The position numbers and the translations under genes were made by a program. The notes under the pieces are model-generated. The model saw nothing but the letters and a program-made list of their open reading frames with translations, ran no database searches and was not told where the DNA came from. From Candidatus Daviesbacteria bacterium RIFCSPLOWO2_01_FULL_39_12 (lineage in GTDB: Bacteria > Patescibacteriota > Microgenomatia > Daviesbacterales > UBA10151), in contig MFDM01000010.1 of the NCBI GenBank assembly GCA_001776905.1, positions 16,291 to 48,957 on the forward strand: a stretch of DNA of 32,667 bases. The letters run 5' to 3'. Below, piece by piece: positions 1 through 32,667 of this stretch. Each line of letters starts with the position of its first letter. Within the stretch, counting starts at the first letter, position 1.

Positions 1-699
1 AGTGGTCACGTCCAAGTGCGCATCAACAATCCTTTTATCAAAAGCCGCCATTTTTTTGACTTCCTCATACTTAATGCCAATTTTTTGGCAGAAGTCATAA
101 AAAGCATTGGCAAAAGTGACCTTTAAAGATAAAAAGGCATTGGCAACATATTTAACGGTTTCGGCAGTGGTGGGATCTGTTTGAAAGATTTTGGTTTTGG
201 GAAACCTTTGTCTAAAAATTACCGCCACTCTCCTGGAGACTAAATCATTGTTGGCTCCAATAACAGTTCTGTCGGCATTTAAAAAATCTGCCAAAAAATT
301 AGCCTCCGTTAAAAATTCCGGATTAAAGGCAAAATGGCTCCCAGGGTATTTTTTTTCTAAGGCAGCAGTTGTGCCCGGAGTGACAGTTGATTTTATGACG
401 ATAATTTTATCTGTTTCATCAGTATGGCGAGTAATATCAGGCATGGATTTTTCGATTATGGAAAGATCTATACCAGACTCATCTGCTTTCATGGGAGTGG
501 GCAGGCAAATAAAAATAAATTCAGATTCTTTAATGACTTTTTCTAAAGAGGCAGTGTCTTTATATTTGTCATAATATAAAATTTTATCTTTGCCGGATGA
601 GGCTACATTAAATCCATTAGCCACAGCTTGTCCCACAAAGCCGTAACCGATGATACCTAGCTTTATAGGGACTAGCAATTGTTCTGAAGCAGTATCCAT
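1..699 (-). CDS. UDP-glucose/GDP-mannose dehydrogenase family protein (5' part, runs off the window)
   Basis: NAD-dependent nucleotide-sugar dehydrogenase that would oxidise a UDP- or GDP-sugar to its uronic acid for envelope polysaccharide. The 233 visible residues show a Rossmann dinucleotide motif (GIIGYGFVG, residues 15-23), the conserved FICLPTP segment, a STVTPGTT stretch and the FNPEFLTEANFLADF segment typical of the family, followed by the start of the central helical region (ETVKYVANAFLSLKVTFANA). The catalytic cysteine and the C-terminal sugar-binding domain lie beyond position 1, so the exact substrate cannot be told. The ATG at 699 is the first in frame. The gene is divergent from the Nudix gene with only 30 bp between the two start codons. 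Confidence 0.9.
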   Translation of the reverse strand, partial: MDTASEQLLVPIKLGIIGYGFVGQAVANGFNVASSGKDKILYYDKYKDTASLEKVIKESEFIFICLPTPMKADESGIDLSIIEKSMPDITRHTDETDKIIVIKSTVTPGTTAALEKKYPGSHFAFNPEFLTEANFLADFLNADRTVIGANNDLVSRRVAVIFRQRFPKTKIFQTDPTTAETVKYVANAFLSLKVTFANAFYDFCQKIGIKYEEVKKMAAFDKRIVDAHLDVTT

Positions 700-716
700 G
701 GGTAATTAGTATATCA

Positions 717-722
717 TATAAT
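717..722 (+). promoter_or_regulatory. -10 box of the Nudix gene
   Basis: A perfect TATAAT ends 7 nt before the ATG at 730, so the predicted transcript starts at or next to the start codon. No Shine-Dalgarno sequence is visible. Confidence 0.55.
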
Positions 723-729
723 ATTTAAG

Positions 730-1134
730 ATGAGGATTATTAATAAAATAGCTTTAGCAGTAATAAGCAAGAAAAAAGTTTTAATGGTAAGATCATCTGA
801 TCAAGAAGAGGTTTTTTACACTTTGGGAGGAAAAATAAAGGAAGGGGAGCTGGATCTGGATTGTTTAAAAAGGGAGGTTTGGGAAGAAGTAGGTTGCAAG
901 ATTGATGAGGATTCTGTAAAGTTTTTAACAGTATTTGAGGATGTGGCCCATGGTAAGGATGAGACCTTGCTGAATTTAAGATTTTATGAGGGGAAACTGC
1001 TGGGTGAGCCAAAACCTTCCTCGGAGATTGTGGAAATAGGTTGGTTTGATACTAAATCAGATAAAAAACATTTATCCGAGATTGCCCAAAGAAAAATCTT
1101 CCCCTGGTTAAAGATGCATGGGTTTATAAATTAG
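730..1134 (+). CDS. Nudix hydrolase
   Basis: Small Mg-dependent hydrolase of nucleoside diphosphate-X compounds, 134 residues, the usual size for a single-domain Nudix protein. The Nudix box is complete: G34, E40 and the catalytic helix REVWEEVGC at residues 48-56. The N-terminal strand (NKIALAVISKKKVLMVRS) and the LGGKIKEGE loop are typical. The substrate cannot be read from the sequence; housecleaning of oxidised or damaged nucleotides is one possibility. The start is supported by a TATAAT box 7 nt upstream. Confidence 0.9.
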   Translation: MRIINKIALAVISKKKVLMVRSSDQEEVFYTLGGKIKEGELDLDCLKREVWEEVGCKIDEDSVKFLTVFEDVAHGKDETLLNLRFYEGKLLGEPKPSSEIVEIGWFDTKSDKKHLSEIAQRKIFPWLKMHGFIN

Positions 1135-1150
1135 ATATATAAATTAGATG

Positions 1151-1182
1151 TTGACAGGCACCAAAACTCATAGTAGTATAAA
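1151..1182 (+). promoter_or_regulatory. Promoter of the 1188 gene
   Basis: A perfect TTGACA at 1151-1156 is followed after 17 nt by TAGTAT (1174-1179), overlapping TATAAA (1177-1182). The ATG at 1188 lies 5-8 nt after these -10 candidates, again predicting a leaderless mRNA. Confidence 0.6.
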
Positions 1183-1187
1183 CCCTT

Positions 1188-1727
1188 ATGCCTAAGAGTG
1201 AGTTTGAAAAACTGTGGGGATGGGTAGCAGTTCCCTATGAAGTTCGTTTTACAAAAGGCGCTTGGAATGAAGGTCATCCGGTTGTCAACAGTCCTAGATC
1301 TGATACCAATGGATCCATATCTGGAATGGGACCGTTGCCATACGAGGTTAGAAGATTGAACAGTATATTTGTCCAGGGACATAGAAGAAGAGTGAATGAG
1401 CGAATTGAACATTACTCAGGAGAGACTGCTGTAATGTCGTGGGAAAGAATGACTAAAGGAGGAAGATTTAGTCCAAGAAGAGACAGTCACATATGTCATG
1501 GGAGGAGATATTGGGATGATGAGTTGGTACCTGGATCAATATTAAGGGCGATGAGAGCCTTAAGAGATTATCCAACAGAACCCCGTGAATTAGATTCAGG
1601 GGAAGATGGTGTAGAAGAGGCAGATTGGTCAAGTCTAGTAAGGGTAAATGATGGATTGAAACCTCCCACAATTGCTTCAATGATAAATCCTCAATTACTA
1701 CAACAACTTCAAGCACTGACTACATAA
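1188..1727 (+). CDS. Hypothetical protein, 179 aa
   Basis: I do not recognise this protein. It is soluble and polar, with no signal peptide or membrane segment. Visible features are an aromatic N-terminus (EKLWGWVAVPYEVRF), a second similar PYEVRRL segment near residue 51, a basic central part (GHRRRVNERIEH, RFSPRRDSHICHGRRYWDD) and an acidic stretch (ELDSGEDGVEEADW) before a Gln/Leu-rich C-terminus. The two PYEVR segments may reflect an internal duplication. A consensus TTGACA promoter directly ahead of the ATG supports real expression. It sits alone between the Nudix gene and tRNA-Glu. Confidence 0.6.
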   Translation: MPKSEFEKLWGWVAVPYEVRFTKGAWNEGHPVVNSPRSDTNGSISGMGPLPYEVRRLNSIFVQGHRRRVNERIEHYSGETAVMSWERMTKGGRFSPRRDSHICHGRRYWDDELVPGSILRAMRALRDYPTEPRELDSGEDGVEEADWSSLVRVNDGLKPPTIASMINPQLLQQLQALTT

Positions 1728-1760
1728 AATTCTAAATCGATAGATTTTGCCGTGGTGAAT

Positions 1761-1769
1761 TGATATAAT
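1761..1769 (+). promoter_or_regulatory. Extended -10 of tRNA-Glu
   Basis: TGATATAAT is an extended -10 (TGn plus a perfect TATAAT). It ends 10 nt before the first base of the tRNA. No good -35 is seen, as expected for an extended -10 promoter. Confidence 0.6.
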
Positions 1770-1779
1770 CTTTAAACAC

Positions 1780-1853
1780 GCCGCGTTCGTCTAGTGGCCT
1801 AGGACATCGGGCTTTCATCCCGGAAATCACGGGTTCGACTCCCGTACGCGGTA
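1780..1853 (+). tRNA. tRNA-Glu (anticodon UUC)
   Basis: A full cloverleaf can be folded by eye. The acceptor GCCGCGT pairs with ACGCGGT (one G-U), the D arm is GTCT/AGGAC-like, the anticodon stem TCGGG/CCCGG encloses loop CTTTCAT with anticodon TTC, and the T arm is ACGGG-TTCGACT-CCCGT. The discriminator base is A1853. CCA is not encoded (CTA follows), so CCA must be added after transcription. The gene ends 5 bp before the convergent cysteine ligase gene. Confidence 0.95.
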
Positions 1854-1858
1854 CTAAC

Positions 1859-3037
1859 CTATAGCTGAAAATCTTTTCTAAAACCCAGTAAGGAATATAA
1901 CTTTTTTAAATCTTTGGCTGATTTTTTTCTGGCCAGTTTTAACAAAAAGTCCAAAGCCTTGGGGGTATTAAGATCCTCCTCCATGATTGCTTGGAATTTT
2001 TTCAGATTGTCTCCGTCCTCCTTTACTTTTGCACTTTCCCTAAGCCGGATGGTTGTCTCTATTAATTTGACCTTATTCTCAATCTGTCCCAAGTTATCCT
2101 GGGTAAACTCCCAAGGCGAACGATAGCGGTGTGACAAAAGCAGCCATCTGATGGTGTTGGGGGAGTATTTTTTCAATAAATCTTTGACCATAATTAAGTT
2201 ACCCAAAGATTTGGCCATTTTTTCACCCTGGAATAAAACCATACAAGTATGCATCCAAAAATTAACGAAAGGAGATTCAACAGTGTAACTTTCAGATTGG
2301 GCAATTTCCGATTCATGATGAGGGTAAATTAAGTCCCTGCCTCCTCCGTGAATATCGATGGTACGACTTCGCTTACTACCCAAATACTGATGAATCATGG
2401 CAGAGCACTCTATATGCCAACCAGGCCTGCCCTTGCCCCAGGGACTGTTCCAGCTTGGTTCATCCTTTTTAGATTCCTGCCACAAAATAAAATCCAGTGG
2501 ATCAATCTTGAGCGGATCTTGAGGATTACCCCCTCTTTCTTGGGAAAGGATTAACATCTCACGTCTGTTGCAGCGGGATAACTTGCCATAAGTTGGAAAC
2601 TTTTTAATTTGAAAATAAATATTGCCATTCCTTTGATAAGCCGCTCCTTTTTTAAGTAGCGATTTAATGATTTGAATTATTTTATCTATGGAATCTGTGG
2701 CCTTAATCAAACGGGTGGGAGGCAGGACATTTAAAGAGTGCATATCCTGAAGATATCTTTTGGTCCAGAAATTCCCCAGATCCTGCCAATTTTTCTTAAC
2801 TTCTTTGGCTTTTTTTAAGATGTCATCATCAATGTCTGTGATATTTTGCACATAAGTAACTTTATATCCTTTGAATTTCAGATACCTTAGCAAAACATCA
2901 AAGAAAACATATGTAAAGGCATGGCCTAAATGAGTTATATCATAGGGAGTGATACCACAAACATACATGGTGACAATCCCCTCTTGAAGGGTTTTAAATG
3001 GTTCGATTTTACGAGTCAGAGAGTTGTATAATTGCAT
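1859..3037 (-). CDS. cysS: Cysteine ligase of the CysRS/MshC superfamily
   Basis: Class I synthetase-fold enzyme that activates cysteine with ATP. The start is placed at the ATG at 3037, giving MQLYNSLTRK, the usual CysRS N-terminus, with an extended -10 just upstream; an ATG 7 codons earlier is less likely. In this 392-residue numbering the zinc ligands are C27, C211, H240 and E244, the HIGH-like motif is HLGH and the KMSKS motif is KMAKS. The DALR-like segment (EEDLNTPKALDFLLKLA) is present, but the protein ends there, without the anticodon-binding tail that brings CysRS to about 460 residues. CGITPYDITHLGHA and NVLPPTRLIKATD resemble MshC (the Cys:GlcN-inositol ligase of mycothiol synthesis) more than textbook CysRS (CGPTVYDxxHIGNAR), while PHHESEIAQSE is CysRS-like. 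It is divergent from a LmbE deacetylase. A reduced tRNA synthetase or an MshC-like thiol ligase are both possible. Confidence 0.85.
   Translation of the reverse strand: MQLYNSLTRKIEPFKTLQEGIVTMYVCGITPYDITHLGHAFTYVFFDVLLRYLKFKGYKVTYVQNITDIDDDILKKAKEVKKNWQDLGNFWTKRYLQDMHSLNVLPPTRLIKATDSIDKIIQIIKSLLKKGAAYQRNGNIYFQIKKFPTYGKLSRCNRREMLILSQERGGNPQDPLKIDPLDFILWQESKKDEPSWNSPWGKGRPGWHIECSAMIHQYLGSKRSRTIDIHGGGRDLIYPHHESEIAQSESYTVESPFVNFWMHTCMVLFQGEKMAKSLGNLIMVKDLLKKYSPNTIRWLLLSHRYRSPWEFTQDNLGQIENKVKLIETTIRLRESAKVKEDGDNLKKFQAIMEEDLNTPKALDFLLKLARKKSAKDLKKLYSLLGFRKDFQL
3027..3032 (+). promoter_or_regulatory. Possible -10 box of the LmbE gene
   Basis: A perfect TATAAT 26 nt before the ATG at 3059, located inside the first codons of the divergent ligase gene. 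This would give a leader of about 20 nt. Confidence 0.35.
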
Positions 3038-3048
3038 GAGGATTTTTA

Positions 3049-3057
3049 ATTTTAGCA
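3049..3057 (-). promoter_or_regulatory. Extended -10 of the cysteine ligase gene
   Basis: Read on the minus strand, TGC followed by TAAAAT (TAAAAT at 3054-3049) ends 11 nt before the ATG at 3037. This fixes the start at the second in-frame ATG, because the upstream one lies ahead of or inside the promoter. Confidence 0.5.
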
Positions 3058-3058
3058 T

Positions 3059-3766
3059 ATGAAAGCATTATTTGTTTTTGCTCATCCGGATGATGAAACT
3101 TTCTCATCGGGCGGAACTATAGCCAAATTGAGCAAAAGTGGGGTTATAGTTAAACTGATCTGTGCTACCAAAGGAGAAGCAGGCACGGTGGGAGATCCGC
3201 CCTTAACAACTCAGGACAGGTTGGGTGATGCCCGGGAAAAGGAGCTGCGAAAAGCTGCCAAAATTTTGGGTATTTCCCAAATCTATTTCCTGGGATTTAT
3301 AGACGGAACGCTTCATCAACTGCCCATTGGGAAACTGCAGGAGCAGATCCTGCTAATTTTACAAAAAGAAAAACCGGATATGGTGGTAACTTTTGATAAA
3401 AGGGGTGGATCGAATCATCCGGATCATAAAGCGGTTTCCAAAGCTACCACCAGATCTTTCCAAAAGTATTTGGGTTCAACTAAAAAGTGGATCCGTTTGT
3501 ATCATACGGCTATCCCCAGAAGTTATCTAAAAGAATATGAAAAACACGGACTATCCTATACAGCTTTTGGTACCATTAAAGGGGTGGCGGATACCCAAAT
3601 AACCACTATTTCTGATATTAAAGATACCTATGATATTAAAGTTAAGGCAGCCAACTGTCATAAAACTCAAAGAAAAGATTGGGAGAGATTTTTAAGCCGG
3701 GCAGATGTGGTGGATGTCAAAAAAGAATTTTTTATGCTGATTTTGGAAAACAAATTAGGCTGGTAA
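3059..3766 (+). CDS. LmbE/PIG-L family zinc deacetylase
   Basis: Zinc-dependent N-deacetylase of the PIG-L/LmbE family, whose members remove acetyl from GlcNAc-containing conjugates (GlcNAc-PI, GlcNAc-inositol in mycothiol, GlcNAc-malate in bacillithiol). The 235 residues carry the zinc and catalytic motif AHPDDE (H9, D11, D12) and the second motif HPDH (H120-H123). The KGEAGTVG and LGDAREKEL segments are typical of the family. It starts within 22 bp of the divergent MshC/CysRS-like ligase. In actinobacteria MshB (this family) and MshC act in consecutive steps, so the pairing is suggestive. The substrate is not readable from the sequence. The reading frame stays open for 45 codons past the TAA stop (see findings). 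Confidence 0.9.
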   Translation: MKALFVFAHPDDETFSSGGTIAKLSKSGVIVKLICATKGEAGTVGDPPLTTQDRLGDAREKELRKAAKILGISQIYFLGFIDGTLHQLPIGKLQEQILLILQKEKPDMVVTFDKRGGSNHPDHKAVSKATTRSFQKYLGSTKKWIRLYHTAIPRSYLKEYEKHGLSYTAFGTIKGVADTQITTISDIKDTYDIKVKAANCHKTQRKDWERFLSRADVVDVKKEFFMLILENKLGW

Positions 3767-3891
3767 TCTTGTGAGCCACCAGATCCAATTCTAGAACTCA
3801 AAAAGTATAAAAGATTCAGAAGAAACATCCGCATAATTGCAAAACAGCTAAAAAAAGCAGGATTTGACCAGAAAAAAGATGAGGAATCAGA

Positions 3892-3897
3892 TATAAT
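3892..3897 (+). promoter_or_regulatory. -10 box of the 3908 gene
   Basis: A perfect TATAAT ending 10 nt before the ATG at 3908. It predicts a leaderless or near-leaderless mRNA. Confidence 0.5.
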
Positions 3898-3907
3898 TTG
3901 GTGAAAT

Positions 3908-4636
3908 ATGTCTTCTAAAGATAAGAGCACAATAAAATTCGCCGTTGGTTCACCGGATAATATACAATCGTGCATTTGGATAATGTGGGTCCATAAGAAT
4001 AGTGTCTATTTAGGAGCCAAAACTTTTCTAGGAGTTTTTAAGGTAAGTTTACATGAATCCGAAACGTCAAACGTTTGGAGAATTGCTTTTGTGAAAGAAC
4101 TTAAGAGAGATGATAACGAATCAGATCGACTAATAAAGAGGTGGGAGAGACCCGGAGAATTTGCTCCAGGTTGGACTCCAAGCGTTGCAATACTAATTTC
4201 TTCGATAGAAGCTGCACATCCCATTAAAAAAACCAAGATTGATGATTCACGCATTAAATGGTTTATTCCCCAAATAAAAGAAAAAAGATTAATTTTCAAA
4301 GTTTTATTCTCTAAACCAGGTATTACTGAGAATGGGCTTAAACATATTATGACCTCTTCCGATCAACTTGTAGGTAGACTCTTAAAGAAAAATGGTGAAG
4401 CAGCTTGGTTAATTATGAGAGAAGAAGATTTAACTCCAACGGAGAAACGGAAAATAGAAGATGTAATGGAGAAAACTAAGATTAATTTAAAAGCGGGTTC
4501 TTCAAAAGATTCTATAGGCGAAGCTAGAGCTCTTTTAGTTGTTTCAGAAGATATTCCAACAATTACCACACAACCTAAAATTATTGATATTGAGCTTGGC
4601 AAAGAAAACGTTTATATTGACGCCGTTAGAGATTAG
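3908..4636 (+). CDS. Uncharacterised protein, 242 aa
   Basis: No function can be assigned. The N-terminal part (residues 8-62: IKFAVGSPDN, IWIMWVHKNSVYLGAKTFLG, FKVSLHESE, VWRIAFVKE) has the look of a conserved uncharacterised family I recall from diverse bacteria, with a Trp-rich beta-sheet domain and a Lys-Val-Ser-Leu-His core. The middle (KRWERPGEFAPGWTPSVAILI) is also conserved-looking. The C-terminal half has helical, charged segments. There is no signal peptide or membrane segment. A TATAAT box supports the start. It stands alone between the LmbE gene and tRNA-Lys. Positions 4637-4724 downstream hold nothing recognisable. Confidence 0.65.
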   Translation: MSSKDKSTIKFAVGSPDNIQSCIWIMWVHKNSVYLGAKTFLGVFKVSLHESETSNVWRIAFVKELKRDDNESDRLIKRWERPGEFAPGWTPSVAILISSIEAAHPIKKTKIDDSRIKWFIPQIKEKRLIFKVLFSKPGITENGLKHIMTSSDQLVGRLLKKNGEAAWLIMREEDLTPTEKRKIEDVMEKTKINLKAGSSKDSIGEARALLVVSEDIPTITTQPKIIDIELGKENVYIDAVRD

Positions 4637-4724
4637 AACACAAAATGAAGCTAAAATTTAGGAATTTTACGCAGTTAGAATTTTCTAGAACACTTCAGGT
4701 TCAAAAATACGCACGAAATATTTG

Positions 4725-4797
4725 TGACCCGCCTGGGACTCGAACCCAGAACCAACAGCTTAAAAGGCTGCTGCTCTAACCATTGAGCTAGCGGGCC
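4725..4797 (-). tRNA. tRNA-Lys (anticodon UUU)
   Basis: On the minus strand the cloverleaf folds completely. Acceptor GGCCCGC pairs with GCGGGTC (one G-U), the D arm is GCTC/GAGC, the anticodon stem is GCAGC/GCTGT with loop CTTTTAA and anticodon TTT, and the T arm is CTGGG-TTCGAGT-CCCAG. Discriminator A is at 4725. CCA is not encoded. Confidence 0.95.
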
Positions 4798-4806
4798 AGC
4801 GTTGAT

Positions 4807-4812
4807 ATTATA
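4807..4812 (-). promoter_or_regulatory. -10 box of tRNA-Lys
   Basis: TATAAT on the minus strand, 9 nt before the first tRNA base, matching the spacing seen at tRNA-Glu. Confidence 0.55.
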
Positions 4813-4826
4813 ACCTATTTTAGGAG

Positions 4827-4832
4827 TATAAT
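4827..4832 (+). promoter_or_regulatory. -10 box of the thermonuclease gene
   Basis: A perfect TATAAT ends 7 nt before the ATG at 4840, so the mRNA should start almost at the start codon. It is arranged divergently with the tRNA-Lys -10, only 14 bp apart. Confidence 0.55.
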
Positions 4833-4839
4833 CTAAAAA

Positions 4840-5421
4840 ATGATCAAGGATACTAAATTATTAATCATAATTTGCTTGCTGGTTATTTTTGCAGGCTTAT
4901 CTCTGTTGTGGTTTGGTTTAAGGCCGGCTAAGATTAAACAGGTTGTTTCCCCAATACCCCAAGTAAGTGCAACACCTAAATTAATAGGTGAGGATGAGCA
5001 AGTTTTTGGAATAGGAGGTGAAGCTGTTTTAGTATCTAAAGTGGTGGATGGGGACACAATTACTTTGGAGGGTGGTCAAACAGTCAGATTGATTGGGATT
5101 GACACTCCGGAGACCAAAGACCCCAGAAGACCGGTTGGTTGTTTCGGTAAAGAAGCTGCCAATAAAACTAAGGAACTTTTAGAAGGAGAGACGGTGGTTT
5201 TACAAAAAGATGTTTCTGAGGTTGATAAATATAACAGATTATTAAGATATGTTTTTTTATCGCTTGACGGAGGTCAGCTGTTGTTTGTGAATGACTATTT
5301 GGTTAGGGAGGGATTTGCCCAAGTGTTAACCTACCCTCCTGATATTAAATATAATGAGCAACTCAGAGAGGCAGAAAAATCTGCCAAAGAAAATAAGAAA
5401 GGACTGTGGGGAAGTTGCTAA
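4840..5421 (+). CDS. Membrane-anchored thermonuclease (SNase family)
   Basis: Staphylococcal-nuclease-like Ca-dependent nuclease, 193 residues. A hydrophobic N-terminal segment (residues 8-26) acts as a signal anchor, followed by a short Pro-rich linker and the SNase domain from about residue 62. Catalytic positions are visible: D70 in VVDGDT, R83, D88 and E91 in RLIGIDTPET, and R133 in DKYNRLLRYV. The domain ends with the family's typical AEKSAKENKKGLWG. Exported nucleases of this type could degrade environmental DNA or RNA for salvage, which would suit an organism of limited biosynthetic capacity (inference). The DUF192 gene follows after 24 bp. Confidence 0.9.
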   Translation: MIKDTKLLIIICLLVIFAGLSLLWFGLRPAKIKQVVSPIPQVSATPKLIGEDEQVFGIGGEAVLVSKVVDGDTITLEGGQTVRLIGIDTPETKDPRRPVGCFGKEAANKTKELLEGETVVLQKDVSEVDKYNRLLRYVFLSLDGGQLLFVNDYLVREGFAQVLTYPPDIKYNEQLREAEKSAKENKKGLWGSC

Positions 5422-5426
5422 GTTAA

Positions 5427-5435
5427 TGCTATACT
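5427..5435 (+). promoter_or_regulatory. Extended -10 of the DUF192 gene
   Basis: TGCTATACT matches TGnTATAAT with one mismatch. It ends 10 nt before the ATG at 5446. Confidence 0.45.
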
Positions 5436-5445
5436 AATATTAGAG

Positions 5446-5928
5446 ATGAAAAAATTTGGTTTTCAGATCATACTTCTTTTGGTGGTTATTTTGTCAGCCC
5501 TCTTTTTCTTTAAAACTCAGAGCCCGATATCTAATTCGCTGATTCCGCAACAAACCGTGGTAAGAAATCTGACTATTAACAATACCCTGTTTAAGGTGGA
5601 AATAGCAGATACTAAGGAAAAAAGGGCTCAGGGTTTGGGCGGGAGAGAGAAACTGGCTGATGATGAAGGAATGCTTTTTATCTTTGAAAAGGAGGGTAAA
5701 TATGCTTTCTGGATGAGGGGAATGAAGTTTGCTATAGATTTTATCTGGATCAAACGAAATGTGGTGGTTGACCTGACCTCAGATGTGAAAGCCCCTTTAC
5801 CGGATCAAGCTGAGGAATCCTTGCCTAAATATAGCCCGAAAGTTGAGGTGGATCAGGTTTTAGAAGTTAGTGCCGGCACAATTAATAGACTAAACATTAA
5901 AGAAGGGGATACTATCAAATTAGAGTGA
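5446..5928 (+). CDS. DUF192 family protein, membrane-anchored
   Basis: A 160-residue protein with an N-terminal hydrophobic anchor (residues 5-23) and an extracytoplasmic DUF192 domain. The signature segments are present: ADTKEKRAQGLGGREKL, DDEGMLFIFEKEGKYAFWMRGM and IDFIWIKRNVVVDL. The biochemical function of the family is not established. It lies between the thermonuclease gene and the PEP-synthase-like gene, which begins one base after its stop, so these genes probably form an operon in which the last member is translated by coupling. Confidence 0.85.
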   Translation: MKKFGFQIILLLVVILSALFFFKTQSPISNSLIPQQTVVRNLTINNTLFKVEIADTKEKRAQGLGGREKLADDEGMLFIFEKEGKYAFWMRGMKFAIDFIWIKRNVVVDLTSDVKAPLPDQAEESLPKYSPKVEVDQVLEVSAGTINRLNIKEGDTIKLE

Positions 5929-5929
5929 C

Positions 5930-7462
5930 ATGGTTGAAGTTCTGCCCATTAAAGTTTTAACAGATTCAGACACCGCAATTTTCGGCAGTTTAAATATGGC
6001 TTTGGCTAAATTATTGAGAGCCGATTTACCTGTAGCTTCCGGGATTGTGGTAACAGCCCCAAATCTTAAACTGAAAACTGTTTTAGAACACCACGATTTT
6101 GGCTCTAATGAAGTTTTCGAGCAGAGTTTAACCATGGTTAAAAAGGAAATAAATTACACCCCTGCTCCTGAGATGTTAACTAAAGAAGTAGGTCAGCATC
6201 AAAGTTTTTTAGTTAATGGCCAACAAGTTAAAGGAGTTAAAAAGTTGTGGTTAGCGCTTTTAAATGAGTGGTTGGAAGAAATTAAGACCAGACTTTGGAG
6301 GGAGGGATTTTATAAAGGAATTACGGAGGGGTTGGATCCAAAAGTGGTGATTTTTGTTAAGAAAATGGAAAGTTATGGTAGTGGATTTTTTGATGATATA
6401 CAAGATGATACGGTGATAAATGTAAGGGAGGGAAAAATCCATCCCCATGATCTGAAAAAATTGGATGAGATGATTAGGCAAGCAAATAAAAAGTTATTTA
6501 TTCCTCATGAATATGAATGGATGGTGGACCTGCCTGCCGGCAGGCAAGGTGGGGGAGTAAAGTTAACTAAGGTAATGCCTTATACTCCTGTTGTTAGTTC
6601 GCAAACGTACACTCCCAAGGTGTCCGATCATTCCTACCTCGGAGGTAGGAATGCGATGACACCTAGGGTTTTAAGTAGCGCTGTTAAAGTGTTTTTGGAT
6701 TTATCTACGGGGTTGGTGGTGGAAAGAGAGGTTGATGGAGTGTACATAGCCGCTGAAAGAGTATTTGATCTGAATAAACCTAGGGATTCTTTTGAGGATT
6801 TACTTTTTAGACTGGTGGAATCAGCCACAACATTTTCTGACTTACGGATACTTTTCAAACTGGCAGATAAATCTGAAGGTATGGGTAAAGTTAGGGGGAC
6901 ACTGCGGCTTTTACACCAAAAAAGTTTATTTGAACCAATGGTGGATGCCCTGGACTTCATAAGACACAAAAAGGGATTGACCAATGTTCATATTGTAATT
7001 CCATTTGTCAGAGGCGTTAATGAACTTTTGCAAATTAAAAGAGAGCTGGCAGTAAAAAAATTAGGCCGTAAAAACTCCTTGCAGCTTTGGATGGAAGTAG
7101 CAGTTCCGGAGAATATCATAAATTTAGAGGATTATCTAATTGCAGGAGTAGATGGAATAGTTTTAAATCTGGATGAGTTAGTCTCATTCTTAAATGGATT
7201 TGACAGCAGTGAGGGGGAATTAATTGCTTACAAAAATGAAGTTAATGGTTTACTCAAGTTTTTGGAAGACGGATTGAAGTTACTACATAAATCAAAAGTA
7301 CCATTTATAGTTTGTGGTTCTTTATCTTTATATCCGCAAGTTTTAGAATATCTGGTAGAAAAAGGAGTGTATGGGGTGGTGGTGGAAAGATTCGAAGTCT
7401 CTTCAGCTCATGATTTGCTCCGGCAGGCGGAAAAAAGGATGATTTTAAGAAAGATGCAATAA
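5930..7462 (+). CDS. Degenerate PEP synthase/PPDK-like protein
   Basis: A 510-residue relic of the phosphoenolpyruvate synthase architecture. Residues 15-45 (IFGSLNMALAKLL, LPVASGIVVTA) resemble the start of the PPDK N-terminal ATP-grasp domain, and VIFVKKMESYGSGFF and PHEYEWMVD resemble its end, but the Arg-Ser-Ser ATP-binding part between them is missing. No phosphohistidine swivelling domain (the TSH motif) is seen. The C-terminal third resembles the PEP-utilising TIM barrel: VRGTLRLL, LFEPMVDALDFI, VHIVIPFVRGVNELL and a retained Cys in VPFIVCGS, while the EVPS and NDLTQ signatures are eroded. The linker at about residues 200-245 is encoded by two palindromic insertions. It overlaps rsmI tail to tail by 18 bp. 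It is probably not a working PEP synthase; a binding or regulatory role is possible. Confidence 0.7.
   Translation: MVEVLPIKVLTDSDTAIFGSLNMALAKLLRADLPVASGIVVTAPNLKLKTVLEHHDFGSNEVFEQSLTMVKKEINYTPAPEMLTKEVGQHQSFLVNGQQVKGVKKLWLALLNEWLEEIKTRLWREGFYKGITEGLDPKVVIFVKKMESYGSGFFDDIQDDTVINVREGKIHPHDLKKLDEMIRQANKKLFIPHEYEWMVDLPAGRQGGGVKLTKVMPYTPVVSSQTYTPKVSDHSYLGGRNAMTPRVLSSAVKVFLDLSTGLVVEREVDGVYIAAERVFDLNKPRDSFEDLLFRLVESATTFSDLRILFKLADKSEGMGKVRGTLRLLHQKSLFEPMVDALDFIRHKKGLTNVHIVIPFVRGVNELLQIKRELAVKKLGRKNSLQLWMEVAVPENIINLEDYLIAGVDGIVLNLDELVSFLNGFDSSEGELIAYKNEVNGLLKFLEDGLKLLHKSKVPFIVCGSLSLYPQVLEYLVEKGVYGVVVERFEVSSAHDLLRQAEKRMILRKMQ
6531..6546. repeat. 16-bp perfect palindrome inside the PEP-synthase-like gene
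   Basis: TGCCTGCCGGCAGGCA is its own reverse complement and is read in frame as part of DLPAGRQGG. It lies in a presumed linker with no family counterpart, suggesting an inserted mobile palindrome. Confidence 0.8.
6620..6662. repeat. 43-nt imperfect palindrome inside the PEP-synthase-like gene
   Basis: The 12-nt arms CATTCCTACCTC and GAGGTAGGAATG surround a single G. Outside them CGAT occurs on both sides in the same orientation, and then GTGTC pairs with GACAC. The reading frame stays open across it (VSDHSYLGGRNAMT). It is 74 bp from the first palindrome. Confidence 0.8.
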
Positions 7463-8119
7463 AAGGATGTATTCTCCTTTAGGATTCCTTAAGCTCTCAA
7501 GCCACTGGCTGATTTTTTTCTTTTCCACTGATTGGTGAATTTTGGTTAATTCATGGGCTAGAACTACTTCTATATCCCCAAGAACTTCCTTCATGTCTTT
7601 CAATATTCTTAGTAATTTATGAGGTGAGACAAACATAATATATGTGGTTTTTAAGTAATCATTTTGTTTACGATCGTGAATAGTTTGAAACAGCTTCAAT
7701 CTGTGACTAGCCTTTTCCGGAGGGTAGCCTAAAAATGTAAATTTATCAGGAGGTAAACCGGAAAGGGTAAGAGCTGTTATTACAGATGACGGGCCGGGGA
7801 GAGAGTCTACCTCAATCCCCTGGTGGATACATTCCCGAACCAGTTTATAACCCGGGTCAGAAATTAATGGAGTGCCTGCATCAGAGACTAAAGCCAGATT
7901 TTGGCCTTGTTTGAGTAAATTTATGACCTGTGGAAACATTTTGTACTCATTGAAATCATTTAATACCAGTAATTGTTTTTTTATTTGATAGTGGTTTAAA
8001 AGTATTCCGGTTCTTCTGCTGTCTTCACAAATTATCCCATCAACGTTCTTGAGCACTTCTAATGCTCTTAAAGTGATATCTTTTAAATTACCAATAGGTG
8101 TGGCAATAATATATAACAT
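7445..8119 (-). CDS. rsmI: 16S rRNA (cytidine(1402)-2'-O)-methyltransferase RsmI
   Basis: Tetrapyrrole-methylase-fold SAM-dependent enzyme that 2'-O-methylates C1402 in the ribosomal decoding centre. The protein starts at the second in-frame ATG (8119) as MLYIIATPIGNLKDIT, exactly the family's N-terminus, and an extended -10 lies just upstream. Family motifs follow in order: CEDSRRTGILL, LVSDAGTPLISDPGYKLV, VDSLPGPSSVITALTLSG, FTFLGYPPEK and HELTKIHQ. The 224 residues are somewhat shorter than the E. coli enzyme at the C-terminus. It is divergent from the DedA gene, with the two ATGs 2 bp apart. Confidence 0.95.
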   Translation of the reverse strand: MLYIIATPIGNLKDITLRALEVLKNVDGIICEDSRRTGILLNHYQIKKQLLVLNDFNEYKMFPQVINLLKQGQNLALVSDAGTPLISDPGYKLVRECIHQGIEVDSLPGPSSVITALTLSGLPPDKFTFLGYPPEKASHRLKLFQTIHDRKQNDYLKTTYIMFVSPHKLLRILKDMKEVLGDIEVVLAHELTKIHQSVEKKKISQWLESLRNPKGEYILLLHLS

Positions 8120-8121
8120 AT

Positions 8122-8730
8122 ATGTTAGAGAGTGTAGCAAATTGGATCATAAATGTCATTTCAGCTTTAGGTTACCCAGGAATTGTGATTACTATGGCCA
8201 TAGAGTCAGCCTTAATTCCGCTTCCATCAGAGGTGATTATGCCTTTTTCCGGATATTTGGCATCTACAGGAAAATTTGATTTAAATCTGGTGGCTTTGAT
8301 GGGAGCAATAGGTAATGTGATAGGTTCACTGATTGCATATGCTATTGGTTTTTATGGCCATGAAAAATTAGTCAGAAGGTTTATCAGAAAATTCGGCAAA
8401 TGGATTTTAATTTCAGAAAACGAATTGGATGAAACAGAAAAATTACTGCATAGATTTAAAGATTTGGTGGTTTTAGGTAGCAGGGTAGTTCCCGGAATCA
8501 GGACAGTGATTTCCCTTCCCTGCGGATTTGCCAAACTTCCCTTAGGCAGATTTATAGTCCTGACCTTTTTTGGATCCTTAATTTGGTCATACTTTCTAGC
8601 CTGGATTGGGTTTGTCTTAGGCCAAAACTGGCATTCTATTGGTCCATATTTCCATAAACTGGACGCGGTAATAGTTGTCTTGATTTTGGGGACAGTTTTG
8701 TTTTATGTTTATTATAAGGTGAGAAAATAA
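8122..8730 (+). CDS. DedA family membrane protein
   Basis: Polytopic inner-membrane protein of the DedA/VTT family, whose characterised members are linked to lipid-carrier or phospholipid flipping across the membrane. The 202 residues show the N-terminal GYPGIVITMAIESALIPLPSE segment with the conserved Glu and PxPSE, a GSLIAYAIGFYGH segment, and the VVLGSRVVPGIRTVISLPCGFAK motif with the essential Arg residues, followed by further membrane spans. The start codon is 2 bp from that of rsmI on the other strand. A small ORF begins on its stop codon. Confidence 0.9.
   Translation: MLESVANWIINVISALGYPGIVITMAIESALIPLPSEVIMPFSGYLASTGKFDLNLVALMGAIGNVIGSLIAYAIGFYGHEKLVRRFIRKFGKWILISENELDETEKLLHRFKDLVVLGSRVVPGIRTVISLPCGFAKLPLGRFIVLTFFGSLIWSYFLAWIGFVLGQNWHSIGPYFHKLDAVIVVLILGTVLFYVYYKVRK
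8131..8139 (-). promoter_or_regulatory. Extended -10 of rsmI
   Basis: On the minus strand TGC followed by TACACT (8136-8131) ends 11 nt before the rsmI ATG at 8119. It lies within the first codons of the divergent DedA gene. Confidence 0.4.
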
Positions 8731-8951
8731 TGCCTAATTGTGAATTCTGGGGATCATGGCAAGGTAAAACCACTATAGAAGGTGATAATGAATCGTGTCT
8801 TGTAAAATTGGGAGTCAATCAGAGATGTAGAGGAAGCTATCTTAACTGTAGAGTTTTGCCAGAGGAGATGGGTAAATACCTAAGGCTTATTATCCCAAAA
8901 ACCGGTAACTCTCAAGAGAAACGTCGGATTACCCCAACGCATTTGCCTTGA
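8730..8951 (+). CDS. Small Cys-containing hypothetical protein, 73 aa
   Basis: This ORF starts on the DedA stop (TAATG), the arrangement expected for translational coupling. Four cysteines (C4, C23, C33, C40) in NCEFWG, ESCLVKLGVNQRC and YLNC could bind a metal. The first 55 residues look protein-like; the tail (SQEKRRITPTHLP) runs 40 bp into the 3' end of lexA on the other strand and may be less constrained. I cannot name a family. It may be a genuine short gene or a chance ORF. Confidence 0.4.
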   Translation: MPNCEFWGSWQGKTTIEGDNESCLVKLGVNQRCRGSYLNCRVLPEEMGKYLRLIIPKTGNSQEKRRITPTHLP

Positions 8952-9529
8952 ATTTTGACATCTGTAGCATAGATTGGATTCATTTGGGAGTTGGCTGGTT
9001 CCAGTCTGATTCTGCCCGGTTCCTTAAAAAATCTTTTTAAAGTTGCCAAACCATTTTCTAAAAGAGCCACCACAATGTCTCCATCATTGGCCTGGGTCTG
9101 TTCCTCAATAATGACATGATCCCCATCTAATATTCCGTCCTCAATCATAGAATCACCTTTTACTTGTAAAACATATGACCTTTTCTTACCGGAAATCATG
9201 GAGGGAGCTACCTTAATGGTGGCATCAGGATCTGTATAGGTCATGATGGGTTGACCGGCAGCAATAAAGCCCAAAACAGGTAGTTCTACTCCGGCTAAAG
9301 CAGAGGAAATTTTTTGATCTAATACTTCAATTCCTCTGACAGCGCCTTCAAATTTTTTGATTACGCCCTTTTTAGCTAAAGATTCCAGATGCTCATGGAC
9401 TGTGGCTAAGGAAGATACCCCAATTGCCTCAGCAATCTCTCCTAAAGTGGGGGAGTAACTATATTTATCTATATATTGTTTAAGAAAACTAAGAATCTGT
9501 TTTTGTCTGCGGTATAAGGTAATCGGCAT
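8912..9529 (-). CDS. lexA: LexA repressor
   Basis: SOS-response repressor that self-cleaves when stimulated by RecA filaments. The 205 residues contain an N-terminal winged helix (RRQKQILSFLKQYIDKYSYSPTLGEIAEAIGVSS), the Ala91-Gly92 cleavage site in GFIAAGQP, the catalytic Ser127 in KGDSMIEDG and the catalytic Lys165 in LATLKRFF. The length is that of typical LexA. It has its own promoter and opens divergently from the giant surface-protein gene. The nucleotide excision genes uvrB, uvrA and uvrC are 11-20 kb downstream and are natural LexA targets. An operator candidate is described in the findings. Confidence 0.95.
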   Translation of the reverse strand: MPITLYRRQKQILSFLKQYIDKYSYSPTLGEIAEAIGVSSLATVHEHLESLAKKGVIKKFEGAVRGIEVLDQKISSALAGVELPVLGFIAAGQPIMTYTDPDATIKVAPSMISGKKRSYVLQVKGDSMIEDGILDGDHVIIEEQTQANDGDIVVALLENGLATLKRFFKEPGRIRLEPANSQMNPIYATDVKIQGKCVGVIRRFS

Positions 9530-9538
9530 GATTAATTA

Positions 9539-9568
9539 ACCATACCAAATAATACCCGAACTTGTCAA
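9539..9568 (-). promoter_or_regulatory. Promoter of lexA
   Basis: On the minus strand, TTGACA (9568-9563) is followed after 18 nt by TATGGT (9544-9539), which ends 9 nt before the lexA ATG. The spacer contains GTTCGGGTATTATTTGG, which partly matches sequence upstream of uvrA. Confidence 0.55.
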
Positions 9569-9586
9569 CCCCCCAAATTTACTATC

Positions 9587-9615
9587 TTGCCAAGTGGAGT
9601 AAATTATGTTATAGT
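9587..9615 (+). promoter_or_regulatory. Promoter of the giant surface-protein operon
   Basis: TTGCCA (9587-9592), a 17-nt spacer and TATAGT (9610-9615), preceded by TGT to give an extended -10. It lies downstream of the TTG codon at 9562 that opens the longest reading frame, so translation must begin later, most likely at the GTG at 9646. Confidence 0.6.
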
Positions 9616-9645
9616 AATTTTTTACTGCTCAGAAAAAATACTTTA

Positions 9646-12600
9646 GTGTACAAACAACTGTATAATAAAATTTATAAGGCCCTTTCTTTTATATCAGGAA
9701 TTTTACTGGTTTTCTACTCTTTGGCCCCCAGCATGCTTTATGCCCAGGAAGCTACACCTACCCCCAGTCCGTCTGAAGAGCCGGCTGTTTCATCAAGCGG
9801 TGAACTCCAGGAAAGTCCTACTCCAACTCCCGAATCAACTAATGCACCGGAACCTTCTTCATCTGTCTTGCCGGAAGCATCGCCCACTCCAACTCCTTCA
9901 CCTGTTCCTTCAAGCGAGCCTTCACCAACCGATCAAGTGGAAGGCATTAATACACCCGATGAAACTGTCGGTCAACCAAATGCTCCACCGGAGATAAGTC
10001 CGAGTCCCTCTTTAACTCCCCAACCTTCACCTGACGTGGAGGTGGAGCAAACTGCCCAGGGTCATCTTTCAGCCACAATTTTAGAAAATACCGATGCCCA
10101 AAGTTTAGAGTTAGATCTGACAACCCAAGATGTATCTTCCAGCTCTCTAATTACAGATAAAGCCGATTATGCGCCCACGGACACTGCGGTCATCACCGGA
10201 TCTGATTTCCCGAAACAGACTGAATTGAAGCTAGTAATTACAGCTGATAATTACCGTTTTGAAACAAACGTCACCACAGATGAAAATGGCTCCTTTATTT
10301 ATTCTTACCAGCTGGATGGGACCTACAGACCATTATATAAAGTAGAAGCTTATGACATCTCCGGTACCCTTTTGGCTACAGTAACCTTTACAGATTCTGG
10401 TCCGAAAATTACAGCTAAAACTCACCAAGGTCAGAAATCAGATAATTCATGGACAAGTGGGAATGTAACAACTTATCAAGAGGGAGACACAATTAATTTT
10501 CGATTTAATGCCAAAGTGGAAAATGCACCTGCAAGTGGACAGCTTGAGGTTAGGTTTTCAGAGAATGATGGAACTTGTCTGTTTTTTGATAACTATTTTG
10601 TTTTAGGTGCGACCGAAAATGTATCTGGAACAACACCAAGCGTTAGTGTTGTGAGTGGCCCTACGGTTTCAAGTGGAGAGTGGATTGTCATTTTAAATAT
10701 TTCAGGCTCAACTAATGGTGAAGGAAGAATTAATTACCAACTTAGGCTTTCTAATCAGGCGGGGCAATGTAGTGGATCCTCCCAACATAGTCGGTTGAAT
10801 CCAGCTGGTGGCGATGTAGAGCAGAGTGGACAACAAAATGTTCCGGTGCCTGCGCAGCAAGTTATAGAACTCCCAGATATAACAGTAACAAAAAATATTG
10901 ATAGAGATGGCAATGGAAGTTTTGAATCAACAGCTATTGCCGAAGAATACTCTTTTACACTCGACGGGACAACAACTTTATCAACAAATGCCAGTGGACA
11001 AGTTATATTTACAAATATTACACCTAATGGAGCTCACTCTATTACTGAAACCCAATTGGATTTTTCCCAAGGGACTTATCAATTTATTTCAGGTAGCGGA
11101 GTAAATTGTACCTTTGTAGGATCAACTGCTACAGCTACAGTATCTTCCGGCACAACCGCCACAAATGCCAGTTGTAATTTTAATAATGCTCAACAAAACG
11201 GAACAGTTATTGTTCACAAGGATGTTCAGGGGCCAAATGGGGAAGTAATAGATGATATATCGCAAAACTTTACGGTCAGACTTGACAGTGCCAATCCTCA
11301 AAGTTTAACTGATAATGATAGCTATACATATAATAATGTAGCTGCTGGATTGCACACTATAACCGAAAATACACCTCCTTCTGGCTATACTCTTTATGGA
11401 ATTAGCACAACCCCGGGTGGATCAGGCAATACCGGAGGGCTTTCTGTTAGCGTTACAGCAGGACAAACAACTGATGTTTATGTTACAAACCGCCAGCAGC
11501 AAACAAAACTGACACTAACCAAAACCGTCATTAATAACAATGGCGGCACAAAAGTGGTTTCTGATTTTGTCCTGAAAATTGATGGCAACCAAGTTACCAG
11601 CGGAGTTGCTAATAATGTTGCTTCAGGATCCCATACAGCAAGTGAAGTTAATCGGGCAGGTTATTCTGCATCTTCCTGGGGAGGAGATTGTAATACTGAC
11701 GGAACAATTACACTTGCTTTAGGTGATAACAAGACTTGCACCATTACAAATGATGATATTCAGCCTAAATTAACAGTCACAAAAGTGGTTGTTAATGATA
11801 ATGGGGGAATAAAAGTTGTTTCAGATTTTCCATTATTTGTTGATGCAACTTCGGTAACCAGCGGTGTTCAAAATGGATTTAATGCCGGAACTTACAATAT
11901 CTCGGAGACAAGTCAAAACGGATATACAGCAGCTATATTCGGAGATTGCGCCGAAAATGGAAGCATTACATTATCTGTGGGAGATGTTAAATCCTGTACT
12001 ATTAATAATAATGATCAGCCGGCTCATGTAATAGTCATCAAAAATGTAACAAACAATGATAATGGGACAAAAACTCCTTCAGACTTCACAATGCATATTG
12101 ATGGAACGGCCGTTGGTACAGGAGTCAGCTTTGCAGGAGCTAGTGGTTTAGGTACTAGTACTACAGTTAATGCCGGTAGTTTTACCGTTACCGAAGACCC
12201 GGTAGCCGGCTATAGCGGTAGTCTGTCCGGAGATTGTTCAGGTACTATTGCTAATGGAGAAACAAAAACTTGTACAGTAACCAATGATGATCAGCCGGCT
12301 AATTTGATAGTTATCAAGCATGTGGTAAATGATAATGGAGGCACTGCTGCTGCAACTGACTTTACCATGTATATTAATGGTACCTCAGTCGGTACAGGGG
12401 TGAGTTTCCCCGGAGCGGAAAGTCCCGGTATAAATACTACGGTTAAAGCAGGCAGCTTTACAGTTGCTGAGGATTCAGTGCCTGGATATTCAGCATCTAC
12501 ATCTGGAGATTGTTCAGGTACTTTAGCCAACGGAGAAACCAAAACTTGTACTATTACTAATAATGACCAGGCTGCCAATATTATTGTGATCAAGAATGTG

Positions 12601-15600
12601 ACAAATGATAATGGCGGTTCAAAAAATCCCGGTGATTTTATGATGCATATTAATGGAACTTCAGTTGGGGTAGGGGTAAGTTTTGCGGGAGTAACAGGAG
12701 CAGGTGTAAACACCCAGGTTAATGCCGGCAGCTTTACAGTTACTGAGGATTCAGTTCCTGGATATAGCGGCAGTTCTTCTGGAGATTGTAGTGGATCAAT
12801 AGCTAATGGGGAAACAAAAACCTGCACCTTTACTAACAATGACCAGGCTGGGCATTTGATTGTTCATAAGGTTACTGATCCTTCCGATACAACCACCCAG
12901 TTCTCAATTACTGCTTCAGGAACTGCATCGGTGACCACTCCAACTCGGGATATTTCCGGCGGTTCAAGCGTTGATTACACTGTTGATGCAGGAACATATT
13001 CCGTATCAGAAGCAGATCTTGCAGGTTGGGATGAGACAGGAAATACCTGTTCAAATATAGTAGTTGTAAATAATGCTACTGAGGAATGTACTATTACTAA
13101 TACCAAACGTGGCCACGTTGTTATTGTAAAAGATTCAATAAATAACAGCACTCAAGATTTTACTTTCCGCAATGATTTTGGGAATGAAAACCCTGCAACT
13201 TTTGTACTAGATGATGATGGCCCTAGCGGCAGCGTGACCCCAAAAGAGAGAGATTTTGAAGTTTTGCCTGGGACGACCTATGCAGTATCTGAGGATGAAG
13301 TTTTGGGTTGGCAACAGGAAAGCCAAACATGCAATCAGGGAGAAACTGTTGATAGTATAGATGTAGCTCCCGGAGAAACAGTGACTTGCACTTTTGTTAA
13401 TGAAGAATTTGCCAAGATCATCTTAGTTAAAAATACAATTGGCGGTAATGGCACATTTGATTTCTTAATGAGCGGAGATGGTTTGCCAGCTGGAGCTCAA
13501 CTGACCACCTCATCTAATACTGCTAGCCAGACCTTCAGTGATTTGGATCAAGATAATACTTATTCCATTGCAGAGATAACACCTGACCCTGATGAGTGGG
13601 AATTAACAAGTGCCAGTTGTACTGGTACCAATACACCAACATCGATTACTCCTAGTCCAGGCGAAACAGTTACCTGTACCTTTACTAACACCAAAGAACC
13701 AAAGTTAACTGTCACCAAGATTGTTGTTAATGATAATGGTGGGATAAAAGAAATATCTAGTTTCCCGTTATTTGTGGATGGAGACTCTGTGATATCCGGA
13801 GTTCAAAATACTTCCACAATTGGTGTACATGTGGTATCTGAAACTGGGGATCCGGATTATACTGCTACCATTGGTGGAGATTGTGATGCCCAAGGAAATA
13901 TTACTTTAGCTGCTGGGGATGTGAAAGAATGTACTGTTACCAATAATGACAAGGTACCTTCCTTAACTCTTAACAAGGTTGTTGTTAATGATAACGGCGG
14001 CACTAAAGAAGCAAGCGACTGGTCGCTTTATGCCTCCGCTGGCAATGTTGGTATTGGCGGAACAGGTCCCACCGTATCTTCCGATCCCACCTTTAGCGCC
14101 GGAATTTACACTCTGTCTGAAGTTGGCCCTTCCGGATACAGCCCATCCGGTTGGGTTTGTGAAGGCGGAAGCCAGGAGGGGGATACAATTACCCTGAGCC
14201 TTGGCCAATCAGCCACCTGTACTATCACTAATGATGATATAGCACCAACTTTAACCTTAATTAAAACAGTTGTCATCAATGATGGTGGTACGGCCACAGA
14301 AGCTGACTTCCAAGCTTATATTAATGACAATCCTACTTCCTGGAATCAACCACAAACTTTATCAGTTGGCGACTACACTGCTAGTGAATTAGCCAATGTT
14401 AGTGGTTATACCCCTTCCGAATGGACAGGTGATTGTGATGCTGACGGCAATGTCAGTTTGGCTGAAGGCGAGAACAAAACTTGTTATATTACCAATGACG
14501 ATCAGTCAGCTCATCTCATTCTGGTTAAGAACCTGCCAAACGATAACGGAGGCATTGCTACCCAGGATGACTTCGGTGTTTTTATTGACGAGCAAGAAGC
14601 GTTTTGGGGTGACAACGAAGTTGATGCTGGTTCCCACACAGTCAATGAAAGCACGCTTGCCGGTTATACACCATCAGGATGGGGTCAAGACTGTAATGAG
14701 AACGGTAATGTGACTCTTCTGCCAGGAGAGACTAAGACTTGTACTATCACTAATGATGATCAACCCGGGTCAATTACGGGGACAAAATGGAATGATTTGG
14801 ATAGTGACGGTCAAAGAGGTGAGGAGCCGGGACTTGATGGTTGGCACATTCAGCTTTTTGAAAACAATGATGGTGACAAGGGTGTGCAAATCGGAGCTGA
14901 TGAAGTTACCAATGTAGACGGTGATTATTCTTTTAGTCAGGTAAATGCGGGTGATTACTTTATCTGTGAGGTTCCTCAAACAGGTTGGGTTCAAACATAT
15001 CCTGTGGAAACATGTCACGCAGTCACTGTGGAGCTAGAACAGCAGTTGACTGATTATAATTTTGGTAACCAGATGCGTGGTACCATAACCCTCGTTAAAG
15101 ATGCTGTTCCTAATAATTCCCAGGATTTCACTTTTACTAGTTCTCAGCTGGGTACATTCAAACTGGATGATAACGGTAATGCGACATTAAGTAATACCAA
15201 AGTATTTAGTAATTTAGGATCAAATACTTATACCATAACCGAAAGCGCTGTCTCAGGGTGGAAATTGACTAACCTTGTTTGCACCGGAGATGACAATGCA
15301 ATCATTGATCTTAATGGACGTTCTGTAACACTTAATTTAGATCGTCCCGGTGAGGATATTTCTTGTAAATTTACCAATACTAAGTATGGCTCTATTCAAG
15401 GCCGTAAATATAACGATTTAAATGGTAGCGGGACTTATCAGGAATCTACAGAGCCGTCGCTTGATGATTGGACAATACATCTGTTTAACAATTTATGGGG
15501 AGAGGTAGCTAGCATGGAGACAGGAGATGATACAACTCCTGCCGGTAATGTGAGTACTGGTCAATATAAATTTGTTAATCTTTTGCCTGGTGTCTATTAT

Positions 15601-16986
15601 GTCTGTGAAGATCTGCAGATAGGCTGGACTCAGACTGATCCATCTTCCGGACAAATACGGAACAATACCTATTGCCGCCAGCGTACCGTAAATGCTGGCC
15701 AAAACATCACAGGTGTTCTTTTTGGAAATCAGGGTAGGGGGACAATTACTGTTCATAAAAATGTTGATGTAAATGGGGATGGTGATTTGGAAGATGAAGG
15801 TATAGATATCATAAATTCTACGGATTGGACTTGGGATATTAACAATGAAGGGGATTTTGCCACAGGCGACAACTCTCAGGCAGTAGCAGCAGGGGATTAT
15901 ATTGTTTCCGAAGATCCAAAAGATGGCTATCATATAACTTCAGTTGAGTGTAACGAAGCAGAGTTTGAAACATCAGAAAGCATTGAAATAAATGTGGAAG
16001 CCGGGGATAACCTGGTTTGTACCTTTACCAACACTCGTGACAGTGGAGATCTTCGTGTTAATAAAGTGACTGACAGCGATGGTGACGGTCAGTATGACAC
16101 CACCAATCCGGAGAATTTCCTGTGGGGAACAGAAGCCGAGGCAACCAGTTACAATATGGGGTCAACTCAAACGCTGATTAGTGGAGATTACAGTGTTTAT
16201 GAAAATAGCGTTCCCGGTTATATTTTCACCGGTTGGTTCCCGGGAGATCCTGTTGATAGCCAATATAGTTGTACTAACTTGCCGGAAGGTGATATCTATA
16301 CCCAACTGCCTGTTGCTCTAACAGTTGTGAGGGATGAGCCAATGGAAATTACTCTTTGTAACCAGCTGCTAAATCCAATTCTAACTATTTCCAAGTCTAA
16401 TGATAAATCAGGCATTGATGTGTCAGCCGGAGCAAGTGTAGTCTATACTTTAACCGTCACACTGACAGGCAGCTCTCTAAACGATGTGTCTGTTGTTGAC
16501 CTGCCACCGGCAGGATTTATTTACCGATCCGGTTCTTGGACAGCCAATTCTTCTGTCCGGGGAGACTTAAAGCCCGGGACAACCGGGGAACCCACCTATG
16601 CTTCTCCGGGAGTTTGGAATTTAGGCGATATGCAAAGCGGTGAAGTAGTGACTTTAACTTATATTGTGGATATTGACGGTTCTACAGATCCGGGACTGTA
16701 TAAAGATTTAGCCTGGGCTTCCGGAACCAATCTGGCTTCAACCAAGGTTTTGGCAAATGAGACATCAGGACTGTTTGTCGGAACAGAGGTAAATGTGGTC
16801 AAAGACCAAGGATCAAGCACCGGGGTAGAAGTAGAGAGGATAGAAGAAGGTAAGTTATTGGGAATTTCTACTGCTCTTCCTGCCACAGGCGCGAACACCG
16901 TCTGGTTAATTCTGGCTGCTTTAATGCTGTCAAGTGGAGCCGGACTTATTTTCGCAGGGATAACTATAAGGAAAAAATATGACTAA
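9646..16986 (+). CDS. Giant LPXTG-anchored surface protein with SpaA/Cna-B-like repeats
   Basis: About 2446 residues, predicted to be exported and covalently anchored. In order: a signal peptide ending near SMLYAQ; a Pro/Ser/Thr/Glu-rich stalk (about residues 35-140); beta-sandwich modules; roughly 19 prealbumin-like modules of 80-105 residues (10880-16370), of which two (from 14767 and 15388) resemble SdrD B-domains; a DUF11-like module (from about 16375); then LPATG (16876-16890), a hydrophobic span and the tail RKKYD. Most modules open with a Lys in a VxK strand, carry a Glu in SETxxxGY-like segments and end in TCTITNDD, the Lys-Glu-Asn layout of self-forming isopeptide domains, plus a likely Cys pair (GDC/TC). 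The GTG start is inferred from the promoter. A second surface protein and a sortase follow in the same operon. Probably an adhesin or host-contact fibre. Confidence 0.9.
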   Translation: MYKQLYNKIYKALSFISGILLVFYSLAPSMLYAQEATPTPSPSEEPAVSSSGELQESPTPTPESTNAPEPSSSVLPEASPTPTPSPVPSSEPSPTDQVEGINTPDETVGQPNAPPEISPSPSLTPQPSPDVEVEQTAQGHLSATILENTDAQSLELDLTTQDVSSSSLITDKADYAPTDTAVITGSDFPKQTELKLVITADNYRFETNVTTDENGSFIYSYQLDGTYRPLYKVEAYDISGTLLATVTFTDSGPKITAKTHQGQKSDNSWTSGNVTTYQEGDTINFRFNAKVENAPASGQLEVRFSENDGTCLFFDNYFVLGATENVSGTTPSVSVVSGPTVSSGEWIVILNISGSTNGEGRINYQLRLSNQAGQCSGSSQHSRLNPAGGDVEQSGQQNVPVPAQQVIELPDITVTKNIDRDGNGSFESTAIAEEYSFTLDGTTTLSTNASGQVIFTNITPNGAHSITETQLDFSQGTYQFISGSGVNCTFVGSTATATVSSGTTATNASCNFNNAQQNGTVIVHKDVQGPNGEVIDDISQNFTVRLDSANPQSLTDNDSYTYNNVAAGLHTITENTPPSGYTLYGISTTPGGSGNTGGLSVSVTAGQTTDVYVTNRQQQTKLTLTKTVINNNGGTKVVSDFVLKIDGNQVTSGVANNVASGSHTASEVNRAGYSASSWGGDCNTDGTITLALGDNKTCTITNDDIQPKLTVTKVVVNDNGGIKVVSDFPLFVDATSVTSGVQNGFNAGTYNISETSQNGYTAAIFGDCAENGSITLSVGDVKSCTINNNDQPAHVIVIKNVTNNDNGTKTPSDFTMHIDGTAVGTGVSFAGASGLGTSTTVNAGSFTVTEDPVAGYSGSLSGDCSGTIANGETKTCTVTNDDQPANLIVIKHVVNDNGGTAAATDFTMYINGTSVGTGVSFPGAESPGINTTVKAGSFTVAEDSVPGYSASTSGDCSGTLANGETKTCTITNNDQAANIIVIKNVTNDNGGSKNPGDFMMHINGTSVGVGVSFAGVTGAGVNTQVNAGSFTVTEDSVPGYSGSSSGDCSGSIANGETKTCTFTNNDQAGHLIVHKVTDPSDTTTQFSITASGTASVTTPTRDISGGSSVDYTVDAGTYSVSEADLAGWDETGNTCSNIVVVNNATEECTITNTKRGHVVIVKDSINNSTQDFTFRNDFGNENPATFVLDDDGPSGSVTPKERDFEVLPGTTYAVSEDEVLGWQQESQTCNQGETVDSIDVAPGETVTCTFVNEEFAKIILVKNTIGGNGTFDFLMSGDGLPAGAQLTTSSNTASQTFSDLDQDNTYSIAEITPDPDEWELTSASCTGTNTPTSITPSPGETVTCTFTNTKEPKLTVTKIVVNDNGGIKEISSFPLFVDGDSVISGVQNTSTIGVHVVSETGDPDYTATIGGDCDAQGNITLAAGDVKECTVTNNDKVPSLTLNKVVVNDNGGTKEASDWSLYASAGNVGIGGTGPTVSSDPTFSAGIYTLSEVGPSGYSPSGWVCEGGSQEGDTITLSLGQSATCTITNDDIAPTLTLIKTVVINDGGTATEADFQAYINDNPTSWNQPQTLSVGDYTASELANVSGYTPSEWTGDCDADGNVSLAEGENKTCYITNDDQSAHLILVKNLPNDNGGIATQDDFGVFIDEQEAFWGDNEVDAGSHTVNESTLAGYTPSGWGQDCNENGNVTLLPGETKTCTITNDDQPGSITGTKWNDLDSDGQRGEEPGLDGWHIQLFENNDGDKGVQIGADEVTNVDGDYSFSQVNAGDYFICEVPQTGWVQTYPVETCHAVTVELEQQLTDYNFGNQMRGTITLVKDAVPNNSQDFTFTSSQLGTFKLDDNGNATLSNTKVFSNLGSNTYTITESAVSGWKLTNLVCTGDDNAIIDLNGRSVTLNLDRPGEDISCKFTNTKYGSIQGRKYNDLNGSGTYQESTEPSLDDWTIHLFNNLWGEVASMETGDDTTPAGNVSTGQYKFVNLLPGVYYVCEDLQIGWTQTDPSSGQIRNNTYCRQRTVNAGQNITGVLFGNQGRGTITVHKNVDVNGDGDLEDEGIDIINSTDWTWDINNEGDFATGDNSQAVAAGDYIVSEDPKDGYHITSVECNEAEFETSESIEINVEAGDNLVCTFTNTRDSGDLRVNKVTDSDGDGQYDTTNPENFLWGTEAEATSYNMGSTQTLISGDYSVYENSVPGYIFTGWFPGDPVDSQYSCTNLPEGDIYTQLPVALTVVRDEPMEITLCNQLLNPILTISKSNDKSGIDVSAGASVVYTLTVTLTGSSLNDVSVVDLPPAGFIYRSGSWTANSSVRGDLKPGTTGEPTYASPGVWNLGDMQSGEVVTLTYIVDIDGSTDPGLYKDLAWASGTNLASTKVLANETSGLFVGTEVNVVKDQGSSTGVEVERIEEGKLLGISTALPATGANTVWLILAALMLSSGAGLIFAGITIRKKYD
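11503..14766 (+). repeat. Tandem array of 12 related modules in the giant gene
   Basis: Consecutive modules begin near 11503, 11764, 12019, 12298, 12571, 12850, 13111, 13411, 13699, 13954, 14242 and 14506. Modules at 12019, 12298 and 12571 are the closest copies (shared NGETKTCT and SVPGYS-type segments), implying recent duplication, while the flanking ones have diverged. Confidence 0.85.
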
Positions 16987-17929
16987 ACTATTAGCGGCTT
17001 TTTTCAGTCTAATATTGGCCGTTTTTATATTTACCAATCAGGTCCTGGCTGCGGATTTGACGGCTAAAATAGAAACGCCGAAAAGCCCCACCAGAGAAAA
17101 TACCCTTAAGATTGGCTTTGTGGTTTTGGATGTTCAGGGCCGGTCTGTGACGGTTAAGTGCATGAAGAAAAGTCCCTCTGAGGGCGGCTTTAGCCAATTC
17201 GGACCTGATTTTGCCTTACCGGCAGGGGGAAGCAGCGGCAACTGCGAAGCGAGTGCCTCTGTTATTTCCGGACAGGGAACTTATGAGTTTAAAGTTACTG
17301 CCCAAGCCGGGGCTGAAACAGTGGAGAGTTCAACTGTTTCTGTCACATATGCCACTGATTCTCCCGGTACACCCTCCTACAGCAAAGAGCAGCTGTCCTC
17401 TTGTGATTATAAAATTAAATTCAAGACCGCAGATGACGGCAAAACCTCAAAAGTCCAAATTTACCGCTCAACCGAAACTTCCTTTACTGCCGACTCCTCC
17501 ACAGAAATCGGGACCGTCAATATCGGACCGAATCAGGAAGGTAGTTTTACCAATTCTGTTCCTGATTGCGGTAAAACCTACTATTTTGCCATCAGGGCCT
17601 TTGACGGAGCCGGTAATGGTTCGGGAATAGCAGGGGACTCTATAGTGACAGTGGTGACCAAAACTACCACTACCACAACTTCAGCGTCCCCCACCACTAC
17701 AACTTTAACAGGCGCTATCCCTGTTTCAACCTCTCAAGCGACAGAGGGTGAAATATTAGGGGAGGTTGCCGGGGAAGAAACCGAGGCCACACCCACCGGC
17801 GAAATTTCTCCTGCTCCTGCTCCTTCATCCGGCGGACTATTGAGTAATTTGTTCAACTTACGCAACATCATCCTGGGGTTAATAGTTGCCCTCGTGGTAT
17901 ACTTTTTATACCGCCGATTTTCAAAGTAG
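16979..17929 (+). CDS. Secreted surface protein with Ig-like/FN3-like region and C-terminal membrane anchor
   Basis: 316 residues with a signal peptide ending at VLAADL (about residue 25), one or two beta-sandwich domains (about 27-125 and 130-225; the second has a fibronectin-III look, YYFAIRAFDGAGNGSG), a Thr-rich stretch (KTTTTTTSASPTTTTL), an acidic and Pro-rich stalk and a C-terminal membrane helix (IILGLIVALVVYFLY) followed by RRFSK. No LPXTG is present, so it is probably held by the helix. The ATG overlaps the stop of the giant gene by 8 bp, indicating coupled translation. It may accompany or present the giant protein at the surface. No specific family is recognised. Confidence 0.75.
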   Translation: MTKLLAAFFSLILAVFIFTNQVLAADLTAKIETPKSPTRENTLKIGFVVLDVQGRSVTVKCMKKSPSEGGFSQFGPDFALPAGGSSGNCEASASVISGQGTYEFKVTAQAGAETVESSTVSVTYATDSPGTPSYSKEQLSSCDYKIKFKTADDGKTSKVQIYRSTETSFTADSSTEIGTVNIGPNQEGSFTNSVPDCGKTYYFAIRAFDGAGNGSGIAGDSIVTVVTKTTTTTTSASPTTTTLTGAIPVSTSQATEGEILGEVAGEETEATPTGEISPAPAPSSGGLLSNLFNLRNIILGLIVALVVYFLYRRFSK

Positions 17930-17945
17930 CATCCAGAAATAATCA

Positions 17946-18542
17946 ATGAAAATATCATCTGTCCTGATAACGGTGGGTTTTATCAGTGTGGCTTTGGCCA
18001 TTATTATTTTTACGGTCACCTTCTACCCCGTGATTTTAGTGGAGGTCAATTATCAAGTTACTCAGGCTCAAGGCGGATTAAAGGTCAAAAAAGAGATCGC
18101 ACCTAAAGATACGGATTTTGGGATAGTTGTTCCCAAAATTTCCGCCAATGTCAAAGTTATTCCCAATGTTGATCCGTACAATAGTTCGGAATATCAGCTT
18201 GCTTTAACCCGAGGTGTAGCCCATGCCCTGGGAACAAGTTTACCGGGATCTGCCGGTAATGTTTTCTTATTTTCTCATTCCTCCGTCAATTTTTATGAGG
18301 CCAACCGCTATAATTCAATCTTTTATCTTTTGGATAAACTGGAAGTTGGGGATGAGATAGACCTTTATTATAAAGGCGAGAAATTTAAATATCTTGTCAC
18401 TGATAAAAAAATTGTGGGGGCAGAAGAGGTTAAATATTTATCAGGAGACGGATCTAAAAAGGCTGTTACTCTGATGACCTGCTGGCCACCCGGTACTACT
18501 TTCAAACGATTGCTTGTGATAGGTGAATTATCGGAACATTAA
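17946..18542 (+). CDS. Sortase (class D/E-like)
   Basis: Membrane-bound Cys transpeptidase that cleaves LPXTG-type signals and joins the protein to an envelope nucleophile. The 198 residues have an N-terminal membrane segment (residues 8-32) and a sortase barrel with the catalytic triad visible: H111 in LFSHSS, C179 in TLMTCWPPGT and R188 in FKRLLV. It lies 16 bp behind the surface-protein gene, in an operon whose first gene ends in LPATG, so the giant protein is the obvious substrate. The class assignment rests on the TLMTC...GTTxKRLLV ending and is tentative. Confidence 0.9.
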   Translation: MKISSVLITVGFISVALAIIIFTVTFYPVILVEVNYQVTQAQGGLKVKKEIAPKDTDFGIVVPKISANVKVIPNVDPYNSSEYQLALTRGVAHALGTSLPGSAGNVFLFSHSSVNFYEANRYNSIFYLLDKLEVGDEIDLYYKGEKFKYLVTDKKIVGAEEVKYLSGDGSKKAVTLMTCWPPGTTFKRLLVIGELSEH

Positions 18543-18549
18543 CTCGTCC

Positions 18550-18577
18550 TTGACAACTCCATAGGAGATACTATAAC
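18550..18577 (+). promoter_or_regulatory. Promoter of the 18610 gene
   Basis: A perfect TTGACA (18550-18555), a 16-nt spacer and TATAAC (18572-18577). Unlike most promoters here it leaves a leader of about 25 nt containing a ribosome binding site. Confidence 0.65.
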
Positions 18578-18592
18578 GTAAATTTACAGAGA

Positions 18593-18600
18593 AGGGGGGT
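18593..18600 (+). promoter_or_regulatory. Strong Shine-Dalgarno deciding a TTG start
   Basis: AGGGGGGT stands 9 nt ahead of the TTG at 18610 and is the only strong Shine-Dalgarno match I see near a gene start in this window. It supports TTG initiation. Confidence 0.6.
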
Positions 18601-18609
18601 GAAAAAATA

Positions 18610-19458
18610 TTGAATAAAGCAACAATGGCAGTTTTTGGAATCTTCGTCTCTCTCTCTTTCTCAATTGTAGCCCCAGTGATTGCTAAAGGACCAAATGGTT
18701 CGGCTGGTGAATCTAATAAGGCACATCTATATCTCTATGAAAAAGATTCTTCAACTTGGGATATTGCAGAAGGTGGTGCATGGGGTAAAATGACCTACAA
18801 TCAGTCAGGCCCAGCTTTTGATTATGTATTCAATGGTCATAGTTTAGTGCCTGGGGATGATTACACTTTGATATATTACCCCGATCCATGGCCAGGAACT
18901 AATTTACAGTGTCTTGGAAGTGCTATAGCGAATGTGGAGGGTGATGTGCATATTAGTGGAGCGGTAGACACGGGCAGCCTACCTACAACCAGCGATGCTA
19001 ATTATTATCAGAACTGGAATTTGGATGGTGTTTGGGGTTTGGATTTTAACTCCACATTGTATTCAAGTGGTAATTCATACGCACATAGCGTAACTATTTC
19101 AGGCAGTACTGCAACCGGATCATCTACCGGAAATACTTATACGGCTACAGTTTCAGTAATTGGTAACTCAGTTACTATAGTGGCTACATATTTAGTTGGA
19201 AGTGCAGCTTTTCCATATAGTTACACTGCCATCGGTACAATATCTGGTGCTGGCACACTAAGTGGAACATGGTCCGATACGTTTGGTGATTCTGGGACTT
19301 GGAGTAGCACAAGTGGTGCAGCAGTTCCTAATGGTGGTGCAAAAATTTGGTTGGTTGAATCGGATGATGTAGAATGTGATGTAACACCTATGATGGTTGC
19401 TTGGAACCCAACAGAGTACTTGTTTGAAAATAACCTGATTAGCTTTACAAGTCCCTGA
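18610..19458 (+). CDS. Secreted protein with an apparent nested beta-domain
   Basis: 282 residues, TTG start chosen by the promoter and Shine-Dalgarno. A signal peptide ends near VIAKG (residue 27). Residues 36-132 (AHLYLYEKDSSTWDI, GGAWGKMTYNQSGP, VFNGHSLVPGDDYTLIYYPDPWPG) and 240-275 (NGGAKIWLVESDDVECD, WNPTEYLFE) look like the two halves of one conserved secreted domain I recall from archaeal and CPR proteins. Between them sits a Ser/Thr/Gly-rich segment of about 107 residues (133-239) with its own features (VWGLDF, GTLSGTWSDTFGDSGTW). C101 and C256 could form a disulfide. The function is unknown. A terminator follows. Confidence 0.65.
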   Translation: MNKATMAVFGIFVSLSFSIVAPVIAKGPNGSAGESNKAHLYLYEKDSSTWDIAEGGAWGKMTYNQSGPAFDYVFNGHSLVPGDDYTLIYYPDPWPGTNLQCLGSAIANVEGDVHISGAVDTGSLPTTSDANYYQNWNLDGVWGLDFNSTLYSSGNSYAHSVTISGSTATGSSTGNTYTATVSVIGNSVTIVATYLVGSAAFPYSYTAIGTISGAGTLSGTWSDTFGDSGTWSSTSGAAVPNGGAKIWLVESDDVECDVTPMMVAWNPTEYLFENNLISFTSP

Positions 19459-19501
19459 TTTTCAGCGGATAAGAGTAAAGTAGGTTTGTGTTAACTTAAC
19501 G

Positions 19502-19533
19502 ACCCATCGGAGTAATCCGGTGGGTTGTTTGTC
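19502..19533 (+). terminator. Rho-independent terminator
   Basis: The 9-bp stem ACCCATCGG/CCGGTGGGT (one T-G pair) has loop AGTAAT and is followed by a T-rich but interrupted tract (TGTTTGTC). It lies about 40 bp after the 18610 gene and ahead of the protease promoter. Confidence 0.65.
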
Positions 19534-19559
19534 GTAAATTCTCTTTTTCCTCTAAAAAG

Positions 19560-19568
19560 TGATATAAT
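19560..19568 (+). promoter_or_regulatory. Extended -10 of the protease gene
   Basis: TGATATAAT is a perfect extended -10, identical to that of tRNA-Glu. It ends 19 nt before the ATG at 19588 and rules out the upstream in-frame start at 19525. Confidence 0.6.
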
Positions 19569-19587
19569 ATACCAACATTTTAGCTTT

Positions 19588-20418
19588 ATGAACGAACATA
19601 TAAAACATGCAAGGGGTGTAATAGTATCAACAATGCTGGGTGCCGGAATATTATTTTCCGGCCCTGATGATGGGTCAGTGGCTATATCTAGATATACCCC
19701 TGAACCACAAGTTACACCTATCCTGCCGCCTGTGTATGGACTTACACCTCAGGTAGAAATTAGGAACGATCTTTATCTTAGCTCACTATACAATGCTTCA
19801 AGTTTGAAATTTAAAATAAGGGGAGATCCTTATCCTTTTGGATCCGGGTTTTTGGTAGAAGAAGATGGAGAGTTGAGGATATACACAGCAGGTCATGTAG
19901 TTGATTATATGGAATTGGTAGAAAAGGATAAAACTATAATTTTTACGTTCAGCAGGTTACCGCAGCAGGAGCTTGGAAAGATAGATATTAACGATTTTAA
20001 ATATCAGCCTAGGACTAGCAAGCAGGATTCAATAAGATACCTGAGTCTTGACGAGGAATTTACCGCTGTTATGGAACACTACATCAATCAAGGATTTGTT
20101 ACGTCTCTTCGGATATCCCAGGATCAACCAACAAGAGGTGAAGAATGGGCATCTGTTAACAGTGATTGGAAGGTTTTTAATAGTTCAAAATTTATTGGTA
20201 GGAATCCCTTTAATGACTTATTACAGGTGAATGCTGTCGAAGGATATGCGTGTCCTGGAGATAGTGGTGGGGCAATCTTAAAAGTTGAAAATGGACAAGT
20301 AACAGGTAAAGTTGTTGGAGTTCACTGGGGTGTCAATAAAAATGATATTATTGACCCTAAAGGTTTAAATAGAGAATGCGGTAGCGGTAGTAATGTTTTT
20401 GCTATACCTGTACAATAG
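19588..20418 (+). CDS. Trypsin-like serine protease, exported
   Basis: Chymotrypsin-fold (S1-like) peptidase of 276 residues. Residues 9-24 form a hydrophobic segment that may be a signal or anchor, then a Pro-rich linker, then the protease domain: GSGFLV, the catalytic His103 in YTAGHVV and the catalytic Ser226 in PGDSGG. The catalytic Asp is not certain; D155 in SLDEEFTAVM is the best candidate. C222 and C264 may pair. It follows the sortase locus and could process surface proteins, or act in defence or nutrition; none of this can be read from the sequence. uvrB starts 37 bp downstream with its own promoter. Confidence 0.8.
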   Translation: MNEHIKHARGVIVSTMLGAGILFSGPDDGSVAISRYTPEPQVTPILPPVYGLTPQVEIRNDLYLSSLYNASSLKFKIRGDPYPFGSGFLVEEDGELRIYTAGHVVDYMELVEKDKTIIFTFSRLPQQELGKIDINDFKYQPRTSKQDSIRYLSLDEEFTAVMEHYINQGFVTSLRISQDQPTRGEEWASVNSDWKVFNSSKFIGRNPFNDLLQVNAVEGYACPGDSGGAILKVENGQVTGKVVGVHWGVNKNDIIDPKGLNRECGSGSNVFAIPVQ

Positions 20419-20438
20419 GAACCTTCTGTAATTTTTCG

Positions 20439-20447
20439 TGGTAAAAT
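20439..20447 (+). promoter_or_regulatory. Extended -10 of uvrB
   Basis: TGGTAAAAT (TGn plus TAAAAT) ends 8 nt before the ATG at 20456. The GTG at 20438 that opens the longer frame lies within or ahead of this box and is therefore rejected as start. Confidence 0.55.
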
Positions 20448-20455
20448 TGGCTGTT

Positions 20456-22429
20456 ATGGCTAAATTTCAAATTTCTTCTGATTTTAAACCTACCGGGAAT
20501 CAGCCACAGGCTATTAAGAAGTTGGTGGCTGGTATCAATTCTGGAAAAGAGCACCAGGTTCTTCTTGGGGTAACAGGTTCCGGTAAAACTTTTACCATGG
20601 CTAATGTGATTCAGGCTGTCCAACGCCCCACTCTGGTAATTTCGCATAATAAAACTCTAGCCGGCCAGCTGGCCCAGGAATTCAGGTCTGTTTTTCCCAA
20701 AAATGCCGTGGAATATTTTGTGTCCTATTATGATTATTACCAGCCGGAAGCATATGTTCCCCAATCTGATACTTATATTGAAAAAGATGCTTCTATCAAC
20801 GAAGAAATTGAGAAATTAAGGCTTTCCACCACCACTTCTTTAATGACCAGAAAAGACGTGGTGGTGGTAGCATCAGTGTCTTGTATTTATAACTTAGGGT
20901 CACCTGTGGAATATGGCGGGGCTATACTAGAGCTTAAACAAGGAGTGAAATTAGGCTTTGAACAGATCAAGAAAATGCTGACTAAGATGTTTTATAGCAG
21001 GAATGATCTGGATTTTAAAAGATCAACTTACAGGGTTAAAGGAGATACTTTGGATATTTATCCAGGATATTCGGAGTCTGCTATCAGAGTAAATTTTTTA
21101 GGAGATAAAATAGAAAAAATCTCTCACCTAGATCCACTCACTGGCAACACAACTCCAACTCCGCAAACTCTCACCATATTTCCAGCCAAGCACTATATAA
21201 CTCCTGAGGCCAGGATGCTACCGGCTATTAAAGAGATAGAAGAAGATTTAAGAATTAGGATTAAAGATTTAAGAAAACAAAATAAATTAGTAGAAACACA
21301 AAGGCTTGAACAAAGAACGCATTATGATTTGGAAATGATTAAAGAGTTTGGTTATTGTAACGGCATAGAAAATTATTCCAGATATTTTGAAAACAGGAAA
21401 CCGGGTGATCCCCCGTTTACTTTAATGGAATATTTGCCGAAAGATTTTTTGCTGATTATTGATGAATCACATATCTCAATTCCACAAATCAGAGGCATGT
21501 ATAACGGGGATAGATCCAGAAAGGAGACATTGGTGGAGTTTGGTTTTAGACTTCCTTCCGCTTTAGATAATAGGCCACTACGGTTTGAGGAATTCCAGAG
21601 GAAAATTAACCAGGCAGTTTATGTTTCAGCAACTCCGGATGAATATGAGTTTTCTTTGGCAGGTCCAAAAAATGTGGCTGAACAATTAATCAGGCCAACA
21701 GGGATTTTGGATCCAAAAGTTTCTGTCAGGCCAACTCAAGGCCAGATTGAGGATGTAATTAAAGAAGTCCTAGGCAGAGTGGAAAAAGGTGAAAGAGTTC
21801 TAATTACTACTTTAACTAAAAGGATGGCAGAAGATTTGTCTGACTATCTAAAAGACCGCGGAATCAAGGTTAACTACCTTCACTCTGATATTAAAACGCT
21901 GGAAAGATCTGATATTTTAAATTCCTTAAGGTTGGGGGAATATGATGTAATTGTGGGGATTAATCTTTTAAGGGAAGGTTTGGATTTGCCGGAAGTAACT
22001 TTGGTGGTGATTTTGGATGCAGATAAAGAGGGCTTCCTAAGATCCAGAACATCCCTAATACAGACCATGGGCAGGGCTGCAAGGCATGTAAACGGGCAGG
22101 TAATTATGTATGCGGATAATGTGACTAAATCCATGAAAACAGCCATTGAGGAGGTAGACAGAAGAAGAAAATATCAGGAAGAATATAATAAAAAGCATAA
22201 TATTACTCCCAGAAGTATTGAGAAGGCTTTAAGGGAAAGACTGATAGAAAAAGTTGAAGAATTACAGGAACAATTAGGTAAGAAAGAACTGACAATAAAT
22301 GATATTCCACCTAAAGAAAGAGAAAAGATGATTAAAAATTTGGAGGCTCAAATGAAACAAGCAGCAGAAATTTTGGACTTTGAAGAGGCAGCCAGAATCC
22401 GGGATCAGATTAAGGAGCTATCTGTTTAG
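20456..22429 (+). CDS. uvrB: UvrABC system protein B
   Basis: DNA-damage-verifying helicase-like subunit of nucleotide excision repair. The 657 residues match the normal UvrB length. Visible features are the Walker A motif GVTGSGKT (residues 38-45), the beta-hairpin region YYDYYQPEAYVPQSDTYIEK, the DESH Walker B motif, the domain 3 helicase motifs (GINLLREGLDLPEV, QTMGRAARH) and the C-terminal UVR motif (MKQAAEILDFEEAARIRDQIKEL) that contacts UvrC. Start ATG 20456 gives MAKFQISSDFKPTGNQPQAI, the typical N-terminus. A RAYT element begins 5 bp after its stop, and a second copy of its last codons lies beyond that element. Confidence 0.97.
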   Translation: MAKFQISSDFKPTGNQPQAIKKLVAGINSGKEHQVLLGVTGSGKTFTMANVIQAVQRPTLVISHNKTLAGQLAQEFRSVFPKNAVEYFVSYYDYYQPEAYVPQSDTYIEKDASINEEIEKLRLSTTTSLMTRKDVVVVASVSCIYNLGSPVEYGGAILELKQGVKLGFEQIKKMLTKMFYSRNDLDFKRSTYRVKGDTLDIYPGYSESAIRVNFLGDKIEKISHLDPLTGNTTPTPQTLTIFPAKHYITPEARMLPAIKEIEEDLRIRIKDLRKQNKLVETQRLEQRTHYDLEMIKEFGYCNGIENYSRYFENRKPGDPPFTLMEYLPKDFLLIIDESHISIPQIRGMYNGDRSRKETLVEFGFRLPSALDNRPLRFEEFQRKINQAVYVSATPDEYEFSLAGPKNVAEQLIRPTGILDPKVSVRPTQGQIEDVIKEVLGRVEKGERVLITTLTKRMAEDLSDYLKDRGIKVNYLHSDIKTLERSDILNSLRLGEYDVIVGINLLREGLDLPEVTLVVILDADKEGFLRSRTSLIQTMGRAARHVNGQVIMYADNVTKSMKTAIEEVDRRRKYQEEYNKKHNITPRSIEKALRERLIEKVEELQEQLGKKELTINDIPPKEREKMIKNLEAQMKQAAEILDFEEAARIRDQIKELSV

Positions 22430-22484
22430 CGTATGTTCAGGTGCGTTCTTGGTTGAGGTCGGACCTTGGTAGACTATAGTATTT

Positions 22485-23162
22485 CTAAAAATCTTCTTCT
22501 AATATCAGCGGACCCAAAATTTCAGCAGAGCTTTCTTTATAATTCTCTACAAAGCTTTGATAAGAAAGAATATCCTTTAAATCCTTTCTTTGCGCGCTTC
22601 TGAAATAGCTTAAAATTTCTTGAGGTTTTATCCAGCTGGCTTGTTTTTGACCTAGGTAATATGGGTAGCTGGAAAATTCCTTGAAGTTAATTATTTTGTG
22701 AGTGATTTTTGCAGGATTAAGATGGATATAGCGGGAAAGATGCAGGAGATATTCATCAGTTTCTATTAAAGTTGCTTTATACGTGTTTTGGAAAAGGGAA
22801 CCGACTCTTAGATATTTTTTGTTGAAGTACATAACATAAGCAGTGGCTAAACGTTTCATCAGCTTTACAATTCCGTCAGTTGTTTTCTGTTTTATTTGCA
22901 AATGGATATGATTTGGCATCAGGGCAAAAGCTAAAAGGTCTATCTCGGCAGATAGATTTAAGCGGATAAACTTTGCTATTCTAAGCCCGGGTAGATCCAG
23001 TTGCTTTAATTCCTCAATCGGTGAAAGGTAGAGTTTTAGGTAATGTAGGAAAACTATGCAGTCCTGCTCATCAAGAAAAATAGTACGTTTTTCTACCCCA
23101 CGGTTGTAAATGTGATAATAACCATCCTCAATGTAGTCTTTGATTATATTTTTAGACGGCAT
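22485..23162 (-). CDS. REP-associated tyrosine transposase (IS200-like Y1 family)
   Basis: Single-strand HUH/Y1 transposase of the RAYT type, 225 residues. Family segments are present in order: YYHIYNRGVEKRTIFLDEQD at the N-terminus, the HUH metal motif in MPNHIHLQI (HIH, about residues 88-90), the presumed catalytic Tyr in the helix LMKRLATAYVMYFNKKY, and the GSLFQNTYKA and LHLSRYIHLNPAK segments. It is full length with no frameshift, so it may be active. It is transcribed against uvrB and uvrA and is flanked by REP-like palindromes that are its likely substrates. Confidence 0.9.
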   Translation of the reverse strand: MPSKNIIKDYIEDGYYHIYNRGVEKRTIFLDEQDCIVFLHYLKLYLSPIEELKQLDLPGLRIAKFIRLNLSAEIDLLAFALMPNHIHLQIKQKTTDGIVKLMKRLATAYVMYFNKKYLRVGSLFQNTYKATLIETDEYLLHLSRYIHLNPAKITHKIINFKEFSSYPYYLGQKQASWIKPQEILSYFRSAQRKDLKDILSYQSFVENYKESSAEILGPLILEEDF

Positions 23163-23179
23163 TAATCGTATTGTATGTT

Positions 23180-23209
23180 AAGGTTGAACCTTCGTCAAGG
23201 TCCGACCTT
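23180..23209. repeat. Pair of REP-like 13-bp palindromes
   Basis: AAGGTTGAACCTT and AAGGTCCGACCTT each have 6-bp arms around one base and are 4 bp apart. A matching shorter palindrome, AGGTCGGACCT, is at 22456-22466 on the other side of the transposase gene. Confidence 0.75.
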
Positions 23210-23238
23210 GGTTGAGGTGTAACCTGAACAAATGATGA

Positions 23239-23271
23239 TTAAGGGATCAGATTAAAGAATTGGCCATATAG
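23239..23271 (+). pseudogene. Remnant of a uvrB 3' end
   Basis: These codons read LRDQIKELAI and stop, against IRDQIKELSV and stop at the true uvrB end (22398-22429). The first 13 nt from GGGATC are identical; after that the codons differ mostly by synonymous or conservative changes. It lies directly beyond the right end of the RAYT element and has in-frame stops just upstream, so it is not translated as part of a longer protein. Confidence 0.6.
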
Positions 23272-23332
23272 CCCCCTTTAAAAATCTTGTCAAATGGTTT
23301 ACAATGGTTCGGTATTTTTCGGGAATATTTGT

Positions 23333-26242
23333 ATGGCTATTGACAAAATCATCATTAAAGGTGCAAGAGAGCATAATCTCAAAAATATAGATTTAGAGAT
23401 CCCCAAGAACAAGTTAGTGGTTTTGACAGGTATTTCCGGTTCGGGTAAATCTTCTTTGGCTTTTGACACTCTTTATGCTGAAGGGCAAAGAAGGTACGTA
23501 GAGTCTCTTTCTGCCTATGCCCGGCAATTTTTAGGGGTGATGGATAAGCCGGATGTGGATCTAATTGAAGGTTTGTCTCCAGCTATTTCTATTGACCAAA
23601 AAGGGGTATCCCACAATCCCAGATCCACTGTCGGTACTACTACAGAAATTTATGATTATTTAAGGCTTTTATTTGCCCGGGTTGGCCATCCACATTGTCC
23701 TGTATGTAGTCGGGAAATAAGCAGGATGAGTGTGGAGCAGATAGTAGGACAGGTTACAGGGGACAGCGGGTCCCCGCAGGGGAGGGGGACAGGTAAAAGA
23801 GGAAGGCGCATAATGATTTTGGCTCCGGTTGTGAAGGATAGAAAGGGGGAATATTCCCAACTTTTTGAAGATCTAAGGAAAAAGGGCTTTTCCAAAGTCA
23901 GAGTTGATGGACAGATTAGGGATTTATCGGAAGATTTAGTTTTAATTAAGACAAACAAGCATACTATTGCTGCTGTAGTTGATAGATTAGTATTGGATAC
24001 AAAAGTTATTCGTGAACAACAATTTACCTCAAGATTGTCACAATCAATTGAGACAGCGCTTAAAATGGGTGAAGGATCTGTAATCGCTTCTGAAGTACTG
24101 GATGCCTCTTTGGAATTTCCTCAAAATCCAAAAAAGATGGATGACCATTTGTATTCGGAAAGATTTGCCTGTCCGGTAGACAATATTGCCTTATCGGAGA
24201 TTGAACCTAGACTGTTTTCTTTTAACTCTCCTCATGGGGCCTGTTCAACCTGTTCCGGCTTGGGAGCTTTATTGGAAATTGATCCCGAGATGGTTTTAAA
24301 TCCAATTCTTTCTATTGCTGAGGGGGGAATTTTACCCTGGCAAAAGCTGGCTACCCATGAAACCTGGTTTTCCCGCCTGATTGAAGCTGTAGGGAAGGAA
24401 TATGGCTTTGATTTAAGTACCAGGCTTGGGCAGTTATCCGAGAAAGCCAGAAATAGTTTACTTAATGGGGCAGGAGAAGAAGAATTCAGGGTGGAAGGCA
24501 GAAACAGGCAGGGTAAATGGACCCATTTTTATTCTACTTTCCAGGGCTTGGTCCCTTATTTAAAGGAGCGCTACCAGACTTCAGAGTCAGATTATGTTAA
24601 GGCAGAAATTGAGAAATATATGTATAAAGAAATTTGCCCAAAATGTCAGGGAGCCAGGCTTAAGGATGAGGCTTTATCTGTGGCGGTTGATGGTTTAAAT
24701 ATAGCGGAGGTGACCACCATGGCAATAGATGAGACTCTGGAATGGGTAAAAAAATTAAAACTTTCAGAAAGAGAAACTACAATTGCCAAGCCTATTTTAA
24801 AGGAAATCCAGGCCAGAGTTCAGTTTTTGATTGATGTGGGTTTGGATTATTTAACTTTGGATAGACCGGCCATGACTTTGGCAGGCGGGGAGTCACAAAG
24901 AATCAGGCTGGCCTCCCAAATAGGTTCAGGACTCTCCGGAGTTTTATATGTTTTAGATGAACCCTCAATTGGACTTCACCAAAGGGATAATTCCAGGCTG
25001 ATTGAAACTTTGAAAAAATTAAGAGATTTGGGTAATACTGTGATAGTTAACGAGCATGATGCGGAAATGATGCAGTCATCTGATTTAATGATTGAGATAG
25101 GACCGGGAGCAGGGGAGCACGGAGGGGAAATTGTGGCCATGGGATCCCCTGATCAGATTAAAAAAAATCCCCAATCCTTAACAGGTCAGTATCTATCAGG
25201 TAAAAAAGTGGTCAGAGTGGATGGAGAGTTGAGGCGAGAGCCAGTTGAAACTGGTCACCTTAAATTGATAGGTGCTCAAGAACATAATTTAAAAAATATT
25301 AACGTGGATTTTCCTTTGGGCCAATTTATAGCCATCACCGGTGTATCCGGTTCCGGTAAATCAACTTTAATCCATGATATTTTATATAAGGCTCTGGCTC
25401 AAAAAATTTATAGATCCAAGGAAAGGCCGGGGACTCACAAAGATTTGGAAGGGGTGGAGTATGTGGATAAAGTGGTTTTGGTTGATCAATCCCCCATCGG
25501 TAGGACTCCCCGTTCCAATCCGGCCACTTATACCGGAGCGTTTACTTTTATCAGAGATCTATTTGCCCAATCATCTGAAGCTAAAATCAGAGGTTATGGA
25601 CCGGGCAGATTTTCTTTTAATGTCAAGGGTGGTAGGTGTGAGGTTTGTGAAGGGGAAGGGCAACTTAAGATTGAGATGCAGTTTTTGCCGGATGTGTATG
25701 TGACTTGTGAATCTTGCAGTGGAGCCCGTTACAACAGAGAAGCATTGGAAATTCATTTTAAGGATAAAAATATAGCAGAAGTTTTAGCCATGAGTGTAGA
25801 AGAGGCACTAAGATTTTTTGAAAATATTCCCAATATTAAAAATAAGCTGCAGGTTCTAAATGATGTTGGTTTAGGATACATCAGATTAGGCCAGAGTGCC
25901 CCTACTTTATCCGGAGGCGAAGCTCAAAGGATTAAGCTGTCAGCAGAGCTGTCCAAACGTCCCACCGGCCACACGCTATACATTTTAGATGAACCAACCA
26001 CGGGTTTGCATTTTGCCGATATAGAAAGGCTACTTACTATCCTTCGCAGACTGGTTAACTATGGTAATACCGTAATAATCATTGAGCATAATTTGGATGT
26101 CATCAAAAATACAGACTGGGTCATAGATTTAGGCCCGGAAGGCGGGGATAAAGGCGGAAAAATCATTGCCGAAGGCACTCCGGCAAATATTGCCAAAATA
26201 AAATCCTCCTACACTGGCCAATACTTGGCTAGAATACTATAA
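23333..26242 (+). CDS. uvrA: UvrABC system protein A
   Basis: DNA-damage-recognition ATPase of nucleotide excision repair, 969 residues, close to the usual 940-960. Two ABC modules are seen: Walker [10 protein letters not shown] and GVSGSGKST, signatures [11 protein letters not shown] and [11 protein letters not shown], and Walker [14 protein letters not shown] and [13 protein letters not shown]. Zinc-finger cysteines occur in [29 protein letters not shown] and [11 protein letters not shown]...[10 protein letters not shown]. The ATG at 23333 gives [20 protein letters not shown], the standard N-terminus; an earlier ATG at 23294 adds 13 unsupported residues. A loop at about residues 140-155 ([15 protein letters not shown]) is encoded by a hairpin-containing insertion. 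Confidence 0.97.
23747..23794. repeat. Hairpin insertion inside uvrA bounded by 8-bp direct repeats
   Basis: GGACAGGT occurs at 23747-23754 and 23787-23794. Between them GGGGAC (23759-23764) pairs with GTCCCC (23770-23775) around AGCGG. The encoded Gly/Arg-rich loop replaces a region that is short and acidic in typical UvrA. Confidence 0.6.
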
Positions 26243-26262
26243 ACTTCCGTGCAATAACAGGT

Positions 26263-26268
26263 TAAAAT
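26263..26268 (+). promoter_or_regulatory. -10 box of the transglutaminase-like gene
   Basis: TAAAAT ends 9 nt before the ATG at 26278; a second box-like TACAAT directly abuts that ATG. Initiation at 26278 or at the ATG at 26284 is possible. Confidence 0.4.
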
Positions 26269-26277
26269 TGCTACAAT

Positions 26278-28194
26278 ATGGGGATGTTTAAGAAGCTTTT
26301 ACTCCATATTTCTGTTTTTTTCTTGTTAGTTGTTACCTTCCCCTTCGGGGGCCCCTTGTCACCTTCTGCCCTTGCAGAAGAAAAACAAGCGGAGTTTTCC
26401 ACCACTTATGATGTTTTGTATGATGTAGCTGAGGATGGTATTACCACTGTTACTGAAAAAATTACCTTAAAAAATTTAACTTCCGAATATTTTGCCAAGG
26501 AGTTTAAATTAACCATCGGTGCCACCCAAATTTCCGATATTTTAGCATCTGATCCCTCAGGTTCTTTGGATGTACAATCAGAGCAAAAAGATTCCGCTAC
26601 TATAATTTCAGTCAAATTCAATCAGCAGGTGGCAGGTTTGGGTAAGGCACTTCCCTGGAGCCTGCAGTTTAAATCCAAGGATTTTGCGGAAAAAACAGGT
26701 AAAGTTTGGGAAGTCAGAGCCCCCAAAGTTTCCTCCTCTGTTAATTTGGAAGGATATAATTTGACTATTTCTGTTCCTGCAAGTTTCGGGGAACCCACTC
26801 TGATCAGCCCCACTCCCAAAACTCAGACAGTTTCGCAAGGTAAGCTGTTTTTAACGTTTGACAAAGAACAACTTAAAGAATCCGGTGTTTCTGCCAGCTT
26901 CGGCAACTATCAACTGTTCGATTTTGATCTGAAATACCATCTTAAAAACGATAACTTAATAACAATCCTAACAAATATTGCTTTGCCTCCGGATACCTTT
27001 TATCAAGATGTGGTGTTTTATTTAATAGAACCTAAACCAATTAATGTAACGGCGGATGATGATGGTAATTATTTGGCCTGGTATAGACTTAACCGGGGAC
27101 AAAAAACGGACATTAGGGTTTTGGGTTCGGCCAAATTATATACCAAACCCAAGGTCAAAAATCCCGCTCTTTCTGCAGATTTGAGAAAAAAATACACTTC
27201 CTCGCAAAAGTATTGGGAAAAAGATAACCCCCAAATTGTATCCCAACTATCCCAAATCCTGGGACCTGAACCAAAAACCAAGGAAGAGACTGTTAAACTA
27301 ATTTATAGGTTTGTGGTTAATAATCTAAAATATGATCAGGCCAGGCTTAAAGGGAACATAGAAAGATACGGAGCCGTGACAGCGCTAAATAATGCGGAAG
27401 GGGCGGTTTGCATGGAGTTTACCGACTTATTTATCGCTCTAGCCAGAGCTGCGGAAATTCCGGCCAGAGAGCTGGATGGATATGCTCATACAGCCAATCC
27501 CAAATTAAGACCGCTATCTTTAACAAAGGATATTCTCCATGCTTGGCCGGAATATTGGGATGAAAAATTGGGCTGGGTGATGGTAGACCCTACCTGGGAA
27601 AATACCACCGGCGGAGTGGATTATTTTTCTAAGCTTGATCTGAATCATTTTGTTTTTGCCATCAAGGGCATGTCATCAACCCAACCAGTCCCCGCAGGTT
27701 CGTACAAGTTTGATGGGGAAGATAGCCAGGATGTATCAGTTCAACTGACTGAGCAGGATTTTTTGGGTAAACCTCAGTTGACGCTAACCGCCGAGGTAAG
27801 AGAACCGATATTGGCAGGTTTACCGGCCAAGATTTTGGTCAAGATAAGTAATGTTGGCAACTCGATTCTCCCTCAAAGCAGTATAAAATTGCAGAGTAAT
27901 AAGCTGATTATTTTAGATAATGAAGGAAAAAGAGTTGGGCCGCTGCCTGCTTTTGGTAGTGCGGATTTTGAATTCAATATCAGGACTAAATCCTTTTTCG
28001 AATCATTTGATGAGCAAATTAATATTTTGGTAGGCCCTCAGAAGTTTACTAAAGATGTAAAGGTAGCTTCAATTTTTGTATTGGGAAATATTCCGCTGCT
28101 TTTAATTGGCTCACTATTTTTGATGATGGCCATTTATGGGGTTGTTTTGGGAATACTCATCTACAGAAAAAGATTTTTAAAACATGATTCCTGA
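26278..28194 (+). CDS. Exported transglutaminase-like protein, membrane-anchored
   Basis: 638 residues with a signal peptide ending near ALAEEK (about residue 33), an N-terminal beta-rich region with weak similarity to surface modules, a transglutaminase-like (papain-fold) domain at about residues 325-450, a beta-sandwich of about 120 residues and a C-terminal membrane helix (NIPLLLIGSLFLMMAIYGVVLGILIY) with a basic tail. The catalytic triad is visible: Cys378 in EGAVCMEF, His421 in LHAWPEYW and Asp437 in MVDPTW. Such domains in bacteria are often proteases or cross-linking enzymes acting outside the cell. Its last 11 bp overlap uvrC, so the two are probably co-transcribed despite unrelated roles. 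A CCCCTTCGGGG hairpin (26340-26350) lies within the signal peptide codons. Confidence 0.85.
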   Translation: MGMFKKLLLHISVFFLLVVTFPFGGPLSPSALAEEKQAEFSTTYDVLYDVAEDGITTVTEKITLKNLTSEYFAKEFKLTIGATQISDILASDPSGSLDVQSEQKDSATIISVKFNQQVAGLGKALPWSLQFKSKDFAEKTGKVWEVRAPKVSSSVNLEGYNLTISVPASFGEPTLISPTPKTQTVSQGKLFLTFDKEQLKESGVSASFGNYQLFDFDLKYHLKNDNLITILTNIALPPDTFYQDVVFYLIEPKPINVTADDDGNYLAWYRLNRGQKTDIRVLGSAKLYTKPKVKNPALSADLRKKYTSSQKYWEKDNPQIVSQLSQILGPEPKTKEETVKLIYRFVVNNLKYDQARLKGNIERYGAVTALNNAEGAVCMEFTDLFIALARAAEIPARELDGYAHTANPKLRPLSLTKDILHAWPEYWDEKLGWVMVDPTWENTTGGVDYFSKLDLNHFVFAIKGMSSTQPVPAGSYKFDGEDSQDVSVQLTEQDFLGKPQLTLTAEVREPILAGLPAKILVKISNVGNSILPQSSIKLQSNKLIILDNEGKRVGPLPAFGSADFEFNIRTKSFFESFDEQINILVGPQKFTKDVKVASIFVLGNIPLLLIGSLFLMMAIYGVVLGILIYRKRFLKHDS

Positions 28195-29440
28195 TTTCAT
28201 TGACAGGTCAAAGCTGCCGCACAAAAGCGGGGTGTATCTTTTCAAGAATACTCAGAGCGAAGTTTTATATGTGGGTAAGGCCATTGATTTATACCACAGA
28301 GTTGCCAGTTATTTTAGCGGAAACCATGATACTAAAACTTCAGCCTTGGTAAATGATATTGGGAGCGTAGAAACAATCCTCGTTGAATCAGAGTTGGAGG
28401 CTCTAATTTTAGAAGCAAATCTCATAAAAAAACACCTGCCTCCTTTTAATGTCAAGCTGACTGATGATAAAGACTATTTATATATTGGAATTACCAAAGA
28501 TGACTTTCCCAAAATAATTACATTGAGAAAGAAAAACCTAAGGAGTGTAAAAAAATATTTTGGCCCATTCCCTTCTGCAAAGACTGTTAGAAATACCTTG
28601 AAACTTTTAAGAAGAGTTTTTCCCTGGTGTTCAGCCTCGCAAGGCCAGGCCTTGCGAGCGTGTTTCTACTATCATCTCGGCTTGTGCCCAGGAGTGTGTG
28701 TTGGGTTAGTCAGTAAAGAGGAATACAACAAAACCATCAAGCGTTTTTCTAAATTTATGGATGGGAAGAAAGAAAAACTAGTGGAAGATCTAATAAAAGA
28801 GATGACGCAAGCATCAAAGGGACAGAAATTTGAAGAGGCTGCAAAAGTAAAAAAAGTGATTGAGGGAATAAATTATTTAACCCAATCAAACAGAGTTCAA
28901 GCTTATTTGGAGAATCCAAATTTTCTGGAGGATGAAAAAAAACAAGCTCTGATAGAACTTAAGAAGGATTTAAATTTAACAGAATTGCCCCGAAGAATAG
29001 AAGGCTATGATATTTCCAATATTCAGGGAAAGGAAGCCACCGGCTCTTTGGTGGTACTAACTGATGGGGAAATTGATAAATCCCAGTATAAAAAATTTAA
29101 AATCAGAGCTTCCGGTAGACCAAACGATGTGGGGATGATGAAGGAGATGATAAAGAGACGTTTAAACCATCCAGAATGGCCTTTGCCGGATTTAATTATT
29201 GTTGATGGAGGTAGGGGACAGGCAAATGCAGCAAAATTCGAAATTCGAAATTCGAAATTCGAAATTCCTGTTTTTGGGCTGGCCAAAAGGCTGGAGTGGT
29301 TATATCCTCCTGAAAGGGAGGTAGTTAAATTATCCCGGAAAAGCTTGTCTTTAAAGCTGTTGCAAAAAATCAGAGACGAAGCCCACAGGTTCGCCCTCGT
29401 CTACCATAGAAAACTTCGTGGTAGAATATTATTCAGATGA
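28184..29440 (+). CDS. uvrC: UvrABC system protein C, short form without HhH domain
   Basis: Dual-incision nuclease of nucleotide excision repair. The 418 residues compare with about 600 for typical UvrC. The GIY-YIG domain (GVYLFKN and VLYVGKAIDLYHRV, residues 17-40), the Cys-containing linker (CFYYHLGLCPGVC), the UVR motif (GQKFEEAAKVKKVIEGI) and the RNase H-like nuclease core (EGYDISNIQG, YKKFKIR, PDLIIVDGGRGQ, DEAHRFAL) are all present. The protein ends at YHRKLRGR, so the tandem helix-hairpin-helix DNA-binding tail is missing. The coding sequence holds two repeat-derived segments, a palindrome at 28636 and a heptamer array at 29234. The ATG overlaps the previous gene; the next gene starts on its stop (ATGA). 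Confidence 0.95.
   Translation: MIPDFIDRSKLPHKSGVYLFKNTQSEVLYVGKAIDLYHRVASYFSGNHDTKTSALVNDIGSVETILVESELEALILEANLIKKHLPPFNVKLTDDKDYLYIGITKDDFPKIITLRKKNLRSVKKYFGPFPSAKTVRNTLKLLRRVFPWCSASQGQALRACFYYHLGLCPGVCVGLVSKEEYNKTIKRFSKFMDGKKEKLVEDLIKEMTQASKGQKFEEAAKVKKVIEGINYLTQSNRVQAYLENPNFLEDEKKQALIELKKDLNLTELPRRIEGYDISNIQGKEATGSLVVLTDGEIDKSQYKKFKIRASGRPNDVGMMKEMIKRRLNHPEWPLPDLIIVDGGRGQANAAKFEIRNSKFEIPVFGLAKRLEWLYPPEREVVKLSRKSLSLKLLQKIRDEAHRFALVYHRKLRGRILFR
28636..28658. repeat. 23-bp palindrome inside uvrC
   Basis: CTCGCAAGGCC, a single A and GGCCTTGCGAG form perfect 11-bp arms. It encodes SQGQALR in the loop ahead of the Cys-containing region. Confidence 0.85.
29234..29268 (+). repeat. Heptamer array inside uvrC
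   Basis: Four exact copies of AAATTCG and a fifth ending in C (AAATTCC). Because 7 is not a multiple of 3 the reading frame cycles, giving KFEIRNSKFEIP within the nuclease domain between GGRGQANA and VFGLAKR. Confidence 0.9.
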
Positions 29441-29838
29441 AGACTTTGCTGCGCTATTATGTAATTAATTTGGCCTCTTTGTGGGCGACTGCCAGCTTAA
29501 TTGGCGGATTAAAGTATTCGGGCGGCATCAGCACTCTTTTAACAGGTGGCTTAGTTTTTACCATCATCAATATCATCCTGGTTCCCCTACTAAAGGTACT
29601 GCTCCTACCGCTTAACATCCTGACTTTAGGTTTGTTTGCCTGGATTACTAATGTGCTGGCCTTGTTCATTTTGACTAAAACGGTGCCTACTTTTACACTT
29701 TCGCCTTATTATTTCAAGGGATTTTCCTTATATGGTTTCTCGCTGCAGGAGTTTGAACTTAACACTTTTTTGGTGGCGGTGGTGGCATCGCTACTGATCG
29801 GCATTATCACTCATTTCCTGCACTGGTTATCCCATTAA
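29437..29838 (+). CDS. Small four-helix membrane protein (phage holin 4_2/YvlD-like family)
   Basis: 133 residues, almost entirely hydrophobic with four predicted membrane helices (about residues 8-25, 33-60, 62-82 and 110-130). The layout, with a conserved NIILVPLLKVLLLPLNILTLGLFAWITNVLALFIL core, matches the membrane-protein family containing Bacillus YvlD, named after phage holins but mostly chromosomal and of unknown role. It overlaps the uvrC stop by 4 bp (ATGA), indicating coupled translation. Its link to DNA repair is probably only operon membership. Confidence 0.75.
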   Translation: MKTLLRYYVINLASLWATASLIGGLKYSGGISTLLTGGLVFTIINIILVPLLKVLLLPLNILTLGLFAWITNVLALFILTKTVPTFTLSPYYFKGFSLYGFSLQEFELNTFLVAVVASLLIGIITHFLHWLSH

Positions 29839-29847
29839 AAGATAGTG

Positions 29848-29853
29848 TATAAT
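29848..29853 (+). promoter_or_regulatory. -10 box of secG
   Basis: A perfect TATAAT ends 12 nt before the ATG at 29866, fixing that codon as the start over the in-frame GTG at 29845. Confidence 0.5.
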
Positions 29854-29865
29854 GTGCCGAATATC

Positions 29866-30081
29866 ATGAAAACAGCTATTTTTCTTATTCAGATAATTGT
29901 GGCAGTATTAGTTATTGGAGTGATCATGCTGCAACAAAAAGGGACTGGTCTGGGTTCAACTTTTGGAGGCGAGCTGTCTTTTTACCGAACCAGAAGAGGA
30001 GCGGAAAAGATGATTTTTTATCTGACAATTGGACTGGTCTGCTTATTTATTGCCCTATCTATTATAGGTTTGGTTGTTTAA
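29866..30081 (+). CDS. secG: Preprotein translocase subunit SecG
   Basis: Small SecYEG-associated protein that aids export through the Sec channel. Its 71 residues have the usual SecG form: a first membrane helix (IFLIQIIVAVLVIGVIMLQ), the conserved cytoplasmic loop (QQKGTGLGSTFGGE, FYRTRRGAEK) and a second helix (LTIGLVCLFIALSIIGLVV). It serves the many exported proteins encoded nearby. The solute-binding protein gene begins one base after its stop. Confidence 0.9.
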   Translation: MKTAIFLIQIIVAVLVIGVIMLQQKGTGLGSTFGGELSFYRTRRGAEKMIFYLTIGLVCLFIALSIIGLVV

Positions 30082-30082
30082 G

Positions 30083-31474
30083 ATGAAGCTTTTCATCCTG
30101 ATTCTTTTTAAATTCATCAGACGACAAATCAGATGGGTGGGCCTAATTTTAATTCTGTCCCTCTTTGTCGCATTTTTACAAATCAGATTTAATTTATTCA
30201 ATCCTGTTAATCGTTTATCAGAAGGGTTTGTGGGTACTTATCAGGAACATGATATACCCGAGGAGGTGACCAGGCTTTTATCTGAAAACCTGGTAATAAT
30301 GGATTCTGCCGGTCGTTTTAAACCAAACCTGGTTGAAACTTGGGATGTTAATAAAGATGCCACCTCTTTTAAATTTGTTCTAAGAGAAGGCCTAGTCTGG
30401 GCGGATGGCAGTAAATTAAAATCCGCTGATTTGGAATTTAATATTCCGGGTGTAGAAATTTCTACTCCTGACGAGAGAACCATTCAGTTTAAATTGAAAG
30501 AGTCTTACTCCCCTTTTCCTTCACTTTTGACAAAACCTATTTTTAAGAAGGGTACTAAATTGGGAACCGGTCCTTATCAAATTAAAAAAATAGAAAAATC
30601 AAGAATTTTTATCACTAAACTAACCTTAGAAGGTTTAAAGGATGATTTACCGAAAGTTTACATCAGGTTTTACCCTAACGAGAAAGTTGCCCAGGCAGGC
30701 TTTTATATGGGGGAAATTCAGGCTCTTTTTGGGGTATCAAATCCTAAGATTTTTACCAAGTCAGCAACCACCGATATAAAACAAAAAACTGATTACTCAA
30801 AAATAGTGACTATTTTATATAACACCAAAGATCCACTTCTTTCCAATAGAGCCTTAAGACAGGCTTTGTCATATCAATCACCCAAAATAGACAAGGAGGA
30901 AGAAGCCAATGCAACGTATCCAAAATTCCACTGGGCTTATAACGAAGGAGCAAAAGGCTATATTTCTAATCCAGATGAAGCCGGGAAAGCTTTTGAAAGA
31001 GCTAAAACTAATTTAACTGAGGAAAAATTGGCAGAAAATATTTTATTAACCTCCACACCTAATTTGGAAGAGGTAGCCAAAAAGGTTATTGGTAATTGGA
31101 AGCAGCTGGGATTAAACTTTAACTTGAGAGTTGAGTCGGGAATTCCCCAAAATTTCCAGGCCCTCTTAATCACACAAAGTATACCCTATGATCCTGATCA
31201 GTATTTTTTGTGGCATTCCACTCAAACTAACACTAATTTAAGTAAATATTCCTCAGACTGTTGTCCTCAATCTGCCAGAGTTGATAAAGATTTAGAGGAT
31301 GGCAGGAAGGCTGTAAATGAGGAGGATAGAAAAACAAGCTATCTGGATTTTCAAAAAACTTTAATGGAAGATGCTCCGGCTACTTTTTTATACTTTCCCA
31401 AACACAATATTGTTTATTTAAAAAAAGCGGAAAAGAATTTAGATAGAGTTTTGAAGCTTCAACTACCCGATTAG
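30083..31474 (+). CDS. Membrane-anchored solute-binding protein (SBP_bac_5, peptide/oligopeptide type)
   Basis: 463 residues from the ATG at 30083. The N-terminus carries basic residues and one hydrophobic helix (WVGLILILSLFVAFLQI), without a lipobox cysteine, so it is anchored by the helix. Family 5 features are present: LSENLVIMDSAGRFKPNLVETWDVNKDATSFKFVLREGLVWADGSKLKSADLEF near the N-terminus, LGTGPYQIKKI, and NRALRQALSYQ in the central part. It is shorter than DppA/OppA (about 530), and no ABC permease or ATPase gene is within the window. It may serve a distant transporter or another envelope role. It overlaps typA tail to tail by 12 bp. Confidence 0.85.
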   Translation: MKLFILILFKFIRRQIRWVGLILILSLFVAFLQIRFNLFNPVNRLSEGFVGTYQEHDIPEEVTRLLSENLVIMDSAGRFKPNLVETWDVNKDATSFKFVLREGLVWADGSKLKSADLEFNIPGVEISTPDERTIQFKLKESYSPFPSLLTKPIFKKGTKLGTGPYQIKKIEKSRIFITKLTLEGLKDDLPKVYIRFYPNEKVAQAGFYMGEIQALFGVSNPKIFTKSATTDIKQKTDYSKIVTILYNTKDPLLSNRALRQALSYQSPKIDKEEEANATYPKFHWAYNEGAKGYISNPDEAGKAFERAKTNLTEEKLAENILLTSTPNLEEVAKKVIGNWKQLGLNFNLRVESGIPQNFQALLITQSIPYDPDQYFLWHSTQTNTNLSKYSSDCCPQSARVDKDLEDGRKAVNEEDRKTSYLDFQKTLMEDAPATFLYFPKHNIVYLKKAEKNLDRVLKLQLPD

Positions 31475-32667
31475 ATCCATTTTTCTGATGCGGATATTTT
31501 TGGGGGTAACTTCAACCAGTTCTGTTTCATCTATATATTCAATAGCATTTTCCAAACTCATAACTTTTGGGGTATTAAAGTGCTCGGAAGTGCCCTCACC
31601 TGATGACCTGTGATTTGTTTGCTGTTTTTCTTTACAGACATTAATCCTGATATCATCTTCCCTGCTATTTTGTCCGATAACCTGTCCTGTATATACTTCA
31701 ACACCTGGCCCAATAAATAACTCACCCCTATTCTGTGCTCCGGTTAGAGCATAAAGTTTGGTTATGCCTGACTCATGTGCCACTAAAGACCCGTTATTTC
31801 TTTTGAAACTACCCCCTGATTCTTGCCGGTATTCCAAAAATGAGGAAGAAATTATACCCAAACCTTTAGTATCTGTTATAAATTGGGATCTGTATCCGAA
31901 TAATTCCTTAGTGGCAATTACAAATTCCAGATACATGACTTTGTTTTCACCAGTCATGTCTAGTAATTCTCCGTGCCGCAGTCCCATTTTTTGCATCACA
32001 GATCCCTGGAGACCCTCCGGCACTTCAATTGCCACTTTTTCATACGGGGTTAAAAGTTTCCCGTTCTCGATTTTTTCAATAACTTGCGGTTTTCCAACCT
32101 CGAATTCATAACCTTCCCTTCGCATCCGTTCAATAAGAATTGCCAGATGCAGCTCGCCTCTTCCGGAAACAATCCACTCCACCCCTGCGTTTTCTACCTT
32201 TAAAGCAACATCAGATTCCTGAGCCTTAAGTAGTCTTTCCTGAATTTGTCTGGCTGTTTTATACTCACCCTCCCTGCCTGCTAGGGGAGAGGTATTCGCT
32301 CCAAACTTCATCCTGACAGTTGACGGTTCAATATCTAAAATTGGTAAAGCAACAGGGTTTTGAGAATCCGCAATTGTTTCACCTATTGTAATATCAGGAA
32401 CTCCGGAAAGGGCAATAATATCCCCGGCATGGGCTTCCTTAATATCAATCATGTCTAATCCTTCAAAGCCCATAAGTGAGGTAAGTTTAAACTTTTTAAC
32501 TATACCTTCACGGTTTATGTGGGTCACTTCCGCTCCTGTTTTAATAGTTCCTGCATATACCCTGCCTGTGGCAATGCGGCCTTTAAAATTATTATATGTA
32601 GTGTTTGTAATAAGGACTTGAAGTGGTTTATCCGCTTCTGCTTTAGGAGAGGGAATTTCTTTTAAAA
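31463..32667 (-). CDS. typA: GTP-binding protein TypA/BipA (3' part, runs off the window)
   Basis: Translational GTPase related to EF-G that acts on the ribosome under stress. The 401 visible codons cover domains II, III, V and the TypA-specific C-terminal domain. The reading frame is open up to the window edge and begins inside domain II (PLQVLITNTTYNNFKGRIATGRVYAG). Signature segments are EPSTVRMKFGANTSPLAGREG, SGRGELHLAILIERMRREGYEFEVGKPQV, GLRHGELLDM and the C-terminal TPKNIRIRK. The GTPase domain (about 200 residues) lies beyond position 32667. A GTG at 32527 is an internal codon, not the start. Confidence 0.95.
   Translation of the reverse strand, partial: LKEIPSPKAEADKPLQVLITNTTYNNFKGRIATGRVYAGTIKTGAEVTHINREGIVKKFKLTSLMGFEGLDMIDIKEAHAGDIIALSGVPDITIGETIADSQNPVALPILDIEPSTVRMKFGANTSPLAGREGEYKTARQIQERLLKAQESDVALKVENAGVEWIVSGRGELHLAILIERMRREGYEFEVGKPQVIEKIENGKLLTPYEKVAIEVPEGLQGSVMQKMGLRHGELLDMTGENKVMYLEFVIATKELFGYRSQFITDTKGLGIISSSFLEYRQESGGSFKRNNGSLVAHESGITKLYALTGAQNRGELFIGPGVEVYTGQVIGQNSREDDIRINVCKEKQQTNHRSSGEGTSEHFNTPKVMSLENAIEYIDETELVEVTPKNIRIRKMDLIG

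Follow-up and report, generated by a model that had tools for sequence, protein, structure and literature searches.

A cysteine ligase of the MshC lineage is co-inherited with a LmbE-family deacetylase in CPR bacteria

The genome of the CPR bacterium Ca. Daviesbacteria encodes a cysteine ligase of the MshC lineage that is distinct from the cysteinyl-tRNA synthetase (CysRS) of the cell, and our computational comparison of related genomes showed that this ligase is inherited together with a LmbE-family deacetylase. Among the related actinobacterial enzymes, one frees an amino sugar and the other attaches cysteine to it. The joint retention and loss of the two genes points to a protective thiol, similar to mycothiol, that these bacteria would synthesize themselves. 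We consider it about two-thirds probable that the pair catalyzes the two final core reactions of a mycothiol-like pathway, with the ligase acting after the LmbE enzyme as a tRNA-independent cysteine:amino-sugar ligase.

The window analyzed here is a 32,667-nt stretch of one contig of this genome (designated G000; 34 contigs totaling about 1.0 Mb, completeness about 95%), and the two genes lie back to back in it with the following features.

1859–3058, minus strand: ORF of the MshC-type cysteine ligase (399 aa), a CysRS paralogue without the anticodon-binding domain
2942–2959, minus strand: CGITPY loop (residues 34–39), including the zinc ligand Cys34; its counterpart is C43-GITPY of M. smegmatis MshC (PMC9736012)
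2918–2935, minus strand: HIGH-type motif THLGHA (residues 42–47), from the homologue alignment
2405–2407, minus strand: zinc ligand Cys218 (C231 of M. smegmatis MshC), invariant in 19 homologues
2306–2320, minus strand: H247-H-E-S-E251, with the zinc ligand His247 (H256 of MshC) and the CysRS-type fourth ligand Glu251, from the alignment
2207–2221, minus strand: KMSKS-type loop, reading KMAKS (residues 280–284), from the homologue alignment
3038–3058, no strand: gap of 21 bp between the divergent start codons, if the ligase starts at Met8
3059–3766, plus strand: LmbE/PIG-L family de-N-acetylase, MshB/BshB2-like (235 aa; PF02585, 129 bits)
3083–3094, plus strand: metal-site motif HPDD (residues 9–12); H9, D11, and D12 are invariant in 22 LmbE proteins
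3416–3427, plus strand: metal-site motif HPDH (residues 120–123); H120, D122, and H123 are invariant in 22 LmbE proteins

In the alignment, the ligase homologues have a start codon equivalent to Met8 and begin there, so the ligase gene likely spans 1859–3037 (392 aa, with the start codon at 3037). The first-pass annotation of this DNA had correctly described the genes as divergent but had placed them 22 bp apart; the spacing is 21 bp when counted from Met8 and 0 bp when counted from the first ATG. Similarly, the CysRS-like zinc site that it had numbered H240/E244 is present and invariant in the 19 homologues, the residues being H247 and E251 from the first ATG. Both ligase motifs that it had quoted were found exactly: residues 34–47 read CGITPYDITHLGHA, and NVLPPTRLIKATD is likewise present. 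A tRNA-Glu gene (1780–1854 of the window) is convergent with the ligase gene, its end lying 4 bp from the ligase stop codon, and a very long ORF of 2474 aa occupies positions 9562–16986.

The ligase resembles MshC of M. smegmatis (PDB 3c8z/8hfm; TIGR03447), which is also derived from CysRS, about 400 aa long, devoid of an anticodon-binding domain, and furnished with a CGITPY loop. The zinc- and cysteine-binding residues named for that enzyme are C43, G44, T46, T83, C231, and H256 (PMC9736012), and their counterparts are invariant in the 19 ligase homologues, as are C34, G35, T37, P38, and Y39 of the loop and all four of Cys34, Cys218, H247, and E251. An ERGG-P stretch and a similar C-terminal end are further shared features. 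The KMAKS sequence recurs in the ligase of G029, and most other homologues have KMSKS. Domain profiles gave no match to CysS_C and only a partial, sub-threshold match to DALR_2, in agreement with the absence of the anticodon-binding tail claimed in the first-pass annotation, and the ligase-type proteins end at about 370–411 aa in all 19 members. In contrast to these similarities, the window ligase is about 35–37% identical to the M. smegmatis enzyme, falls under the family cut-off, and keeps a glutamate as the fourth zinc ligand, a residue that is common to basal Acidimicrobiia MshC. The nearest named homologue of the ligase comes from a Candidatus Levybacteria contig, which, like the genome size of about 1 Mb, is in line with an assignment to the CPR.

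A reduced second CysRS, used for back-up, stress, or specialized charging and located beside LmbE by accident, was considered as an alternative; in its favor, the window ligase retains the catalytic core and all four CysRS zinc ligands. The ligase scored 384 bits against PF01406, passed the NCBIfam cysS cut-off (440.5 bits versus 340), and missed that of the MshC equivalog TIGR03447 (367.3 bits versus 485.1); furthermore, its best PDB match by sequence is a CysRS. However, two Acidimicrobiia MshC proteins also scored below the MshC cut-off (421–422 bits) and above the cysS cut-off (358–366 bits), and therefore the NCBIfam scores are poor classifiers here and were rejected for separating MshC from CysRS. 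The zinc-site glutamate was likewise rejected as an argument for CysRS, because basal actinobacterial MshC proteins retain it (HHECEIAQSE); the residue is probably ancestral and thus no evidence against MshC identity. The AlphaFold (AF2) model of the ligase (pLDDT 90.7) gave TM scores of 0.88/0.85 with MshC (8hfn) and 0.87/0.90 with CysRS (1li5), and because the values were about 0.85–0.90 with both cores, fold comparison was also set aside as a discriminator. With the NCBIfam TIGR03447 and TIGR00435 cut-offs, automated annotation may mislabel Acidimicrobiia MshC.

Phylogenetic trees separated the short ligases from CysRS. In a quick tree of 114 rows, 62 of which were labelled as short ligase or MshC, 61 of these 62 and a longer Chloroflexota ORF (L110) were split from all others with a support of 96; the Chloroflexi row L173 was the sole short-labelled row on the CysRS side, where the other rows were CysRS. 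A careful tree of 59 rows, which included CPR and Chloroflexota short ligases, actinobacterial MshC, and CysRS, placed all of the short ligases and MshC on one side of a 100/100 split and all CysRS on the other. Within the former, the closest relatives of the window ligase formed a clade (100/99), as did actinobacterial MshC, including the solved M. smegmatis enzyme (98/93). A tree constrained to unite the CPR short ligases with CPR CysRS was 101 log units worse and was rejected (AU test, p = 2.9e-6), and a grouping of the CPR short ligases with Actinobacteria without Chloroflexota was not rejected (p = 0.075). The tree agrees with the first-pass description of the ligase as MshC-like. Both traits tested for CysRS were missing, as the ligase lacks CysS_C and does not group with the CysRS of its lineage, and its placement, domain loss, and residues put it in the broad MshC family of CysRS-derived, tRNA-independent cysteine ligases.

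The genome of the window contains one other cysS-family gene (G000:C3:44093-45232), which is full length and has CysS_C, the anticodon-binding domain, just above the cut-off; full-length CysRS entries were likewise obtained for each of the 19 genomes with the ligase. The loss of the anticodon-binding domain, together with the presence of a separate full-length CysRS, suggests that the ligase does not serve tRNA. In view of this second cysS, the missing domain in 19/19 members, the rejected union with CPR CysRS, and the co-inheritance with LmbE described below, a reduced tRNA synthetase paired by chance, which the first-pass annotation had offered as its alternative, is unlikely.

The distribution of the ligase was surveyed in 113 related genomes, with the short ligase called at an E-value of 3e-115 or lower. 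It was present in 19 of them, and the next matches were full-length CysRS with E-values of 1e-92 and weaker. Among 380 genomes sampled across the phylum, it was found in eight of the class of the window and one of another class. LmbE (PF02585) was detected in 57 of the 113 genomes. Every one of the 19 ligase-bearing genomes had it, compared with 38 of the 94 others (Fisher p = 3.8e-7, with relatedness ignored beyond the family and genus splits). Within the window's own family (f1), the values were 12/12 and 6/33 (p = 6.5e-7), and within genus g26, they were 7/7 and 1/5 (p = 0.01), or 7/7 and 0/5 with a stricter LmbE search. The most telling case of coupling is the rplT–pheS site of g26. In most g26 genomes that encode the ligase, LmbE occupies the gap between rplT and pheS, far from the ligase gene. 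Where the ligase is missing, no LmbE is found in the gap: no gene separates rplT from pheS in G025, G037, and G043, and a different gene lies there in G041. In G029, both genes lie inside this gap, in the order rplT-LmbE-ligase-pheS.

Adjacency of the ligase and LmbE genes was observed in at least seven genomes, where the orientation is either divergent (G000, G010, and G059) or co-directional (G029, G034, G049, and G073), and also on contig L104. The paired deacetylase is BshB2-like in the window, G010, G059, and G049, and BshB1-like in G029, G073, G028, G040, and L104, so either subtype of deacetylase can accompany the ligase. Three observations in combination favor a functional pair: the genes are linked in several different layouts, they are inherited together even where unlinked, and one deacetylase subtype can take the place of the other. 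Conservation of the cysS-lmbE pair in relatives was thus confirmed, both as adjacency and as unlinked co-occurrence, and it clearly exceeds what chance would give. The first-pass annotation had named three findings as contrary to its proposal, namely a sole cysteine ligase in the genome, its firm grouping with CPR CysRS, and no conserved link to lmbE, and the reverse was observed in each case. Operon context was dropped as a guide to the product, because no gene besides LmbE is conserved across families in the CPR and Chloroflexota neighborhoods.

The deacetylase of the window, the sole PF02585 gene found in G000, passed the PF02585 cut-off and has intact AHPDDE and NHPDH motifs, as had been noted from the sequence. 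Like MshB and BshB (TIGR03445, TIGR04000, and TIGR04001), it has the LmbE/PIG-L fold with AHPDD and HPDH, and BshB2 is its best NCBIfam model. Unlike them, it scored below the cut-off in all four thiol-deacetylase models (BshB2, 118.6 bits, cut-off 195; MshB, 90.8 bits, cut-off 224; Mca, 75.7 bits; BshB1, 67.5 bits). Its AF2 model (pLDDT 93.9) matched diacetylchitobiose deacetylases best by E-value and MshB (1q7t) best by query-normalized TM score (0.76). In the mechanism that we propose, LmbE would deacetylate an N-acetylglucosaminyl compound (GlcNAc-X) by means of its zinc site. The ligase would then activate cysteine as cysteinyl-AMP in its CysRS-like, zinc-containing active site and pass the cysteinyl group to the freed amine, yielding Cys-GlcN-X, a low-molecular-weight thiol, and tRNA charging would be left to the separate full-length CysRS. 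This chemistry, an amino sugar as the acceptor, and a role in redox reactions or detoxification are our inferences. The earlier suggestion that the pair may make a cysteinyl-aminosugar thiol is supported by the second cysS, the tree, and the lmbE link, the product itself remaining putative.

LmbE enzymes have many other substrates and, as noted above, also occur in genomes that lack the ligase, which speaks against the proposed pathway. Enzymes of the LmbE fold act on chitobiose and glycopeptides, and chitobiose and teicoplanin deacetylases are among the best PDB matches of the model; moreover, no complete thiol pathway was found in G000. The LmbE enzyme could accordingly unmask an amine on a glycan, glycolipid, or secondary metabolite to which the ligase adds cysteine, in place of a small redox thiol. 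However, all MshC-clade enzymes that have been studied act in mycothiol synthesis, and no conserved cell-envelope or biosynthetic cluster surrounds the pair, so that an acceptor of this kind seems rather improbable.

Under the preferred reading, a mycothiol-like thiol, the remaining steps of known thiol pathways were searched for in the 113 genomes. The bacillithiol pathway (BshA-BshB-BshC) similarly proceeds from a LmbE-type deacetylase to ligation of cysteine to a glucosaminyl compound. In contrast, the ligase here is CysRS-derived, BshC was detected in 0/113 genomes, and BshA exceeded the cut-off only in G016 among the relatives, with none in G000 at the thresholds used; the bacillithiol pathway was rejected because of the absence of BshC. 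The BshA gene of G016 (G016:C3:157267-158370) occurs in a genome with LmbE, no BshC, and no short ligase, possibly representing another incomplete thiol pathway.

Genuine mycothiol (AcCys-GlcN-inositol) synthesis, whether taken over from Actinobacteria and Chloroflexota or held in common with them, would fit the presence of an MshC-type ligase and LmbE. Some related genomes also encode a MshA-like glycosyltransferase: such proteins, scoring 259–313 bits, occur in 7/19 ligase-bearing genomes versus 7/94 without the ligase, counting one weaker match of 212 bits (p = 0.002). All 14 carriers have LmbE (p = 2.8e-5), and the one example tested scored 313 bits for MshA and 108 for the next NCBIfam model. 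In five carriers (G034, G020, G099, G066, and G083), four of which have the ligase, a histidine phosphatase (PF00300) adjoins the MshA-like gene. No enzyme has been assigned to the dephosphorylation step of mycothiol synthesis (PMC7278568), and this phosphatase, which would suit a step of that kind, is a lead. At the loci concerned (L229, L231, L232, L233, and L187), the two genes are directly adjacent in varying orientation.

However, inositol-1-phosphate synthase (Ino1) was detected in 0/113 genomes, with the C. glutamicum positive control detected, although inositol uptake from a host is possible. No protein in the 113 genomes exceeded the MshA cut-off (462 bits), and the ligase misses the MshC cut-off. 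The search for MshA-like glycosyltransferases, suggested in the first-pass annotation, thus succeeded for 7 of the 19 ligase-bearing genomes and not for G000, where the best match was 98 bits. Because Ino1 is absent, X is probably not myo-inositol made de novo, and the pathway is probably not textbook mycothiol; synthesis of the genuine compound is quite unlikely. The first step in G000 may be performed by another GT4 enzyme, be encoded in the missing few percent of the genome, or be replaced by precursor uptake. Across the genomes surveyed, glutaredoxin was not associated with the ligase. Complete mycothiol gene sets (mshA–D) have been reported only in Actinobacteria, mshC having the broadest distribution among the four and mshD being missing from most mshC-bearing genomes (PMC6282198).

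The closest non-CPR homologues of the ligase are short CysRS paralogues of Chloroflexota (e.g., L105, L106, and L108), which share 47–51% identity, a similar length, and the same motifs. Unlike the CPR pairs, they have no adjacent LmbE, with one lying within 4 kb (L123). Many Chloroflexota encode short ligases on the MshC side (L105–L119, L123, L126, L153, and L181), and actinobacterial MshC appears to be nested among them; the family may be older than Actinobacteria or fall outside them. We tentatively propose, as a possibility somewhat short of probable, that a Microgenomates (CPR) lineage makes its own cysteinyl-glucosaminyl thiol with a non-inositol aglycone by means of an MshC-type ligase paired with interchangeable LmbE deacetylases, and that this ligase belongs to a wider Chloroflexota–CPR–Actinobacteria family and is not an actinobacterial invention. 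If this is true, bacteria whose genomes are among the smallest devote genes to a thiol of their own, and Chloroflexota and Microgenomates will have to be added to a revised MshC phylogeny. We found no earlier report of MshC or of a low-molecular-weight thiol in CPR in the open-licence literature searched. Automated annotation names such proteins cysteine--tRNA ligase, and the trait is therefore hidden in databases.

Two further arrangements were observed. In L078 (G075), L079 (G090), and L080 (G098), a LmbE gene of another type lies beside, or one gene from, the full-length cysS, and recR is found in that region, too, accompanied by dnaX in G075 and G090; these genomes are of different families, and two are without the short ligase. 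Meanwhile, a contig binned as Micrarchaeota carries a LmbE–ligase pair (L104:5301-7167) that branches inside the CPR clade, and this contig is probably mis-binned.
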